A program made the position numbers and the translations under genes. A DNA stretch of 64,000 nt from Candidatus Viadribacter manganicus. GTDB taxonomy: Bacteria; Pseudomonadota; Alphaproteobacteria; Caulobacterales; Aquidulcibacteraceae. Of this stretch, positions 1 to 64,000 are shown in pieces. The notes beneath the pieces are model-generated. The model had not been told where the DNA came from. It saw only the letters and a list, made by a program, of their open reading frames with translations, and searched no databases. How positions within the stretch are numbered: the first letter of the stretch is position 1; every line of letters begins with the position of its first letter. The stretch lies in the NCBI RefSeq assembly GCF_001679665.1, contig NZ_CP013244.1, positions 3,593,001 through 3,657,000 of the forward strand, written 5' to 3'.

Positions 1-290
1 GACATGAAATATTGATCGCCAGCGAGCGGCAAGAAGTTGGAGATTTTGCGCTCGACGACCTTCAGTCCGTGCCGATGCAGGTTAAGGTCTGCGATGACTT
101 TGGGATTGAGCAAGGAGACCGTGTAGCTCGCGACAGAGTTGCGAAAGCCGGGGTGAAACTCTTCGGTGACCGCAGCGCCGCCAACCACGTCGCGCCGTTC
201 GAGCACCAAAACCTTCAGGCCAGCGTCGGCGAGATATGCGGCGCAGGTCAGTCCGTTGTGACCACCGCCGATGATGATGACGTCGTGCAT
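1..290 (-). CDS. FAD-dependent oxidoreductase (phytoene desaturase/PYROXD2-like), 3' part outside window
   Basis: The leftward reading frame starts at the ATG ending at 290 and stays open to the window edge, so only about 96 N-terminal residues are seen. It begins MHDVIIIGGGHNGLTCAAYL, a Rossmann beta-alpha-beta with GGGHNG at residues 8-13, followed by an acidic residue that ends strand two (VLERR) and a GGAAVTEE segment. This pattern is typical of the NAD(P)/FAD oxidoreductase group that contains carotenoid desaturases and PYROXD2-like enzymes. It is divergent from the NTF2-like gene at 383. The substrate cannot be inferred from the part present. Confidence 0.8.
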   Translation of the reverse strand, partial: MHDVIIIGGGHNGLTCAAYLADAGLKVLVLERRDVVGGAAVTEEFHPGFRNSVASYTVSLLNPKVIADLNLHRHGLKVVERKISNFLPLAGDQYFM

Positions 291-382
291 TTCGCCTCCC
301 GCAGCCCTCATGCCCTGACGGCAGGCAAAGCGAAAGCCCATGCAACCTCGACGCTTTGTGTTGATCGGCTTAGGCTTGCTCG

Positions 383-820
383 ATGAGCGCCCTTACCAAA
401 CTCCATCCTAATGCCGCCGTGTCGCTGGAAAAGTGGCATGCCATGGTCGCAAGCAAGGACCTTGGCGAGCTGGATGCGATCCTTCATCCCGACGCCACAT
501 TTCGCTCGCCGATGGCGTTCAAGCCGTATCAATCGGCTCAAGCGGTGGCGTTGCTGCTTCGCACCGTTCTGACGGTGTTTGAGGATTTCGCTTATCATCG
601 CCAATTGGCCTCAGAGGATGGATTGAGCGTGGTGCTCGAGTTCGGCGCGCGCGTTGGCGAGAAACGGATAAAGGGCATCGATCTGGTGCAGTTCGACGCA
701 GACGGAAGAATTGTTGATTTTGAGGTGATGGTCCGCCCGTTCAACGGCTTACAGGCGTTGGGCGCCGAGATGGGCGCGCGGCTTGGTCATCTACTGCCGG
801 CGTTCAAGCCAGGCGCTTAA
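383..820 (+). CDS. NTF2/SnoaL-like fold protein
   Basis: 145 residues. The N-terminal helix (KWHAMVASKDLGELDAILHP), the DATFRSP motif and the C-terminal strand pattern (FDADGRIVDFEVMVRP) match the nuclear transport factor 2 / SnoaL-like cone fold, which hosts small hydrolases, isomerases and ligand-binding proteins. No catalytic set is recognisable, so the reaction is unknown. It is divergently paired with the FAD oxidoreductase at 1-290, which could mean a shared substrate, but this is inference. Confidence 0.75.
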   Translation: MSALTKLHPNAAVSLEKWHAMVASKDLGELDAILHPDATFRSPMAFKPYQSAQAVALLLRTVLTVFEDFAYHRQLASEDGLSVVLEFGARVGEKRIKGIDLVQFDADGRIVDFEVMVRPFNGLQALGAEMGARLGHLLPAFKPGA

Positions 821-828
821 GGCGCAAA

Positions 829-859
829 CAAAAGCCCGCTGCCTAAGAGGCTGCGGGCT
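829..859 (-). terminator. Rho-independent terminator of tRNA-Asn
   Basis: Reading leftward, a stem of AGCCCGC (833-839, 853-859) extended by GCC/GGC with one internal mismatch is followed by TTTTGTTT. It lies 33 nt beyond the 3' end of tRNA-Asn on the same strand. Confidence 0.65.
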
Positions 860-891
860 GAGATAAAATCCAACCAACGAAGAAAAGAGAA

Positions 892-966
892 TGGCTCCCC
901 GGGTAGGGTTCGAACCTACGACCATCCGATTAACAGTCGGATGCTCTACCACTGAGCTACCGAGGA
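892..966 (-). tRNA. tRNA-Asn (GUU)
   Basis: 75 nt including an encoded CCA. The acceptor stem TCCTCGG pairs with CCGGGGA, the D-arm begins GGTAGCTCAG, the anticodon loop is CTGTTAATC-like with GUU at the anticodon position, and the T-loop is GGTTCGAACC. All arms pair. Confidence 0.95.
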
Positions 967-1073
967 ACATTCTTTGCCCGGCCTGGGCCGAGCGAAGCGG
1001 GTCTCTATCAAAGTAGGCGCCGGGGGAAAAGACCCCAATCGCCTTCGAGAGGTATACGTCGTCACACCCTGCC

Positions 1074-1106
1074 AAAACGAAAACGAGGGCCCCTTGCGGG
1101 GCCCTC
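1074..1106 (-). terminator. Rho-independent terminator downstream of tRNA-Cys
   Basis: A perfect 9-bp stem GAGGGCCCC / GGGGCCCTC (1085-1093 and 1098-1106) with loop TTGC. On the minus strand it is followed by GTTTTCGTTTTGG. It lies about 150 nt beyond tRNA-Cys. The remainder of 967-1252 shows no gene. Confidence 0.7.
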
Positions 1107-1252
1107 GAAGGCGTTGGGTATGGTGGGGTGTCTCCAAGGGAAGACACTGGTGACTATCGTCCTAACCGGTAAAGAACCGGTTAATGACAAACGCGGCGCT
1201 AACCAAGGCTGCCAAAGCGTTGATGTGTAGGGGATTTACCTGGGGATAAAGT

Positions 1253-1326
1253 TGGAGGCCTCGCCCGGAATTGAACCGGGGTACGCGGATTTGCAGTCCG
1301 CTGCGTCGCCACTCCGCCACGAGGCC
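1253..1326 (-). tRNA. tRNA-Cys (GCA)
   Basis: 74 nt with encoded CCA. The acceptor stem GGCCTCG pairs with CGAGGCC, the anticodon loop contains GCA between CGGACT and AATCCG, and the T-arm is CCCGGTTCAATTCCGGG. Confidence 0.95.
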
Positions 1327-1407
1327 TCAGTCCGCCGCTATATCCTCGCGACGGGGCGGCACTCCTAGGCGTCCGAACCGGAATCGGTCAAGGCGCTCAC
1401 CCTCGCA

Positions 1408-2127
1408 ATGCGCATTTTAGGCATCATCCCGCCGCCGTCGAAGGCTGAGCATGAGCGCGCCCGGATCTGGGCGGCGTCGGCGTTGGCCGCATTGGCGCTT
1501 TTGATGTTGATGCTGGTGATCGGCGCGCCGCCGCCGGAAGAGGCTGATCTCATGCCAGAGCCGCTAGGCGCCGCCCGGCTCGATGATTTTCAATCCGATA
1601 TAGCGGCCTGCCGCGCAGCGCTTCATGGAGCGGGCTTTCAAACAGAGCGCATCGCCGACGTCAGCGAGGCGAACGGCTGCGGATATCGAAACGCTGTGGA
1701 ACTCACCCGGTCGCTTCACCTCTATTCCGGGCCGGTGGCCAGCTCGTGTGCCTCTGCCGCCGCTTTGGTGCTGTGGGAGCGCGACGTCGTGAAGCCAGCT
1801 GCGATGCGCCATTACGGGCAAGATGTTGCGCGGATCGAGCTGGCTGCGCCCTCGTATCAGTGCCGCCGCATCGCCGGCCGCGGCGACAGACGTTTGAGTG
1901 AGCATGCGCATGCCAATGCAATGGACATAAGCGGGTTCACGCTGGCCAACGGCCGCACCGTTACGGTTTTGGCGGGGTGGCGCGGTCAGCAGCGGGATCG
2001 GCTTTTCTTGCGCGAGGTGCGCGACGGGGCCTGCGACTATTTCCAGGCGGTGCTCTCCCCCGACTACAATCGGGCCCACCGTGATCACCTTCATTTCGAT
2101 CTCGGCCGTGACGACATGTGCCGCTAG
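1408..2127 (+). CDS. Extensin-like family protein (D-Ala-D-Ala carboxypeptidase-like fold)
   Basis: 239 residues. One membrane anchor lies at about residues 21-42. The soluble part carries HAHANAMDISGF and HRDHLHFD, the metal-ligand type motifs of the extensin-like C-terminal family, which is related in fold to LAS peptidases of the cell wall. Conserved cysteines (CRAALH, CGYRN, SSCASA, YQCRR) probably form periplasmic disulfides. Peptidoglycan is the likely substrate by family; the sequence does not prove it. The gene follows tRNA-Cys on the opposite strand and runs toward the methyltransferase at 2213. Confidence 0.85.
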   Translation: MRILGIIPPPSKAEHERARIWAASALAALALLMLMLVIGAPPPEEADLMPEPLGAARLDDFQSDIAACRAALHGAGFQTERIADVSEANGCGYRNAVELTRSLHLYSGPVASSCASAAALVLWERDVVKPAAMRHYGQDVARIELAAPSYQCRRIAGRGDRRLSEHAHANAMDISGFTLANGRTVTVLAGWRGQQRDRLFLREVRDGACDYFQAVLSPDYNRAHRDHLHFDLGRDDMCR

Positions 2128-2212
2128 CCGGCTGACTTAACCCCGCGTCAAAGCGGCCCGCTTGCGGGCGGACGCAGGGCGGCTTAACCGATGGCAAAGT
2201 TTGGAGCCCAAG

Positions 2213-2863
2213 ATGGATTTCGCCCGCGCCCGCGATTTTATGGTCGAAAGCCAAGTTCGTCCGAGTGACGTGACCGACCCGCGTATCGTGCACGCCATGC
2301 GTACGCTGCCGCGCGAGCGATTTGTGCCGGCTGCGAAGCGAACCATCGCCTATGGCGATCTCGAGGTCGAAGTTGCGCCGGGCCGTGTGCTTTTGCGCGC
2401 GCGCGATCTTGCCAAGCTCATCCAGAACTTGGCCCCGAAGGCCAACGAGCGTGCACTCGAGATTGCCGGCGCCACGGGTTACGGAGCGGCGGTGCTCGCG
2501 TCCTGTTGCAAGGAAGTGATCACGCTCGATCCCAATCCGGATTTGTCATTCGCCGCGCAGGCGGCGCTAGAATCTGCTGGTGTCAGCAATGCGAAGACGG
2601 TGTCCACGGCTACGGTCGATGGGTGGGCTGATGAGGCGCCGTACGACGTCATCCTCTTGAACGGTTCGGCAGATTTCGTTCCTGAGGCATGGTTGAGCCA
2701 GCTTGCGCCGGGTGGACGCCTAGGTGTGATCGTGCGGCAAGGCGCTGCGGGAGCTGCGCGCATTTACACGCGCTCGGATGACGCCACAGCGTATCGCGTT
2801 GCGTTCGATGCTGCGCCGCCAGTTGCGCCTGGACTGACGAAGCCAGCGAGCTTCGCGTTCTGA
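2213..2863 (+). CDS. pcm: Protein-L-isoaspartate O-methyltransferase family protein
   Basis: 216 residues from the ATG at 2213. An upstream in-frame start at 2162 would add 17 residues that do not fit the family, whose members start MxFAxAR; a GGAG lies 8 nt before 2213. Hallmarks are RARDFMVESQVRPSDVTDPR and PRERFVP. The SAM-binding motif I is degenerate (EIAGATGYGAAVLA in place of the usual EIGTGSGY), as in the alphaproteobacterial paralogs of PIMT, so repair of isoaspartyl residues is only a family-level assignment. Confidence 0.82.
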   Translation: MDFARARDFMVESQVRPSDVTDPRIVHAMRTLPRERFVPAAKRTIAYGDLEVEVAPGRVLLRARDLAKLIQNLAPKANERALEIAGATGYGAAVLASCCKEVITLDPNPDLSFAAQAALESAGVSNAKTVSTATVDGWADEAPYDVILLNGSADFVPEAWLSQLAPGGRLGVIVRQGAAGAARIYTRSDDATAYRVAFDAAPPVAPGLTKPASFAF

Positions 2864-2876
2864 TCGCGCAACAACG

Positions 2877-2908
2877 TGTGCGCTAACGCGCACATTAACG
2901 TTCCCTTA
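2877..2908. promoter_or_regulatory. Hairpin and CtrA-like half-site pair ahead of popZ
   Basis: TGTGCGC-TAAC-GCGCACA (2877-2894) forms a 7-bp hairpin just after the methyltransferase stop. It is followed directly by TTAA-N7-TTAT (2895-2909), one base away from the CtrA consensus TTAA-N7-TTAA. Both are weak as isolated motifs. They lie in the only non-coding stretch upstream of popZ. Confidence 0.25.
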
Positions 2909-3057
2909 TTCGATAACCTAGAGCATGCGCGTAAGAGGGCGATTCTGATCGCCTGTGCGTGTGCATGCGACAGCGCGCTCAGGTGGACCCGAATCGTCAG
3001 CATCAATAACCTTTGAGCCGCAAGCGAATCGTTTGCGCAAATTTCGCGGGGCTGGAA

Positions 3058-3567
3058 ATGGCGCTTCAAGACCAACAGGCCGAACCTTCAATGGAAGAGA
3101 TTCTGGCGTCGATCCGCAGGATCATCTCCGAAGAAGAGCAGACGCCGAACGCTGCGCCAGTGCTCGATCTTACACAAACGGATGCGCCGGCGCCTGCGCC
3201 AGCTCCCGTTCAGCACGTCGCCCCGGCGCCGGATGACGACATCGTTTTCGAGGCGGTCGAGGAGACCGTCGCTCAAGAGGTAGCCTACGTGCCTGAAGTC
3301 ACCACCGCGCCGCAGCCGCGTCCTGTTGTCGCCGAGCCGATCGCAGACACCATTCTCTCAAAGCCGACCACGACGGCGGCGGCTGGCTCGCTCGCGCGTC
3401 TCGCCGGTTCGCTGCGGATCGCCGATACGGCGGGTCAGACCGTCGAGGGCGTGGTTCGCGAATTGCTGAAGCCGATGCTGAAGGAATGGCTGGACCAAAA
3501 CCTGGCCGCCATCGTCGAGGCCCGCGTCGAGGCCGAACTCGAGCGTATTGCCCGCATGTCGCGCTAG
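3058..3567 (+). CDS. popZ: Polar organizing protein PopZ (DUF2497)
   Basis: 169 residues from the ATG at 3058; an upstream TTG at 3013 is less likely because the family begins close to the SMEEILASIRRIISEEE helix (about residues 11-27). A Pro/Ala/acid-rich disordered linker (about 30-95) separates this from the C-terminal helices (LVRELLKPMLKEWLDQNLA and the tail rich in Arg/Glu) that drive oligomerisation. PopZ forms a polar scaffold that anchors ParB-parS and signalling proteins in Caulobacter; the same role is inferred here. A strong terminator follows. Confidence 0.88.
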   Translation: MALQDQQAEPSMEEILASIRRIISEEEQTPNAAPVLDLTQTDAPAPAPAPVQHVAPAPDDDIVFEAVEETVAQEVAYVPEVTTAPQPRPVVAEPIADTILSKPTTTAAAGSLARLAGSLRIADTAGQTVEGVVRELLKPMLKEWLDQNLAAIVEARVEAELERIARMSR

Positions 3568-3590
3568 GACGCGATATTTCCGATTAAACG

Positions 3591-3620
3591 AACGCCCCGG
3601 GTCAAACCGGGGCGTTTTCT
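3591..3620 (+). terminator. Rho-independent terminator after popZ
   Basis: A 10-bp perfect stem AACGCCCCGG / CCGGGGCGTT (3591-3600, 3607-3616), a 6-nt loop, then TTTTCTTTC. Confidence 0.9.
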
Positions 3621-3701
3621 TTCGGGCAGAGGCCAAACGGAGTGTGCATCTGCGAGATCGCATCTCGCCCAGGACGGCGCCGCCCTGCTATATGCTCGAA
3701 A

Positions 3702-6424
<2,723 letters not shown>

Positions 6425-6425
<1 letters not shown>

Positions 6426-7384
6426 TGCGTATCTTCGTCACCGGCGCTTCGGGTTTTGTCGGCGGCGCCGCGGCGAAACACTTTGCGGCGCGTGGGCATG
6501 ATGTGCGGGCGATGTCGCGCTCAGAGGCCTCGGACGAGAAGATCCGGGCGCTCGGCGCGACACCCGTGCGTTGCGACCTTGCAGACGTGTCAGCGTCGCA
6601 TCTCGATGGGGCTGACGCCGTGGTCCATTGCGCTGCCTTCGTTGAGCAGTGGGGTCCGATCGACGCTTGGAAGCGCTTCAATATTGATGGCACGGCGCAC
6701 ACTTTGAAGGCTGCGCGCGAGGCGGGTGCGAAGCGGTTCATTCATATCAGTACGGAAAGCGTGCTGTGGCGTGGACAACATCTGCGCGGCGTGGACGAAA
6801 CCTACCCACGCGCGCCAAATTCGCCCTATCCGTACTCTTGGACCAAGGCGCGGGCTGAAGAACTTGTCGAGGCTGCAAACGCGCCGGCCTTTCTAACGAT
6901 CATCTTGCGGCCACGCTTCATCTGGGGCCCGGGCGATACGACCTTGTTGCCGACGATCGAACGCATGATGAAAATCGGGCAGTGGATGTGGATCAACCAC
7001 GGTCAGGCAAAGACCTCCACAACACACATTGCCAACCTCGTTCACGCGATTGAATTGGCGCTGACCAAAGGCAATGGCGGGCAGGCCTACTTCGTCCTCG
7101 ACGATGGTGTGCGCACCATGAAGGAGATTATTTCCGCCATTGCCGCGACGCGCGGGATCAAGCTCCCTGATAAGAGCGTGCCATCGTGGCTTGCTGACAC
7201 CATGGCGGGTGTCATGGAAGGCGCCTGGCGCACCTTCAATCTCAAGGGCGAGCCGCTCACGCGTTTCGGCGCGATGATCATGTCGCGCGATAGCGTGCTC
7301 ATTGACGCGAAGGCGCGCCGCGAATTGGGCTATGCGCCGGTAATCTCCGTTGAGGAAGGTCTGCGCCAGCTTAGCGCCGCTTAG
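6425..7384 (+). CDS. NAD(P)-dependent epimerase/dehydratase family protein (extended SDR)
   Basis: 319 residues. The Rossmann motif GASGFVGG is at residues 7-14, the downstream D-x-x-D pattern is present, and the catalytic pair Y137-SWT-K141 follows the 3beta-HSD-like segment HISTESVL. The substrate is unknown; the later region (RPRFIWGPGD) is typical of the sterol/nucleotide-sugar SDR group. It overlaps the valS stop by one base and meets the oppositely oriented esterase gene tail to tail with a 4-nt overlap. Confidence 0.88.
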
Positions 7385-8910
7385 GCGCCCGGCTGCACGT
7401 AGGGTATCCGTGCGAAAAACTCGCGCTCCGCGCGGCGAGGGTCGTTCTGGATATTTGAGCGTTGATTAAAGATCATCGTTGCGCGTTGGGGCAGCGTGTA
7501 AGGCGCCCAGCCCGGCTCGCCTGTTCGTGCGAAGCGAATGAACGTGTCCATCATTGTGCGAGACATCGCTTCGCCGTCAGCTGTCCTTTCGCCGATATAA
7601 TCGGATGCCTCAAGGTTTCCGAACACGAGCGGGATATCGAGAGTGTGTGGCGCGCCGAAGATCCCGCCCTCTGCTGGTGAACGCCAATCAAGCTGATAAG
7701 CGAAAGCCGGCGCCCCCGCGTGAGCTCGACCTTCGAGTTCAATCAAAGCACCGCGCCAGGAGCGTGCGGCCGTGGAAGCCGCAAAATAAACCTCGCTCGG
7801 CGAATAGTTTGGATAGAGCCGCCGATAAACGCGCACGACTTCTTCGGGCAGTACATCGACGCGCATGGCAGTGGCGAGACGCCGCGGAACGTCGTCCCAG
7901 GAAAGATTGAATATGGCGCGATCCGCGCCGACAAAACCGCGTGTCTCGTCATGCGTATTGCCGATCAGCATCGGAACGTGGAGCGATTGCGGGGCTGCGT
8001 CTGGGTAAAATGGATGCCGGCTGAGATGCCGCTCATCGAGCACGGGGCCGAAATAGACGCTGCCAAAGCCCAGCACGGGATCCGGCGTTTGAAGCGCTGC
8101 GACCAGTTGCGCAGCGGTGATCGCCACCAGTGTGCGCGCATTGGCTGCGGCGAGACCAAGGCCTTCTAGGTAGGCAGCTGTGCGCCGTGCGGCATTGAGC
8201 GGACCAGACGCCGTTACCTGCTGACCGCTCATCGTTGCAGCGCGATGAAAGAGCCCTCGGGCTGCAGGCATTGCCATCAATGTCGCGATCTTCGCACCGC
8301 CGCCGGACTGCCCAAACACCGTGACGCAAGAGGGATCGCCGCCGAAACGCCCGATGTTGTCGCGCACCCATTCGAGCGCGAGGATGAGATCGAGCTGACC
8401 AACATTGCCGCTGTCGGCAAAACCGTGCGCCGCAAGGTAGCAATAACCAAATGCGTTGATGCGGTGGTTGAGCGTCACGACGACGACATCGCCGTGTGCG
8501 CAGAGGCGTGCGCCATCGGTCAGCGCGCTTGAGCCTGACCCAGTGTTGTAGGCGCCGCCATGGATATAGACCATGACAGGGCGTGCGCCGCTGAGTGAGG
8601 GCGTCCACACATTCAGAAAAAGGCAGTCTTCGCTTTGTTGCTCGCTGTCCAGCCCGCGTTGCGGACAAGCAGGACCATAGGCGAGCGCATCGCGAATCCC
8701 GCGCCAAGGCCTAGGCGCCGACGGTGGTTGAAAGCGCTGTGTGGGCGCTCCGTAACGAATGCCTTTGAAGGTGAGCGTATCGCCCGTCCGCATGCCACGC
8801 ACCCGTCCGTGACTCGTACGGGCGACGGGCGTCTCTTGCGCGCTCGCTGAGGAAGGCGTTGCCAGCGCCAGCCCGGCGCCGATGACGAGCCTACGATCAA
8901 TCGTGTTCAT
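7381..8910 (-). CDS. Type B carboxylesterase, exported
   Basis: 509 residues from the ATG at 8910; six more residues are possible from 8928. The N-terminus (RRLVIGAGLALATPSSASAQ) is a signal peptide with a twin-arginine-like start. EDCLFLNVW (94-102), the oxyanion motif HGGAYNTGS (118-126) and the nucleophile elbow FGQSGGG with Ser202 identify the carboxylesterase/para-nitrobenzyl esterase family; a later LDIPLVFGN holds the segment usual for the acid/His part. It probably hydrolyses esters in the periplasm. It stands alone between two rightward genes. Confidence 0.9.
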   Translation of the reverse strand: MNTIDRRLVIGAGLALATPSSASAQETPVARTSHGRVRGMRTGDTLTFKGIRYGAPTQRFQPPSAPRPWRGIRDALAYGPACPQRGLDSEQQSEDCLFLNVWTPSLSGARPVMVYIHGGAYNTGSGSSALTDGARLCAHGDVVVVTLNHRINAFGYCYLAAHGFADSGNVGQLDLILALEWVRDNIGRFGGDPSCVTVFGQSGGGAKIATLMAMPAARGLFHRAATMSGQQVTASGPLNAARRTAAYLEGLGLAAANARTLVAITAAQLVAALQTPDPVLGFGSVYFGPVLDERHLSRHPFYPDAAPQSLHVPMLIGNTHDETRGFVGADRAIFNLSWDDVPRRLATAMRVDVLPEEVVRVYRRLYPNYSPSEVYFAASTAARSWRGALIELEGRAHAGAPAFAYQLDWRSPAEGGIFGAPHTLDIPLVFGNLEASDYIGERTADGEAMSRTMMDTFIRFARTGEPGWAPYTLPQRATMIFNQRSNIQNDPRRAEREFFARIPYVQPGA

Positions 8911-8988
8911 GAACGCAGTTTCTCTCATTCACGGCAGCCATTGCAATCGGTGAGGCGCTTGCGCAAGGTTTGCTACAGGGAGACTCGC

Positions 8989-9966
8989 GTGGAATCTTCG
9001 CCGCAAGTGATCGATCTCGGCCGTCTCGACGACGCTGGGTTTCAGCAACTCTACAAAGATCGCATTGAGCCATGTTTTGTCGCGAATGAAGCGGATCGCC
9101 TGGCTGCGGTAGGTCAGTTCAAGCAACGCCTGCTTATCGGGGGCGGTGTCGCGGCTGCGCTGGCGCTGGGCGGGTATTTGATTTGGCGGCAATTCGATAT
9201 CGCTGCCGTGATCCTTTTCATGAGCGCGTTCGTGGTGGGCATCGTCGCCTACCAACCGCTCGCCAAGGTCGGGCAAACGCTTAAGCGCCAGTATTGCTCG
9301 GCAATCGCCGATGCGATGGACGCAGCTTTCACGCTGAGTGGTTTCGCGCCGCCGGCGTTCGAGCGGCTTTGCGAACTCGGGCTGGTTCCGGGCTTTTCGC
9401 GCTCCTCTTTCGAGGATTTATTCAGCGGGACATACAAGAGCTCACCCTTTGCGCTCTACGAAGCGCACCTCGAGCAGCGCCGCACCGACAGCAAAGGCCG
9501 GACGCGGTACACGACAGTGTTCCGCGGGCAGCTTGTTCGCATGCATTTTCCGCGTGAGTTTCTGGGTGTCACAATCGTTCGACGTGATGCCGGGGTTTTC
9601 AACATTTTCGGCGGCGGTAAAGCGGCGGGGAAACAGCTGGAGCGGGTGCGGCTGGTGGATTCGCGGCTTGAGCGCGCGTTCGAAGTTTGGGGGACTGATC
9701 AGGTCGAGGCGCGCTATCTGCTGCATCCCGTCATGATGGAGCGTTTGCTTGAGTTGGAGACAAAGCTTCATGGCAAGCGTCTGCGTTGCGCGTTCGAGGG
9801 CGGCGACGTGCTGGTCGCTGTGGAAGGCGGCAATCTGTTCGAGCCAGGCGACCTCTTCAAACCGTTGGTCGATCCGTCTCGGGCGCGCCGGATCGTGACT
9901 GAAATTTCCGGCGTGTTCGGCGTGATGGACCAAGTCCTCACGGCTCAAGCGCAGCGGCAAAAGTAG
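8989..9966 (+). CDS. DUF3137 membrane protein
   Basis: 325 residues from the GTG at 8989, which has AGGGAG upstream; a TTG at 8941 would add 16 residues. Two adjacent hydrophobic segments (about residues 47-68 and 74-92) are followed by a long soluble domain with the DUF3137 pattern: GTYKSSPFALYEAHL, then TVFRGQLVRMHFPREF, and the late RCAFEGGDVLVAVEGGNLFE. The function of the family is unknown. It abuts the LysE remnant downstream. Confidence 0.82.
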   Translation: MESSPQVIDLGRLDDAGFQQLYKDRIEPCFVANEADRLAAVGQFKQRLLIGGGVAAALALGGYLIWRQFDIAAVILFMSAFVVGIVAYQPLAKVGQTLKRQYCSAIADAMDAAFTLSGFAPPAFERLCELGLVPGFSRSSFEDLFSGTYKSSPFALYEAHLEQRRTDSKGRTRYTTVFRGQLVRMHFPREFLGVTIVRRDAGVFNIFGGGKAAGKQLERVRLVDSRLERAFEVWGTDQVEARYLLHPVMMERLLELETKLHGKRLRCAFEGGDVLVAVEGGNLFEPGDLFKPLVDPSRARRIVTEISGVFGVMDQVLTAQAQRQK

Positions 9967-10005
9967 TGGACGGCCTTCCTATTCAGTCGACTATTCTAGC
10001 GCCGT

Positions 10006-10482
10006 TTGCGCGGGCTTGCATTCTACGTGCTGCTTGCCGTGCTTGGCGCCGCCGAGCTGATCGCGACGGTTCCCATCGTGTACGCTGTGCTGCGTTGGGC
10101 GCGAGTTGCTTATCTCTTCTATCTTGCGTGGGAGGCTTGGGTCGGTGCGCGCGCGACGTCTCCGGGCCACGCCCATGCCAACGATCATGCACCTTTTTGG
10201 CGCGGTTTGGTTGCCAACGTCCTCAATCCGAAAGCGCTGGTGTTCTACGTTGCGCTATTGCCGGGATATATTGCGCCCGACCATGCGCCGTTTTGGGTTC
10301 AGGCATTGATCCCAGGCGCCTTGCATCTCGCGATCAGCTTTGTGGTGCACAGCCTCATCGTCGTGGAGGCGGCGCACGCTGGTGCGATCGTCGCCACATC
10401 ACAAGACGCGGTGCTGGTACGCCGTGGGCTCGCCCCTGGCATCGCCCTGATTGTTATCTGGCTGGCGTGGGAAACGCGCTGA
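10006..10482 (+). pseudogene. LysE-family exporter lacking its N-terminus
   Basis: The readable part shows LysE/RhtB features: a helix ending RWARVAYLFYLAWEAWVGA, then FWRGLVANVLNPKALVFYVALLPGYI, and two more membrane helices. The first about 45-50 residues, including the PGP-containing first helix, are missing. A TAG at 9997-9999 closes the frame, and the only start is a TTG at 10006. The preceding 40 bp in another frame resemble scrambled N-terminal sequence. A 5' deletion is the simplest reading; a short functional paralog cannot be excluded. Confidence 0.55.
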
Positions 10483-11475
10483 TCAGACGTCTATGATGGC
10501 GCCCCGCCCGGCCTCATCCGCGAGTGCGATTTGTTTGCCATCGGGAGACCAAGCGAGCGCGCTCACCGCGCCTTCGCCCGCCTCGTCCAATTCCATCCCC
10601 ATAGAGTCAGCGAACCGAACCACGATTGCGGCGCCGTCTGAATAGCCGATGGCGAGAACTTCCTCGCTTGGGTGAAACGCGACTGCCGTGACCAACGCTT
10701 CGCGTTCGCCTGGTTGCAACGGTGGTTTGCCCTGAGGACCGAGCTTTCCAACGAATGGCCAAACGATGGCTGCATTGGCGCCAGACGTCGCAAGCCAACG
10801 GCCACGCTTGTCCCACGAAAATGATCTCGTTTTCGAAGGATAGCCGTCCATTCTGAGATCGGTCTTGTCCGGCAGGCGCCATCCGTGCAGCGCATTTTCC
10901 TGCATGCCGGTGATGACGTATTCGCCCTCCGGCGAAACGGTGATCGAGAGATGTGAGCCTGCCCAGTTGAGCGCGTTGCCTCGATCGTCGGCTGCAAGCA
11001 CGAGACGGACGGTCGCGCCGCCATAATGGCTGACGGCGAGGCGGCGGCCTTTGCCGTCGAGCGCAAGCCCGCCGATTGTCGAGGGGTGTGCAAAGCGATG
11101 GCTTTCCCGATCGCCCTTGAAAACAATCGCTTCCTTACCGACGCCGGCAACGATCACACCCGAGGCGGCGTTGGCGACAAGGTGATCCACCCACCTGCGG
11201 AGTTCGGCGATCGTGGCGACCACGCCATCGGGCGATATTGCCTTCAAGGTCCCGTCATCGCCGCCGGTGAGCAGACGCTTGCCGTCTGGGTGCAGCGCCG
11301 CGCTCAAGATGACGCCATCGTGGGCCGCGATGCGGCGCATCTCACCTTCTCGCGCAGCTACCAGCACGGCGCCATCGCTCAACGCGAAGAGCGCTTCACC
11401 CGCGACCCAATGGACGGCAGTGGCGCCGGCGCCGATCGCAAGTCTGCGGCCGTTTTCGTAGACTTGTGCGCTCAC
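10483..11475 (-). CDS. WD40 repeat protein coupled to CobW GTPase
   Basis: 330 residues from the GTG at 11475, which forms a 4-nt GTGA overlap with the cobW-like stop. At least six repeats of the WD40 type can be followed (for example AALHPDGKRLLTGGDDGTL, then AVAFHPSEEVLAIGYSDGA, then ALAWSPDGKQIALADEAGR), enough for one beta-propeller. No signal peptide is seen, so it is probably cytoplasmic. The tight coupling suggests it works with, or is a client or scaffold of, the metal-chaperone GTPase. That link is inferred from gene order only. Confidence 0.85.
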   Translation of the reverse strand: MSAQVYENGRRLAIGAGATAVHWVAGEALFALSDGAVLVAAREGEMRRIAAHDGVILSAALHPDGKRLLTGGDDGTLKAISPDGVVATIAELRRWVDHLVANAASGVIVAGVGKEAIVFKGDRESHRFAHPSTIGGLALDGKGRRLAVSHYGGATVRLVLAADDRGNALNWAGSHLSITVSPEGEYVITGMQENALHGWRLPDKTDLRMDGYPSKTRSFSWDKRGRWLATSGANAAIVWPFVGKLGPQGKPPLQPGEREALVTAVAFHPSEEVLAIGYSDGAAIVVRFADSMGMELDEAGEGAVSALAWSPDGKQIALADEAGRGAIIDV

Positions 11476-12518
11476 GCCGCACACGCAGCGAAGGCGGTTT
11501 CCAATTCGGCGCGATCGAGGTTCTTGCCAATAAACACGAGCCGTGAGACGCGCTTTTCACCGTCCTTCCAGTCGCGCTGGGTGTCGCCCTCGACGATCAT
11601 GTGAACGCCTTGCACCACGAAGCGCTTCGGTTCGTCCGGAAACGCGAAGATGCCCTTTAAGCGGAGAATATCGGGACCGCGCGCCTGGGTCAGATCATTG
11701 AGCCAGGGCAGCAACTTTTCCGGGTTTACCGGCTTTTCGGTAGAGAGCGAAACGCTGGTGATGCCGCTGGCCGACACGTGGTCGCCGTGGCTGTGATCAT
11801 GGTGGTGATGGTGATCATGGCCGTGGTGGTCATGGTCCTGTTCGTGGTGCGCGCACGTGTCGTCGCAATCGTGCTCGGGCAGGAAGTGGGGGTCGATCTC
11901 GGTCACGCGATCGAGGTCAAACGCGCCCAGTCCCATGATGCTCTCAAGCGCGATGTCGCCGCGTTGCATCTTGTGGAGGCGGGCGGTCGCGTTGACTTGA
12001 CGGATCGCGCGTTCGACCGCTGCGATCTCATCGGTTGAGACGAGATCGGTCTTGTTCAGCAGGATGACGTCGGCAAACGCGATCTGCTCGCCGGCTTCCT
12101 CGTTGTTCTTCAATTGATCGAGTACGTGCTTTGCATCGACAACTGTGACGATGGCGTCGAGCTTGGTCTTCGAGCGAACGTCATTGTCGACGAAAAAGGT
12201 TTGAGCGACCGGCGCTGGCTTTGCGAGGCCTGTGGTCTCCACCAAAATGGCGTCGAAGCCGCCTTTGCGCTTCATCAGACCTTCGATGATGCGAATAAGG
12301 TCGCCGCGCACGGTGCAGCAGACGCAGCCATTGTTCATTTCGAATACTTCTTCATCGGCATCGACGATGAGATCGTTGTCGATACCGATCTCCCCGAACT
12401 CGTTCACGATCACGGCGTATTTCTTGCCGTGTTGCTCGGTCAGGATGCGGTTCAGGAGCGTGGTCTTACCCGCGCCCAGGAAGCCTGTGAGCACGGTAAC
12501 GGGAACTGGCTGGGTCAT
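11472..12518 (-). CDS. CobW/COG0523 family zinc metallochaperone-type GTPase
   Basis: 348 residues. The P-loop GFLGAGKT is at 12-19, the metal site GCVCC at 64-68, then VETTGLAKP, and NKTD for guanine recognition. A His-rich metal-binding stretch lies at about 220-245 (alternating HDHHGH-type residues), followed by the CobW C-terminal domain. COG0523 GTPases deliver Zn or other metals to apo-proteins. Whether this one is Zn-starvation induced is not shown, as no Zur box was recognised in the short gap to asmA. The first gene of a two-gene operon with the WD40 protein. Confidence 0.93.
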   Translation of the reverse strand: MTQPVPVTVLTGFLGAGKTTLLNRILTEQHGKKYAVIVNEFGEIGIDNDLIVDADEEVFEMNNGCVCCTVRGDLIRIIEGLMKRKGGFDAILVETTGLAKPAPVAQTFFVDNDVRSKTKLDAIVTVVDAKHVLDQLKNNEEAGEQIAFADVILLNKTDLVSTDEIAAVERAIRQVNATARLHKMQRGDIALESIMGLGAFDLDRVTEIDPHFLPEHDCDDTCAHHEQDHDHHGHDHHHHHDHSHGDHVSASGITSVSLSTEKPVNPEKLLPWLNDLTQARGPDILRLKGIFAFPDEPKRFVVQGVHMIVEGDTQRDWKDGEKRVSRLVFIGKNLDRAELETAFAACAA

Positions 12519-12588
12519 GGGCCCTTAGATAGCTATTTCGGCCCGTTTCGCCAGACGCTAGGGTGCGGCCAAACGGTGGGGAAACCGC

Positions 12589-14547
12589 ATGAATTGGAAG
12601 CGCGTGGCGCTGCTGGTGGCCGGCAGCCTGGTAACGGTGGTGCTCCTCGGGGCGGGCGTGCTCACCTATCTGGTCCTGCGGCTCGACGTGCGCGGCGAGA
12701 TCGAGCGGAACGTTGAGAACGCCACTGGTCGCGATCTGACCATCAATGGGGATGTTGGTGTCAGTTATTGGCCAGTGCTTGGCCTGAAGGCGCAGGACGT
12801 AACCCTAGCGAACGTGGAAGGTGGCCGGGCGCCCGCCTTCATTGCCGCTGACGAGATCGACATCGGCGTTGAATTGCAGCCACTGTTGAACCGGCAAGTG
12901 AATGTCCGCCGGTTGGTGTTTCAGCGTCCACGTGTGGCGCTGGAGGTTGATGCGCAGGGGCAACCGAACTGGTTGCTGCGTCCACGCTCAACGCCCGGCA
13001 CACCACCTCCCACGACAACGCCTCCGCCCGAAGGACCGGTCGATGTTGCGCGCACGAGCCTACGAAGTGTGCGCATCAACGATGGCGAAGTGAGCTTCTT
13101 CGATGCGCGCCAGGGCGCCGGATGGGTCGCCGGCAAAGTCGATATCACAACTGCACTGACCAGCCTTGATGCGCCAATGCGGGCGCAAGGTTCAGTGCGC
13201 TATAATGATCGCGACGTTGAGTTTGATGCGAGCATCGCACGTCCCGGCGCAGCCATTCGCGGTGAACTCACCCAGCTCACGCTGAATATCCAAAGTGAAC
13301 TCCTGACAGCAGAGTTTCGCGGTCAGACAGTCGCGACATCTGGTGAACTTTCCGGGACGGTGCGCGCATCTGGGCCGAGCCTGCGTCAACTTGCATCGTG
13401 GAGCGGGACGCCGCTCCAAAATGCAGTGGGTCTTGAGCAATTCGCCGTCACCGGCCGTCTCACAGTTGGTGGGGGGGCCTACACATTCTCGAATGCGGGA
13501 TTTGCCGTTGATCAGGTGCGAGGCCGCGGCGATTTTGTGCTCTCAGAACTGCGCGACAAGCCCTACTTAAGCGGCAGGCTCGAACTCTTCGATTTCGACC
13601 TCAACCCATACATCTCCGGGCAAGCCCCCCCGCCGCCGTCTGAGGGGCAGGTTGAAGTTGCCGCGGCGATGCCGGATGCAGGCGAGACCTCGCAGCCCAC
13701 GGCGGAAATTGCCACGGTCGAGGCTGCGCCCCGCGCGGTCGATGTTCGCGCCGCGCCGAGCGAGAGCCCAATCGACTTTTCGGGACTCCGCGCGTTGAAC
13801 GCCGATCTCGAATTGGTGACGCACGCTGTATTGATCCAGCACATGCGCGTGGAAGCGAGCCGGCTGAACTTGGTGCTCAATGACGGCTACATGGCCGCGA
13901 CGGTGCACAACGTCGCGCTTTATGGCGGTTCTGGCCGTGGGCGGTTTGAAATCGACGCGCGCGAGCCCATCACGCGCATGGCGCAAGACCTGGCTTTCAC
14001 AAACCTCGACGCACGAACGTTTTTGTCCGATGCCGTGAACTATGCCGGTATCGAAGGACGCACCGAGCTTTCGCTGAATGTGCGCGTGCAGGGGCGCACG
14101 CAGAGTGAAATGATCAACAGCGCCGACGGATACGCTCACATGGAGGTGGTGTCGGGCGCTTTGCACGGGGTGGATCTTGGCGGTGTCTCAACCACAATTC
14201 GCAACGCGTTGCGTGGTGAGCTGATTGCGCCCGAAGCGCGAACGCCGTTCCAGGGGTTCTCTGCGACGTTCGCCATCGCGGACGGCGTTTTGGCGTCGGA
14301 CTCTTTGTCGTTCAACACGAGCGATTTGCGGATACCGGGCATCGCCGTGATCGACTTGCCAAACCGACGTCTTGACGCCCGGCTTGCGCCACGCTCGCCC
14401 CGCGGCGGAGTCGTTGTCCCCTTTGCGGCGCGTGGACCCTTCGGGCAATTTACCTATGCCCATGACATCAGCGGCCGGGCGCTTGCGGAGATCACGCCCC
14501 GTATCGCAACAGTTGAGGCTGCGTCCCGCGCCTCGGCCCGTCAGTAG
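12589..14547 (+). CDS. AsmA family protein
   Basis: 652 residues. A single N-terminal membrane anchor (about 6-30) is followed by the AsmA start signature (TGRDLTINGDVGVSYWP and the PLLNRQVNVRRLVF segment). Pro/Thr-rich linkers lie near 138-150 and 343-385. The AsmA C-terminal region (ALHGVDLGGVSTTIRNAL to FNTSDLRIPGIAVIDLPNR) closes the protein. AsmA-like proteins are inner-membrane-anchored periplasmic beta-groove proteins linked to phospholipid transport to the outer membrane. It is divergent from the CobW gene. Confidence 0.9.
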   Translation: MNWKRVALLVAGSLVTVVLLGAGVLTYLVLRLDVRGEIERNVENATGRDLTINGDVGVSYWPVLGLKAQDVTLANVEGGRAPAFIAADEIDIGVELQPLLNRQVNVRRLVFQRPRVALEVDAQGQPNWLLRPRSTPGTPPPTTTPPPEGPVDVARTSLRSVRINDGEVSFFDARQGAGWVAGKVDITTALTSLDAPMRAQGSVRYNDRDVEFDASIARPGAAIRGELTQLTLNIQSELLTAEFRGQTVATSGELSGTVRASGPSLRQLASWSGTPLQNAVGLEQFAVTGRLTVGGGAYTFSNAGFAVDQVRGRGDFVLSELRDKPYLSGRLELFDFDLNPYISGQAPPPPSEGQVEVAAAMPDAGETSQPTAEIATVEAAPRAVDVRAAPSESPIDFSGLRALNADLELVTHAVLIQHMRVEASRLNLVLNDGYMAATVHNVALYGGSGRGRFEIDAREPITRMAQDLAFTNLDARTFLSDAVNYAGIEGRTELSLNVRVQGRTQSEMINSADGYAHMEVVSGALHGVDLGGVSTTIRNALRGELIAPEARTPFQGFSATFAIADGVLASDSLSFNTSDLRIPGIAVIDLPNRRLDARLAPRSPRGGVVVPFAARGPFGQFTYAHDISGRALAEITPRIATVEAASRASARQ

Positions 14548-14550
14548 CCG

Positions 14551-15186
14551 TTAGCGTTCAAGCGCGGCGTTCAGAATGCGGGTCATGCCTTCGGTGGTGT
14601 GAAATTCAGCGCCGATGCGTTCGCCGTTCAGGACGAATGTCGGCGTTGAGTTGATGCCGAGGGCGTTGGCGGCATTGATCGAACGCGTGATCCGTTCTTG
14701 GCCAGCCCGATCGTTGAAGCTGGCCATCACCTGCGCTTCGGTGAGCCCCCATTCTCCGCCTGTCGAGACTAGGATTGCGACGGCCGCACCGACGGTTCCG
14801 CTCGTCAAAATCGTGTGCTGGCGCTCGAACAGGATTCCCAGGCGCCTGAAATACTCGGCGCCGCTCGTCGTGTTGCAGCGCGCCAGCTGAAACATCGCGA
14901 ACGCAATGGCGGCAGGCTCGGTGAGAATTTCCTTCAGTGTGAGCCGGAGGCGTCCAGTGTCGATGTAGTCGCGCTTCAGCTGCGCCCAATTGGTTGCGTG
15001 GAAATGCGCACAATGAGAACAGGCGGCGGAGGCATATTCCTCGAGCTGCAGGGGCGCATTCGCCGCGCCGATACTCATCGCGTCGGGATCGGTCACCGTC
15101 GCGAACGCGGGCCGGACCCCGGCCAAGCCGAATCCCAAGCTGATGCCAGCGGCGGCAAAAGCGCGGCGCGTAGGGGGAATAAACAT
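14551..15186 (-). CDS. DsbA-family thiol oxidoreductase, exported
   Basis: 211 residues from the ATG at 15186; the frame is open further upstream but that sequence is not protein-like. An N-terminal signal (TRRAFAAAGISLGFGLAG) precedes a thioredoxin fold with CSHC in YASAACSHCAHFH and a cis-Pro segment (NSTPTFVLNGERIGAE). This is the DsbA/thioredoxin_4 type found in alphaproteobacteria, probably acting on periplasmic disulfides. It converges with asmA, with a gap of 3 nt. Confidence 0.88.
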   Translation of the reverse strand: MFIPPTRRAFAAAGISLGFGLAGVRPAFATVTDPDAMSIGAANAPLQLEEYASAACSHCAHFHATNWAQLKRDYIDTGRLRLTLKEILTEPAAIAFAMFQLARCNTTSGAEYFRRLGILFERQHTILTSGTVGAAVAILVSTGGEWGLTEAQVMASFNDRAGQERITRSINAANALGINSTPTFVLNGERIGAEFHTTEGMTRILNAALER

Positions 15187-15382
15187 CCCCCGGAAGCTAA
15201 TGCGAATTGGAGCAGGACTAGGGCCGAGGTGTCTGGTCTGACTGATTTTTCTTGTGGCCCGTCGCCATTCGGACCGCGGAAAATCTGTTCCTTGGACAAC
15301 AGCTCCAACCCGGCGTGGACAGGCCGCGACCACCCCGCTATAGAGCCACGCTCCGAAGTCGGCCCCGGCCGCCTGACCGGTC

Positions 15383-15458
15383 GCCTGGGTAGCTCAGTCG
15401 GTAGAGCAGCGGATTGAAAATCCGCGTGTCGCTGGTTCGATTCCGGCCCCAGGCACCA
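15383..15458 (+). tRNA. tRNA-Phe (GAA)
   Basis: 76 nt with encoded CCA. The acceptor stem GCCTGGG pairs with CCCAGGC, the anticodon arm CGGAT-TGAAAAT-CCG carries GAA, and the T-arm is GCTGGTTCGATTCCGGC. Confidence 0.95.
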
Positions 15459-15491
15459 TTTTCTCCCAGATCTTCTCCCAGACTGGCGAAC

Positions 15492-16658
15492 CTAAGTCCG
15501 CGCGGGCCACCCGTCAGCGCTTAGTGCGTCAACGAACTGAGTGATGTCGGCTTTGTCGACATAGGCGGCGGCGGAAATTCGTAGGCGCAGCTTTCCGGTC
15601 TGACCGTCGGGTTTGGTTTGAATTTTATGCTTATCCCAAAGCGCGTCGCGCCAGCGCAGCGCTGTCACGTGGTCTATCGGCGCGCGCGTTGGCAGTTCGA
15701 ACACACGCATGGCCGCGCTCATTTCGAGCGATCCAAGCCCACGCGCGCCCAATTGCGCGAACTGCTCGGACGCGAACGCGATGATGTCGCGCGCGTGTGC
15801 GCGTACGCGGGCTCCTCCCAGTGACTGATAGAATTTGAGGGCGGCAGGTGTTGCGAGCCAGGCCGAATAATCCCGTGTGCCGACATAGTCGAATGCTTCC
15901 GGGAAGCCGCGCTCAAAGTAGTGGCTGGTTATGGCGGGGCGCGTCTCTAACGCTTCCGAGGCGCGTGCGTGCAGCAGCGCGCTCCCCTTCGGCGCGAACA
16001 ACCATTTGTGCGCATTGGTGACGTACCAATCGGCGTCGATGTCCGCGATGTTGAGATCTAGCTGGCCAACCGCGTGCGCGCCGTCGATCAGGATTTTTAC
16101 GCCACGTTCGCGAAGCGCGGCGGCGATACGTTTGACGGGAAAAGTGAGTGCTGTGGCAGAGGTAATGTGATCGATGATCGCGAGGCGCGTGCGGTCGCTG
16201 ATCCTAGCGGTGATACATTCGAAGACATCGTCATCCGAGACGGGCGCCGAGACGTCTGCCTCGATGAGGGTTGCGCCAGTTTCGCGGCAGCGGCGTTGAG
16301 CTGCGAGCTTCACAGCATGGTATTGGTGTGAAGTTATAAGAACTTCGTCACCTTCGCTCAGTGGGAACGACTGCAGCACGGCTTGGATGCCAACGGTGGT
16401 GCTTTCGACGAAGGCAAGCTGACCCTCGGGGGCGTCGGTGAAGGCCGCCAGGGCGGCGGCCGCCTTGCGCAGCAACGTGTCCTCATTCGGTTCAATGGAG
16501 CGCGCAAAGAACTGGTCTGGATGGTTTTCCATTTCGGCCCGGATAGCGCTTTGCGCCGCGAGCACTTCGCCAGGGCAAGCGCCGAACGATCCGTGGTTCA
16601 AGAACACCCCCGCAGGGTCAAGCGTCCAATGTGATCGCGCTTCACGTCCGAGTTTCAT
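15492..16658 (-). CDS. Class V aminotransferase-fold PLP enzyme (isopenicillin-N-epimerase-like)
   Basis: 388 residues. NHGSFGACP (21-29) is the characteristic N-terminus of the CefD/EgtE-like branch. DGAHAVGQ (192-199) holds the Asp that contacts the pyridine nitrogen, and HKWL with Lys218 is the Schiff-base site. Known relatives are epimerases, C-S lyases and cysteine desulfurase-like enzymes; the reaction here is unassigned. It is divergent from the M48 protease; the 211 bp between them show only an AGGAGG ribosome site before the protease. Confidence 0.88.
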   Translation of the reverse strand: MKLGREARSHWTLDPAGVFLNHGSFGACPGEVLAAQSAIRAEMENHPDQFFARSIEPNEDTLLRKAAAALAAFTDAPEGQLAFVESTTVGIQAVLQSFPLSEGDEVLITSHQYHAVKLAAQRRCRETGATLIEADVSAPVSDDDVFECITARISDRTRLAIIDHITSATALTFPVKRIAAALRERGVKILIDGAHAVGQLDLNIADIDADWYVTNAHKWLFAPKGSALLHARASEALETRPAITSHYFERGFPEAFDYVGTRDYSAWLATPAALKFYQSLGGARVRAHARDIIAFASEQFAQLGARGLGSLEMSAAMRVFELPTRAPIDHVTALRWRDALWDKHKIQTKPDGQTGKLRLRISAAAYVDKADITQFVDALSADGWPART

Positions 16659-16869
16659 GGGGTGACGATCATGACCGGCGCCTGGCGAAGCAAGGGAAAT
16701 TCGAGGTGGGCTGGATAAGAGTGCTCAGACATCGGTCCCGAGGGGCGGGTCGGGCCGCTCCCAGCGTGGATATTCGCCGCCGCCCGCTTCAATTGGCCTT
16801 GCCTCCGTCGCTGAGCGACCGAAGATATGACCGACGCGGCGCCCTTAGCGCCTGAGGAGGAACGACGAT

Positions 16870-17679
16870 ATGTGCCAACAGTTTTGCGGGACCGATTCAG
16901 TCCATTCCTCTTTGCGTTATCTCGATCGGCGCGGGCTCTTGAAGGGCGCCGCCGCGGGAATGGCGGTTGCAACGCTCGGCGCGTGCGCGACATCCGCGAA
17001 CCCTGAAACGGGCCGCAACCAGTTCATCATCGTTGATGACGCGCAACTGGCGCAGGCTTCGCTGCAATCTTGGGCGCAAGTGCGTCAGCAGACGCCGCAA
17101 TGGCGCAACGCAACCGCGCAACGTCGCTTGGAAACTGTCGGCGGGCGCATCGTTCAGGCGGCAGGGCGTGGCAATCAGAGCTGGGAGTTCGTGCTGTTCG
17201 ATAGTCCACAAAAGAACGCCTTCGTCTTGCCGGGCGGGCAAGTGGGCTTCTATCGCGGGCTTTACGAAATCAGTGAGCGTGACGACTGGATCGCGACGGT
17301 GCTGGGTCACGAGACGGGCCACGTCACCGGTCGCCACGCGGCTGAGCGCTACAGCCGCGAAGTCGCCACGCAAACCGTTGTGCAAGTCGCTGGCGCTGCT
17401 ACCAACAGCGACCTCGCGGCCGCCGCGCTCGGACTTGGCGCACAAGTGGGCATCAGCCTTCCATTCTCGCGCGAACAGGAATCCGAAGCCGACATTCTCG
17501 GCATCCGTTACATGCACAATGCCGGGTACGACCCCAAGGAAGCCATCCCGTTCTGGCAGCGCATGGAAACGGGCGGCGGCTCGCGTCCGCCGGAGTTCTT
17601 GTCGACCCACCCGAACCCGGACAATCGAATCCAACGCATCCGGAATTACATCAATGAGCAGGGCTGGGGCCCGGTCTAA
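16870..17679 (+). CDS. M48-family metalloprotease lipoprotein
   Basis: 269 residues. A twin-arginine-like start (DRRGLLKG, residues 19-26) leads to a lipobox ending in Cys39 (ATLGAC), so it is probably a periplasm-facing lipoprotein. The zinc site HETGH (147-151) with the third ligand in EQESEADILG is the M48 (Oma1/LoiP/BepA-like) signature. The C-terminus FLSTHPNPDNRIQRI is usual for this family, which degrades or refolds outer-membrane and membrane proteins. An AGGAGG site precedes the ATG. Confidence 0.92.
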   Translation: MCQQFCGTDSVHSSLRYLDRRGLLKGAAAGMAVATLGACATSANPETGRNQFIIVDDAQLAQASLQSWAQVRQQTPQWRNATAQRRLETVGGRIVQAAGRGNQSWEFVLFDSPQKNAFVLPGGQVGFYRGLYEISERDDWIATVLGHETGHVTGRHAAERYSREVATQTVVQVAGAATNSDLAAAALGLGAQVGISLPFSREQESEADILGIRYMHNAGYDPKEAIPFWQRMETGGGSRPPEFLSTHPNPDNRIQRIRNYINEQGWGPV

Positions 17680-17753
17680 CGCTCTGAAAACAGGGACCTG
17701 GCCCCGCCTTGCTTCGGCGAGGGCGTGGCGCTAGGTTCCGCGCCCCCGAGCAT

Positions 17754-17830
17754 GCCGCCTTAGCTCAGTTGGTTAGAGCACTGGTTTGTGGAACCAGGGG
17801 TCCCCGGTTCGAGCCCGGGAGGCGGTACCA
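17754..17830 (+). tRNA. tRNA-His (GUG), alphaproteobacterial type without G-1
   Basis: 77 nt with encoded CCA. The anticodon loop TTTGTGGAA carries GUG. The acceptor stem GCCGCCT pairs with AGGCGGT, giving a G1:U72 wobble and discriminator A73; the base before position 1 is T, so no G-1 is encoded. This matches the altered tRNA-His identity set described for Caulobacter and related Alphaproteobacteria. Confidence 0.95.
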
Positions 17831-18832
17831 TTGGCCTCGGATAGCGCTCCCTCTCCGCACACGAAAAATCTGCTCAGCGCACAAGCGCGTTACGCGCGGC
17901 GCGCGGCAGAGGCGTGCGGCTATGCGTTTCGATCGCTTGATGGCGTCGACGGGTATCTTTTCGAAGTGCGCGATGGCGCTCGCGTTGCGACATTCGCGGC
18001 AGGCGCCGGGACGCCTTACGCATTGAACGATGCGCGTGCAGCGTCAATTGCCCGAGACAAAGCCTTTTGCGCAGAGGTTCTGCGTCAGGCTGGCGTGCCG
18101 GTGCTCGATGGGCGCATGTTCTTCGTGACGAAGCGCTGGGCGGAGATGCGGTCGCCAGGCCGCGAACCAGAAGACGCCATGTCGTTCGCGGCTCACGTAC
18201 AGTACCCGATTTTTTGCAAACCGCTCTCGGCATCGAACGGTCTATTCGCGGAGGTCATCGATAACGCCGCAGAGTTCACTGGCTACATGACGCGCGTTGA
18301 ACGTGAGCATTTTGCGATTTTGGCGCAGCCTTTCGTGCGCGCGCCCGAATATCGGGTGTTCGTTCTCAATGGCCGGCCCTTGTTTTCCTACAGAAAGACA
18401 CTCCCCAGCGTTGTAGGCGATGGAAAAAGTACGCTGCAGGAATTGGTGGCTGTTAAGTCCTGCGATCCGGACGCACCGCCACTAAAGGCGCGCGGACGTG
18501 ATCGAAACGGAGTGAAGCTGGACGCCGAAGACGTAGCCATCGCCGGTGCTGAGATAGTGCTCGATGGGCCGGCTAATCGGTCGGCCGGCGGCGGCTCGGC
18601 AGATTTGCAGGACGGAGCCCCGCGATCTTTGGCAGACCTTGCGCTGAGGGCTACGAACGCCATCGGACTTTCCTTAGCCGCCGTCGACATCTTCGATGTG
18701 AACGGGAGTTTGCGCGAGCCCGTCGTCATTGAGGTCAACTCCAACCCGATGATCGCGACGCTTGAGGACAATGAGCGTTGGCATTTGATCATTGAGATTT
18801 GGCGCGCCAATTTTGAAGTTGCGCTGCGATGA
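17831..18832 (+). CDS. ATP-grasp ligase related to the cyanophycin synthetase ATP-grasp domain
   Basis: About 333 residues if it starts at the TTG at 17831, directly after the tRNA-His CCA; the frame continues back into the tRNA, so a start inside it cannot be real unless the tRNA overlaps. The order is a small N-terminal domain, DKAFCAEVLRQAGVPVLDG (lid/pre-ATP-grasp), FCKPLSASNG (ATP-binding Lys), EYRVFVLNGRPLFSYRK and VVGDGKSTLQELV, and the metal-binding EVNSNPMI near the end. These match the ATP-grasp half of cyanophycin synthetase, which activates carboxylates as acyl phosphates to form amides. ATGA overlap with the Mur ligase. Confidence 0.75.
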   Translation: MASDSAPSPHTKNLLSAQARYARRAAEACGYAFRSLDGVDGYLFEVRDGARVATFAAGAGTPYALNDARAASIARDKAFCAEVLRQAGVPVLDGRMFFVTKRWAEMRSPGREPEDAMSFAAHVQYPIFCKPLSASNGLFAEVIDNAAEFTGYMTRVEREHFAILAQPFVRAPEYRVFVLNGRPLFSYRKTLPSVVGDGKSTLQELVAVKSCDPDAPPLKARGRDRNGVKLDAEDVAIAGAEIVLDGPANRSAGGGSADLQDGAPRSLADLALRATNAIGLSLAAVDIFDVNGSLREPVVIEVNSNPMIATLEDNERWHLIIEIWRANFEVALR

Positions 18833-20055
18833 CGCCCTGGAGGGTTCCATTTCCCAAGTTCGGCGTGGGCCCAGGTTTGGAGCGCTGCGCGTTGGTCGCG
18901 CGCGAGCTTGGCTTTGATCTAGGCGAATTTGGTCAGAGCGCTGCTGTGATCGTTGGCTCGAACGGTAAGGGTTCGACCGCGGCGATGTCTGCTTCGGTCT
19001 TGGGGGAAACCTCACAGAGTGTCGGTCTTTTCACCTCGCCGCATCTGTTTGCGTTGAATGAACGCTTCCGCATCGGTGATGACGACATTTCAGATGACGA
19101 GTTGGCGGATCACTGGAATCGCGTGTCTTGCGCCATTGAAACTTGTGGCGTTGCGGAGACCATCGGTGGTTTTGAGTTTCTATTCCTGATCGCCGCAAGC
19201 TGGTTCAAGACACGTGAGTGCGCCTTCACCATTTGGGAGGCCGGCATTGGTGGGCGGCTCGATCCCGTCAAGCTGATCAGCGCTAGCAATTTGGCTCTAA
19301 CTGCGTTGGATTTTGAGCACACCGAGCTGTTGGGCGACACGCTCGCCGATATCGCGCTTGAAAAGATTGCAGCTAGTCCGAGAGGAGCGCGTCTCTTTGT
19401 GAGTGAACGCGCTGCGCCGGCGGATTCCAATGTGCGAGATGCAATCCATGCTTTTTGCTTGGAGCAGAGCATCCACGTGGAGTTTGTGTCGCCCTCGACG
19501 AGCGCGCCTCCGCTTTTCGGTGAGCATCAGTCCGGCAATGTTGCGCTTGCCTCAAAGTTAGCTCGCGCTTTAGCGCACATGTCAGAAGAGCAGGTCGCAG
19601 CTGGCCTCGCGAAGACACACTGGCCGGGACGTTTGGAAGTCTTAAGTCGTGAGCCATTGGTGGTGATTGATGTTGGTCACACCCCCGATGGCGTGTCAGT
19701 CGCTCTCGATGGATTTAGAGAGCTTAGCGGGGCGCGCGATCGCGTATTGGTGTGCGGGGTGTCGCACGATAAGGACGTTGCCGCGATCGTCGATCGTTTA
19801 GCGCCAAGCTTTGACGATATTGTCTGCGTTAGCCCTGCGCATAAGGGGGCGCCGGCTGCCCAAATCGCCGTGCACGCGCAACGCGCGAACCCCCGGGCGG
19901 AAATCACCCTAGCGGAGTCCGTTGCCGATGCGCGCACGATCGCGCTCGCGAAAACCAAGAGCGGCGCAATCTACGTTGCCGGTGGATTATTTCTCGCCGC
20001 AGAGTTCAAAGCGGTGCATTTGGGTCGCGATCCAGGAGCTCTGGTCTTCTTTTGA
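18829..20055 (+). CDS. FolC-like Mur ligase family protein
   Basis: 408 residues. P-loop GSNGKGST at 43-50, then the FolC-type FTSPHL and a variant EAGIGGRLDPVK, and a late DVGHTPDG in place of the FolC DxAHNPDG. These place it in the Mur ligase superfamily nearest to folylpolyglutamate synthases. Its 4-nt overlap with the ATP-grasp gene recalls cyanophycin synthetase, where both catalytic types are fused. A true housekeeping FolC role is less likely because no folate genes are near. The product of the pair is unknown. Confidence 0.8.
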   Translation: MTPWRVPFPKFGVGPGLERCALVARELGFDLGEFGQSAAVIVGSNGKGSTAAMSASVLGETSQSVGLFTSPHLFALNERFRIGDDDISDDELADHWNRVSCAIETCGVAETIGGFEFLFLIAASWFKTRECAFTIWEAGIGGRLDPVKLISASNLALTALDFEHTELLGDTLADIALEKIAASPRGARLFVSERAAPADSNVRDAIHAFCLEQSIHVEFVSPSTSAPPLFGEHQSGNVALASKLARALAHMSEEQVAAGLAKTHWPGRLEVLSREPLVVIDVGHTPDGVSVALDGFRELSGARDRVLVCGVSHDKDVAAIVDRLAPSFDDIVCVSPAHKGAPAAQIAVHAQRANPRAEITLAESVADARTIALAKTKSGAIYVAGGLFLAAEFKAVHLGRDPGALVFF

Positions 20056-20092
20056 TGCGTCTGCGTGGCTAAAAGAGCTCTGCGGGGACCAC

Positions 20093-21325
20093 ATGTCGAA
20101 ATCGCTTTTTGAGCATCTCTCACCGGATACTGGCCCGAAGCGCATCCTGGCGCTCGATGGCGGGGGCGTGAAGGGGCTGCTGACCCTCGGGATGTTGAAG
20201 ATTTTGGAAGAGGAGCTGCGTCGGCGCGCTCATGGCGCCGCCTCCTTCCGGCTCAGTGACTATTACGATCTGATCGGCGGCACATCGACTGGCGCGATTA
20301 TCTCGGCTGGTCTTGCTCTTGGACTGAGCGTGGACGAGCTGATTGCGCTCTACCAGCGCCTGGGACCGGAAGTATTTGGAAAGAACGCCGGTGACGGCGT
20401 GTTCTTGCAGTCGAAGTTTGAATCGAAGAATCTGCGCCGGGCATTGCACTCGGTGCTTTCAACCAAGACGATGGGTTCGGAGGATATCAAGACGGGCCTC
20501 GCCATCCATGCCAAGCGGATTGACACTGGTTCGGCTTGGGTCGTCACCAATCATCCGCTTGGCGTGTTTTATGATCCTCCTGCGGGCAGCAGCATCTTTC
20601 CAAACAAGCGCTACAGGTTGACCGATCTCGTGCTTGCGAGTGCGGCCGCGCCGACATTCTTCGATGAAATCGTCATTGATATCGAGTTCGATGAGAAACG
20701 CAGGCCCACGCAGAAGGGCTATTTTGTCGATGGTGCAGTGAGCGCAAATAACAATCCGAGCATGCAGCTGTTCATGCTTGCGCTTGAGCCCTCATACAAA
20801 TTCGCTTGGAAATCGGGCGCCGACAATCTGATGATGACATCCTGCGGGACCGGTTCTCGCCGGCCGAGTGTGGACGGAAAGAGTTTTCAGGGTTTACCGC
20901 CAGGTTTGCGCGGCGTGCATGCGTTGCGCGCCATGGTGTATGACACGCAGGTACAGGGCGTGATGATGATGCAGGCGCTGTCCGAACCGAAAAAGCCTTG
21001 GCGGGTGAATTCCGAGATTGGCGATATGCGCGGCGTCTGTGTCAGCGGTGCGCCTGTATTGGATTATCAGCGCGTCGATATCATGCTCGACACCAAACCT
21101 AAGGCGAAGCGCAGAGGCGATCCCGTGCCGCCGATGACTCCGTTGGAGCGCTTGCTCGGCAGAGAGGTGGACGCTGATAGTCTCGAAGCGCTCGATCACA
21201 TGGACAACGGCAAGAAGCCGAACTTGGACTTGTTGTTGGAGGTGGGCATGGCGGCGGGCCGAACCTATTTTGACGCCGCGTACCCAGACCCAAAGTTTGA
21301 CTTGCCAGAGTGGCGAGGCGCCTAA
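20093..21325 (+). CDS. Patatin-like phospholipase
   Basis: 410 residues from the ATG at 20093 (GGGGA upstream). The oxyanion motif DGGGVKG is at 22-28, the nucleophile GTSTG with Ser65 at 63-67, and the catalytic Asp in FVDGAVSANNNP. This is a complete Ser-Asp dyad lipid acyl hydrolase. No signal peptide is seen, so it is probably intracellular. It follows the ligase pair by 37 nt and precedes the RyR-like gene by 50 nt, all rightward. Stand-alone patatins range from lipid metabolism to defence effectors; nothing here decides between them. Confidence 0.9.
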   Translation: MSKSLFEHLSPDTGPKRILALDGGGVKGLLTLGMLKILEEELRRRAHGAASFRLSDYYDLIGGTSTGAIISAGLALGLSVDELIALYQRLGPEVFGKNAGDGVFLQSKFESKNLRRALHSVLSTKTMGSEDIKTGLAIHAKRIDTGSAWVVTNHPLGVFYDPPAGSSIFPNKRYRLTDLVLASAAAPTFFDEIVIDIEFDEKRRPTQKGYFVDGAVSANNNPSMQLFMLALEPSYKFAWKSGADNLMMTSCGTGSRRPSVDGKSFQGLPPGLRGVHALRAMVYDTQVQGVMMMQALSEPKKPWRVNSEIGDMRGVCVSGAPVLDYQRVDIMLDTKPKAKRRGDPVPPMTPLERLLGREVDADSLEALDHMDNGKKPNLDLLLEVGMAAGRTYFDAAYPDPKFDLPEWRGA

Positions 21326-21375
21326 ACGGCGAAGCGATTTGCGCTTTCCTAATGGCTTATTGATAGAGTGACTCG

Positions 21376-22014
21376 ATGGCTCGAGGCGCCAAAACACCTA
21401 AGTCCGATCCCGTTCGGGAAGCGGCGGTAGAGTATTTTTCCGCACGCTCGCACAATGCGTGGCGCAAACGCCTGCTGGAAACCAATCCGGAGCAGCGAGG
21501 CAAGCCGCGTATGCGCCCGCGCGGCGGAGTCATGGTTGATATAAATAAACCATGGGCATCGCTCGATCCGCGCGCGAAGGCCGACAATATGGGCGCGGCT
21601 TACGATGCCTTTGACGCCGTGAAACGCTTTCCTGATGATCGCGAGGCGGCCTCCGACTACGTGCACCAACGGTGGATGGCGCGTAACAAGTCGGACAAGT
21701 CGCAACCAAAAGCCCTGTTCAAACAATATGCACGTTTGCCTGAAGTCGAGAAGGACAAGGATCGCGCGCACGTGGATCGCATGAAGGCGGCGTTGCGCGC
21801 CGTAAGCCCAAGGTCGAAGGCGGTTCGCAAAGGTGCGGCGAAGGCCACCAAGACGATACGCCTCGACGCTAAGACTTGGCGCAGCCTCGAAGTTGCGGCT
21901 GAGAGATTGTCGAAGGCAGTTGGGCATAAGGTTACGATCGAGGCGCTCATCGTCGCCGGCGCTGAAGCGGTTGCAGCGGTTTCGAAGGTCGCGGCGCGTA
22001 AAAAGCGGGGCTAA
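21376..22014 (+). CDS. Protein with RyR-like domain
   Basis: 212 residues, strongly basic. Residues about 62-135 (an Asp-rich helix, then DYVHQRWMARNK, then KQYARLPEVEKDKDRAHVD) resemble the RyR repeat (PF02026) ending, where a Leu-Pro-x-x-Glu-Lys-x-x-Asp-Arg pattern is diagnostic. The C-terminus (about 155-205) has a TIRLDAKTWRSLE start like a ribbon-helix-helix followed by Ala-rich helices. RyR domains in bacteria are thought to bind nucleotide-type ligands. Assignment is by eye; otherwise it is an uncharacterised protein. Confidence 0.45.
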   Translation: MARGAKTPKSDPVREAAVEYFSARSHNAWRKRLLETNPEQRGKPRMRPRGGVMVDINKPWASLDPRAKADNMGAAYDAFDAVKRFPDDREAASDYVHQRWMARNKSDKSQPKALFKQYARLPEVEKDKDRAHVDRMKAALRAVSPRSKAVRKGAAKATKTIRLDAKTWRSLEVAAERLSKAVGHKVTIEALIVAGAEAVAAVSKVAARKKRG

Positions 22015-22076
22015 GCCGCGCGGCGCACCGTCGCGCCGCCTTGCGCGCGCCGTCTTTTCGTCAGACATCGCCGGGG

Positions 22077-23147
22077 ATGAAGGACGTTATAGTCGTTGGC
22101 GGCGGCGTGATTGGGTTGTTTTGCGCAGTGCGTCTGCGCAAGGGCGGCGCACGCGTTTGGCTGCTCGATAGCGGTCCTGAGCATCCGACGTATTATACGC
22201 CGATCGCATCGGCGGCGGCCGCTGGCATGCTGGCGCCGATTGCCGAGGCGCCGAGCGTGCACGAGATGGTCGCGCTGGAATCGTTTGCGCTTTGGAGGAG
22301 CATGCAGGCTGGCTCTGAGTGGGCCGATGGCGTGCGTTTCGATGGCGCTGTGATTGTGCGTCCCACACAATCTGACGCGGCGGCGTTCGCTGCGAATGCG
22401 GCGCGGCTGGGCCACAAGGCGGCGCATCTTTCAGGCGGTGAATTTCGAAAACGCACGGGCTTTCGCGCGAAGGTGGACCAAGCGCTCTTCGTTGAAGCCG
22501 AAGGCACCGCCGATCCTCTGCGCGTGCTGACTGGCCTTGCGATGCAGGCGCATGCGCTGGGCGTCTTACGTGCTTATGACACCGACGCGTCCGAGGTCAC
22601 TGCAACGAGCGTGACGACGCACGATGGCCGCGTGCTCGAGGCCGACGCGGTGGTGTTGGCGCCCGGGGCATGGGCGAGCGAAAAGGTTATGAGCGCAGCG
22701 CCTGCGTTGAAGCGCATTCGCCCTGGCAAAGGCATGGTCGCCGCGGTTGAGATTGAGCGCCCGCTTGGCCCCAACGTTCGCGCTGGCGACTTCTACGTGG
22801 CGCAGCGTCGAGACGACGTGGTGCTTGGATCAACGCTCGAGTTCGATCGTTTCGACCGCAAGGTCGATCGAACCAAGATCGCTGAATTGCACGCGGCGGC
22901 GGAAAGGCTGCTGCCGGGAGACTTGAGGCTGACGGATCAGGCCTGGGCCGGCATCCGCCCGATGTCGCCAGACGGCTGGCCCATGATTGGTCCATCAGCA
23001 GAGGGCGTCTTACTGGCGGCGGGCCATTCGCGTGACGGATGGCTTATGGCGCCTATTACGGCCGAGATCATAACCGCGTATGTGTTCGGCAACGAGATCC
23101 CGGCCACTTGGGCCGCGTTATCGCCCGAGAGATTTGAGCACCCATGA
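22077..23147 (+). CDS. thiO: Glycine oxidase/D-amino acid oxidase-like FAD enzyme (ThiO-like)
   Basis: 356 residues from the ATG at 22077. The dinucleotide fold DVIVVGGGVIGL has GGGVIG at 8-13. AAAAGMLAPIAEAPS is the ThiO/DadA-type segment, and the C-terminal WAGIRPMSPDGWPMIGPS plus GHSRDGWLMAP is the FAD-closing motif of the DAO family. ThiO oxidises glycine for thiazole synthesis, but no other thiamine genes are present, so the exact amine substrate is open. ATGA overlap with the acyl-CoA dehydrogenase. Confidence 0.8.
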   Translation: MKDVIVVGGGVIGLFCAVRLRKGGARVWLLDSGPEHPTYYTPIASAAAAGMLAPIAEAPSVHEMVALESFALWRSMQAGSEWADGVRFDGAVIVRPTQSDAAAFAANAARLGHKAAHLSGGEFRKRTGFRAKVDQALFVEAEGTADPLRVLTGLAMQAHALGVLRAYDTDASEVTATSVTTHDGRVLEADAVVLAPGAWASEKVMSAAPALKRIRPGKGMVAAVEIERPLGPNVRAGDFYVAQRRDDVVLGSTLEFDRFDRKVDRTKIAELHAAAERLLPGDLRLTDQAWAGIRPMSPDGWPMIGPSAEGVLLAAGHSRDGWLMAPITAEIITAYVFGNEIPATWAALSPERFEHP

Positions 23148-24316
23148 CGTTCGCACTCGACCTCACCGAAGAACAGGCCGCCATCAAGCATGCGGTGGAA
23201 GAGATCTGCGCCAAGTACGACGACCATTACTGGCTGAACGTCGACAATTCCGGCGATTTCCCGAATGCGTTCGTGGACGATATCGCCCAAGGTGGCTGGC
23301 TGGGCGTCGCGATGCCGGAAAGCGTCGGCGGAGCCGGCCTTGGACTGACCGAAGCCGCGTTGATGATGCAGACCGTTGCCGCATCTGGAGCAGGGTTTTC
23401 AGGCGCGAGCGCAATCCATCTCAACATTTTTGGTCTGATGCCGATCGTGAAGTTCGGCACGCCGGAGCAGCAGCAGCGCTTTCTCCCACCAGCCATCAAC
23501 GGCGCCGACAAAGCCTGCTTTGCAGTCACGGAACCCAATTCGGGGCTCGATACGTCAAGTCTGGAGACACGCGCTGAGCGCACCAGTGATGGTTATCGGA
23601 TCAACGGACGCAAAATCTGGACGACGAACGCGCAGCGCGCGAACAAGATTTTGATCATCGCGCGCACAACGCCGAAGGATCAGGTGAAGCGCCCCACTGA
23701 AGGGTTGTCGTTGTTCTATGCCGACTTCGATCGCAAACACATCGAGGCGCAGCCAATCCCGAAAATGGGCCGCAAGGCCGTGGAGTGCAACACGCTCTTC
23801 ATCGAGGACCTTGAAGTCTCAAACGCTGAATTGATCGGTGAGGAGGGCGCGGGATTCAAGATTTTGCTGAGTGGCCTCAATCCAGAGCGCGTGCTGTTCG
23901 CAGCGGAGGCGATAGGTCTCGGTCGTGCTGCGCTGCGCCGTGCCGCCCAATACGCGAAGGAGCGGGTCGTGTTTGGCCGGCCGATTGGTCAGAACCAAGG
24001 CATCCAGCATCCGCTGGCGAAGGCGTGGGCTGAGCTCGAAGCCGCCAATCTGCTGACCTTCAAAGCTGCGGCCTTGTATGACGCAGGCAAGGAATGCGGA
24101 GCTGAGGCCAACGCTGCGAAGTACCTGGGCGCCGAAGCAGGGTTCCGTGCGTGCGAGTCCTCGGTGCTTGCGCACGGTGGAATGGGATACGCGAAGGAGT
24201 ATTTCGTGGAGCGCTACTTCCGCGAAGCGATGATCGCGCGGATCGCACCTGTCAGCCGTGAGATGATCTTGAACTTCATCGCCGAACGCGTGCTGGGGCT
24301 GCCCAAGAGCTACTGA
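23144..24316 (+). CDS. Acyl-CoA dehydrogenase
   Basis: 390 residues. CFAVTEPNSGLDTSS (FAD/substrate loop), KIWTTNAQRA, and the C-terminal HGGMGYAKEYFVERYFREA are standard for acyl-CoA dehydrogenases. The final motif (RIAPVSREMILNFIAERVLGL) is the usual end. It introduces an alpha-beta double bond into an acyl-CoA with electrons passed to ETF. It is translationally coupled to the ThiO-like gene. The chain-length or branched substrate is not readable. Confidence 0.92.
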   Translation: MTFALDLTEEQAAIKHAVEEICAKYDDHYWLNVDNSGDFPNAFVDDIAQGGWLGVAMPESVGGAGLGLTEAALMMQTVAASGAGFSGASAIHLNIFGLMPIVKFGTPEQQQRFLPPAINGADKACFAVTEPNSGLDTSSLETRAERTSDGYRINGRKIWTTNAQRANKILIIARTTPKDQVKRPTEGLSLFYADFDRKHIEAQPIPKMGRKAVECNTLFIEDLEVSNAELIGEEGAGFKILLSGLNPERVLFAAEAIGLGRAALRRAAQYAKERVVFGRPIGQNQGIQHPLAKAWAELEAANLLTFKAAALYDAGKECGAEANAAKYLGAEAGFRACESSVLAHGGMGYAKEYFVERYFREAMIARIAPVSREMILNFIAERVLGLPKSY

Positions 24317-24443
24317 TCCTCACAATTTTGAACATTGGGGTAGCAAGCTTCAATGCGATTGTTCCGTCCTCGCATCGACCAATCGGCGCGCCAAGGTGCG
24401 CAGGTTAACGTCGCATTTACCAAACCGGCGGACCCCAGGTCTC

Positions 24444-25229
24444 ATGACCAGTCCGATTGGACCAGCCGGGCAGGACGCCGTTCAGGCCGCAATCCGTCGC
24501 GCAGCCGACGCAACTGGCGTGAATTTCTCCCTGCTTGTTGAAACCGCTAGGCGGGAAAGTGCGCTCAATCCCAACGCGCGCGCAGGCACGTCGAGCGCGA
24601 CCGGCCTTTTTCAATTTATTGAAGGCACTTGGCTCGACATGGTGCGCCGCCACGGCGCCGAACATGGCTTAGGTGCAGAAGCGACCGCACTCCAAAACGG
24701 CGCCAATGCGCAAACGCGGCGGGACATTCTCGCGCTTCGCAGCGACCCAGAAATTTCGGCGCGAATGGCTGGCGAACTCGCGCGCGAAAACGCGACGACA
24801 ATGGAGGCGCGGCTCGGCCGATCGCCAAGCGCCGGTGAGTTGTATGCGGCGCACGTTATGGGGCCGAACGGCGCGCTGCGATTGATTGAAGCCGCACAGC
24901 AAGGTGCGCCGAACGCGGTGTCGTTGTTTCCACGCGAGGCTGCCGCCAATCGCGGTTTATTCTATGCCAATGGCCAGCCGCGCAGTGCACAAACCCTGTT
25001 GGATCGCCTGCAGCTTGATGCGGACGCCAGCATCGGCGCGGCGCAGCCTGGACAGGGCGGTGGCCGTTTAGAATATGGTCGCGAAAGCGAGGCGATGTCG
25101 CCCGCATTGGCGCAGGCGCTGTTTGCCTTTGCGCTCCTGCCGTTGTTGCGCGGTGGGCAAGCCCAACCGTCCGAGCAGCGCAATCCGATGGATGCGCTTG
25201 CCGCCTACGCGCGCACGAGCGGGACCTAA
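24444..25229 (+). CDS. Lytic transglycosylase-domain protein (SLT/PleA-like)
   Basis: 261 residues from the ATG at 24444. The SLT fold is recognised by ETARRESALNPNARAGTSSATGLFQF, where the Glu in RRES is the likely catalytic acid, and by AAHVMGPNGALRLIE. No signal peptide is seen at the chosen start; the frame upstream to 24396 does not add one. Such proteins cleave peptidoglycan glycan strands, and Caulobacter PleA with this plan is needed for pili and flagella. The C-terminus is hydrophobic (LAQALFAFALLPLLRG) and may associate with membrane or partners. Converges with the CoA-transferase with a 4-nt overlap. Confidence 0.8.
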   Translation: MTSPIGPAGQDAVQAAIRRAADATGVNFSLLVETARRESALNPNARAGTSSATGLFQFIEGTWLDMVRRHGAEHGLGAEATALQNGANAQTRRDILALRSDPEISARMAGELARENATTMEARLGRSPSAGELYAAHVMGPNGALRLIEAAQQGAPNAVSLFPREAAANRGLFYANGQPRSAQTLLDRLQLDADASIGAAQPGQGGGRLEYGRESEAMSPALAQALFAFALLPLLRGGQAQPSEQRNPMDALAAYARTSGT

Positions 25230-26419
25230 GCGGCGGCGCCGCTCTCGTACATCGCGTCAATTTCCGCCTCGCTGTATCCTGCCTGCGCGAGCACAGCGCG
25301 TGTATGCTCGCCTGGGCGCGGTGACGGTCCCTTCGGGCCATCGTCGGCGCCAGGAAAGCGCACCGGACCGGCCGGCGCGTTCATCGTCCCACCACCATGT
25401 TTGGGTGTTTGTACAACGCAGCCCGCGGCGATCGCTTGCGGATCAGCGATGGATTCCGCCGCCGTAAGGACCGGCGCCCAGATCATTTCCTCAGCGTCGA
25501 GAGCTGCAGCGATGTCGTCAAACTCGCGTCCGGCAAAGGCTTCGTCGAGCAGCGGCACCAATTGAGCGCCATTTTCACGCCGTGCGCGACCGTTGGCGAA
25601 GCGTGGATCACTCACAAGATGTTCGATCTTTAGTGCGCGCGCGAGCTTCGGCCAATCCTTCTCTCCCTGACGCTGCAACAAACTGATCCAGCGGCCGCCG
25701 CCGGTCTGGAAATAGTTGATGAGCGGATTGGGAGCGTTTTGACGCGGGCGGTTCGATGCAATTCGCCCGCGTGTGTGTTGGATGGCGAGATCGGTGGAGC
25801 CGGCGTAGTGCGCCGCGCGGAGGAGCGAAGCGTCGATGAGCCGGCCTCTGCCAGTCTGCTGTCGCTCGTAGACTGCCGCCATGACGGCGCCAACGATGGC
25901 GAGCGAGGCGACGTGATCGCCAAACGCGGTGCGCAGCATCACGGGATCTCCGCCCTTGGGCCTAAACATCGCCGCCAGACCTGAGCGCGCCCAAAAGGCG
26001 GCTTGGTCCATTCCCGGTCGATCTGCGTCGGGCCCTTCGAGGCCGTAGCCGGTCAGCGTTGTGTAAATAAGTTGTGGGCGCCGCTTCATGACGCTCTCGG
26101 GATCGAGCCCGGCGCGCGCGAGCCCGCCCGGTCGAACGTTGGTCAGGAAGATATCGGCGCCATCGATCAGACGAAGTAGGGCCTCTCGGCCTGCCGGCTT
26201 CGATGTATCGAGGACCACCCCGCGTTTGCCGCGATTGTCCATGTCGAAGACGGGATTTTCCATTTCCTCAACGCCCAGCGAGGAAAAGAACATCCGGATC
26301 GGGTCGCCGCCCGGAGGCTCGACTTTGATTACATCGGCGCCCCAATCGGCCATGATCCCACCGGCGCCAGGGGCGGCCACGTAGGTGGCCATCTCGACAA
26401 TCTTCAGTCCCTCGAGCAT
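25226..26419 (-). CDS. CaiB/BaiF family CoA-transferase
   Basis: 397 residues from the ATG at 26419; a longer open frame upstream is not protein-like. MLEGLKIVEMATYVAAPGAG, DWGADVIKVEPPGGDPIR and the catalytic Asp138 in GMDQAAFWARSG define a class III CoA-transferase (alpha-methylacyl-CoA racemase/CaiB type). It moves CoA between carboxylic acids or racemises acyl-CoA. It may serve the same acyl-CoA metabolism as the dehydrogenase at 23144, which is inference from proximity. Confidence 0.92.
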   Translation of the reverse strand: MLEGLKIVEMATYVAAPGAGGIMADWGADVIKVEPPGGDPIRMFFSSLGVEEMENPVFDMDNRGKRGVVLDTSKPAGREALLRLIDGADIFLTNVRPGGLARAGLDPESVMKRRPQLIYTTLTGYGLEGPDADRPGMDQAAFWARSGLAAMFRPKGGDPVMLRTAFGDHVASLAIVGAVMAAVYERQQTGRGRLIDASLLRAAHYAGSTDLAIQHTRGRIASNRPRQNAPNPLINYFQTGGGRWISLLQRQGEKDWPKLARALKIEHLVSDPRFANGRARRENGAQLVPLLDEAFAGREFDDIAAALDAEEMIWAPVLTAAESIADPQAIAAGCVVQTPKHGGGTMNAPAGPVRFPGADDGPKGPSPRPGEHTRAVLAQAGYSEAEIDAMYESGAAA

Positions 26420-26533
26420 CGGCCATTTCCCCTTCGCAATATTCGCAATCAAGGCTTCGTTAAGGTGCGCCCGCGAGGCTGGTCCGAAACGGAGCGGCGG
26501 GAGTCGCCGCCCCGCCTTGGAGCGTAAGCGCAA

Positions 26534-27673
26534 ATGTCGATCGTTACGATGCGCGGCCATCTCACGGATAGCGACATCCGGTCCTTGATCAAGGCGCCGA
26601 GCGAGGATGAGCGTGCACACGCTGCGCATAAGATTTGCCGCTGCATTGAAGAGGCTCAGCTTTCCCCTGAGGAACGGGCCCACGCTGAAGGCATTATTGC
26701 AATCATGGCGCAGGACGCCGCGGTGCTGGTCCGGCGCGCCCTTGCGATCGCGCTGAAGAATTCACCGAAGCTACCGCGCGAGATCGCAAACAAGCTGTCG
26801 CGCGACGTGGATTCCATCTCGCTCCCTGTGATCATGAATTCGCCATCTCTGACCGACGAAGACCTCGTCGCGATCGTGCGCGCGTGTCCGCCGAATAAGC
26901 AGGTTGCTGTCGCGAGCCGTGAGACAATCAGCACCACCGTGACGGGCGCCATATCAACTTATGCTGTAGCGGAAGCGGTTGAGCGCGCGCTCGCAAACGA
27001 TAACGCTCTGTTTGACGAAGAGGGACTCGACACGGCGCTGACGCGCTTTGACGGCCTTTCATCGATCACAACGGCGATGGTGTACCGTGAAGAGTTGCCG
27101 GTGGGCGTGACGGAAAAGCTGGTTTCTATGGTGACCGGCGAGCTCTTCGATCACCTCGTGAACAATCACGAACTGCCGCCGCAAATTGCAATCGATCTCG
27201 CGATGGGCGCGCGTGAGCGCGCGACATTGGATATCGTTGAGCAGGCCGGGCGCCAGCGCGACCTCCCGAAATTCGTGCAGCAGCTCAATTTGAACGGCCG
27301 CCTGACGCCTTCGCTGTTGATGCGTGGATTGTGCTTAGGTCAGATCGATTTCGTTGAGTACGCAATGGCGGAACTCGGCGGGATATCGCATCAGCGCATG
27401 TGGCTGCTTATGCACGATAGCGGCCCGCTTGGGCTCAAAGCCGCGTTCGATCGTGCAGGTCTGCCGCCGCGCCTGTTCCCGTCGTTCCGCGCCGCCATCG
27501 ATGTCTACCATTCGATTGATCGTGAAGGTGTCGTGCGTGATCGCATTACCTTCCGGAAGCGCATGCTTGAGCGCACGTTGACGCTCTTCCAGTCAGTTCC
27601 GAAAGATGATCTCGACTATCTGCTTGAGAAGCTCGATGCGTCCGGGTTACAGGCCGAGCGCGTCGCCATCTAG
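26534..27673 (+). CDS. DUF2336 protein
   Basis: 379 residues, nearly all helical. The N-terminal part has a HEAT-like pattern with repeated Leu/Ala helices (VLVRRALAIALKNSPKLPRE, then the segment with NSPSLTDEDLVAIVR), which is the DUF2336 signature of Alphaproteobacteria. No catalytic residues are known for this family. It meets the degenerate EAL gene tail to tail with 4-nt overlap and the Hpt gene lies next, so a signalling role is plausible but unproven. Confidence 0.85.
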   Translation: MSIVTMRGHLTDSDIRSLIKAPSEDERAHAAHKICRCIEEAQLSPEERAHAEGIIAIMAQDAAVLVRRALAIALKNSPKLPREIANKLSRDVDSISLPVIMNSPSLTDEDLVAIVRACPPNKQVAVASRETISTTVTGAISTYAVAEAVERALANDNALFDEEGLDTALTRFDGLSSITTAMVYREELPVGVTEKLVSMVTGELFDHLVNNHELPPQIAIDLAMGARERATLDIVEQAGRQRDLPKFVQQLNLNGRLTPSLLMRGLCLGQIDFVEYAMAELGGISHQRMWLLMHDSGPLGLKAAFDRAGLPPRLFPSFRAAIDVYHSIDREGVVRDRITFRKRMLERTLTLFQSVPKDDLDYLLEKLDASGLQAERVAI

Positions 27674-28329
27674 CGCAGTGCTGCTTCTGCGAAGGGCCCG
27701 CCGCCGCGTTCAAATCCCGCGATTGCAAGCGTGCGCGCAAGCGAAGCGGTCAGCACGCTTTCCGCAGTGATGGTGAGACCCGCAGCTTTGGCCGCGAGGA
27801 GGCGGCGTCCAAGTGGTGAGCGATCACCTTCGTCCATAGCGAGGAATGGATCTGGCGTTGGCGGCGGCTGAAGCACCAGTTCGCAATAGAGATTGCGCGC
27901 GCGCGCGCCGAACGGCAGCGGGCACTCTGGGTCGCCGCGCAGCACAACATTCCAGCCGCGCGCGCGGAGCTCTTCAGCCAAGCCAGCGCCGGCCTTCACC
28001 AATTCGCGTTCATTGAGTTGGAAGTTGAAGTTGCGCCGTGTGCATCCCGCCTCAATCGCAGCTTCACTCAGCATGTCTGCTTCAAGCGTGCTTTGAATCT
28101 CGTGAGGCACAGCCAAGGTGAGCACCGCGGGAGCGCTGCGCTCTAGCCACGCCATGCGGGCGCCGCGGACAAGGCGCGAAAGATTGGAGTATTGGAACGC
28201 CTCTTCGGGTTGACCGAACGGCCGGATAACGCCGCCCGCGAGCGCGCCCACGCGTAGATCAACGCGCGCGCCAATCGCAAAGGCAAGCGGCTCAGACTGA
28301 GGCCGTGGACGGAACGGGATCACGTTCAT
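27670..28329 (-). CDS. Degenerate EAL-fold protein
   Basis: 219 residues starting MNVIPFRPRPQSEPLAF. The middle part (NFNFQLNERELVKAGAGLAE) aligns with the FELTES strand-helix of EAL domains, and the end (AKAAGLTITAESVLTASLA to GFERGGGPFAEA) aligns with the AEGVET and QGY-type segment. The EAL, DDFG and metal-binding acidic residues are missing, so it should not hydrolyse cyclic di-GMP. It may bind the nucleotide or another protein. The similarity is judged by eye and is moderate. Confidence 0.55.
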   Translation of the reverse strand: MNVIPFRPRPQSEPLAFAIGARVDLRVGALAGGVIRPFGQPEEAFQYSNLSRLVRGARMAWLERSAPAVLTLAVPHEIQSTLEADMLSEAAIEAGCTRRNFNFQLNERELVKAGAGLAEELRARGWNVVLRGDPECPLPFGARARNLYCELVLQPPPTPDPFLAMDEGDRSPLGRRLLAAKAAGLTITAESVLTASLARTLAIAGFERGGGPFAEAALR

Positions 28330-28398
28330 GGAAGACGTGACTATATCGCGCCACGGTTAAGGCCAGGCGGACGAAGAGGGTAAAGCTGACGTTAGTAC

Positions 28399-28893
28399 TC
28401 AGTGCGGAGCGACGCCCAAATCGGCGACGCCGATCTCAAGCGCACGCAACACGGCGCGCCCGATAGGGTGCTCAGCGGAACGGATATCATCGCGCACGGA
28501 GGCCCGGATCGCATCGATGTGAGCGCGCGCCAGGGCCGGATCGCGCTGGGCCAAGGCTTTTCCTGCGTCGGTTTCGATCAGGCGGCAAAGCGAGGCGGCA
28601 ATTTGCGTGGCGAGCAGTGAGCCATAGGTCGCACCCATGCCTTTGAGGTCGTGGGCGATGGCGTGGACATCTTCTTGCGAGAGCATCGTCCAATTTGCCG
28701 CGTCGGCGCGAAGCCGGGCTGACTGCAACCGCTCAATGTCCGCATCGAGCCAGACCTGGAGTTCATCACCCATGGACTCGAGCGCTTGATCGGCGCGAGC
28801 GACGGCGCCAGCGTCGAAGATCGGTTTCTTCAGCTCGAATGTCCGAAGACCAGTGTCGCGCGGATTGATCAATTCAACTTTGGGCTTGGCCAT
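28399..28893 (-). CDS. Hpt (histidine phosphotransfer) domain protein
   Basis: 164 residues. A helical bundle with the phosphorylatable His81 in HAIAHDLKGMGATYG, the standard HxxKG(M)G motif of Hpt proteins. An additional conserved-looking tail (RAVLRALEIGVADLGVAPH) follows. It probably relays phosphate between a hybrid kinase and a response regulator encoded elsewhere. It sits between the degenerate EAL gene and nadK on the same strand. Confidence 0.85.
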   Translation of the reverse strand: MAKPKVELINPRDTGLRTFELKKPIFDAGAVARADQALESMGDELQVWLDADIERLQSARLRADAANWTMLSQEDVHAIAHDLKGMGATYGSLLATQIAASLCRLIETDAGKALAQRDPALARAHIDAIRASVRDDIRSAEHPIGRAVLRALEIGVADLGVAPH

Positions 28894-28942
28894 AGCGTGC
28901 GCACAGTGCGGCGCTGGTGGTGAACAGAGCGTTGACGCCTCG

Positions 28943-29695
28943 TCAAACCTCGAATTGCTCCCGCACGATCCGCTCGTCGAGGGCGTGGCCGGGGTCGAAC
29001 AGAAGAGTCAGTGCAGCTGCCGTGTCTTCGCGAATTTCGACGGCGGTGACGTTTCGTGTTTCAACGTTGTCCGCTGTGGCGCTGACCGGGCGGCGATCAG
29101 CCTCAAGCACCTCAATCCGGACCACTGAGCGGTGGGGTAAGAGCGCGCCGCGCCAGCGGCGCGGGCGAAACGGACTGATCGGCGTCAGCGCCAGGAGCCT
29201 GGAATTGATCGGCAAGATCGGGCCGTGGGCCGAAAAGTTGTAGGCCGTGGAGCCCGCTGGCGTCGCCACCATCAGGCCGTCGCAAGAAAGCTCCGGCAGT
29301 CGCTCGGCGCCGTCGATGAATATGCGCAGCTTTGATGTCTGTGCGGTTTGGCGGAAGAGCGAGACTTCATTGAACGCGCGCTCCTCGACGATGCCCGCCG
29401 CCGTCTCACAGCGCGCCACAAGCGGGCGGACGCGGATCGGCTCTGCCTTGGCAACCCGCTCTTGGAGATCGGTTTCGTCGAACTCGTTCATAAGAAAGCC
29501 AATGGTGCCGCGGTGCATCCCGTAGACCGGCTTCTTGTCCTTCAGCCGCCGCCGAAGCGTATCGAGCATGTGGCCGTCGCCGCCGAGGGCGACGATGACG
29601 TCGGCGCTATCGCCGGCTTCCCCATAGGTATGGCGCAGCCGGCGCAAGGCTTCTTGCGCCTCGGGACGGGCGCTGGCGGTGAACGAGAGCTTCAT
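28943..29695 (-). CDS. nadK: NAD kinase
   Basis: 250 residues from the ATG at 29695. GGDG (38-41, Asp40 catalytic), the FNE segment, and CDGLMVATPAGSTAYNFSA are the conserved nucleotide motifs of ATP-NAD kinases. It makes NADP from NAD in the cytoplasm. The aldolase-like gene diverges from it, with a 79-nt gap. Confidence 0.95.
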   Translation of the reverse strand: MKLSFTASARPEAQEALRRLRHTYGEAGDSADVIVALGGDGHMLDTLRRRLKDKKPVYGMHRGTIGFLMNEFDETDLQERVAKAEPIRVRPLVARCETAAGIVEERAFNEVSLFRQTAQTSKLRIFIDGAERLPELSCDGLMVATPAGSTAYNFSAHGPILPINSRLLALTPISPFRPRRWRGALLPHRSVVRIEVLEADRRPVSATADNVETRNVTAVEIREDTAAALTLLFDPGHALDERIVREQFEV

Positions 29696-29774
29696 GGGGA
29701 GTTGGCCGCTCTTTGCATATCGCCCCGACGGGCCTAGGATTTTTCCTAACATACCCAGGAGCGGAGCGCGACTA

Positions 29775-30542
29775 ATGGCCGATGATGCCGGAACATCCCT
29801 GAAGGGCCGCGTGAGCGCCGAGGAATGGCAAGCGCGTGTCGATTGCGCCGCGCTCTATCGCCTCGTCGCTCTGCATGGCTGGGACGATATGATCTTCACG
29901 CATATTTCGATGCGGGTGCCCGGACCTGATCATCACTTTTTGATCAATCCCTACGGACTGTTCTTTGAAGAGATCACCGCGTCGTCGCTGGTGAAGGTCG
30001 ACCTCGACGGCAACATCGTCTCGCCGACGCCGTACTACATCAATCCAGCGGGCTTCACGATTCACTCTGCGATCCACGCGGCGCGTGAAGATGCGCTCTG
30101 CGTCATCCACTTGCACACCGATGCTGGCGTCGGTGTTTCGGCGCAGAAAGAGGGCCTACTGCCGCTCACGCAGAATGCTCTGCTGATGATCCCGAACCTT
30201 GCCTATCACGGTTATGAGGGTGTCGCGCTCAATCTCGATGAGCGCGAGCGTCTGGTGAAAGACATCGGCGACAAGAAGCTGATGCTGCTCCGCAATCACG
30301 GCACCTTGGCTGTTGGTGCGAGTGCGGCCGAAGCGTTCGTCGGTATTTTCTTTCTTGAGCGCGCGTGTGCGCAGCAAGTTGCAGCACTGAGTGTGGGCCG
30401 TGAGAACGTGTTGATCGCACCGGAAGCGGCGCAGGAAGAAACGCGCAACGGTCCCGCGAGGGGCATGGGGATGGTGTCGGGGCTGGCGTGGCCGGGGCTA
30501 AAGCGAAAACTCGACCGGCAATTGCCGGGCTACGACTCCTAA
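29775..30542 (+). CDS. Class II aldolase/adducin family protein
   Basis: 255 residues from the ATG at 29775, which has AGGAG upstream. FTHISMRVPGPDHHFLINPYG, the zinc-binding HLHTDAGVGVSAQ, and LLRNHGTLAVG follow the class II aldolase order. Family members cleave or epimerise phosphosugars, and many with this N-terminal extension (AEEWQARVDCAALYRL) are of unknown substrate. The start lies close to the nadK start on the other strand, so the two may share a promoter region. Confidence 0.88.
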   Translation: MADDAGTSLKGRVSAEEWQARVDCAALYRLVALHGWDDMIFTHISMRVPGPDHHFLINPYGLFFEEITASSLVKVDLDGNIVSPTPYYINPAGFTIHSAIHAAREDALCVIHLHTDAGVGVSAQKEGLLPLTQNALLMIPNLAYHGYEGVALNLDERERLVKDIGDKKLMLLRNHGTLAVGASAAEAFVGIFFLERACAQQVAALSVGRENVLIAPEAAQEETRNGPARGMGMVSGLAWPGLKRKLDRQLPGYDS

Positions 30543-30548
30543 TAGTCG

Positions 30549-31172
30549 TTGCAGCACCTGCCTGAAGGCGACCAACGCATCACCACATCCTCTATCGGTG
30601 AGCGGGAAGACGGAACGCCCTATTATGAGGGGTCGACGTATTACGAGGCGCCGGTCGCGATGGACCCATCGGTGCTGTTCGCGCCTTGGATTGAAAGCAA
30701 TCACCTCGTAACAGACGGTTGGCGCAGCGAGGCTGTGTTTGGCTTCAAGCGCGCGCTCTAGCGCACTGAAGAGAGCGTTATCGCGCTTCAGGCGGGCGCG
30801 CTTTGGGTATCCAATCCCGACGAAGGTTGCGATGAAGGCGGCGTCGAACTCCGAATTTCTCGCCAGGCGTTTTTTCGCTGATGGCCGTGGCTTCGCGAAC
30901 GTCGAAACCGGTGGATGCGCGCTCAGCAGAGGCTGCGAAGGCGGACGGGTCGACGTCTCTGTGGGATACCGCCAGAGCGAAAGCTGGTTGGCGATGGGCC
31001 AAGTTTCCTGGATTCGCCGGTGGAGGGCGACGATTTGCTGAAGGCGCAGGTTTACGTCGTCCGCTTTGGCAGAGGCGGTATGGGCATCCAACTGGGGGTG
31101 TGCGCCCGTATAGATGGCGGTGAGCCCGAACCCGCACTTGTGCTAGGCCTATGGGCTCCGGAGCGCGATTAG
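30549..31172 (+). pseudogene. Decayed coding sequence, family not recognised
   Basis: Three rightward frames take turns in looking protein-like. The first covers 30549-30761 (EREDGTPYYEGSTYYEAPVA, then ends at TAG) and reads on past that stop to a TGA near 30879. A second covers about 30880-31010 (KADGSTSLWDTARAKAGWRW). The frame of the first returns from about 31015 to 31172 (LLKAQVYVVRFGRGGMGIQL and GLWAPERD). No single frame spans the whole. A once-intact gene broken by at least one stop and two frameshifts fits this best. Nothing else is seen in 30543-31245. Confidence 0.35.
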
Positions 31173-31245
31173 TCGCAGAGCGTGTAGACTTTCCGCAGGC
31201 TTAGTCACACATCCGCAAAACTTACTGTGTAGGAAGCGTTACAGG

Positions 31246-32415
31246 ATGGTGGGTCTCTTCAGACGCTTTGGCTTCGCGGCGGTCGTTGTCGTCGGCCTCG
31301 CACTGATGCTGCTCGTGGTCGTGGGCAAATCCGCGACAGACGCGGTGTTTGGCGGAGCTGGCGCTGGCGCGTCGGTCTCGGCTGCGCCGGGCGGCGGCAG
31401 AGGACCTGGCGGTGGCGGCGGCGGTCAAGCAGCGCCTGTCCTTGCAGCGTCGGTGGCGATGCACACCTTTACCGATGGGCTTCAGGCGATTGGCACCGCG
31501 CAGGCGCGCGAGAGCATCGTCCTTACGCCCAAAATTGCCGACACCATTCGCCGGATCCGATTTGAAAGCGGCGATCGCGTTCGCGCCGGCCAAGTGCTCG
31601 TCGAGATGTCGAGCGTAGAGCAGGCCGCTGATCTTGCAGCGGTGAATGCCTCAAACGCCGCTGCGCAGGAAGATCTGCGGCGCTACCAAGAATTGTTCGA
31701 TCGAGGCTTCGCATCACAAGCGCGTCTCGACAGTGTTCGCGCAGCTGCCGATGCTGCGCAGGCGCGCGCCAACGCAGGCGCCTCCCGCATCGCGGATCGC
31801 ACCATTCGCGCACCGTTTGCTGGCGTAGTGGGTCTGCGAACCGCGAGCCCCGGTCAGTACATGCGTCCTGGTGATCAGATCGGCACGCTTGATGATGTGT
31901 CTGAAATCAAGCTCGACTTCACGGTTACAGAAACGCAATTGTCTCGAGTCGTCGCTGGCGTCGAATTGGTGGCGCACACCTCCGCTTATCCGGATCGCTC
32001 CTTCACGGGCGCCATTGCCAATGTTGATAGCCGCGTCGACCCTGCAACGCGCACAGTGCGTGTCCGCGCTATCTTGCCGAACGCCGACGGCACACTTCGC
32101 CCCGGCATGCTGATGACGGTGGATGTTCGCTCAAATCCGCGCGAGGCCTTGGCCATCCCCGAGATCGCCATCCTGGACCAAATTGACGGCGCATACGTCT
32201 ATCGTGTCGTTGAACATGAGGGCTCTCAGACGGTCGAGCGTCTACAGATCCGCACCGGACAGCGCTCGGGCGGCATGGCTGAGGTGCTCGAGGGTTTAAA
32301 TGCCGGCGATCAGGTGATCACTGAAGGTGTGCAAAGCGTCCGCCCGGGCCAACCGGTGCAACTGAGCGCTCCGCCATCTGCAGCCGAGGGGGCGCTTCGC
32401 CCTCGCGGCCGGTAA
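31246..32415 (+). CDS. RND efflux periplasmic adaptor subunit
   Basis: 389 residues. An N-terminal membrane anchor (about 5-25), then a Gly-rich stretch (about 46-62). The lipoyl/hairpin/barrel order follows: IRFESGDRVRAGQVLVEM, the coiled hairpin (QEDLRRYQELFDRGFASQAR), FAGVVGLRTASPGQYM, and PEIAILDQIDGAYVYRV. It links the inner-membrane pump to an outer-membrane channel, which is not encoded nearby. Ten nt separate it from the pump gene, so both form an operon. Confidence 0.93.
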   Translation: MVGLFRRFGFAAVVVVGLALMLLVVVGKSATDAVFGGAGAGASVSAAPGGGRGPGGGGGGQAAPVLAASVAMHTFTDGLQAIGTAQARESIVLTPKIADTIRRIRFESGDRVRAGQVLVEMSSVEQAADLAAVNASNAAAQEDLRRYQELFDRGFASQARLDSVRAAADAAQARANAGASRIADRTIRAPFAGVVGLRTASPGQYMRPGDQIGTLDDVSEIKLDFTVTETQLSRVVAGVELVAHTSAYPDRSFTGAIANVDSRVDPATRTVRVRAILPNADGTLRPGMLMTVDVRSNPREALAIPEIAILDQIDGAYVYRVVEHEGSQTVERLQIRTGQRSGGMAEVLEGLNAGDQVITEGVQSVRPGQPVQLSAPPSAAEGALRPRGR

Positions 32416-32424
32416 TAGCCGAAC

Positions 32425-35400
32425 ATGACGCTTTCGGATCTCTCCGTTCGCCGCCCCGTGCTGGCGACGGTCTTTTCGCTGATCATCATCGCCTTCGGCC
32501 TGATTGCGTTCACGCGTCTGCCTTTGCGCGAACTGCCCGATGTCGACCGTCCCGTTGTGTCCGTGAACGCCAGCTATCCCGGCGCCTCGGCCCAGGTCGT
32601 TGAAAATCAGATCACACGCGTTATCGAGGATCAGCTCTCGGGTATCGACGGCATCGACGTCATCAACTCCGCCAGCCGTGACGGCCGTTCCTCGATTAAC
32701 ATCGAGTTCACCCTGGATCGCGATCTCGAAGACGCGACGAACGACGTTCGAAACGCTGTCAGCCGCGCACGTGGCCAACTTCCTGCCGACATCGACGAAC
32801 CCGTGATCCGCAAGGCGGACGCCGATTCCGACGCGATTATCTGGTTCAGCCTGCAATCGACCACGCTCGATCGCATGGCGCTCACGGATTACGCGGACCG
32901 TTACATCGTCGATCGCCTCGCCGTTCTAAACGGCGTCGCGAACGTCCAGATCGGCGGCGGCTTTCGGCGCGCACTACGCATCTGGCTCGATACCAACGCC
33001 ATGGCTGCGCGCGGCATCACGGTTCAGGACGTAGAGAGCGCGCTGCGTTCGCAGAATATCGAACTTCCCGCTGGGTATGTGCAGAGCGAGGAGCGCGACT
33101 ATCAAGTTCGCGTTGCGCGCGCGTTCGAGACACCCGAGCAGTTTCAACGTCTGCCGATTGCAGGCGCTGGCGGACCAGAGGACGCCGTCGTCCGTCTGGG
33201 GGACATCGCCCGCGTTGAAATTGAACCAGAAGAACGGCGTAGCATTTTCCGGGGCAACGGCGTCGAGCAGGTTGGCCTCGGTATTGTTCGTCAGTCGCGT
33301 TCGAATGCCTTGGATGTCGGTCGCGTCGTCAAGGAAGAGGTTGAGCGCCTTCGCTCGTCGCTGCCCGAGGGCACCGACATCGTCATCACCTACGATTCCA
33401 CCGTTTTCATCGATCGCGCGATTGGCCGTGTCGGTCAAACGCTGTTGGAATCCACTGCACTCGTCATTCTCGTGATCTTTTTGTTCCTTGGATCGTGGCG
33501 GGCAGCGTTCATTCCGGCGGCCGTGATTCCGGTGTGTTTGATCGGCGCCTTCCTGATCCTCTTGATATTCGGGTTTTCGATAAATCTGTTGACCCTGCTC
33601 GCGTTGGTGCTCGCCATCGGACTTGTCGTCGACGACTCGATTGTCGTGCTCGAAAACGCGCAGCGGCGGGTGGATACGTTAGGCGAGCCGCCGTTGGTGG
33701 CCGCCGAACGCGGATCGCGCCAAGTGTTCTTCGCGATCGTCGCGACGTCCGCGGTGTTGGTGGCGGTGTTTTTGCCGCTGTTGTTTGTCGGCGGTTACGT
33801 CGGGCGCTTGTTCGTTGAGTTGGCGGTGACCATCGCCGGTGTCGTCGTGATCTCGGCGTTCGCTGCGCTCTCACTGTCGCCAATGATGTGCTCAAAGCTC
33901 ATCAAGCCGGTGAAGAGCAGCACCCGATTGTCCCGTTTCGTAGACGGCGTGCTGGACGCCTTGCGCGCCTCGTATCGCGCGTCGCTGGAGGCGGCGATGC
34001 AGGCGAAGGCTTTGGTGTTCGTGGTGTTCGCCAGCGTTGTGATTCTCGGCGGCTACCTCTTCACCCAGCTTTCGTCAGAGCTCACGCCGCCGGAGGATCG
34101 CGGAAATCTGACGATCTTCGCCCAAGCGCCGGAAGGTGCGGGCTTCGAATATATGAGCCGCGTGATGAGCCAGGTTGAGGCCATCTTGCTCGAGTACGTG
34201 GAAAACGGCGAAGCGCAGCGCGTGATGGTGGTCGCCCCCGGGTTTGGCGATGCTGGCACGAACCGTTTCTCGTCCGGCCTAGCACGCGTCTTCTTGACCG
34301 ATTGGGAGCACCGCCATCGCAGTGGCGCTGAGATCGAGACTGAGATGAATGCCCGCTTCGCGCAGATCCCTGGCGCTACGGTCCGCGCCCGTATGCAGAA
34401 CCCCTTCCAGGGTGGTGGCGGAGGCGGTGGCGCTGATGGCGCTTCGATCGTGCTTCTAGGCTCGACTTACGAAAGCTTGGCGCTCGTGGCTGAGCGCGTC
34501 ATGGACCGCATGCGCGAGAGCCCAAATTTCCAACGCCCACGCATGAACTATCAACCGACATCCCCACGTGTGCTTGTCGATATTGATCGCGAGCGCGCGG
34601 CGGCGCTCGGCGTTTCGGTGCAAGCGATCGGTCGTACGCTCGAAGCGACGATGGGCTCGCGCCGGGTAAATACCATCGCGGATCGCGGCGAGGAATATTA
34701 CGTATACCTACAGGCCGAGCGTGACGAACGTTCGAACATTGCCGATCTGACCAACAAATATGTTCGCTCGGATCGAACCGGCGAGTTGGTTCCGCTGGCC
34801 ACGCTCGTGAACGTAAACACCGTCGGTGATTCCGCTGAACGCCGGCGCATGAACCGCCAAGCGTCGGTCACGATCTCTGCCTCGATTGCCGGCGATTACG
34901 CGATCGGTGACGCGCTCAACGAGCTTGAGACACTGGCGCGCGCGGAAATCGGCAATGAGCCGATTACGATCGACTACACAGGCGCCGCGCGTCAGTACAA
35001 ACAATCGACGGGCGCCATCGCCTTTGCCTTCGCATTCGCTCTGATCGTGGTCTTCCTGGTGTTGGCGGCGCAGTTCGAGAGCTTCGTCCACCCGATCGTG
35101 ATCATGGTGTCGGTGCCGCTGGCGCTGACAGGGGGCCTTTTTGGGCTATTCTTGTTCAATGGCACGCTGAACATTTACAGCCAGATCGGCCTCATCATCC
35201 TTATTGCCCTCGCGGCCAAGAACGGCATTTTGATTGTCGAGTTCGCCAATCAGCTGCGCGATGAGGGGCGCAGCATCCGTGACGCCATCATTGAAGCGGC
35301 TGATTTGCGTATTCGGCCGGTGCTCATGACGTCGGTTGCAACTATCGTCGGCGCTATCCCACTCATACTCGGGCATGGCGCGGGCGCGGAGAGCCGTTTC

Positions 35401-35571
35401 ACGATTGGCGTCGTGATTTTCTTCGGGCTTCTGGTCGCGACGATGCTAACGCTGTTCGTCGTGCCGATATTCTATGATCTGCTCGCGCGCTACACCAAGT
35501 CGCCGGAAGCAACCGCCAAGGAGATTGAAGCGTTCGAGCGCGGTGAAGCCACCGCGCGCCCGGCCGAGTGA
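32425..35571 (+). CDS. RND multidrug efflux permease
   Basis: 1048 residues with the AcrB/MexF layout: TM1 ([19 protein letters not shown]), large periplasmic loop, TM2-6 with [17 protein letters not shown] (proton-relay Asp pair), second loop, and TM7-12 ending [14 protein letters not shown] run of seven glycines (residues about 665-671) in the second periplasmic loop, near NPFQ, is unusual. It is a proton-driven exporter of hydrophobic compounds. Its partner adaptor is immediately upstream; no regulator gene is adjacent. Confidence 0.95.
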
Positions 35572-36057
35572 TTACTCGGACGCTTCGACCATCAGATAGG
35601 CGATGAGATCGCGGCGTTGCGTTTCATCGCGCACGCCTGCGAATGCCATGCGATTGCCAGGCAAGAATGTCTGCGGGTTCTGCAGCCAATGATCGAGATG
35701 ATCGGCATCCCACACGAATGACGCGTCTTGCACGGCTTGCGAATAGGTGAAGCCCTGCGCCGTGCCGATCTCGCGCCCGAACACGCCGTGCAAGTTGGGG
35801 CCTACACGGTGCGGAGCGCCGGCGTCTATCACGTGACACGAGCGGCATTGAGCAAAGACCCGCCGGCCCGCTTCGTAATTGGCCTCGTTGTAAGGTGAAG
35901 CGAGCGCCGCGATCTTGGCTTGCTCTTCGTCATTGCTGGGCGCTGGAGGCGCGGCCGCTTGGGTCGTCGGGACGGGCTCGGACGTCGGTGGCGGTGGCGT
36001 TTCAGACGGCCCGCAGGCCGCGACTGTGAGCAACGCAACGAAAATAAGTCCGCGCAT
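35572..36057 (-). CDS. Class I cytochrome c, lipoprotein
   Basis: 161 residues from the ATG at 36057. Lipobox ending in Cys15 (LLTVAAC), a Pro/Thr/Ala-rich linker, then heme attachment CRSCH (71-75) and a distal Met137 in PGNRMAFAGV. These are the ligands of a low-spin class I c-type cytochrome. It probably carries electrons in the periplasm, tethered to a membrane. It converges with the RND permease gene, with no gap. Confidence 0.9.
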   Translation of the reverse strand: MRGLIFVALLTVAACGPSETPPPPTSEPVPTTQAAAPPAPSNDEEQAKIAALASPYNEANYEAGRRVFAQCRSCHVIDAGAPHRVGPNLHGVFGREIGTAQGFTYSQAVQDASFVWDADHLDHWLQNPQTFLPGNRMAFAGVRDETQRRDLIAYLMVEASE

Positions 36058-36178
36058 GTGAGTTCCCCGGAGTTTGAGAGCCAAACATTCGCGCCGCGTT
36101 GTGTGATCGCGCAACGGGGCGAACCGCCTCACCCGCAGGGGAAGCCGGAAACGCACACGGAAACAGCGCATTAGGCGC

Positions 36179-36227
36179 GGTGCCGCGTAAGGGACTCGAA
36201 CCCCTGACCCCCTGATTACAAATCAGG
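36179..36227 (-). other. 3' half of tRNA-Thr (UGU): attachment-site scar
   Basis: On the minus strand the sequence keeps the anticodon stem CCTGA / TCAGG with loop TTTGTAA (anticodon UGU), variable loop, T-arm with TTCGAGT, acceptor 3' strand ACGCGGC, discriminator A and CC. The D-arm and 5' acceptor strand are missing; upstream sequence is unrelated. The integrase gene starts 180 bp away. This is the pattern left when an element integrates into a tRNA gene and displaces its 3' end. Confidence 0.8.
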
Positions 36228-36404
36228 AGGTTGCGGTCTTTCTGCAGTTTCCGTCGGTTGGCTGGATATGGCAAAAGCCAGATAAAGAATGGGTTATTTC
36301 GCATTGAGTGTTAGGCGCAATTGGCTGGCGTTGGCTGTGATTTGCCCTTAAGCTGTACCCGACATGTACCCGGAATGGCCGGGGGAGGATGTTTCGGGGG
36401 CGTT

Positions 36405-37733
36405 TTGACCAAGAAGGTCAACATCACGAACAGGCTGATCGAGCGGCTGACGCCACGGGCCGAGCGGTTCGACATTTTCGACGGCACCATCCGCGGCTTC
36501 CATCTGCGTGTGCATCCCAACGGTTCGATGACGTATCGTTTGAAGTACGTGGCCGATGGGCGCCAGCGGGCGATGACGATCGGGGAGCACGGCGCGCCCT
36601 GGACGGCCGATGCTGCCCGTACGCAGGCTGAAGTGCTCCGAGGCATCGTGAAGGCTGGCGGCGACCCGCTGGCCCGGGCTGAAGCGCTGAAGGCCGAGCG
36701 TATGGAGCAACGACGGCGCGCCATCACGGTCGCTCAGCTCATTGAGCGGTGGCTGGCAGACGGTCCGGAAGCGGCGCCCAACAAGCGCGCGGTTTCCTGG
36801 GAGCACGACGCTAGCCGCCTTCGTCGCCACATCGTCCCGTTACTTGGAAACATTCTGGCTGGCGATCTGCGTCGCGCCGACATTGAGAAGGCGCAACGGC
36901 AGATCCGCGATGGCGAGACAGCAACGCGTGAGAAGAGCGCCAAGAAGCGGGGGCTCGCAGTGGTGCGAGGCGGGCCAAGTATCGCGCGCGGAGCGATTGT
37001 CTCTCTGTCGAGCTGCTACGGCTGGGCGGTCGCGCAGGAGCTGGTCGACGCAAATCCCGTTACGAACGTTCAGAAGCTCGCTGCCGTAAAGCGAGAGCGG
37101 TTTCTCTCGGACAAGGAGACCGCGAAGCTGCTCGACACGCTGACGGCCATGCAGGACGAGCGCTCATTGTCGAAGGAACATGCCGACGTCATCCGGCTGC
37201 TGCTGCTCACGGGCGCGCGCAAGGCTGAGATTTCGGAGTTGGCCTGGTCGGAGGTCGATCTCGTTCATGGCGTGATCAAACTTCCGCCAGCGCGGTCGAA
37301 AACTGGAGAGAAGGCAATTCCACTCAACGCACCCGCTGCGGCTATTCTCGCGGAGCGAAGCGCTCAGAACGATCGGCTGGCAAAGAAAGGGCGTAGTCCC
37401 GTCGTTTTTCCTGCGCCGACTAATTCCAAGATGCCGGCGACCGGCCTGCAGAAGGCCTGGCAACGTGTCCGTACGCGCGCGAAGCTTGGAAACACACGCC
37501 TGCATGATCTGCGGCACAGCTACGCCAGTTTTGCCGTCGCGGGCGGCGCGAGCCTCGCGCTTATCGGCAAGGTGCTTGGGCACACGCAGGTAAGCACCAC
37601 GCAGCGCTACGCGCATTTCGGAGCAGATCCCGGCAAGGAGCTAGCTGAGCGCGTCGGAAAGCGCATTCTCGGTACGCGGGAGCAGAAGAACGACAGCATA
37701 GTCAAACTTCGTCAGAAGGACGAAGCGAGCTAA
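36405..37733 (+). CDS. Tyrosine recombinase/integrase of an integrated element
   Basis: 442 residues from the TTG at 36405; earlier starts add sequence that does not fit. The N-terminal arm-binding domain (FHLRVHPNGSMTYRLKYVAD) is of the DUF4102 type. The catalytic set follows: Arg in TGARKAEISELAW, HDLRH, GHTQ and the nucleophile Tyr in TTQRYAHFG. It lies beside the tRNA-Thr half and points into the element. It probably catalyses integration and excision at that tRNA. Confidence 0.95.
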   Translation: MTKKVNITNRLIERLTPRAERFDIFDGTIRGFHLRVHPNGSMTYRLKYVADGRQRAMTIGEHGAPWTADAARTQAEVLRGIVKAGGDPLARAEALKAERMEQRRRAITVAQLIERWLADGPEAAPNKRAVSWEHDASRLRRHIVPLLGNILAGDLRRADIEKAQRQIRDGETATREKSAKKRGLAVVRGGPSIARGAIVSLSSCYGWAVAQELVDANPVTNVQKLAAVKRERFLSDKETAKLLDTLTAMQDERSLSKEHADVIRLLLLTGARKAEISELAWSEVDLVHGVIKLPPARSKTGEKAIPLNAPAAAILAERSAQNDRLAKKGRSPVVFPAPTNSKMPATGLQKAWQRVRTRAKLGNTRLHDLRHSYASFAVAGGASLALIGKVLGHTQVSTTQRYAHFGADPGKELAERVGKRILGTREQKNDSIVKLRQKDEAS

Positions 37734-37830
37734 AGTTTGGTTCGGCGGGATAGGGCGACGGCCCGACAAGCACGCTTTCCGCAGCGAGCTTCCCGCCGAT
37801 CAACATGCGGATGCGTCATGCGGAGGCGCT

Positions 37831-38751
37831 GTGTTTACGGAACGCGAGATCGCGGAGATTGAGGCTGTTTGGCCCGAAAACGGTTGGCCTGGCGCGTCTG
37901 TATCAGACAAGCCATTCCTTGAGGTGGACGCGGTTTGGCTCCCAGACGCTATCAGCGCCGTGGAGCGGCTAATCTGGCAGAACATTGATGAGCCACTGCT
38001 AGCGCCCGGCGATCTGATCAGGGTCGTTCGCAGGCGTGCCGCGAAGTCGGCGGCAGAAAAGCTCTCGACAATGCGCGCAGGAATGCGGTCCGGCCGTTCG
38101 CTGACGTCGCATCAGCAAATGTCTGGCAACGCGGCGTCGCCCACGGCGGAAGGCGCCAAAGGCGTCGACGCGGAACTAGGCGTCGACGACGATCTCCTTG
38201 TCTCTACCTACGACCGGCTGCTGCTGGATCGTAAGTCTAAGCGAGCGCGTGTTTGTGCATTTATGCGTGCTGTGTTCGCCAATGACCGAGATTGGCGTGC
38301 GCCTGTTTGGGCGTTCAACGAGCGCGGCAACCTGTCTATCTCGTTGATCCGCTGGCGCGATGATCAGTTTTATCGTTGGGCCATGCGAACTGGTCGTTCG
38401 AACGCGTCGGAAGGGCCCCTATTCGTTAAACGCGCAGATCTGGACGCGCTCATGGGACGCTGTGTTGAAGGCGGGGACTTCGCGCAGATGCTGCCCGCAT
38501 CTATCAGCATGAAAAGCGACCTGACGAACCGAGCGCCCAGCGATCTTCCAAGGCTTACTTCCGCACAGAACAAAGTCGTAGAGGCAGGCAAACGACGATG
38601 GCCCGATCGTAAGTTCCCGCCCGACATGAATGCGAAGAGCATCTGCAGCGCGATAGAGGCCGACCTAGGTTCAGAGTATCCAGACCGCAGCGTCGTCCGT
38701 GCGGCTTTCAAGTTGGACGGGTGGAACTGGCCGACGCGACCTCGGCGGTGA
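37831..38751 (+). CDS. Uncharacterised element protein
   Basis: 306 residues from a GTG. An acidic N-terminal third (IEAVWPENGW, then VERLIWQNIDEPLLAPGD), a basic middle, and a C-terminal segment RRWPDRKFPPDMNAKSICSA that looks helix-turn-helix-like with the following SVVRAAFKLDGW. No known family is recognised. It belongs to the element by position and orientation, between the integrase and the excisionase-like gene. Confidence 0.65.
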   Translation: MFTEREIAEIEAVWPENGWPGASVSDKPFLEVDAVWLPDAISAVERLIWQNIDEPLLAPGDLIRVVRRRAAKSAAEKLSTMRAGMRSGRSLTSHQQMSGNAASPTAEGAKGVDAELGVDDDLLVSTYDRLLLDRKSKRARVCAFMRAVFANDRDWRAPVWAFNERGNLSISLIRWRDDQFYRWAMRTGRSNASEGPLFVKRADLDALMGRCVEGGDFAQMLPASISMKSDLTNRAPSDLPRLTSAQNKVVEAGKRRWPDRKFPPDMNAKSICSAIEADLGSEYPDRSVVRAAFKLDGWNWPTRPRR

Positions 38752-38872
38752 CGGCCGCAAACAACTGATCTCACACAACTCTCAACGTCTCCCAAACTCC
38801 CATTTCACTCCCAAACTTTGATTGAGCAACATCGCTCCAACGTCGCCCACTTCGGGCTAACGGGAGCGAGAG

Positions 38873-39160
38873 ATGCAGTCTCAAGACGAAGCAGGCAGCG
38901 AACCGCTGGCCTGGTCAGACGACTTCAAGATGCGACGCAAGGAGGCCTCCGCATTAGCTGCGGCGCTCGGCTATCCACTCGCGCCGGCCACGCTGGCAAA
39001 GATGGCCGTGCAGGGCGGTGGCCCTGAAATCGCGTATTTTGGGACAGTTCCGCTGTACGAAGTGGCCTCGTTCAAGGAGTGGCTGAACAGCCGCACCACG
39101 CGAGCGCGAAGCACAGCGGAATTGCGTCGAAATCTACAAGTCGAAGCCGCGGCGGCTTAG
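38873..39160 (+). CDS. Excisionase/AlpA-like winged-helix protein
   Basis: 95 residues. LAAALGYPLAPATLAKMAVQ followed by GGGPEIAYFGTVPLYEVASF and KEWLNSRTTR is the layout of small element-borne DNA-binding proteins of the AlpA/Xis type: a helix-turn-helix, a Gly-rich turn, a strand pair and a terminal helix. It probably directs excision or controls the genes that follow. Preceded by 121 bp with no gene. Confidence 0.65.
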   Translation: MQSQDEAGSEPLAWSDDFKMRRKEASALAAALGYPLAPATLAKMAVQGGGPEIAYFGTVPLYEVASFKEWLNSRTTRARSTAELRRNLQVEAAAA

Positions 39161-39268
39161 TGCGCCGCATTTCCACCCCCAGGACAGCGAAACGCGCCCG
39201 CTTTGCCCGCGAGCGCGTTCCGGCGCGTCATTTGCGCGCTGAATTGTTGTCGAGAGCAGCAGGACAAC

Positions 39269-39523
39269 ATGACGAACCTAACGAACGTAGCAGCACCCTT
39301 CAACCCTGAGGGTGATTGCCTTCCCGCCATCATTACCGGTGGCGGTGTGACCAACGCGAGTATTGCGAGTCTGCTAGCGGCGCTTAACAGCGCCGCGGCG
39401 CGGCGGTGCAAGAATCGGTGGGCGCGCCAACGCTTGCACATTGCCACGCAGGCGGCGCTAGACGCCGCGCACTGCTTGGAGCGCGCCGTAGTCGCGAGCG
39501 CAAGGGAGGCCAGCCATGGGTGA
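39269..39523 (+). CDS. Small uncharacterised element protein
   Basis: 84 residues from the ATG at 39269, with AGGA upstream. An N-terminal loop rich in Gly/Pro, then an amphipathic Ala-rich helix (ASIASLLAALNSAAARRCK and LHIATQAALDAAHCLERAVV). No family known. Its end overlaps the next gene by 8 nt, suggesting translational coupling. Confidence 0.5.
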   Translation: MTNLTNVAAPFNPEGDCLPAIITGGGVTNASIASLLAALNSAAARRCKNRWARQRLHIATQAALDAAHCLERAVVASAREASHG

Positions 39524-39695
39524 GCGCTCCACGCTAATTTACAACCTCACCGCCGAGCGTCTCCGTCGCAAGGCTGACGACGTGATCCATGAGGCCGAGA
39601 CCACCGCAAGTCGCAATGCCCGTGAACGGCTGCGTGACGCGGCAGCACGCATGCTTGAAGCTGCCAACTATGTGGAGGCGGCCTATGGAGCGTAG
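39516..39695 (+). CDS. 59-residue element protein
   Basis: A short gene starting MGERSTLIYNLTAERLRRKA, with a GGAGG ribosome site 8 nt before its ATG. It is one long charged helix with alternating Arg/Glu/Ala. It overlaps its upstream neighbour by 8 nt and the primase-like gene by 11 nt, so it belongs to a tightly coupled operon. Function unknown. Confidence 0.6.
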   Translation: MGERSTLIYNLTAERLRRKADDVIHEAETTASRNARERLRDAAARMLEAANYVEAAYGA

Positions 39696-40590
39696 CCGCC
39701 TCACGCTTGAAGACGTCCAGCGCTGCTATGGCGGCAAGATTCAGCGTCGCGGCAGTGACGTCTATTTGCAGATGCCCACGCCTAACCATAGCGGGCGCGA
39801 TAACGGAACCACGGTGCGCATTCGCAGCGACGGCCGCGGTGTGGTCGCGCATTCTTGGAACGGAAGTTCGTTGGATACGCGCGATGAAATCCACCGCGCC
39901 ATTGGCTTCGATCCCAGCAACGTCAAGCCGCTGTCCAACGCAGAAAAGCGCAAGCAGGCGGCGGTACGCATTAAGGAGCAAGCGGCGCAGGATGCTCGCA
40001 GGCTTCAGCAAGTTGCCCGCATGGTCGATAGGTCTGACGCGCCCGCAATCATGCGACGCTATCTCTTTGACGCGCGGGGGTTGCCCGTCTCGACTGTGGC
40101 TCTCGCGTGCGCATCTGGAGCGCTGCGCGACTATACGGACGAACAAGGGCGCGTGTCTGGCTTGGCGCTCGCGCATGACTCCAAAGGAGAATTGCGCGCG
40201 TGTCAGATGACGAAGCTGCAGCCCGATGGTTCAGGCAAGCGAGGCGATCCCGCGCGCCTGACCTTCGGGCCCTACAAGGGTTCGGCCTGCAAGCTATTTG
40301 CACAGACTGACGATGTTCTTGCTGTCGCTGAGGGCGTGGAGACGGCGCTAGCGTTCTACTCGCTTCGCAAGATCCCGACATGGGCAACGTTTGGGACGGT
40401 GAACCTCGCAGCATTCGAGCCGCCGGCCAAAGTGCGCAAACTCTTCATTGCCGCCGATGGCGACGCACCGGGCGAGGAAGCCGCGCAAGTGCTCTCCGAT
40501 CGTCTGAAGCGTCGCGTTCGTTGCATAATCGTTCCTGCACCAAAGGGCCGCGATTGGCTTGACGTCCTCAACCTCGGGGGCGCGCCATGA
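39685..40590 (+). CDS. Toprim-domain primase-like protein
   Basis: 301 residues from the ATG at 39685. The N-terminal part (RCYGGKIQRRGSDVYLQMPT) resembles a zinc-less primase entry domain. The Toprim core is AVAEGVETALAFYSL (catalytic Glu) and FIAADGDAPGEEAAQVLSDR (DxD-type acids). Such Toprim proteins pair with AAA helicases in phage, satellites and plasmids. ATGA overlap with the ATPase. The predicted role is priming of element replication. Confidence 0.8.
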   Translation: MERSRLTLEDVQRCYGGKIQRRGSDVYLQMPTPNHSGRDNGTTVRIRSDGRGVVAHSWNGSSLDTRDEIHRAIGFDPSNVKPLSNAEKRKQAAVRIKEQAAQDARRLQQVARMVDRSDAPAIMRRYLFDARGLPVSTVALACASGALRDYTDEQGRVSGLALAHDSKGELRACQMTKLQPDGSGKRGDPARLTFGPYKGSACKLFAQTDDVLAVAEGVETALAFYSLRKIPTWATFGTVNLAAFEPPAKVRKLFIAADGDAPGEEAAQVLSDRLKRRVRCIIVPAPKGRDWLDVLNLGGAP

Positions 40591-41798
40591 CGTTCGACAC
40601 GGATTCTCCGCACGTTAACGGCCATGCGAATGGCCGCGCTATCGGCCACGATCACGGGATTGAGACACCGCCAGAGCGAGACAGCGGCGAGCCAGCGCGC
40701 CGCCCGCTCACGCTCGAATGGGCCGAACAAGTCGAACCGCAGGAGGGCGCCTGGCTGGTCAAGCGGCTCGTCCCCGCTTCCGGGCTGATGTGCATCTATG
40801 GCCCATCGCGTAGCGGCAAATCCTTTCTGGCTCTGGAGTGGTTCCTGCGCATCTCGCGCGGCGAGGACATTCTAGGCCATCGCACACGGCAAACCGGCGT
40901 CGCCTATGTTGGCGCTGAGGCGGCTAACGGTCTGCGCAAACGCATTCGCACCTGGATGCAGGAGAATGGCGAGGTTGACGAACTCCCGTTCGCACTGATC
41001 CCGCGCGGCGTCGATTTCTCGAGCCCGGATGCGCCTGACGTTGACGAATTGATTGAGCTGCTCCGCGAGGCGGCGATTGACTTTAAAGAGCGTGGGCGGG
41101 GCCTTGATGCACGTTTGGGCGTGGTCGTCGTTGACACGCTGGCGCGTGCAATGCCCGGCGCGGAGGAAAATAGCGGCGCCGATATGGGCGCGGCTTTGGC
41201 GGCGATGGAGAGGATAGGCGAGGCACTGGGCGTCTTGGTCGTCCTGATCCACCACACGGGCAAGGTGGCGAGCAACGGCGCGCGCGGGCACTCCAGCTTG
41301 TTCGCGGCGCTCGATACGGCTGTTGAGCTGACCCATGACGAGGACACCGGCGAACGGTCGCTGCGTCTCGCAAAGCAAAAGGATGACGAGGACGGCCGCC
41401 GGTGGGGCTTCCGTCTCAAATCCGCAATGATCGGCTCGGACACTGAGGGCGATCCCATCACGTCCTGCGTGGTCGAATACGTTGATGCGCCGCAGGCCAA
41501 GCGCCGCGACTCCAAGCAGGCCGCGTCGGAAGCAATCGCGCTGGAAGCCCTGCGGGCGGTGCTCTCAACTGATGGCCGCAAGGCCCCGGCGGGCGTCCCC
41601 GCAGCTGCTGGCGCCTACGTTGCGCCACTCCTGATGGTGCGTGATCGGGCCTACAAACTGGGCCTCTCACAAGAGGGCGAAACCACCGCAGCGAAGCGAA
41701 CAAGATGGAATCGCGCGCTCGAGAATCTGAGTGCGAGAAAAATCGTCCGGGTCTGGAGGAACGACACTGATGGGGAGGGTTGGCTTTGGCTCGCTTAA
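40587..41798 (+). CDS. RepA-like/AAA_25 family helicase ATPase
   Basis: 403 residues. Walker A GPSRSGKS (72-79), Walker B with RLGVVVVDTLARAMPG, then LVVLIHHTGKVASNGARGHS, which is the RecA-like pattern of RSF1010 RepA and phage-type hexameric helicases. It overlaps the Toprim gene by 4 nt. The repeat cluster at 41817-41936 begins 18 nt after its stop. It is the likely replicative helicase of the element. Confidence 0.88.
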   Translation: MTFDTDSPHVNGHANGRAIGHDHGIETPPERDSGEPARRPLTLEWAEQVEPQEGAWLVKRLVPASGLMCIYGPSRSGKSFLALEWFLRISRGEDILGHRTRQTGVAYVGAEAANGLRKRIRTWMQENGEVDELPFALIPRGVDFSSPDAPDVDELIELLREAAIDFKERGRGLDARLGVVVVDTLARAMPGAEENSGADMGAALAAMERIGEALGVLVVLIHHTGKVASNGARGHSSLFAALDTAVELTHDEDTGERSLRLAKQKDDEDGRRWGFRLKSAMIGSDTEGDPITSCVVEYVDAPQAKRRDSKQAASEAIALEALRAVLSTDGRKAPAGVPAAAGAYVAPLLMVRDRAYKLGLSQEGETTAAKRTRWNRALENLSARKIVRVWRNDTDGEGWLWLA

Positions 41799-41816
41799 TC
41801 GCAATCAAATCAGAGA

Positions 41817-41936
41817 GCGAACAGAAAAACGAACAACGTTCGCGCGGTTCTTGTTCGCCTGTTCGTACCGTTTTGCGGCTGTTGGCGGGAGGGCGAACAA
41901 GCGAACAGGGGTCTTTAGACCTGTTCGCTTGTTCGC
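41817..41936. repeat. Iteron-like GCGAACA repeats and large palindrome, candidate replication origin
   Basis: At least eight copies of GCGAACA or its complement TGTTCGC (some with one end base changed) lie in 120 bp. Two pairs form a palindrome: arms GCGAACAAGCGAACA (41893-41907) and its exact complement (41922-41936), with inner arms GGTCT / AGACC. There is no T-run, so it is not a simple terminator. The 182-bp stretch 41799-41980 holds no gene. Confidence 0.75.
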
Positions 41937-41980
41937 TCGCGCGCCGGGCACGATCGTTTTCAGCGATGGAGGCCGGCTAG

Positions 41981-42916
41981 ATGGCTTCCCGATTTAACGC
42001 TGCGGTCAACGACGCCAGCGAGCCGCCTGACGACGCGGTAACGCTCCCCATGGGGGTCGATCGTAAGCCCGCTGTCTGCCGCATCGGCGGCACTGTGAGC
42101 GATGACCGCCGGATCATGCTGCAGGTCTCGCACGAGCCCGGGGCGCTCGCTTGCGTTCTCGGTGAGCGGAGCGACTGCGAGTTGGACAAGCCACCTCCGC
42201 CATTCTCGGCGCAGGCGCTCTATCAGATTTTTGCGGTCGCCATCGGAAGCCAGAAACTACCGGCCGGCAAAATCACTGGTCCCCCGGCGGATGCCGCAAA
42301 CGCAATCCTGCAGGCGGCCAGCGCCTTCGAGCCGGCGAATGAGCTTGAGGGCATGATCGCAGTCCAGGCAGCGGCGCTGCATCACGTTACGATGGATTGT
42401 CTCGCTCGCGCGCAGTGTCAGCCGAACGTCGAGATTCGCGCCACCAACCTGAGCCAGGCCAACAAATGCGCGCGCACCTTCTCGGCTCTGATCGAAACGC
42501 TCAACCGCCACCGCGGGAAGACCACGACGCAGCGCGTCATAGTCGAAAACGTCACAGTGCAGGCCGGCGGCCAAGCCGTCGTTGGTGCGGTCACGGGGGT
42601 GGGGTCACAGGGAAAGCTGGGAGAACGAGGCTATGCGAACACGGAAACAAGCGATGGCGGCGCTGGAGATGGCGCACGCCTCCTCGCGCTGCCTTGCTCA
42701 AACTCGGAAGGGCTCGCTCTGCCAACAAGCGGCGGTGAGGGGCAAGAGTCGTTGCCGAATGCACGGCGGAGCGCCGGGAAGCGGCGCGCAGCCGGGGAAC
42801 CGGAATGCACTGAAGCACGGCCACTACACCGCCGACGCAATCGCGGCGCGTCGAATGATCCGGCAACTGATCAACGCGTCGCGCGAACTGTTCGAGTGAA
42901 GGGAGCGGCATCATGA
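41981..42916 (+). CDS. Conserved element protein, C-terminal end possibly frameshifted
   Basis: 311 residues as read. Residues 1-217 look coherent (MIAVQAAALHHVTMDCLARA, then ANKCARTFSALIETLNRHRG and VENVTVQAGGQAVVGAVTG), a pattern seen in proteins that precede the HGG protein in alphaproteobacterial elements. The last about 95 residues run out of phase over the HGG gene at 42633-42899 and look artificial. A lost stop or a small frameshift near 42600-42630 would explain this. GGAGG precedes the ATG. Confidence 0.6.
   Translation: MASRFNAAVNDASEPPDDAVTLPMGVDRKPAVCRIGGTVSDDRRIMLQVSHEPGALACVLGERSDCELDKPPPPFSAQALYQIFAVAIGSQKLPAGKITGPPADAANAILQAASAFEPANELEGMIAVQAAALHHVTMDCLARAQCQPNVEIRATNLSQANKCARTFSALIETLNRHRGKTTTQRVIVENVTVQAGGQAVVGAVTGVGSQGKLGERGYANTETSDGGAGDGARLLALPCSNSEGLALPTSGGEGQESLPNARRSAGKRRAAGEPECTEARPLHRRRNRGASNDPATDQRVARTVRVKGAAS
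42633..42899 (+). CDS. HGGxG-motif phage/element protein
   Basis: 88 residues. A Cys pair region (RCLAQTRKGSLCQQAA) precedes CRMHGGAPGSG and QPGNRNALKHGHYT, the signature of a small protein family common in phages and integrative elements. Its role is not established; a DNA-binding or packaging function has been suggested for this type. It lies inside another open frame in a different phase. Confidence 0.75.
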   Translation: MRTRKQAMAALEMAHASSRCLAQTRKGSLCQQAAVRGKSRCRMHGGAPGSGAQPGNRNALKHGHYTADAIAARRMIRQLINASRELFE

Positions 42917-42953
42917 GGAACGTGTTCGACTTTGCCCATCAGCGTAGCGGGCA

Positions 42954-43493
42954 TCATGTCAGAGTGAGGTTTACTATCCAAAGCAGAAGAAAGATTAGAA
43001 ATGGGGCCGTCGAAAGGACGAGGATCGGGCGCAAAACTCGGTCGTTAATTAGTGAAAAGAAGGCGCTGAAATAGAATACCAACGGCCATCCCAGGATCAC
43101 GATCGCAGCCGTAAGGAGTTCGTGATCCAGAGGGATTGGCCCTGGTTGGTGGGGTCGGAGGATCGAGAGCGATCTAGCGAACGCTGAATACTGCAAAACG
43201 CCGAGGGTCAGGTAATCCAGCGCAAAGCCGTCGAGAAAGCGAAGCGCAGGAATGAACGCCGCAACGTAGTGGAGCACGTTGTGTAGAGGATCACTGATGA
43301 TCCGGTCCCAATAGGAAACGAGGAAACCGACAGGTCCGTGCCACTCGATCAATCCCGACAGCATGTCTGCGATACCGAGCGGGCCGCCAATGATGCCGAT
43401 GGGCGCAGTAATAGTAAGTAGCCACCACCACAAGCTGCGTCGTGGTTCGGTGTCTTGCGCGGTTGCTGGTTCGGTAGTCACGACTTCCCTCAT
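42954..43493 (-). CDS. Membrane protein of unknown function
   Basis: 179 residues. Four hydrophobic stretches are seen: SLWWWLLTITAPIGIIGGPL, then HYVAAFIPALRFL with LDYLTLGVLQYSAF, then TAAIVILGWPLVFYFSAFF, and the C-terminal LVLSTAPFLIFLLLWIVNLT. Its ATG overlaps the stop of the regulator remnant at 43490 as ATGA, so it was once coupled to that gene. No family recognised. Confidence 0.6.
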   Translation of the reverse strand: MREVVTTEPATAQDTEPRRSLWWWLLTITAPIGIIGGPLGIADMLSGLIEWHGPVGFLVSYWDRIISDPLHNVLHYVAAFIPALRFLDGFALDYLTLGVLQYSAFARSLSILRPHQPGPIPLDHELLTAAIVILGWPLVFYFSAFFSLINDRVLRPILVLSTAPFLIFLLLWIVNLTLT

Positions 43494-43650
43494 CGCTCTG
43501 AAAGTAACCGCGCTCCAGTGCCCTTGCCCTTGGTGAACTCGACGCCGTTAGCTTCGAAAGCTTCCCGCAGCGTCTCCTGGCGGACTGGTTCGCCGGCCTC
43601 TTAGCGCGACACATTACGCCGACATCGAGCTGTTCAGCTAGCTTCTTTGG
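43490..43650 (-). pseudogene. XRE-family HTH regulator remnant
   Basis: Read leftward, one frame gives KKLAEQLDVGVMCR (a helix-turn-helix end). A shifted frame gives EAGEPVRQETLREAFEANGV and then EFTKGKGTGARLLSER before TGA at 43490. The final part is the usual C-terminus of XRE regulators (LxxAFExxGVEF). A stop (43601-43603) and a frame change separate the two pieces, and the N-terminal helices are absent. Confidence 0.5.
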
Positions 43651-43880
43651 CCTGGTGTGTGCGCACTGACCATGATGCAGCCTTGTCGCTCGCCGCACTG
43701 CGAGCACTTTAGCGAGGCGGCCATATCGCGGCTGTATGTCCCCAGCGGCCATCGCTTCAGCACGTCAGCCCAAAGCATCAAGACGCTATGACTACACGCG
43801 CCACAAGACAGGTTCAGCCCATGCGGCGCGTGCTCATCCACTAGCGGAATCCCGCGCTCTTTGTCGTTCCAATAGACCAT
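43638..43880 (-). CDS. Small zinc-ribbon-like protein
   Basis: 80 residues from the ATG at 43880 (GGGGAG upstream); a longer frame starts at 43904. Two cysteine pairs, CGAC and CSQCGERQG, are separated by a helix (VLMLWADVLKRWPLGTYSRD). This looks like one zinc ribbon of the kind found in small alphaproteobacterial proteins of unknown role. It may mark the right border of the integrated element or native chromosome. Confidence 0.6.
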   Translation of the reverse strand: MVYWNDKERGIPLVDEHAPHGLNLSCGACSHSVLMLWADVLKRWPLGTYSRDMAASLKCSQCGERQGCIMVSAHTPGQRS

Positions 43881-44050
43881 GGTCGTCTCCCCAGACGACC
43901 CCACGCGGAGCGCTAAGTTGGCGCCGCATCTGGGTAGATCAAGCGTCTGCGTGGCGCCGGGTGCAAATTGACCGATGACGGCTCAACGGGGGACGTTCGT
44001 AACTTTGTGGCAACTGGGCAGCGTTTGGCCCTTTCGAGACGGTCGATCGC

Positions 44051-45247
44051 TCAGTCCCAGTTGAGGGAAAGGGAAGAAGGCTGTCGGAATTCGTGACCAG
44101 CCAGGCGCGTGGCGCTCGAACTCAGTCGTAAAGTCGGTGCGCGATCAAACAGAGCGTTGAGTGATACGCGCATTTCTTCCCGCGCCAAATGGCGGCCGAG
44201 GCAAAGATGCGGGCCTGTGGCGAAGCCCAGTTGCTTGCGCGCATTGGCGCGGTCGATGTTGAAGACGTCGCCGCCGGCGAAGACCGCTTCGTCGCGATTG
44301 GCGGAGGCCAGCATGCAGTTGACAGTGGTGCCAGCAGGAACGGAAACGTCACCGATGACGGCGTCGCGCAACGTATGCCGTGTCGCCGATTGGACCGGCG
44401 AAATCCAGCGCATGGTCTCGTCAAACGCGGCATCCAACAGCGCCCGATTGGCTATCACGCGCGACAGTGCTGCTGGATGCGCGAGCAACGCCCACAATGT
44501 ATTGAGGATCACCGCTTCGACCGTAGATATGCCGCCAAACATGATGATCAGCGCGTTACGGCGAATTTCCGGATCAGAGAGGCTTTGATCCGTCTGCATC
44601 AGGAGTTGTTGCAGGAGACCAGGCCGTGGCTCGGCCCGGCAGGCCTCGATTTCATCTTGCATGCGGTCGTGAAAGGCGGCGACGCAGCGTTTCGCGCGGT
44701 CTCGAATCGCCGGGTCGTGCGCGTGATTGGAAAGCGCCGCTTCGAATGCATCGTACCACGTTCGCAAATGGGGTTCGATGTCTTCTGGTAACCCAAAAAT
44801 GTCGAGCATCGTTAGGATCGGAAGTCGGGCGGCGAGACTGCTGCGCAATTCCGTGTGCCCGTCGATGATGAAGCCGTTGATCAACTGATCAACCCGACGA
44901 GTGATCTGGCTGAGCGCACTGGAGCGAACCGCTTGAGGCATGAACGCGCCGTTGAGGGCCGGGCCGCGGTAACGACGATGTAGTGCGCCGTCAGTAGTGA
45001 GCATATGCTCACCGAATACATCGAAGAGCAGAGAGGCCGATGTCCCTGTCACAAATGTATCTGAGTCAATCAGAACCGCGCGCACATCCTCATAACGCGT
45101 GACCCAGTACATATTTAGCGACGGAACCCACGCGACCGGCGCTTCCCGCCGTAGCGTGTCGTAAATCGGATAAGGATCGGCCGACAGCGCTTCGAGTGTG
45201 ATCTCGATAGGCGCGACTTTGCGAGCGGCGCAGGCGTCGAAAGTCAT
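44051..45247 (-). CDS. Cytochrome P450
   Basis: 398 residues from the ATG at 45247; a TTG at 45289 would extend it by 14 residues and overlap the cyclophilin gene. The heme loop GFATGPHLCLGRH has Cys349, the K-helix ExxR is E277-R280 (DETMRW), and the I-helix is MFGGISTVEA (236-245). The usual acid of the acid-alcohol pair ([AG]GxDT) is Ser241 here. It would hydroxylate or otherwise oxidise a small molecule with electrons from a ferredoxin not present in this locus. Third gene of a leftward group. Confidence 0.93.
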   Translation of the reverse strand: MTFDACAARKVAPIEITLEALSADPYPIYDTLRREAPVAWVPSLNMYWVTRYEDVRAVLIDSDTFVTGTSASLLFDVFGEHMLTTDGALHRRYRGPALNGAFMPQAVRSSALSQITRRVDQLINGFIIDGHTELRSSLAARLPILTMLDIFGLPEDIEPHLRTWYDAFEAALSNHAHDPAIRDRAKRCVAAFHDRMQDEIEACRAEPRPGLLQQLLMQTDQSLSDPEIRRNALIIMFGGISTVEAVILNTLWALLAHPAALSRVIANRALLDAAFDETMRWISPVQSATRHTLRDAVIGDVSVPAGTTVNCMLASANRDEAVFAGGDVFNIDRANARKQLGFATGPHLCLGRHLAREEMRVSLNALFDRAPTLRLSSSATRLAGHEFRQPSSLSLNWD

Positions 45248-45275
45248 TGCGCGCCCAAGGCTGTTGGAGCTCTGC

Positions 45276-45842
45276 TCATGTACGTCCAATTCTTGGGGGA
45301 CTGCGGCGGGCGCTTACAATGGGGACAGGGGCGACAAGCATCTGGCCTTTCAGGTAAGCAATGGGGGCTTCAGGTGAAGTCTCCCTCGCATGGATGTCGC
45401 GGACGACGTCGAGGCCTTCGACCACGGCGGCGAACACCGGAAAACCCTGTCGATCGTCCTGGCGCGCGCCGCCGTGATCGAGTGCAGGCTCTTCACTGAG
45501 GCAGATAAAGAATGCGGAAGGGGTGACGCCGTCCGCGCTGCGGGCAAACGAGACCGCGCCTTCGATATGACGCAGCCCGCTCTCCGCGGTGGACTCGAAC
45601 CGTCCCGTCAGAATCTCGATATCCCCTGGAAGTGGCCAGGTTTGCAGCACCTCTATTGAAGGTTGACCGTTGTCATTGTCGCGCCGCACCGCGCGCGCGA
45701 ATGGCACGCCGTCGAGGCGCCCCGCATCGATATGAGCAAGAAAGGCGCGCGCGGCGCGGGGCGCTTTGCTCGCCAAGATGTCCAAGAGGATGTCGCCCGC
45801 CGGCGTCGACAGGCGCACCCGCACATCCGCTTCCGCGTTCAA
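45276..45842 (-). CDS. Cyclophilin-type peptidyl-prolyl isomerase, divergent
   Basis: 188 residues. LSTPAGDILLDILASKAPRA starts the cyclophilin fold, then FARAVRRDNDNGQP replaces the usual FHRVIPGFMIQGGD. GAVSFARSADGVTPSAFFIC and the VVEGLDVVRDI end follow. The conserved catalytic Arg of FHRV is replaced in this loop, so activity is uncertain. No signal peptide is seen. It lies 9 nt after the receptor gene and before the P450, an uncommon companion for both. Confidence 0.82.
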   Translation of the reverse strand: MNAEADVRVRLSTPAGDILLDILASKAPRAARAFLAHIDAGRLDGVPFARAVRRDNDNGQPSIEVLQTWPLPGDIEILTGRFESTAESGLRHIEGAVSFARSADGVTPSAFFICLSEEPALDHGGARQDDRQGFPVFAAVVEGLDVVRDIHARETSPEAPIAYLKGQMLVAPVPIVSARRSPPRIGRT

Positions 45843-45851
45843 CCGATCCTC

Positions 45852-47999
45852 TTAATAGTCGTACGAGAGAGCAAGGCCGACCGTGCGCGGCTGCGGTCGC
45901 ATCGGCACGAACAATCCGCCAAAGGCTGGATAGCTGACAGCGTTTTCGTCGAGGATGTTGTTGGCAAAGAGAGACAGTTTGAAGTTCTGCACGTCAATGC
46001 CGATTCGGCCGTTCAGATAGTCTTGGGTCTCGGCAAATGCAGGCGCGGGCAAGAGATTGCGCGGATAGACCTGCCAACCGTCGGTGTGTTGATAGTCAAT
46101 TCGGGCGAACCCCGGGAGATCCGAACTCCAGTGGAAGTCGTAGTTCGCGGACGCGGAAAATGTGAATTGCGGGACGTAGTCTGCTGGATCGCCAGAGTGC
46201 CGCTCGCCGGTGGTCTTCTGGTAGGTCATGTCGTTATAGCCGCCCGAGACCGAGAGGGTCAGCGCATCGGTTACGCGCCAGCTCGCCGCCGCATCGACGC
46301 CAAATCCGGCGATATCGTTGCCATTGACCACATATTGGACGGGAAGTCCGGAGGCGAACTGCAGCGACTGAACGTCGGTCCAATTGTTATAGTAGACTGA
46401 TAGCTCCGCATTGAAGCGGTGATCGGGAGAGCGATAGCGCCCGCCAACTTCATAACTCCAAAGCGTATCGGGATCGTAAGTGGGAGGCACGGTAACAAGA
46501 CCGAGGCCCGCGGAGAGCCTATTGAAGCCGCCGCTGCGAAATCCCTTCGCGACGTTGAAGTACATCATCAACGTGTCGGACGGCGTCCACGCTAAATTGA
46601 AGCGCGGGCTGAAGGCCGAGAAGGTGGCTATGTTGGCGTCGGCGGAGGCTCCGCCAAAGGTTGCCGAGGCAACGTCCTGAGTGCGGCGGTCCTCGAAATA
46701 ACGTCCGCCCAACGTCGCTGCGAGCGTTGGCGTAAATGCCCATGTACCTTCGCCAAACACTGCCCACGAGCGTGAGTCAGAGGGATTGGTTCCCTCGACG
46801 CTAATCAGATCGAAGGGCACGACATCCGGCGTGACAACGGCAAAAGAGTGGATCGAGGTCTGTGAGTCCCGATACATGCCGCCCACAGTCCAGCGCAGCG
46901 GGCCGTCACCATTGGAGGAGAGGCGCAGCTCCTGAGCGAAAATCTGGTTCGCGCTGGGCACATGATAAGCAATGCTTGAGACCGATCCCGGTGCGAAGCC
47001 AAAGCCAAATGGCGGCGGCGCTTCCAACGCCGGAATGAACGCCGGCGAAAGATCATATTGATTGACGTCCTTGCGGTCGAGCCAACCCGAGGAACTCAGG
47101 AGCGTCGCAAAACCCATGTCGTAGCTGACGTTGAGATTGGCGATATTGGCGCGGCTCGAGGTTGGCGTTGAAACGACGCTATTTGTGGTGCGATCCTCGT
47201 CGCTCAGATTAATCGAGCCGACATCGAGATCTTGATGCGAAAGTGTGAGCGACACGTCGAGCTGGGCGCTCGGTCGCCATAAGGCGCGCGCGCGAAACAC
47301 ATTGCTCTCGCCGGAGTTAGCGTCCTTGAGACCTAGGCTCGTGTTGTCGATCCAGCCGCCGTATTGCTGATGCGCTGCCGCAATGCGCACGCCGAACTGA
47401 CCGGCGGCTATGGGAAGGTTGAGAACGCCTTGAACGCTGGCGTCCGTGCCGCCGTCGGTGATCATTCCGGTTTCCGCGGAGATGCTGCCGGACACGTTTT
47501 CGAGATCGGGCGTGCGGGTGATGTAACGGATCGTGCCGCCCATGGCGCCTTGGCCGTAAAGCGTGCCTTGCGGACCCCGGAGCACTTCGACACGCGCGAC
47601 ATCCAGAAGCCGGATATCGAGACCTGATTGCGCTGATTCACCGTTGAGCGGCAGATCGTCCATGTAGACGCCGACCGTCGACAGGCCGCTGAACACCGAC
47701 GTGCCGCGCAGCTCCACTTGCTGTGTTCCAGGCGCCAATTCCGAGATGGAAAGGCCGGGCACGGAATATTGCAGGTCTTGCAAATCGCGTGAGCCGCGTT
47801 GGGCAATGTCTTGGCCGGTCACGGCGGTTACTGACATCGGCACTTCAAAAAGTGTTTCTTCACGCTTTTGCGCGGTGACGATGATCTCTTCTGGTGCCGC
47901 GGTTTCGCTCGCTGTCTGCGCCAGAACCGGCGCCGCCGGCAGCGCCAACGCAGCGCTCGTTGCCAAAAGTGCCCACTTAATCTTGTCCCCGAACTTCAT
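45852..47999 (-). CDS. TonB-dependent receptor
   Basis: 715 residues from the ATG at 47999. Signal peptide (WALLATSAALALPAAPVLA), a TonB-box-like EEIIVTAQKREE, a plug with MSVTAVTGQDIAQRGSRDL and GVYMDDLPLNG, and a beta-barrel ending in an aromatic residue (LALSYDY). It imports a ligand across the outer membrane using TonB energy. The TetR gene diverges from it. The ligand is probably the substrate of the neighbouring P450 and hydrolases, an inference from layout. Confidence 0.93.
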   Translation of the reverse strand: MKFGDKIKWALLATSAALALPAAPVLAQTASETAAPEEIIVTAQKREETLFEVPMSVTAVTGQDIAQRGSRDLQDLQYSVPGLSISELAPGTQQVELRGTSVFSGLSTVGVYMDDLPLNGESAQSGLDIRLLDVARVEVLRGPQGTLYGQGAMGGTIRYITRTPDLENVSGSISAETGMITDGGTDASVQGVLNLPIAAGQFGVRIAAAHQQYGGWIDNTSLGLKDANSGESNVFRARALWRPSAQLDVSLTLSHQDLDVGSINLSDEDRTTNSVVSTPTSSRANIANLNVSYDMGFATLLSSSGWLDRKDVNQYDLSPAFIPALEAPPPFGFGFAPGSVSSIAYHVPSANQIFAQELRLSSNGDGPLRWTVGGMYRDSQTSIHSFAVVTPDVVPFDLISVEGTNPSDSRSWAVFGEGTWAFTPTLAATLGGRYFEDRRTQDVASATFGGASADANIATFSAFSPRFNLAWTPSDTLMMYFNVAKGFRSGGFNRLSAGLGLVTVPPTYDPDTLWSYEVGGRYRSPDHRFNAELSVYYNNWTDVQSLQFASGLPVQYVVNGNDIAGFGVDAAASWRVTDALTLSVSGGYNDMTYQKTTGERHSGDPADYVPQFTFSASANYDFHWSSDLPGFARIDYQHTDGWQVYPRNLLPAPAFAETQDYLNGRIGIDVQNFKLSLFANNILDENAVSYPAFGGLFVPMRPQPRTVGLALSYDY

Positions 48000-48059
48000 G
48001 ATCCTCACCCCTGGTCGTTGTTTTAATGCGATTTTTGGTGATATCTCCCCGATAAAACA

Positions 48060-48075
48060 AAACATGCGTTCGTTT
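48060..48075. promoter_or_regulatory. Candidate TetR operator
   Basis: AAACATGCGTTCGTTT is a 16-bp imperfect palindrome in the 146-bp gap between the divergent receptor and TetR genes. Its halves resemble the AAACnnaCG / CGttcGTTT type of TetR-family operators. Confidence 0.35.
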
Positions 48076-48145
48076 TTTTATATTTGCAAGCGGTATTTCG
48101 CCGGGGTATGACCACGCAAGCCGTTTGCGCTTCGAAGGAGGGCAT

Positions 48146-48757
48146 GTGCCAAAGCGTGATGTTGCGTACATGCAGGGCCAGCGCGATCAGATCGCCCAAG
48201 CCGCGCTTGAATGCCTGATCGAAAAAGGTGTGCCGGACACGTCGCTGCGCGATGTGTGCAAGCGCGCCGGCGTGAGCATTGGCGCGCTCTACGTGCACTT
48301 TCCCACTAAAGACGATCTTATCCTCGCGGCGTGCGCGCTCGACATCGATGACTACGAATTCGAGCCGGTGCCTGAAACATGGGCTGAGTTCGAAGCCGCT
48401 AGCATCAAGATGTTTAAGTACCTGCGTACGCCCCGGCAGATGCGGCGCATGCGCTTGGCGTTCCAGTTCGTCGCGGACTTGACTGTCGCCCACGAAAGTC
48501 CAAGCGGCGTTTCGGAGAACTATCAGGTTCGTTTGGCCTCGTTGCGTACAGTGCTGCAGCGCTTGCATGCCAACCGCGAGATCACACTGCCGCTTGGGCT
48601 TGAGGCGACTGCAGTGTCGTTGTTCAATTTTTTCATTGGCACCAATTACGTCTCGGTAGTCGACCGCAAGACGCAACCGTCGGCAGCGGTTCGCGGCATG
48701 CTAACAGCCATGGCGCTGATTGCGGGGCGCGACTCTTCCCGTAGGCAAGGCGAGTAG
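48146..48757 (+). CDS. TetR/AcrR-family regulator
   Basis: 203 residues from the GTG at 48146, which has AGGAGG 9 nt upstream; a TTG at 48125 is possible. The N-terminal helix-turn-helix is QIAQAALECLIEKGVPDTSL then CKRAGVSIGALYVHFPTKDD. The C-terminal ligand-binding domain is less conserved. It probably represses the divergent receptor operon and its own operon until a ligand is present. Followed 2 nt later by the M20 gene. Confidence 0.92.
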   Translation: MPKRDVAYMQGQRDQIAQAALECLIEKGVPDTSLRDVCKRAGVSIGALYVHFPTKDDLILAACALDIDDYEFEPVPETWAEFEAASIKMFKYLRTPRQMRRMRLAFQFVADLTVAHESPSGVSENYQVRLASLRTVLQRLHANREITLPLGLEATAVSLFNFFIGTNYVSVVDRKTQPSAAVRGMLTAMALIAGRDSSRRQGE

Positions 48758-48759
48758 CC

Positions 48760-49974
48760 ATGCTGGACTGGCGTCAATCTACAGCAGCGCTCCTCGACGA
48801 CATGATTGCATTGCGGCGGGCAATTCACGCCGACCCAGAGCTTGGTCTGCACACGCCCGCCACCACCGCAAAGGTGCGCGCTGCCCTCAAAGGACTGCCT
48901 CTGGATTTCACCGAAGGCGCTTCGACCACGGGCTTTGTGGCAACGCTGCGCGGTCCTGAGAACGGCAAGACGGTCTTGCTGCGGGCCGACATGGATGCGC
49001 TGCCACTTGACGAAGACACGGGACTGGAGTTCACGTCTCGCCGTGCGGGCGCGATGCACGCTTGCGGTCACGACACGCATGTAGCGATGCTCGTGGGGGC
49101 GGCGCGCGCGCTTTGCGCGCGCCGCGACGCGCTTGCCGGTTCGGTGCAATTCATGTTTCAGCCGGGCGAAGAAGGCTGGCACGGCGCACGTTTCATGCTT
49201 GATGATGGCGTCATTGATCCGTTGCCGGATGCAGCGTTTGCGTTGCATGTGACGCCCAACGTTCCTGCCGGGGTGTTCGCGGGGCGGGCTGGACCAATGC
49301 TCGCCGCTGCGGACCGCTTTGAGATCAGCATCGAAGGCCGGGGCGGACATGCCTCGCAACCGCATGACGCGATCGATCCCATACCCGTCGCAACCGAACT
49401 GGTGAGTGCCATTCACGCGATGGTAACACGTCGAGTGCCGGCATTTGATCCTGTCGTTGTCACGGTCGGGCGGATTGAGGCTGGCGTGACCAACAATGTG
49501 ATCCCCGAAACGGCCGTCATCGAAGGCACGATCCGAAGCTTTTCGGAAGCATCACGCACACTCGCGCACGAAGGCATAAGGCGTCTTGCCGAGCATATTC
49601 CGGCCGCGCACTTGTGCCAGGGGCGCGTTGATATCGAACTCGGGTTTCCGGTGACAGTGTGTGATAGCGGCATCGCTGCGTTAGCCAAAGCCACAGCATG
49701 CAGACTAGCAGGTGAAGCAGCTTGGATGGACATGCCTAGCCCGGCGATGGGCGCTGAAGACTTCGCCTACATTCTTCAGCGTGTGCCGGGCGCGATGGTG
49801 TTCCTGGGCGCCTCGCCAGAAGGCGGCGATTGGCGCTCCTGTTGTGCCTTGCATTCCAATCGCATGGTGCTTGACGAGCGTGTGATGACGCAGGGCGCGG
49901 CAATGTATTGCGCCTTCGCCGAAGAGTTTCTTTCCGAACTTCCGCGTCCGCTTGAAGGCGCGCCAGCAGAGTGA
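48760..49974 (+). CDS. M20-family amidohydrolase (hippurate hydrolase-like)
   Basis: 404 residues. RADMDALPLDEDTGLEFTSR and MHACGHDTHVAMLVGAA carry the M20D metal ligands; GEEGWHGARFMLDDG follows. The dimerisation insert and the C-terminal GAEDFAYILQRVPGAMVFLG complete the M20 fold. Such enzymes cleave amide bonds of N-acyl amino acids or small peptides. No signal peptide, so cytoplasmic. Part of the rightward operon behind the TetR gene. Confidence 0.93.
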   Translation: MLDWRQSTAALLDDMIALRRAIHADPELGLHTPATTAKVRAALKGLPLDFTEGASTTGFVATLRGPENGKTVLLRADMDALPLDEDTGLEFTSRRAGAMHACGHDTHVAMLVGAARALCARRDALAGSVQFMFQPGEEGWHGARFMLDDGVIDPLPDAAFALHVTPNVPAGVFAGRAGPMLAAADRFEISIEGRGGHASQPHDAIDPIPVATELVSAIHAMVTRRVPAFDPVVVTVGRIEAGVTNNVIPETAVIEGTIRSFSEASRTLAHEGIRRLAEHIPAAHLCQGRVDIELGFPVTVCDSGIAALAKATACRLAGEAAWMDMPSPAMGAEDFAYILQRVPGAMVFLGASPEGGDWRSCCALHSNRMVLDERVMTQGAAMYCAFAEEFLSELPRPLEGAPAE

Positions 49975-49983
49975 AGGCAGTAA

Positions 49984-50952
49984 ATGGCGCTTGCTATCAC
50001 ACCCCGCCCGTTCGCATCGATCCGTCACGATCAATTTGACGTCTATTCTGAGGGCCTGGGCGCTTACACGATTGATGTCTCGATACCTTCGAATATCTCG
50101 CCGCACGCGCGTTTGCCCGTGATCATTGTACTCGACGGCAATCTCATTTTCGATCTGGTGCAGACCATCGCCCATGGACGCTTTGCGCAGACCGCCGGAC
50201 CGGTGCCGCCCGCTATTGTTGTCGGCGTTGGCTATCCCGCCTCGGAGGGTTTCGCCAGCTACTACGCGCGTCGCAACTTCGACTTCCACGGTCCATGGGA
50301 CATGCGCGATGCGCTGGGGGTTCAGCTGCAACAATTGTTTGCAATGCTAAAGAGTGGCGAGAGCAAACCGCATTTGCAAATGGGTGCGGGCGGGTACACG
50401 CGGTTTCTTGGATTCCTGCGGGATGAATTGTTGCCAAGCCTTTGCGCGCACTATCCCATTGATCTTACGGCGCGGCACACTTTGATCGGCGACTCGTCGG
50501 GCGGTCACTTTGCGCTGCGGGCGCTGTTTGATCCGACGTCGCCGTTTTCGCGCTACATCGCTATCAGCCCTAGCCTCGGCACAGCACCTGGAGAAATCGA
50601 GGCGGCCGCAGCGGCGTACGCAGCAAAGCATGGCGACCTGGCGGTGGACGTTTTCGTCTGCGCCGGCGCGGTCGAAGTCGACGAGAGCGTGCCGATCGCG
50701 CTCTGCAGATTTGGAAGCGCTCCGATCTGGGCTGCGGAGCAATTTGCGATCCAGCAATGGCCGAGCGCGCGCTTCTCCTGGGAAATCATGAATAACGAGA
50801 ATCATACATCCATCGCGCCACGTGCGATCGCAGCAGGTTTACGCGCCGTGCACGGGCTTCGTCCCGGCGTCCACACAAGCGAGTTAGTTGCAGCAACGAT
50901 GGAGACGCAAGCGCGGCTCGTTGGACAATCTGACCCAAGCGCGCGGTCTTGA
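49984..50952 (+). CDS. Putative esterase (alpha/beta hydrolase, IroE/Fes-like)
   Basis: 322 residues. IIVLDGNLIFDLVQ and IVVGVGYP start the fold; the nucleophile elbow is LIGDSSGGHFALRA with Ser in GDSSGG. ISPSLG and the late NENHTS region fit the acid and His parts of the COG2819-type esterases, which include trilactone hydrolases of siderophores. No signal peptide. It sits in the operon with M20 and a second hydrolase, and overlaps neither. Confidence 0.82.
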   Translation: MALAITPRPFASIRHDQFDVYSEGLGAYTIDVSIPSNISPHARLPVIIVLDGNLIFDLVQTIAHGRFAQTAGPVPPAIVVGVGYPASEGFASYYARRNFDFHGPWDMRDALGVQLQQLFAMLKSGESKPHLQMGAGGYTRFLGFLRDELLPSLCAHYPIDLTARHTLIGDSSGGHFALRALFDPTSPFSRYIAISPSLGTAPGEIEAAAAAYAAKHGDLAVDVFVCAGAVEVDESVPIALCRFGSAPIWAAEQFAIQQWPSARFSWEIMNNENHTSIAPRAIAAGLRAVHGLRPGVHTSELVAATMETQARLVGQSDPSARS

Positions 50953-50965
50953 GGGAAGACAAAGC

Positions 50966-51808
50966 ATGTTCGTTGAACTGAGCGACGCGCGCATCTTCTT
51001 TGACACGATTGGCGCTGGACTTGGACTCGGCGATGGCCAGATGGACGTGCGTCCAACGCTGATTGCGCTGCACGGCGGACCAGGTTTCGATCATGCGGCG
51101 ATGCGTCCGTATTTCGATCGCTTCGCCGACACGCATCAAGTGCTTTATTTAGACCATCGGGGCAATGGTCGTTCGAGCGGCGATCCCGAAACATGGACGC
51201 TCAAACAATGGGGCGCCGATGTTAAGGCGGTTTGCGACTATCTGGGGATCGTCAAACCGGTGGTGATGGGTGTGTCCTTCGGCGGCATGGTGGCGATGTC
51301 CTATGCGGCGCAGTTTCCTGATCATCCAAGCAAGCTCATCCTGTCATCGACGGCGGCCCGCACCCGTCTCGATATCACATACAAGATGATGGAGACGCTC
51401 GGCGGAAAACGCGCGCGCGAAATTGCGCAGGCCGTTTTCGATGACGGCGATGAAACGGCGATGGTAGAATATCGTACCGTTTGTCTGCCGCTCTACAATC
51501 CCAAGCCGGATCCAGAACCCGGCGTGCGTGCGCGCGCGATCGTGCGCATCGACGTGGCGCGTCACTTCATAATGGGTGAACAGAGGACGATGGACCTTCG
51601 CTCTGGGCTTGCGCGCGTCCAATGTCCCACGCTCATCACGGCCGGTCGGCTCGATCCCATTACGCCGGTGGAATGCGCCGAAGAGATCGCGGCAAGTTTG
51701 CGTCGGTCTTTGGGTCAGCTGCACGTGTTCAAAGACGCGGGCCACGGCGTGCACCGCGATGAACCCGAGAAGGCGGAGCACCTGATGCGCAATTTCTTGG
51801 CTGGCTGA
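50966..51808 (+). CDS. Alpha/beta hydrolase (prolyl iminopeptidase-like)
   Basis: 280 residues from the ATG at 50966. HGGPGFDHA is the oxyanion motif of the proline-iminopeptidase group, LDHRGNGRSS the following strand-turn, GVSFGGMVAM holds the nucleophile Ser, and DAGHGVHRDEPE the catalytic His. The acid is probably in TAGRLDPITP. It may hydrolyse an amide or ester from the compound handled by this locus. Last gene of the rightward operon; the first cassette-like repeat follows 68 nt later. Confidence 0.88.
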   Translation: MFVELSDARIFFDTIGAGLGLGDGQMDVRPTLIALHGGPGFDHAAMRPYFDRFADTHQVLYLDHRGNGRSSGDPETWTLKQWGADVKAVCDYLGIVKPVVMGVSFGGMVAMSYAAQFPDHPSKLILSSTAARTRLDITYKMMETLGGKRAREIAQAVFDDGDETAMVEYRTVCLPLYNPKPDPEPGVRARAIVRIDVARHFIMGEQRTMDLRSGLARVQCPTLITAGRLDPITPVECAEEIAASLRRSLGQLHVFKDAGHGVHRDEPEKAEHLMRNFLAG

Positions 51809-51876
51809 TCGTCAGCTGGCGCCATGGCTCCCAGCACTGGTGGCTTCATCACTGGATGAAGATCGCACAATGGTCG

Positions 51877-51955
51877 AATGTCCATTCTCGGCGAGACCGA
51901 GCCGCATTGACGGGCATCGGGTGAGAGGCTGAATTGGAGCGTGCCGGTCGTTTAG
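51877..51955 (+). repeat. Array repeat R1
   Basis: Begins AATGTCCATTCTCGGCGAGA, contains GGCTGAATTGGAGCG, ends GCCGGTCG. It matches R2 and R11 most closely (TTGACGGGCA core). It lies between the hydrolase and the ankyrin gene. Confidence 0.7.
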
Positions 51956-52008
51956 CGATACATGCTCGGCTGGCCGCGGTGTGCAGTAAATGAAGGCTTT
52001 GCTGGTGA

Positions 52009-53073
52009 ATGAGGGGGCGGGGTGGCCAAAGCAAAAAGCAAGCGCTGCCGAAGGATTTCGAAGCACAACTCGAAAAGGGCGACATGCCTGCTCTGAGGGC
52101 TGCGTTCGACAGCTGTGATATCAATGCGCGTGGCGGTGTGTTTAAGCAGACGGCGTTGGCGTTTGCGCAATGTCCTGACGACTTGGCCCGCTGGCTGGTT
52201 CAGCAGGGCGCTGACTTGGCTGCGGGAGACAACTACGGAGACACGCCACTACACTCGCGCTCCCGACACTGGAGAGGACGCATTGAGGTTCTGCTGGAGC
52301 TGGGTGCGGACCCGAATCTGGGTGAAAACTTGAGAGGGACGCCGCTTCACGCGGCGGCCGAGTCCTGCAACGTCGCCAACGCGCGTTTGCTGCTGCAGTA
52401 CGGCGCGCGCGTGGACGCACTCAACCGTGATGGCCAAACGCCGCTTGAATGTGCGCTCCAGCGTTGCAGCAATGCGCAAATCCAAAACATGGCTGCCTTT
52501 GCTGAGCTGCTTATCGCCGCCGGTGCGCGCCGGACTACGGCCATGAAATCGGATGTCACTCGAATTGGAGCAGAGTTCGAATTTCACCGAGGTGGCTTTA
52601 ATCCGTCTTCAGTTCAGTCGACGAGCGACGCGCTAGAGAAATTGTACGCGATCTTCGACGTGCCGGCCGTTGCTCGTCGGGTCGTCCACGACGGCTTGTC
52701 ACCCATCGTATTGCGCAGTGAGCATTGGGAAGATCGTCACCAAGAACTCTGGGAATTGCTCGTTCCATCCAGCGGGCATGCAGACACCGCGCAAGGCGAA
52801 GTTGTTCGCATCGCTGGGCGTATACATGATGAGCTTTATCGCAACGGCGGGATCAACTGGGATCGAGACTATAAGCTGATGGCCGACGCGTTCTTGGAGC
52901 ACGTGGCTTCAGGGATATCCCTCGCGAAGCCTCTGCTTGACGAAACACAAGCACTGGTCACCGCTCTGAAACGCCGAGACGGTGATACCCGCCGCTTATG
53001 TGAACTCGGCGTGATGTGGGTCGCGCTGAACCCCAGCCCTATGAAGCTTAAGCCGCCGGGGTATCGAAGATAA
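52009..53073 (+). CDS. Ankyrin-repeat protein
   Basis: 354 residues. At least four ankyrin-type repeats (LARWLVQQGADLAAGDNYGD, then TPLHSRSRHWRGRIEVLLEL, TPLHAAAESCNVANARLLLQ and TPLECALQRCSNAQ) fill residues about 20-180. The C-terminal half (about 190-350) is mixed helical and not recognised. A GTG 13 bp downstream in another frame begins VAKAKSK and has a better GGGGGCGGG site, so the N-terminus may carry a one-base frameshift. It is the first unit of the repeat-flanked array. Confidence 0.8.
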   Translation: MRGRGGQSKKQALPKDFEAQLEKGDMPALRAAFDSCDINARGGVFKQTALAFAQCPDDLARWLVQQGADLAAGDNYGDTPLHSRSRHWRGRIEVLLELGADPNLGENLRGTPLHAAAESCNVANARLLLQYGARVDALNRDGQTPLECALQRCSNAQIQNMAAFAELLIAAGARRTTAMKSDVTRIGAEFEFHRGGFNPSSVQSTSDALEKLYAIFDVPAVARRVVHDGLSPIVLRSEHWEDRHQELWELLVPSSGHADTAQGEVVRIAGRIHDELYRNGGINWDRDYKLMADAFLEHVASGISLAKPLLDETQALVTALKRRDGDTRRLCELGVMWVALNPSPMKLKPPGYRR

Positions 53074-53078
53074 CACAA

Positions 53079-53163
53079 TCCAGCGTCGCTTTTCGGCGAG
53101 AGCACGCCGAATTGACGGGCAGGGCGCGAGCGGCTTGTTTGGAGCGCGTCAGCCGTTCTGAAA
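53079..53163 (+). repeat. Array repeat R2
   Basis: TCGGCGAGAGCACGCCG, ATTGACGGGCAGGGCG, then GGCTTGTTTGGAGCG. Near R11 in sequence. The stretch 53164-53373 after it shows no gene. Confidence 0.7.
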
Positions 53164-53373
53164 TATTCGCTGTTGGCGCGGGTCTGGCCCGGAAACAGGC
53201 ATTCTGAAATTGGGCTATAGTTCTGGATGGCAGGAGGCCTACTAAGGTACGTGTTGCGCTCACCAATTGAGACCGCCGAGAGAGTAGGCCGGTCGCGGCC
53301 GCGACGCCGCTGGCCAATTGCGGACGGATTGGCGAGCGGCGGCGATGCTACTAAACTTCGACCTTGGTGAGAG

Positions 53374-53913
53374 TTGAAGACCAGAAATTCCACGATTGGC
53401 GCGTTGGCATTGCTTGTGGCGCTCGGCGTAACCGTCGATGCGCACGCGGACGTCATATGGCCTGCACTGGTGACAGCACCACGGCTACTCAGCGTGCCGG
53501 TGCTGATGCTTGGGCTTGTTGTCGAGGCCGCCGCGCTAAAAGCATACTTCCAGCATTCATGGTCCCAAGCAGGAACGCGCGCGCTCATCGTCAATGCATT
53601 GTCCGCACTCCTGGGCACGGTGTTGATCCCGCTCTCCGGTCTGGTGTGGGAGTTTGGTCCAGGGCAACTCGTAAATCGCGCGTTCGACGTTGGAACGTTC
53701 AATCCGGTGAGCTGGGCGGCCACGCTGATTTTCGCCGCAACCATTTCCACGCTCATTGAGGGAGCCACCCTGCAGCGGTTCTTCGCAGTGAAATTCGACA
53801 CACGGCGTTGGCTAATTTGGCTGGCGGCGAACTTTGTTAGCACTGCGGTGGCCGTTGCGAGTGTCTTTCTAAGCTCCGAATTCGACGCGAACTACCGCCC
53901 GTGGCTATTTTGA
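53374..53913 (+). CDS. Exported membrane protein, array unit 2
   Basis: 179 residues starting at a TTG after GGTGAGAG. A signal-like first helix (STIGALALLVALGVTVDAHA) and three to four further hydrophobic helices, ending with LAANFVSTAVAVASVFLSSE. No family recognised. It ends 2 nt before repeat R3 begins, as other units do. Confidence 0.65.
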   Translation: MKTRNSTIGALALLVALGVTVDAHADVIWPALVTAPRLLSVPVLMLGLVVEAAALKAYFQHSWSQAGTRALIVNALSALLGTVLIPLSGLVWEFGPGQLVNRAFDVGTFNPVSWAATLIFAATISTLIEGATLQRFFAVKFDTRRWLIWLAANFVSTAVAVASVFLSSEFDANYRPWLF

Positions 53914-53915
53914 CG

Positions 53916-54000
53916 AATGGCTGCTTCCGGCGAATTTTCCCCGGTGGGATCGGCGGGTCCGGATCGGCAGGTCTTGAGCGATCCAGCCAATCGTAAGAAA
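53916..54000 (+). repeat. Array repeat R3
   Basis: AATGGCTGCTTCCGGCGAAT then GGCAGGTCTTGAGCG and GATCCAGCCAATCGTAAG. The end resembles R5. Confidence 0.65.
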
Positions 54001-54032
54001 AGTGACCAGCCGATTTGGCGGGAGTACGACGC

Positions 54033-54470
54033 ATGGCCGCTTCGGCAATTGATATCAAACCGCGAAGCTGGATGCTGGCGTTATGCTTCGTCGCAATGGC
54101 GGCCGGCGTTGCGTTGATGTTTGTCTTGCCCAATCCGTTTGGCGGGTTGGGCCTGTACGAGCGACCATCGAAAACCCTGTTTTTGTTTTGGGTGCTGGCG
54201 ATCGTGTTGACGCTCGCAGCGGTTTATCGCGTGATTGTGTGGTCGTCCTTCCACATTGTGGATGATGTCTTGGAACGCCGGTTTTGGTCAGGAGTGCACA
54301 GATTTGAACGTGCCGACCTCACGTCGGCACGTATCGAGCGTGCGAAGGGCAGGCCGCGAGTGCTGGTGATGCGCTTCAAGCCGAAGCGAGAGGTGCGCGT
54401 TGCAAGTTGGTTTTTTAGCAGCGCCAACTTTGCGGCGCTGTCTGCGTTCGCCGGAAAGGAAGGGCGCTAA
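54033..54470 (+). CDS. Membrane protein with PH-like C-terminal part, array unit 3
   Basis: 145 residues from the ATG at 54033 (GGGAG upstream). Two membrane helices (SWMLALCFVAMAAGVALMFV and LFLFWVLAIVLTLAAVYRVI) precede a beta-rich segment (IVDDVLERRFWSGVHRFERA, then RPRVLVMRFKPKREV) that resembles a small PH-type domain. No family certain. Confidence 0.6.
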   Translation: MAASAIDIKPRSWMLALCFVAMAAGVALMFVLPNPFGGLGLYERPSKTLFLFWVLAIVLTLAAVYRVIVWSSFHIVDDVLERRFWSGVHRFERADLTSARIERAKGRPRVLVMRFKPKREVRVASWFFSSANFAALSAFAGKEGR

Positions 54471-54572
54471 CGCGCGTGAATGCATTGATGCCTACAATGC
54501 GGGGATTGCGGGCGCGACGATCGGTCTGAATCGCCGGAAGCGCATTCGCCTAAAGTCAGCTTCCATCTTCCA

Positions 54573-54658
54573 GCGACCACTTTCGGCGACAACGCGCCAT
54601 AGCGCGTCGATCGTGATCTACGGCAGGAATTGAGCGCAGCAGCCGTTCAATTTATTTG
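54573..54658 (+). repeat. Array repeat R4
   Basis: TTTCGGCGACAACGCG, then TGATCTACGGCAGGAATTGA and GCGCAGCAGCCG. Closely related to R10. Confidence 0.75.
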
Positions 54659-54724
54659 ATCGGCGGGTTGGCCGTAGCCCAATTGCGGACTTCGGAATTC
54701 GCTAGTTCCTTGTATGTTGGGCGC

Positions 54725-54940
54725 ATGAGCTACCTGAGGCGCATAGGCCGAGGATTCGCGGTTTGGTTGGCCTTCATCCCAGTGATGGTTGTGACGGGTT
54801 TCGTGGCCGAGGCGATACATTTCCCGTGGCTAATTTGGGCTGTTCCAGTTGCGTATTTGATCGTCGCGGTTCGAGTGAGTCGCGAAACCCGACTCCTCGA
54901 AGAGGTCGAACGGCGGAGCAGGAAGTCAGATCACCAGTAA
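54725..54940 (+). CDS. 71-residue membrane protein, array unit 4
   Basis: Starts MSYLRRIGRGFAVWLAFIPV at the ATG at 54725. Two hydrophobic helices (residues about 10-30 and 33-53) and a charged C-terminal tail (RLLEEVERRSRKSDH). Its TAA stop overlaps the beginning of repeat R5. No family recognised. Confidence 0.6.
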   Translation: MSYLRRIGRGFAVWLAFIPVMVVTGFVAEAIHFPWLIWAVPVAYLIVAVRVSRETRLLEEVERRSRKSDHQ

Positions 54941-55025
54941 TGTCCGCACTCGGCGAGATTGAGCCGAAGCGTCCGCAGCATTACCGGCGACACGATTGTA
55001 TCGACCCAGCCCTTCGTAAGAAATG
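54939..55025 (+). repeat. Array repeat R5
   Basis: AATGTCCGCACTCGGCGAGA then a more diverged interior and CCCTTCGTAAGAAATGG. It ends about 40 nt before the leftward ACP-fusion gene stop. Confidence 0.6.
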
Positions 55026-55064
55026 GCGAGCCGGGTATCGCTGGCCCATTGCAGCCGAAGCCGT

Positions 55065-55787
55065 TCAGGCGCGCGCTCGTGCCTTTTCATACTGTGATTG
55101 GAGGATGACAGTGGTCCGCTCGATCTTTTCAGCGGGGAGATTCTCGGAGAAGGCACCGGCGACTTCCACGAGTGCGTCCCAAATCGCCTTTGTATCGGAG
55201 CGACCTCCAAGGCTGACCAATACGCCATAGTTCTGACTCGCTGTCCGTTGGGCAAGATCGCCAACAGTCGCTATCGGTCCGAACGCGAGCGGGTCGAGCC
55301 GGGTAAGGACGAAGCCCGCAGCGGTTAATCCCACAACGAGAGCGAGAACCAGCCAGCCGGTGATCTTCGCAATCAACAAAATTGGCACGCCAAAGATCGC
55401 AGCCGCGATCAGCAACCCACCGAATCCGCTGATATTCGTTTGTGAGAGCGGCGGGAGGCGAAGTTCACAGTGGCGTTGTGCTTGCGCCCACAGCAATTTG
55501 GGCGATCTACCCCAAATAGCGCTCAGAGATGTATCCGGGCGAATATCGACTTCCCCGAGAACCATCTTCAAGGCACGGCGAACTCGATAGAACGCCATTG
55601 AAGTCCTGCACTTCTCTCCGCCGGTGTCTTCCAATTTGGACGCCACGATGTCGTGTAAATCTCCCATCGTGCTGGCGGTGGCGGCGTCTTGATCCGGAAT
55701 CTTGATATTGAAGGCGCGCTCAATCGCTATCAGGAGTTCGACGGAATCCAGGTCATCGTCGAGGCCGAGAGTGTTGGGCGCAACCAT
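55065..55787 (-). CDS. Acyl carrier protein-like domain fused to a membrane domain
   Basis: 240 residues. Residues 7-50 (LGLDDDLDSVELLIAIERAF, then NIKIPDQD) look like a phosphopantetheine-binding carrier domain with attachment Ser15 in DSVEL. The helix before it is short, and an in-frame TAG lies just upstream, so no longer start exists. Residues about 125-165 form a hydrophobic hairpin (GGLLIAAAIFGVPILLIAKI and GWLVLALVVGLTAAGFVL). A soluble tail follows (GDLAQRTASQNYGVLV). A carrier domain tethered to the membrane is unusual. Unit 5 of the array, opposite orientation. Confidence 0.65.
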   Translation of the reverse strand: MVAPNTLGLDDDLDSVELLIAIERAFNIKIPDQDAATASTMGDLHDIVASKLEDTGGEKCRTSMAFYRVRRALKMVLGEVDIRPDTSLSAIWGRSPKLLWAQAQRHCELRLPPLSQTNISGFGGLLIAAAIFGVPILLIAKITGWLVLALVVGLTAAGFVLTRLDPLAFGPIATVGDLAQRTASQNYGVLVSLGGRSDTKAIWDALVEVAGAFSENLPAEKIERTTVILQSQYEKARARA

Positions 55788-55841
55788 GCTGATACTCTAC
55801 CCTGCATTGGTACAGTGTCGAGCAGACCGGCTGACTCGCGA

Positions 55842-55925
55842 AGGGCAAGTTCCGGCGATAGCAGGCCTTAGCGCGTGCAACATTACCGGTGGCAGGAATT
55901 GAGCGACCTAGCCGGTCGCGATTTT
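55842..55925 (+). repeat. Array repeat R6
   Basis: AGTTCCGGCGATA, GGTGGCAGGAATTGAGCG, then GCCGGTCGCG. The gap 55926-56130 shows no gene. Confidence 0.75.
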
Positions 55926-56130
55926 GTACGCGACAGCGGGCGGTGGCCAGGCGCTGCCGCTCCGTGCGCCTCGACTGCGGCCTGGTCTAGGGCGCACGTT
56001 GCGGTCTGTCGCACCGCGCGACTGCGCCATCGATTGCGTGTAGGCCCTGATTGAGAGTGCCGCCTACATCCACTCCGTCCGAGGACGTTTCCTTGCGAAC
56101 CGCGCTCAGGCGCTTGCGGGAGGCTGAAGA

Positions 56131-57162
56131 ATGCGCGTGATTGTTGCTCTATTGTTTGTCGCAGCCTGCGCCACGCCTCTGCATCCCGATCAGCGCGATG
56201 AGCGCAGCTCGTCGGCGATGCAATCGCTCATAAGCCAAGGGTTCACGGGCTCGGTTTTGGTAGCTTGCGGCGACGATATTTTGTTCGCCGGTGACTACGG
56301 TCTGTCCGACTCGCACGGTCGCGAACCCAGCTACTGGCTCGCTTCAATCAGCAAGCAATTCACCGCGACCGCAGTGCTAAAGCTTGTGGAGGCGGGTCGC
56401 ATGACCCTGAACGATCCGGTGTCGCGCTATTTTCCCGATGCACCGCCTGACAAGGCCCCCATCACAATCCAACAGTTGCTGACGCATCAGTCAGGGCTGA
56501 CGCAGGTGTACACTGCGGACGGCATCGTCGATCGCAACGAAGCAGTGCGCGCGATCCTGGGGACGCAACTCGCTTCTTCCCCGGGGGCGACATTTCGCTA
56601 TTCTAATGACAATTACACGCTGCTCGCCGCGATCGTTGAAATCGTTTCCGGTGAACGTTTCGAGGATTTCGTGCGCGCAAACGTGTTCTTGCCAGCGGGC
56701 ATGCGGAACGCGGGATTTTGGCCTGACGTGGGAGAGAGTTTTTCGCCTCCGGTGCTGAGCATGCCGGTGGGCGCTATGGCGGAGCCCAATTGGGGGTTTC
56801 GCGGTGGCACAGGGATGCGTGCTTCCGTGCGTGATCTTCATCGATGGACGCGCGCACTGGATGAAGGACGCGTGCTGCGCCGCGAGAGCGTGGCGCTCTT
56901 ATATGGCCCACACCTCACCGCGTCTGATGGCGATGGCGTGGGCTTTGGGTGGTTTTCGTCGAACTCGGCGGATGGGCGTTTGCTTTGGACACGTGGCAGC
57001 GAAGACTACGGCCCTAACGTCATATTGTATCGACGCACCGGGACACCGCTGACGATCATCGCGGCCACCAACGCTGGCCCGGCGGAGGCAGACGGGCCAG
57101 GCTGGTCGCGCCGAGCGCGCGACGCGCTCATGCCAATCTTCGACGCCGCAGCGTGCAATTGA
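56131..57162 (+). CDS. Serine hydrolase, beta-lactamase class C-like lipoprotein
   Basis: 343 residues. N-terminal lipobox (IVALLFVAAC, Cys13). SISK (72-75) is the SxxK motif in SYWLASISKQFTATA, YSN lies in FRYSNDNYTLLAAI, and a late region (GSEDYGPNVI) replaces the third motif. This is the beta-lactamase/penicillin-binding protein class C fold, probably a D-aminopeptidase or esterase rather than a resistance enzyme. Array unit 6. Confidence 0.88.
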   Translation: MRVIVALLFVAACATPLHPDQRDERSSSAMQSLISQGFTGSVLVACGDDILFAGDYGLSDSHGREPSYWLASISKQFTATAVLKLVEAGRMTLNDPVSRYFPDAPPDKAPITIQQLLTHQSGLTQVYTADGIVDRNEAVRAILGTQLASSPGATFRYSNDNYTLLAAIVEIVSGERFEDFVRANVFLPAGMRNAGFWPDVGESFSPPVLSMPVGAMAEPNWGFRGGTGMRASVRDLHRWTRALDEGRVLRRESVALLYGPHLTASDGDGVGFGWFSSNSADGRLLWTRGSEDYGPNVILYRRTGTPLTIIAATNAGPAEADGPGWSRRARDALMPIFDAAACN

Positions 57163-57177
57163 CGTAGCGCACCTAAC

Positions 57178-57262
57178 CAACGGCAACTTCCGGCGAAACC
57201 GAGCCGTTGCTAGGCGCGCCAAGCGACTGACTGCAATCGAGAGAGTACGCCACTCGCGAAAA
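57178..57262 (+). repeat. Array repeat R7
   Basis: CTTCCGGCGAAACCGAGCCG then a diverged interior and ACTCGCGAAAATCGGC. Weakest member with R5. A 9-bp GC hairpin (GGGCCCGGC / GCCGGGCCC at 57320-57341) without a T-run follows. Confidence 0.5.
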
Positions 57263-57407
57263 TCGGCGGGATGACCTGCGCCGGTCCTAACTGAGCCTAC
57301 ACGCTCGGGGGCAACTGTTGGGCCCGGCCGGCGCCGGGCCCGCTCTCGCTTTCAAAAAGCTATCTCTCACGCTCTAAGGGGCGATGCAGCGTGAGCGGCA
57401 ATCGCGC

Positions 57408-57845
57408 CTAATCCTGAATGCCCTGCAATGAAGTTTCGGCTCGCTGCAAAATGGTGTGGCGGGCGTCGAGCGATCTTGCTCCCGTGCTTACGCCGCAAGC
57501 GGGGGCACCCGCCCATACGACTCCGTTGTATTCAGCAGATGGGAATTGGCGTTCATAAAAATTCACTAAACCCTCGCAGCGAATATACTCGCGCATGGCG
57601 TTCTTGACGCCCGCAAGGCGATTGCGTGTTGCTGTGAGTTCTAATCGCGCCTGAGCCAATTCGGTTCTGGTTTGGTTGTGAGCAGACTCTAATTGCTGCA
57701 ATCGCGTCTGCAGCAAGGCGACGTCCGCGGCGCTGGCAGGCGCGACCGTCAAGTTGCCTTGCGGCGGCCGTATGGTCTGTGCCACCGCGGCCCCCCCGAT
57801 GACCACCGCAATGGCGCCAAAAGCCAGAAACTTGCCAACATGCAT
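57408..57845 (-). CDS. Exported coiled-coil protein, array unit 7
   Basis: 145 residues from the ATG at 57845, with AGGAGG upstream. Signal peptide (FLAFGAIAVVIGGAAVAQ), a Leu/Ala/Gln heptad stretch (DVALLQTRLQQLESAHNQT and onward, about residues 40-80), and a C-terminal part with two Cys (YIRCEGLVNFY and GAPACGVSTG). Periplasmic. No family recognised. Confidence 0.65.
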   Translation of the reverse strand: MHVGKFLAFGAIAVVIGGAAVAQTIRPPQGNLTVAPASAADVALLQTRLQQLESAHNQTRTELAQARLELTATRNRLAGVKNAMREYIRCEGLVNFYERQFPSAEYNGVVWAGAPACGVSTGARSLDARHTILQRAETSLQGIQD

Positions 57846-58045
57846 TGAACTACCTCCTGTAACTCCGCGCGCAGACATTACAGCTCTGATAGAGGAGGGG
57901 GCAACGCCGGGTGCGATCTTTGTTGCCAATCACTACGGCTGCGAGCATGCGAGCCGTTTGTGTACGGTAAGGTCGAAGAAACTGTGAACCACGCCGGGGA
58001 TCGGTCGCTTCCCAGCTAGATTGATGCACCCGCGAATGGCTGTTG

Positions 58046-58144
58046 TCGGCGCATGTGAGCCGTCCACGCGAGCAGGGCGCAGCCGGCAGGAATTGAGCGA
58101 GTTGGTCGGTCGCGAAAATCGTCGCTACGGCCTACGATGGCCCA
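58046..58144 (+). repeat. Array repeat R8, near-identical to R12
   Basis: 99 bp with only two differences from R12 at 60404-60502. Contains GGCAGGAATTGAGCGAG and GGTCGGTCGCG. It begins about 200 bp upstream of the leftward coiled-coil gene start. Confidence 0.85.
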
Positions 58145-58168
58145 AACCGGACATTCAGTGCACCGGGT

Positions 58169-58324
58169 TCATTTCCGCCTCGAAGCGAGTGCCAATGCAT
58201 GGATGAAAGCACCCGCACCAACCAGGTAGATCATCCAGGTTGCGTCGAATGCGGACGAGGCAAAGCCCACTACCACCAGCGCGGCTGACCAACCCAAAAA
58301 CCAAATGGCTGCGTTCCGGCTCAT
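58169..58324 (-). CDS. 51-residue membrane protein, array unit 8
   Basis: A short gene starting MSRNAAIWFLGWSAALVVVG. Two hydrophobic helices (residues about 6-22 and 29-47) and a basic end (ASRRK). It fills the whole space between repeats R8 and R9, which supports it as a real unit. No family recognised. Confidence 0.6.
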   Translation of the reverse strand: MSRNAAIWFLGWSAALVVVGFASSAFDATWMIYLVGAGAFIHALALASRRK

Positions 58325-58348
58325 TGTCTTGAGACTTAGCACAACTGT

Positions 58349-58436
58349 TCAATGACCGCTCCCGGCGATCGTAAGCCGTTCACGTGGGTGGGGCGCAAGC
58401 GGCAGCAATTGAGCGAGTGAGCCGGTCGCAGAATTT
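58349..58436 (+). repeat. Array repeat R9
   Basis: AATGACCGCTCCCGGCGATC, then GGCAGCAATTGAGCGAG and GCCGGTCGCAG. Interior close to R8 and R12. Confidence 0.75.
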
Positions 58437-58523
58437 TGCTCGACGACCCACGTTGGCTCTTTGCGGACGTTGCGCTCGGCGGCGGCGAACGACACACTGC
58501 AATTTCGCATTCAGGACAGGACC

Positions 58524-58766
58524 ATGGATCGAGCAACGGCAAAGGCCATCGCTGTGGCCGCGCTCCGCAGCGCAGCCGAAATCAACAACCTCGTTCCATT
58601 GCTCAAGGCGACCTGTCCAGAGCCGGAATACGAGGCATGGCGGGATAGAATCGCCGAAGCGTCGATGCTGGTGACTCAAGGTTTGCTCCCGGCAGTATTT
58701 GCGGAGCACGCCGACCTTGAGGCGGAGTTGGACGATCATTACCAGCGATTTGGTCGGCCCGCCTAA
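58524..58766 (+). CDS. 80-residue protein, array unit 9
   Basis: Starts MDRATAKAIAVAALRSAAEI at the ATG at 58524 (AGGA upstream). Helical, acidic at the end (ADLEAELDDHYQRF). No family recognised. Its stop TAA overlaps the first bases of repeat R10. Confidence 0.6.
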   Translation: MDRATAKAIAVAALRSAAEINNLVPLLKATCPEPEYEAWRDRIAEASMLVTQGLLPAVFAEHADLEAELDDHYQRFGRPA

Positions 58767-58857
58767 CGTCCGTTGTCGGCGACATCACGCCGTAGCGTGT
58801 CGAATGTAATCTACGGCACGAATTGAGCGCGGCGGTCATTCGAGTAATTTGTTGGGT
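58761..58857 (+). repeat. Array repeat R10
   Basis: GTTGTCGGCGACATCACGCC, then GGCACGAATTGAGCGCGGCG. It alone is bounded by GCCTAAC (58761-58767) and GTTGGGT (58851-58857), which match the integron attC end boxes RYYYAAC and GTTRRRY and can pair with two wobbles. Confidence 0.75.
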
Positions 58858-58931
58858 GAGCGGGCAGTGGAAGCGGACGTGCGCTAGAGCCTGATTAGAT
58901 TTAGGTCAGCCAGAGCAGTGCGACCTCGGGG

Positions 58932-59447
58932 GTGAACTTGAACGGATTTGGGGCTTGGCTTCCCGGCTGGCGGCATTTCTTTTCATGGAAAGGCCGGATC
59001 GGGCGGCGCACGTTTTTCGGCGGCTACGTCGCGCTGTGCTTTATCAGCGGAGCAGTTGGGATGCTCGTGCTCGGGCCGCTAATGCTGTCGAGTTCGACGA
59101 GCTTCGAGACGATCAACGCGATAGGCTTCATTCTGATCGGCGCTGGATTCATCCCCTTGTCGGCACTTTTCGCGCAAAGGGTACATGACCTCGGATGGTC
59201 CGCGTTCATCCCACTGGTCCTCTTCGCTATTCTCGCAGCGCCGATGTTCGCTCTGATGGATTTTGGGTCCGGCGTGTTCGGCTATGCGCTGGCGCGCGCC
59301 GCGCACTCGGTCGGATTGGACATGGCAGGCTTGTTTCCGATTGTGATGATCGGAAACGGCCTTTGGATGCTGTTTGCAATCTTTGTGATCGCCCGTAAGG
59401 GCAAAGCGGAAGCCAACCGCTTTGGTCCACCTCCCGCGTTGGCCTAA
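58932..59447 (+). CDS. DUF805 membrane protein, array unit 10
   Basis: 171 residues from a GTG (a TTG lies 6 nt later). FFSWKGRIGRRTFFGGYVAL is the DUF805 opening, and RVHDLGWSAFIPLVLFAILA the central motif. Four hydrophobic helices are seen. DUF805 proteins are small inner-membrane proteins of unknown function. Its TAA overlaps the start of repeat R11. Confidence 0.88.
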   Translation: MNLNGFGAWLPGWRHFFSWKGRIGRRTFFGGYVALCFISGAVGMLVLGPLMLSSSTSFETINAIGFILIGAGFIPLSALFAQRVHDLGWSAFIPLVLFAILAAPMFALMDFGSGVFGYALARAAHSVGLDMAGLFPIVMIGNGLWMLFAIFVIARKGKAEANRFGPPPALA

Positions 59448-59519
59448 TGGCCGCTCTCGGCGAGAGCGCGCCGGATTGACGGGCAGGGCGTCAACGGCTC
59501 GATTGGAGCGTTGTTGCCC
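59446..59519 (+). repeat. Array repeat R11
   Basis: AATGGCCGCTCTCGGCGAGA, then ATTGACGGGCAGGGCG and GGCTCGATTGGAGCG. It carries the hairpin CTCTC-GGC-GAGAG and ends 2 nt before the parE stop. Confidence 0.8.
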
Positions 59520-59521
59520 GA

Positions 59522-59860
59522 TCAAACATCTTCGCGTGGTAGGTGGCGCGAAAGCTCCATACCGTCATGGAGGACGCGCTGAATCTTCACCTCTTCCTCG
59601 GTCTCCGAGTACAGAAGGAAATGGCGTCCGCGGCGGCCGCGCTTGCGCATATGCAGGGTTCGCATGCCCTTTGCGACCTCATCGCGCGCAAGACTTCTCG
59701 AAGGGGAGTTCTGCGCCGTCAGTTCATCAATCGTATCAACGATCGCCTCAATATAGCTCTCGGCCTGAGAGGGGCCAAAATTGTCGGTGGTCCAGGCTGC
59801 AATATTGTCGAGATCGGCTTGTGCGGCCGCTGCCAAGGAGACGATTCGTTTTCCGCGCAT
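59522..59860 (-). CDS. parE: RelE/ParE-family toxin
   Basis: 112 residues. LAAAAQADLDNIAAWTTDNF, a helical middle (AESYIEAIVDTIDELTA), RSLARDEVAKGMRTL and the C-terminal strand (HFLLYSETEEEVKIQRVLHD) follow the ParE/RelE toxin fold. ParE toxins poison DNA gyrase; RelE-type ones cleave mRNA. The start overlaps the parD stop as TAATG. Array unit 11, with its own promoter. Confidence 0.9.
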   Translation of the reverse strand: MRGKRIVSLAAAAQADLDNIAAWTTDNFGPSQAESYIEAIVDTIDELTAQNSPSRSLARDEVAKGMRTLHMRKRGRRGRHFLLYSETEEEVKIQRVLHDGMELSRHLPREDV

Positions 59861-60150
59861 TAGCCACGCTTGGTCTTGGCGATGACCTTTGCGGCACGCG
59901 AACGCAAGTGTTTGCGCATTTCACTGGAGTCCGAGAAGGTGGCGAAACGGCCAGCGTCAAAATCAGCCATACCGATGCGCGCCGCCTCGCGCAGCGCAGC
60001 CAATTTCGCGGCGTCTTCGGCTTCGCGCTGTTCTATGAGGCGCAGCCCTTCGCGCATCACTTCACTTGCGTTTTGATACCGCCCAGTCTCAACCAGAGTA
60101 TCAATGAGTTCGTCCTGGCGTTCTGTGAGTACGACGTTGCGCGTGGACAT
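59860..60150 (-). CDS. parD: ParD-family antitoxin
   Basis: 96 residues from the ATG at 60150. VVLTERQDELIDTLVETGRY and QNASEVMREGLRLIEQRE form the ribbon-helix-helix start of ParD/CC2985-type antitoxins; the tail binds the toxin. It represses its own promoter, where a palindrome overlaps the -10 box. Confidence 0.92.
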   Translation of the reverse strand: MSTRNVVLTERQDELIDTLVETGRYQNASEVMREGLRLIEQREAEDAAKLAALREAARIGMADFDAGRFATFSDSSEMRKHLRSRAAKVIAKTKRG

Positions 60151-60163
60151 GGTAGAATCTCCG

Positions 60164-60196
60164 ATGGCATAATATGCCATAGGGTGAATTAGTCAA
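60164..60196 (-). promoter_or_regulatory. parDE promoter with palindromic operator
   Basis: Leftward: -35 TTGACT (60196-60191), 16-nt spacer, -10 TATTAT (60174-60169). The palindrome ATGGCATA-A-TATGCCAT (60164-60180) covers the -10 box, fitting autorepression by ParD. The remainder of 60197-60403 shows no gene. Confidence 0.7.
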
Positions 60197-60403
60197 TATC
60201 CGGGGTGAACGGAATTGCATGTCCTTGCGGTCGTTCTGGCGCGTTACTGGATGTCGGCGTCGACTTCGCCTCGTGTCAGACGCGCTTCCGACTCCTGCCC
60301 AAGCCCAAGTTCCGTCCAAGGCGCGCCATGTCTCGACCCCGAAGGTGACAGAGAAAGTGTGACGAACGCCGACTTGGCGTTTTGAATCCACGAGTGACGC
60401 ATT

Positions 60404-60502
60404 TCGGCGAATGTGAGCCGTCCACGCGAGCAGGGCGCAGCCGGCAGGAATTGAGCGAGTTGGTCGGTCGCGGAAATCGTCGCTACGGCCTACGATGGCC
60501 CA
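60404..60502 (+). repeat. Array repeat R12
   Basis: 99 bp, 97 identical to R8 (58046-58144). Contains TTTCGGCGAATGTGAGCCG just at its start and GGCAGGAATTGAGCGAG inside. Confidence 0.85.
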
Positions 60503-60561
60503 TTGCTGTCACTCGACACGATGAAGCGGGATGGTAGGCTTGGGGCGTCCGGGGGGACGCC

Positions 60562-63345
60562 ATGGTCGAGACCGAAGCCGCCACGAACCCGAGCGAACGC
60601 CTCAAGGTGTTCGTATCATATTCGCGCACCGACCTCGATTTCGCCGACCAACTCGTGCTCGCGCTGGAAGACAAGGGCTTCGAGGCCCTCGTCGATCGCC
60701 ATGACATCGACGCCGCCGAGAAATGGAAAGATCGCCTCGGTACGCTAATCGCCTCGTGTGACACCGTCGTGTTCGTGCTGTCGGAGAAATCGGCCGGCTC
60801 TCCCATCTGCGCCTGGGAAGTGGAAGAGGCCGCGCTGCTCGGCAAGCGCATCATCCCCGTCGTGCCGCACGATCCCGCTGGGGTCGCGCCGCCGCCGCAA
60901 TTGGGCGAACTCAACTACATCCATTTCTTTAGGCACCCGAACGTGCCGGGTTCGGGCTTTTATGACGGCGTCCAAAAACTCGATCGCGCGCTGCGCGTCA
61001 ATCTTGGCTGGTTGCGCCGTCAAACGGCCTATGCTGAGCGCGCCGACGAATGGCGCGCGCAAACTGGCGCCGCACGGCGGCCTGAAGATCACTTGCTGCG
61101 TGCGAGCGCACTTGAGGAAGCGGAAGCTTGGCTTGCAAGCGCTCCAAAAAACGCAACGGTGTCGCCGCTCGTGCGTGAGTATATTGTCGCATCGCAAGAA
61201 GCTGAGACGCGTCGCAAGGCCGAGACTGCCGCCAACATTGCCGAACGTGAGCGCGCCCTGAAGACCGCGCGGATAGCGACGCTGATCGGCGGCGGCGTCG
61301 CCTTTGCGCTGATCGTTCTCGCGGTCGGCCTGTCCGCAATGGCGGTGACCGCTTCGCGTGAAGCCGGCCGGAACCGCGCCGCTGTGTTCGCCGGCGAAGC
61401 TGAAGCACGCATGGGCCAAGCAAAATATGCCGAAGCCATGTTGATGGCGTTGGGCGGGGATCCCGCTGGCGCGCGCAACCAGATCGCGACGCTCGATTTT
61501 TCCGGCGCCGGCTATCCGGCGGCCAGCTCGGCGCTGGCGCTGGCCATGACCCAGAATCGCTTCGTGCGGCTCTTTCCGGACTATTCGCAAGGCGACGGCA
61601 TCGAGGCAGTGTTCTCGCCAGATGATACAAAAATTCTCACCTACCCGGAGGGCAACGGCGACAGCGCCAGTGACGAAGCGCGTATTTTCACGATCGAGGG
61701 CCGCGAACTGGGCCGCCTCGCTTTGGGAGAGGCTTTCGATGTCGCCACCGTGCCGGGGCCGGGCTGGCGCATTTTGGTCGCGTCGCGGACGGGCGTGCGT
61801 TTGTGGGACGTCGAGGCGCGGCGACAACTCGGCGTGTTGTCGACCACCTATACCCATTCAGTGACTGTTTCTGCCGACGGCCGCCGCGCTCTCACATTTG
61901 GCGATGACTCGATGGAGGTCTGGGATATTCAAACCTCGGTGTTGGTGAGATCCTTTCCCGGTGCAGTTTGGACCGGAGGCGAACTCTCCGGCGACGGCAG
62001 CCAGATTTTGATGTCGACACCGCAAGAAGCGACTCTACGAAATGTCGATACGGGCCAGATCACAGACACGATAGCGACTTACTCCACCAATGCCTTGGCG
62101 CTGTCTTCTGGTGGCGAGCGAGTGCTTGTCGCCAGCATTGAACGAAGAAGAGTGTTTCTAGGGGACCGCAATTCTACGCCGCGCACCTTCACCGCGGAAG
62201 TCGAAGACGCGCACTTTTTAGGCGACGGGCGTGTTTTGCTCGGCCTTTTTAGCAGCGGCAGGGTCGCGCTGTGGACGCCCCAGTCGGGTGCGAGTGAAGA
62301 GTTCAGCGTCGCCGCCGTAAGCGCCTGGCCACTCGTGGTGTCTCACAATGGACGCCATGCGCTCGCGCATGGAAGTCAAGGTTTGCTTCTGTTGAACCTT
62401 GAGCCCAGAGCGCCCGACGTTATTGATCCGCGCGCACGACGCATTGACTACGGTTGGAGCAGTGATAACGGCCGCAATTATGGAAGCGCTGTTTTCTCCG
62501 GCGATGGCGCTCGCTTGTGGGTTAGAAGCGCTGAGGGCTCCAGGGTGCAAAACGCCGAAACCGGCGCGCTTGCCTATGCCCTCGAAGGAACGACCCTCGC
62601 TGCCTTTTCCGCTGACGGTCGCAGGATAGTGACGTTATCCGGGGAGCGCACGATCGTTCTGAGGGACGCCGCAGACGGACGGCAACTGAATTCCGTACAA
62701 GTCCCAGACCAGGTCACTACGCTCGCATTCGCGGGAGATGATGTTCTCATCGGCTCGCAGTTTGTGCGATCGTGGCGTCCGGTCACAGGCCGGCTAGAAC
62801 AATTGCTCAACAGCGAAACCTACGTGCGTTCGATGGCGTTCCAGCCTGAGCGTAATCTTCTGCTCGCTGGCACGGACGCCGGCGCTCAACTGTGGGATCT
62901 TCGCTCACGCAATCGGCTGCACCTTCTTGCACCCGGTGCGGAAATAGGTGCGGTCGCGCTCTCAAGGGACGGACGATTGGCCGCGACGGCAGACCATTCT
63001 TGGGACTCATGGACACCTACTGAAGGCCGCACCTGGAAAATCGTGTTGTGGGATTTGGCGAGCGGTCGTCGACTTCAAGTGTTTGGGCTGCCGCCAGCCG
63101 GCATATATCCGCCGAGGCCGGTCTCCCTCGCAATCTCGGGGGATCGCCTAATGGCGGGAATGTCGAATGGGGCCGCTCTGTCTTTCGCTCTTCATCCAAT
63201 CGTGTGGGAGGATGCGCCGACGCGGGTCCGTATGGCCTGCGCCACTTTGCGCGCTCTTGGCATGACTGAGTACACGGTGGAGGATTTGCAGCGTTTTCCC
63301 ATCCTACAAAACGAGGCGCGCAATCCCTGTTCTGCCGTGCACTAA
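60562..63345 (+). CDS. TIR domain - transmembrane - WD40 protein, array unit 12
   Basis: 927 residues. The TIR domain is residues about 14-150: KVFVSYSRTDLDFADQLVLA, then VVFVLSEKSAGSPICAWEVE, where Glu86 fits the NADase catalytic position. A helical linker (about 155-235) leads to one membrane helix (238-262). A long beta-propeller of about twelve WD40-type blades (about 300-895) follows, and the end NPCSAVH. TIR domains cleave NAD or signal in immunity. The propeller probably senses or scaffolds. Its placement in the array and the TIR-like neighbour suggest a defence role, not proven. Confidence 0.85.
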   Translation: MVETEAATNPSERLKVFVSYSRTDLDFADQLVLALEDKGFEALVDRHDIDAAEKWKDRLGTLIASCDTVVFVLSEKSAGSPICAWEVEEAALLGKRIIPVVPHDPAGVAPPPQLGELNYIHFFRHPNVPGSGFYDGVQKLDRALRVNLGWLRRQTAYAERADEWRAQTGAARRPEDHLLRASALEEAEAWLASAPKNATVSPLVREYIVASQEAETRRKAETAANIAERERALKTARIATLIGGGVAFALIVLAVGLSAMAVTASREAGRNRAAVFAGEAEARMGQAKYAEAMLMALGGDPAGARNQIATLDFSGAGYPAASSALALAMTQNRFVRLFPDYSQGDGIEAVFSPDDTKILTYPEGNGDSASDEARIFTIEGRELGRLALGEAFDVATVPGPGWRILVASRTGVRLWDVEARRQLGVLSTTYTHSVTVSADGRRALTFGDDSMEVWDIQTSVLVRSFPGAVWTGGELSGDGSQILMSTPQEATLRNVDTGQITDTIATYSTNALALSSGGERVLVASIERRRVFLGDRNSTPRTFTAEVEDAHFLGDGRVLLGLFSSGRVALWTPQSGASEEFSVAAVSAWPLVVSHNGRHALAHGSQGLLLLNLEPRAPDVIDPRARRIDYGWSSDNGRNYGSAVFSGDGARLWVRSAEGSRVQNAETGALAYALEGTTLAAFSADGRRIVTLSGERTIVLRDAADGRQLNSVQVPDQVTTLAFAGDDVLIGSQFVRSWRPVTGRLEQLLNSETYVRSMAFQPERNLLLAGTDAGAQLWDLRSRNRLHLLAPGAEIGAVALSRDGRLAATADHSWDSWTPTEGRTWKIVLWDLASGRRLQVFGLPPAGIYPPRPVSLAISGDRLMAGMSNGAALSFALHPIVWEDAPTRVRMACATLRALGMTEYTVEDLQRFPILQNEARNPCSAVH

Positions 63346-63410
63346 TGTCCGCCTTCGGCGAACTCGCGCCGCTTCGCTGCATCGCAACCGAGCGGCTGGT
63401 CTTGGGCTAA
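63344..63410 (+). repeat. Array repeat R13
   Basis: Starts at the stop codon of the TIR gene: AATGTCCGCCTTCGGCGAAC then a shorter, diverged interior. Confidence 0.55.
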
Positions 63411-63487
63411 CTTGCCGCTCAGCGTTTTTTCTTGACCGAGTGCCTACGCGGCGCGACCACTTCAAAAAAGGGTTAATGGAGGTGGTG

Positions 63488-64000
63488 ATGGCGGACAAAG
63501 GCGTGGACCCGCAATTCGCGTATTGGAAGCCAGGGTCAGAAGAGCGTTACATTCGCATATTCATGAGCCATCGCTGGGGGCAAGACCGCGAGCTATACGA
63601 GCAGGTTCTAGCTAAGCTTCGCAGCCAAGGTCACTGCATCGATGATGTCTCTCTGAACGAGCGGCAGCAGATTGCTGGGCCTCGTGGTGGTGATGTGCCC
63701 GACCTCAATGTTCAAGCCGAGGTGGCGGCGAGGATATTCACGGCGGACATTGTGATTGTCGCCAGCAGACCGGGGATAACCCGTTCCGAATGGGTGATGT
63801 GGGAGCTCCGCGTCGCCGCAATCGGGTACGCAGTTCCAATCTTGTTTTTGGACTTTGATAATCAACAGCGACGCGCTGCCATTGTAACCGAAATCGCCGG
63901 GTTGGGATTACAGCATGATGTATGTCAGCCCGTAGTCACGGAGATTGTCCCGCGCGTGATCAAGCTTGTAGGCGGCCGGCCCAAGTGGGGCATGCGTCTT
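63488..64000 (+). CDS. TIR-like protein (MTH538/ThsB type), 3' end outside window
   Basis: 171 residues are in the window. The ATG at 63488 has GGAGG five nt upstream; an in-frame ATG at 63476 is an alternative. RYIRIFMSHRWGQDRELYEQ, IDDVSLNERQQ, then TADIVIVASRPGITRSEWVM and WELRVAAIGYAVPILFLDFD show the MTH538 TIR-like order, with a Trp-Glu (Glu106) in the place of the conserved acid. This family includes the Thoeris sensor ThsB. It is the second TIR-type gene in a row and the last unit visible in the array. Confidence 0.7.
   Translation, partial: MADKGVDPQFAYWKPGSEERYIRIFMSHRWGQDRELYEQVLAKLRSQGHCIDDVSLNERQQIAGPRGGDVPDLNVQAEVAARIFTADIVIVASRPGITRSEWVMWELRVAAIGYAVPILFLDFDNQQRRAAIVTEIAGLGLQHDVCQPVVTEIVPRVIKLVGGRPKWGMRL

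Follow-up and report, generated by a model that had tools for sequence, protein, structure and literature searches.

Integrons are the best-known platform for storing and shuffling hundreds of single-gene cassettes. The question raised by this locus is whether the cassette-like array at the end of the analysed window, a stretch of 64,000 nucleotides that corresponds to positions 3593001–3657000 of the one-contig, 3.73-Mb genome of the uncultured alphaproteobacterium Candidatus Viadribacter manganicus, belongs to an integron, to a CALIN or another array with drifted attC sites, or to a cassette system of another kind that brings its own recombinase. A sequence-only reading of the window had named the last two of these options. 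The analysis favours mobile gene-cassette arrays that are probably integron-like in their working and built of unrelated parts, with a small tyrosine recombinase as the proposed enzyme.

The array is defined by thirteen repeats, R1–R13. A profile built from them recovers all thirteen on the + strand with nhmmer, at 52–71 bits (E 3e-21 to 3e-15), which agrees with the co-oriented repeats described earlier. Because the profile was made from these very sites, their recovery is expected by construction; the independent result is that the rest of the window contains no further site for this profile, the next best match scoring 7.9 bits. The sites are homologous and align over about 100 bp, with a mean column identity of 59%. 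The motif YCGGCG(A), placed near the start of each repeat by the sequence-only reading, stands as far as its CGGCG core is concerned, which occurs in 13/13 sites, but the final A is replaced by C in R8. Likewise, the claim of exactly one gene or toxin–antitoxin operon in twelve of twelve intervals is convincing for eleven; the R8–R9 interval, only 316 bp long and containing one 65-aa open reading frame (ORF) without a Pfam match, is doubtful.

Read from left to right, with all sites placed by nhmmer on the + strand and the cargo judged from the ORF list and Pfam, the array begins with R1 (51874–51972; box from 51889) and a 354-aa ankyrin-repeat protein (cassette 1, 52009–53073, +). R2 (53079–53173; box from 53094) precedes a 179-aa protein without a Pfam family (cassette 2, 53374–53913, +), and R3 (53913–53999; box from 53928) a 151-aa protein with a DUF998 match below the cut-off (cassette 3, 54015–54470, +). 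R4 (54569–54666; box from 54584) is followed by a 94-aa ORF without a family (cassette 4, 54656–54940, +), R5 (54938–55035; box from 54951) by a 240-aa protein whose phosphopantetheine-attachment match is weak and below the cut-off (cassette 5, 55065–55787, −), and R6 (55839–55936; box from 55853) by a 343-aa beta-lactamase-family protein (cassette 6, 56131–57162, +; PF00144). Next come R7 (57176–57274) with a 173-aa protein that matches a coiled-coil family below the cut-off (cassette 7, 57408–57929, −), R8 (58033–58131) with the doubtful 65-aa ORF (cassette 8, 58155–58352, −), and R9 (58350–58447) with a 101-aa protein of no family (cassette 9, 58461–58766, +). R10 (58763–58859), by its sequence the sole window site with attC-like end boxes, is followed by a 171-aa DUF805 protein (cassette 10, 58932–59447, +). 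R11 (59444–59537) precedes the one toxin–antitoxin pair, a ParE toxin (59522–59860) and a ParD antitoxin (59860–60180), which together form cassette 11 (59522–60180, −). Behind R12 (60390–60489) lies a defence-like protein of 927 aa with a TIR domain and a WD40-type propeller (cassette 12, 60562–63345, +; Pfam and PADLOC). R13 (63341–63439) introduces a 221-aa ORF that is cut by the window end (cassette 13, 63440–64000, +). The array continues past this point, as R14 lies 126 bp beyond the window end (L010:4126–4217, chromosome 3657126–3657217).

One unit consists of a YCGGCGA box, about 90 bp of conserved site, a gene or toxin–antitoxin pair, and a 12-bp left arm with the consensus AATGNCNGNTTT, which directly precedes the next box. 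Past the box, the conserved pieces are ...GCCG...CGGCNGGAATTGAGCG...GCCNNTCG..., often also TGGCCCATTGCGGACATT. Within a site, the exchange box is close to the 5' end, and the bulk of the site is at the cassette start. The arms are only moderately symmetric around the box, the centre of which ranks 4th among 176 centres. Genes occur in either orientation: of 251 intervals up to 2.5 kb, 210 contain an ORF, and the longest one is on the site's strand in 125 of these. A shared promoter is thus unlikely, and each cassette is expected to bring its own.

The repeats could have been spread evenly over the genome between ordinary genes, an outcome that the sequence-only reading had named as evidence against a cassette array. 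Instead, a sequence-only model of 50 of the genome's own sites finds at least 100 matches at E ≤ 0.01 in the chromosome, a lower bound given that 150 of 4163 first-look candidates were scored, and 99 of these 100 fall into four clusters. These are an array of 5 sites at 54.8–71.3 kb (+), a large array of 63 sites at 1439.8–1564.6 kb (62 on −), an array of 17 sites at 3383.3–3422.8 kb (+), and the window array with its 14 sites at 3644.9–3657.2 kb (+). A weak single match at 1862.2 kb lies outside them. The one + match in the large array is a partial site (1531050–1531095), opposite in direction to its neighbours. When a box is counted only if the profile match starts before it and it has at most one mismatch, other matches being dropped, 340 distinct boxes are placed in 51 array stretches of 11 genomes, and no stretch is of mixed direction.

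The units move as entities, and their ends are at the boxes. The window cassette between R5 and R6 (54951–55858) is duplicated at chromosome 71263–72171 with 99.6% identity; its right end, 55858, is the last base of the R6 box, and the flanks of the two copies are completely different to the left of the first box and to the right of the second. The cassette between R2 and R3 (53093–53933) recurs in the large array at 1.56 Mb and is 100% identical there, apart from an internal deletion of about 170 bp. This second copy consists of two overlapping partials split by an N, one with the left box end and the other with the right, which we interpret as contig ends left unmerged. The alignments of 200 bp or more with at least 85% identity in 11 genomes number 45 (21 within and 24 between genomes); of their 83 usable ends, 19 are no more than 3 bp from a box, where 0.87 are expected and 500 random box shifts yield 7 at most. 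In six alignments, both ends are at boxes, against 0.01 expected and at most 2 in the 500 shifts; two of these six are between species. These counts leave out two alignments touching the stretch beside the single N at chromosome 1558979; with the N-adjacent copy included, 23 of 87 ends are at boxes and eight alignments have both there. Without that copy, the comparisons between genomes account for 8 of 41 ends and for two alignments with both ends at boxes. The remaining 64 of the 83 ends are away from any box; among them are cases of partial conservation, insertion sequences and internal tandem repeats, as well as places without a called box. Two of these ends fall in the 3' part of a repeat, so that a second, rarer exchange point is possible. 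The identical unit order in relatives that had been named as a further sign against cassettes is not seen either, since the neighbours of shared units differ both within and between species.

Cassettes that end exactly at the YCGGCGA box imply that the units move by site-specific recombination there. A different origin of the pattern, in which a MITE- or REP-type intergenic repeat is shuffled by ordinary homologous recombination between its copies, draws on the inverted ends AATGTCCGC ... GCGGACATT, which are present at the consensus level only, and on arms that pair better than shuffled sequence. We consider it very improbable. The window repeats are only about 60% alike and the ends nevertheless fall on the same six bases, which is not expected from homologous recombination, and the strict co-orientation and the clustering of the repeats also argue against it.

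Site-specific movement of one-gene units between co-oriented sites is what an integron does, and arrays of such units, with exchange between them, are indeed found here. A genuine integron or CALIN, in which the attC sites had drifted and the IntI had been lost, would share this layout, including the toxin–antitoxin and orphan cargo. The sequence-only reading had noted that no integron integrase is in the window, and this holds for the whole genome, in which no protein scores above the curated TIGR02249 cut-off (best match 79 bits against a cut-off of 265). Its observation that R10 alone has the end boxes of attC is also correct for the window; among 336 sites of 11 genomes, R10 is the only one with RYYYAAC and GTTRRRY in place, compared with none of 1680 shuffled sequences. 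No conserved hairpin was found in 150 random sites of the 336, whose mean folding z-score is −0.63 on the given strand and −0.61 on the other, compared with −0.17 for control windows 270–400 nt before the box and −3.9 for the aadA1 attC of R100. With 13% of sites below z −2 versus 4% of control windows, the sites are slightly more structured than the controls and far from attC. Two of the twelve window sites that were folded (R2 was left out) reach −3.4 and −2.5, and the other ten range from −1.8 to 1.5. RNAalifold predicts 7 pairs when run on 13 sites and 3 when run on 50, and none shows a two-sided change; mutual information over 70 sites is weak and limited to a few pairs in the variable middle. 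The left and right arms do not covary, whether they are taken from one repeat (p 0.67) or from one cassette (p 0.38). The boundary of the duplicated and shared cassettes is inside YCGGCGA and not inside GTTRRRY. The attC-like ends of R10, the small excess of folding and the two better-folding window sites are thus set against end boxes in 1/336 sites, the lack of a conserved hairpin, a crossover elsewhere and the lack of an IntI above the cut-off. The idea of a CALIN or of drifted attC sites is unsupported and, as far as tested, refuted; it is the least probable of the explanations considered. The system is integron-like in its working, yet by these tests it is not an integron.

Which enzyme acts at the box is a separate question. 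The preferred candidate is a tyrosine recombinase of 225 aa, encoded on the − strand at 3421522–3422196 within the genome's own array at 3.38–3.42 Mb, which matches PF00589 (Phage_integrase) with E 3.9e-20. R76 and K104 are nearly invariant among its relatives, H173 and R176 (H-x-x-R) are invariant, and a tyrosine is found in all aligned rows that reach the C-terminus; we take these to be the catalytic residues of tyrosine recombinases. An AlphaFold model had a mean pLDDT of 49.7 and was set aside. A remnant of the gene lies in the large array (1519024–1519281), and a copy with 98% identity is found in an array of a related genome (G052). Copies of this small protein (about 200–225 aa) with about 75% identity or more are called class a here. 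At 1e-15, class a is present in 9 of 60 family genomes, all nine among the 36 with sites, and it also occurs in three genomes of a second family.

The position of class a relative to the sites is regular. In 15/15 cases in which a copy, fragments included, shares a fetched stretch with sites, it is antisense to them (16/16 if a 56% remnant beside one class-a copy is added); for another three copies, the fetched stretch contains no profile site. Those more distant homologues that lie together with sites in one stretch (L169, L184, L194, L202) have the same direction as the sites. A CGGCGA box is found 71–73 nt past the stop codon in 9 of 13 class-a flanks (L089, L105, L091, L169, L111 and the 56% remnant in L171), including 3/3 of the second family (L203, L204, L205). 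It is missing there from L087, which is the own genome's intact copy, and from L088, L090 and L114. None of 16 more distant homologues, one of them truncated, has the box at this spacing. The box belongs to a half site made of the arm, the box and about 12 bp, with GCC at the usual distance past the box, and is followed by what looks by eye like a terminator-type inverted repeat. In two of the three second-family copies, the hairpin sequence differs and the box and its spacing are kept. We read this half site as a putative attI-type entry point.

Besides cargo of many kinds, the genes common to the arrays of several genomes are an insertion-sequence transposase, phage-type integrases and the small recombinase, the last being the only one that recurs with the box. 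It is proposed as the enzyme of the system on circumstantial evidence, and is preferred since it is the most recurrent recombinase inside the arrays, has a special half site and has spread with the sites over two families. The conserved spacing between box and recombinase could, however, also reflect inheritance of one recombinase-bearing cassette, in which case the gene would be cargo. Of 14 array-rich genomes (at least 20 sites), six have a class-a recombinase and eight do not; of the eight, six lack any family member at 1e-15 and two have distant homologues only. Many arrays would thus be orphaned, in the manner of CALINs. Of the earlier idea of a separate type of cassette system that has an enzyme of its own, the cassette system is borne out; the recombinase is a proposal on circumstantial evidence, with the antisense position and the box in 9/13 flanks for it and the eight genomes without it against it.

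Those eight genomes lend some weight to the notion that the same cassettes are moved by the host XerC/XerD or by a plasmid or phage enzyme, with the small recombinase as cargo. In a set of 8 array-rich genomes searched for tyrosine recombinases, the sole ones that recur in all appear, by score and length rather than orthology, to be two Xer-like proteins, the first matched in each genome at 5.8e-41 to 3.1e-39 and the second at 1.1e-35 to 8.0e-32. Acinetobacter has modules that XerCD moves at dif sites. The single site direction kept in the arrays, the antisense position of the small recombinase and its special half site in most copies speak against such a division of roles, and the sites bear no evident resemblance to the dif motif. 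Host, plasmid or phage enzymes in this role are regarded as unlikely, if still the most serious alternative to class a.

Two PRK01287-type tyrosine recombinases of the own genome (L017:1217–2230 and 7283–8350) have a site directly behind them, 108 or 99 nt past the stop codon and in the same direction, with a partly conserved spacer between stop and site. Two of the four copies in relatives also have a site in the wider neighbourhood, 2.3 kb away in the opposite direction (G045) and 3.3 kb away in the same direction (G036:C140). On the other side, this type occurs in only 4 of 60 family genomes, 0/4 of the relatives' copies have a site in fetched flanks of up to 1.5 kb, and the directions differ. 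That these proteins are the enzyme is improbable. A 292-aa recombinase beside two G052 arrays was considered as an array-end integrase and rejected, as both copies lie in 2.5-kb segments of 99.9% identity, which presumably also carry an IS91-type transposase. Serine recombinases (PF00239) are absent from G000 and G052, and their occurrence shows no pattern between nine array-rich and six array-poor genomes.

With class a as the proposed enzyme, units would leave and enter arrays by site-specific recombination, with the exchange inside the 6–7-bp box. The small recombinase would pair two boxes and exchange strands in the 6-bp box, releasing a circle that carries box, site, gene and arm. The circle would then be inserted at another box, preferably at the recombinase's own half site, the left arm of which would become the last 12 bp of the newest cassette. 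The gene of this putative single-domain enzyme sits within the arrays, is antisense to the sites and lies behind a shortened site, which is followed by a terminator-like hairpin. The window array has no such gene and would depend in trans on the intact copy at 3421522–3422196. A wider proposal, that Hyphomonadaceae-type Alphaproteobacteria have a second gene-capture system of superintegron scale, independent of integrons, whose recombinase travels as a cassette and recombines double-stranded YCGGCGA sites, and whose cassettes have their own 5' leader and no common promoter, is tentative and stands at slightly less than an even chance.

With sedentary chromosomal integrons and CALINs, the arrays share long series of one-gene cassettes, co-oriented sites, toxin–antitoxin cargo, duplicated and exchanged cassettes, and a tyrosine recombinase that has a possible attachment site next to it. 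In contrast to integrons with their IntI, attI and attC, they have no IntI, no R'/R'' boxes and no conserved hairpin; the crossover lies within YCGGCGA, most of the site is found at the cassette start, and the candidate enzyme is a single-domain protein that is encoded inside the arrays and transcribed towards the half site. The XerCD dif (pdif) modules of Acinetobacter resemble them in that genes, often toxin–antitoxin pairs, lie between sites for tyrosine recombinases. A XerC/XerD site has 28 bp, whereas the present sites have about 100 bp, keep one direction per stretch, are chromosomal and number at least 100 in the genome. The recombinase itself belongs to the same protein family as small plasmid proteins of about 200 aa annotated as "tyrosine-type recombinase/integrase", and 439 plasmid records contain a homologue at 1e-20; 0/6 of the plasmid homologues examined have a YCGGCGA box in the 200 nt past the stop codon. 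Among NCBIfam models, XerA/XerC match it best and a tyrosine DNA invertase model matches weakly, and its nearest solved structures are Xer recombinases.

The system looks like a second, unrelated way of collecting and shuffling genes. If so, cassette capture would have arisen more than once, and toxin, defence and orphan genes carried on cassettes that tools based on attC would miss would become accessible. A clade nearly empty of integrons would also gain cassette stores of its own: the IntegronFinder 2.0 paper (PMC9024848) describes integrons as very rare in Alphaproteobacteria, with six complete ones. Searches of open-licence literature listed no description of such arrays.

The scan for further copies suggested by the sequence-only reading succeeded beyond the own chromosome. 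At 0.001, 36 of 60 family genomes have a site match, with per-genome counts of at least 69 at the top. Sites are found in 27 of 30 genomes of the genus, the own one included and several with one match only, and in 9 of 30 genomes that belong to the family's other genera. Across the order, 41 of 299 genomes match at 1e-5, including seven of a second family with weaker matches. No exact match to the site pattern and no relative of the recombinase were found in viral contigs. An exact pattern scan of a collection of species genomes returned 32 stretches, 26 of which come from records named Hyphomonadaceae or Alphaproteobacteria. Matches in Nocardioides, Rugosimonospora and twice in Lysobacter, as well as one alphaproteobacterial stretch (L137), are ascribed to chance, as they have no profile match at E ≤ 1. 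The site profile matches 22 of the 23 re-examined Hyphomonadaceae or Alphaproteobacteria stretches, and a stretch from a member of the Bdellovibrionaceae matches it with E 0.045.

Two tyrosine recombinases of the PRK01287 type, rival candidates for the enzyme of the cassette system, are encoded near the start of the source chromosome at 61.2 kb (L017:1217-2230) and 67.3 kb (L017:7283-8350). They share 73% identity, and each is followed by a recombination site, at a distance of 108 nt in the first case and 99 nt in the second. On the opposite strand ahead of each gene, the sequence looks by eye like the RHS core end.

Distant homologues of the small class a recombinase, the proposed enzyme, occur in four site-bearing stretches (L169, L184, L194 and L202). 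They run in the same direction as the sites, an orientation opposite to that of class a. Small recombinases more distant than class a were found in family genus g2 (L190, L191 and L193), where AATGTCTGCTT arms lie near the recombinase stop codon together with a different following sequence, with an inverted repeat between the two. This arrangement may mark a sister system with a different box. A related small recombinase is also carried by a Roseomonas mucosa plasmid (L217; NZ_CP025190.1, 94813-103388), where it and a RelE/ParE-type toxin are present in two copies as a 974-bp stretch with 92% identity. The paired copies surround other single genes, possibly representing a second cassette-like arrangement that uses another site.

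Beside the arrays of the array-rich relative G052, a duplicated stretch (L078:5793-7868 and L081:2628-4703; 99.9% identical) encodes a tyrosine recombinase of 292 aa, along with a protein of 396 aa that we take to resemble an IS91-type transposase.

A single N at chromosome position 1558979 (L025:18979) is flanked by two overlapping copies of one cassette and probably represents unmerged contig ends, implying that the one-contig genome was scaffolded within its largest array. One contig assigned by binning to Burkholderiales ends in a strong site (59 bits; L148:1996-2083), which reflects either contamination or transfer.

One cassette of the window carries a 927-aa TIR-WD40 protein (60562-63345) with weak ThsB-type similarity, a candidate defence gene.
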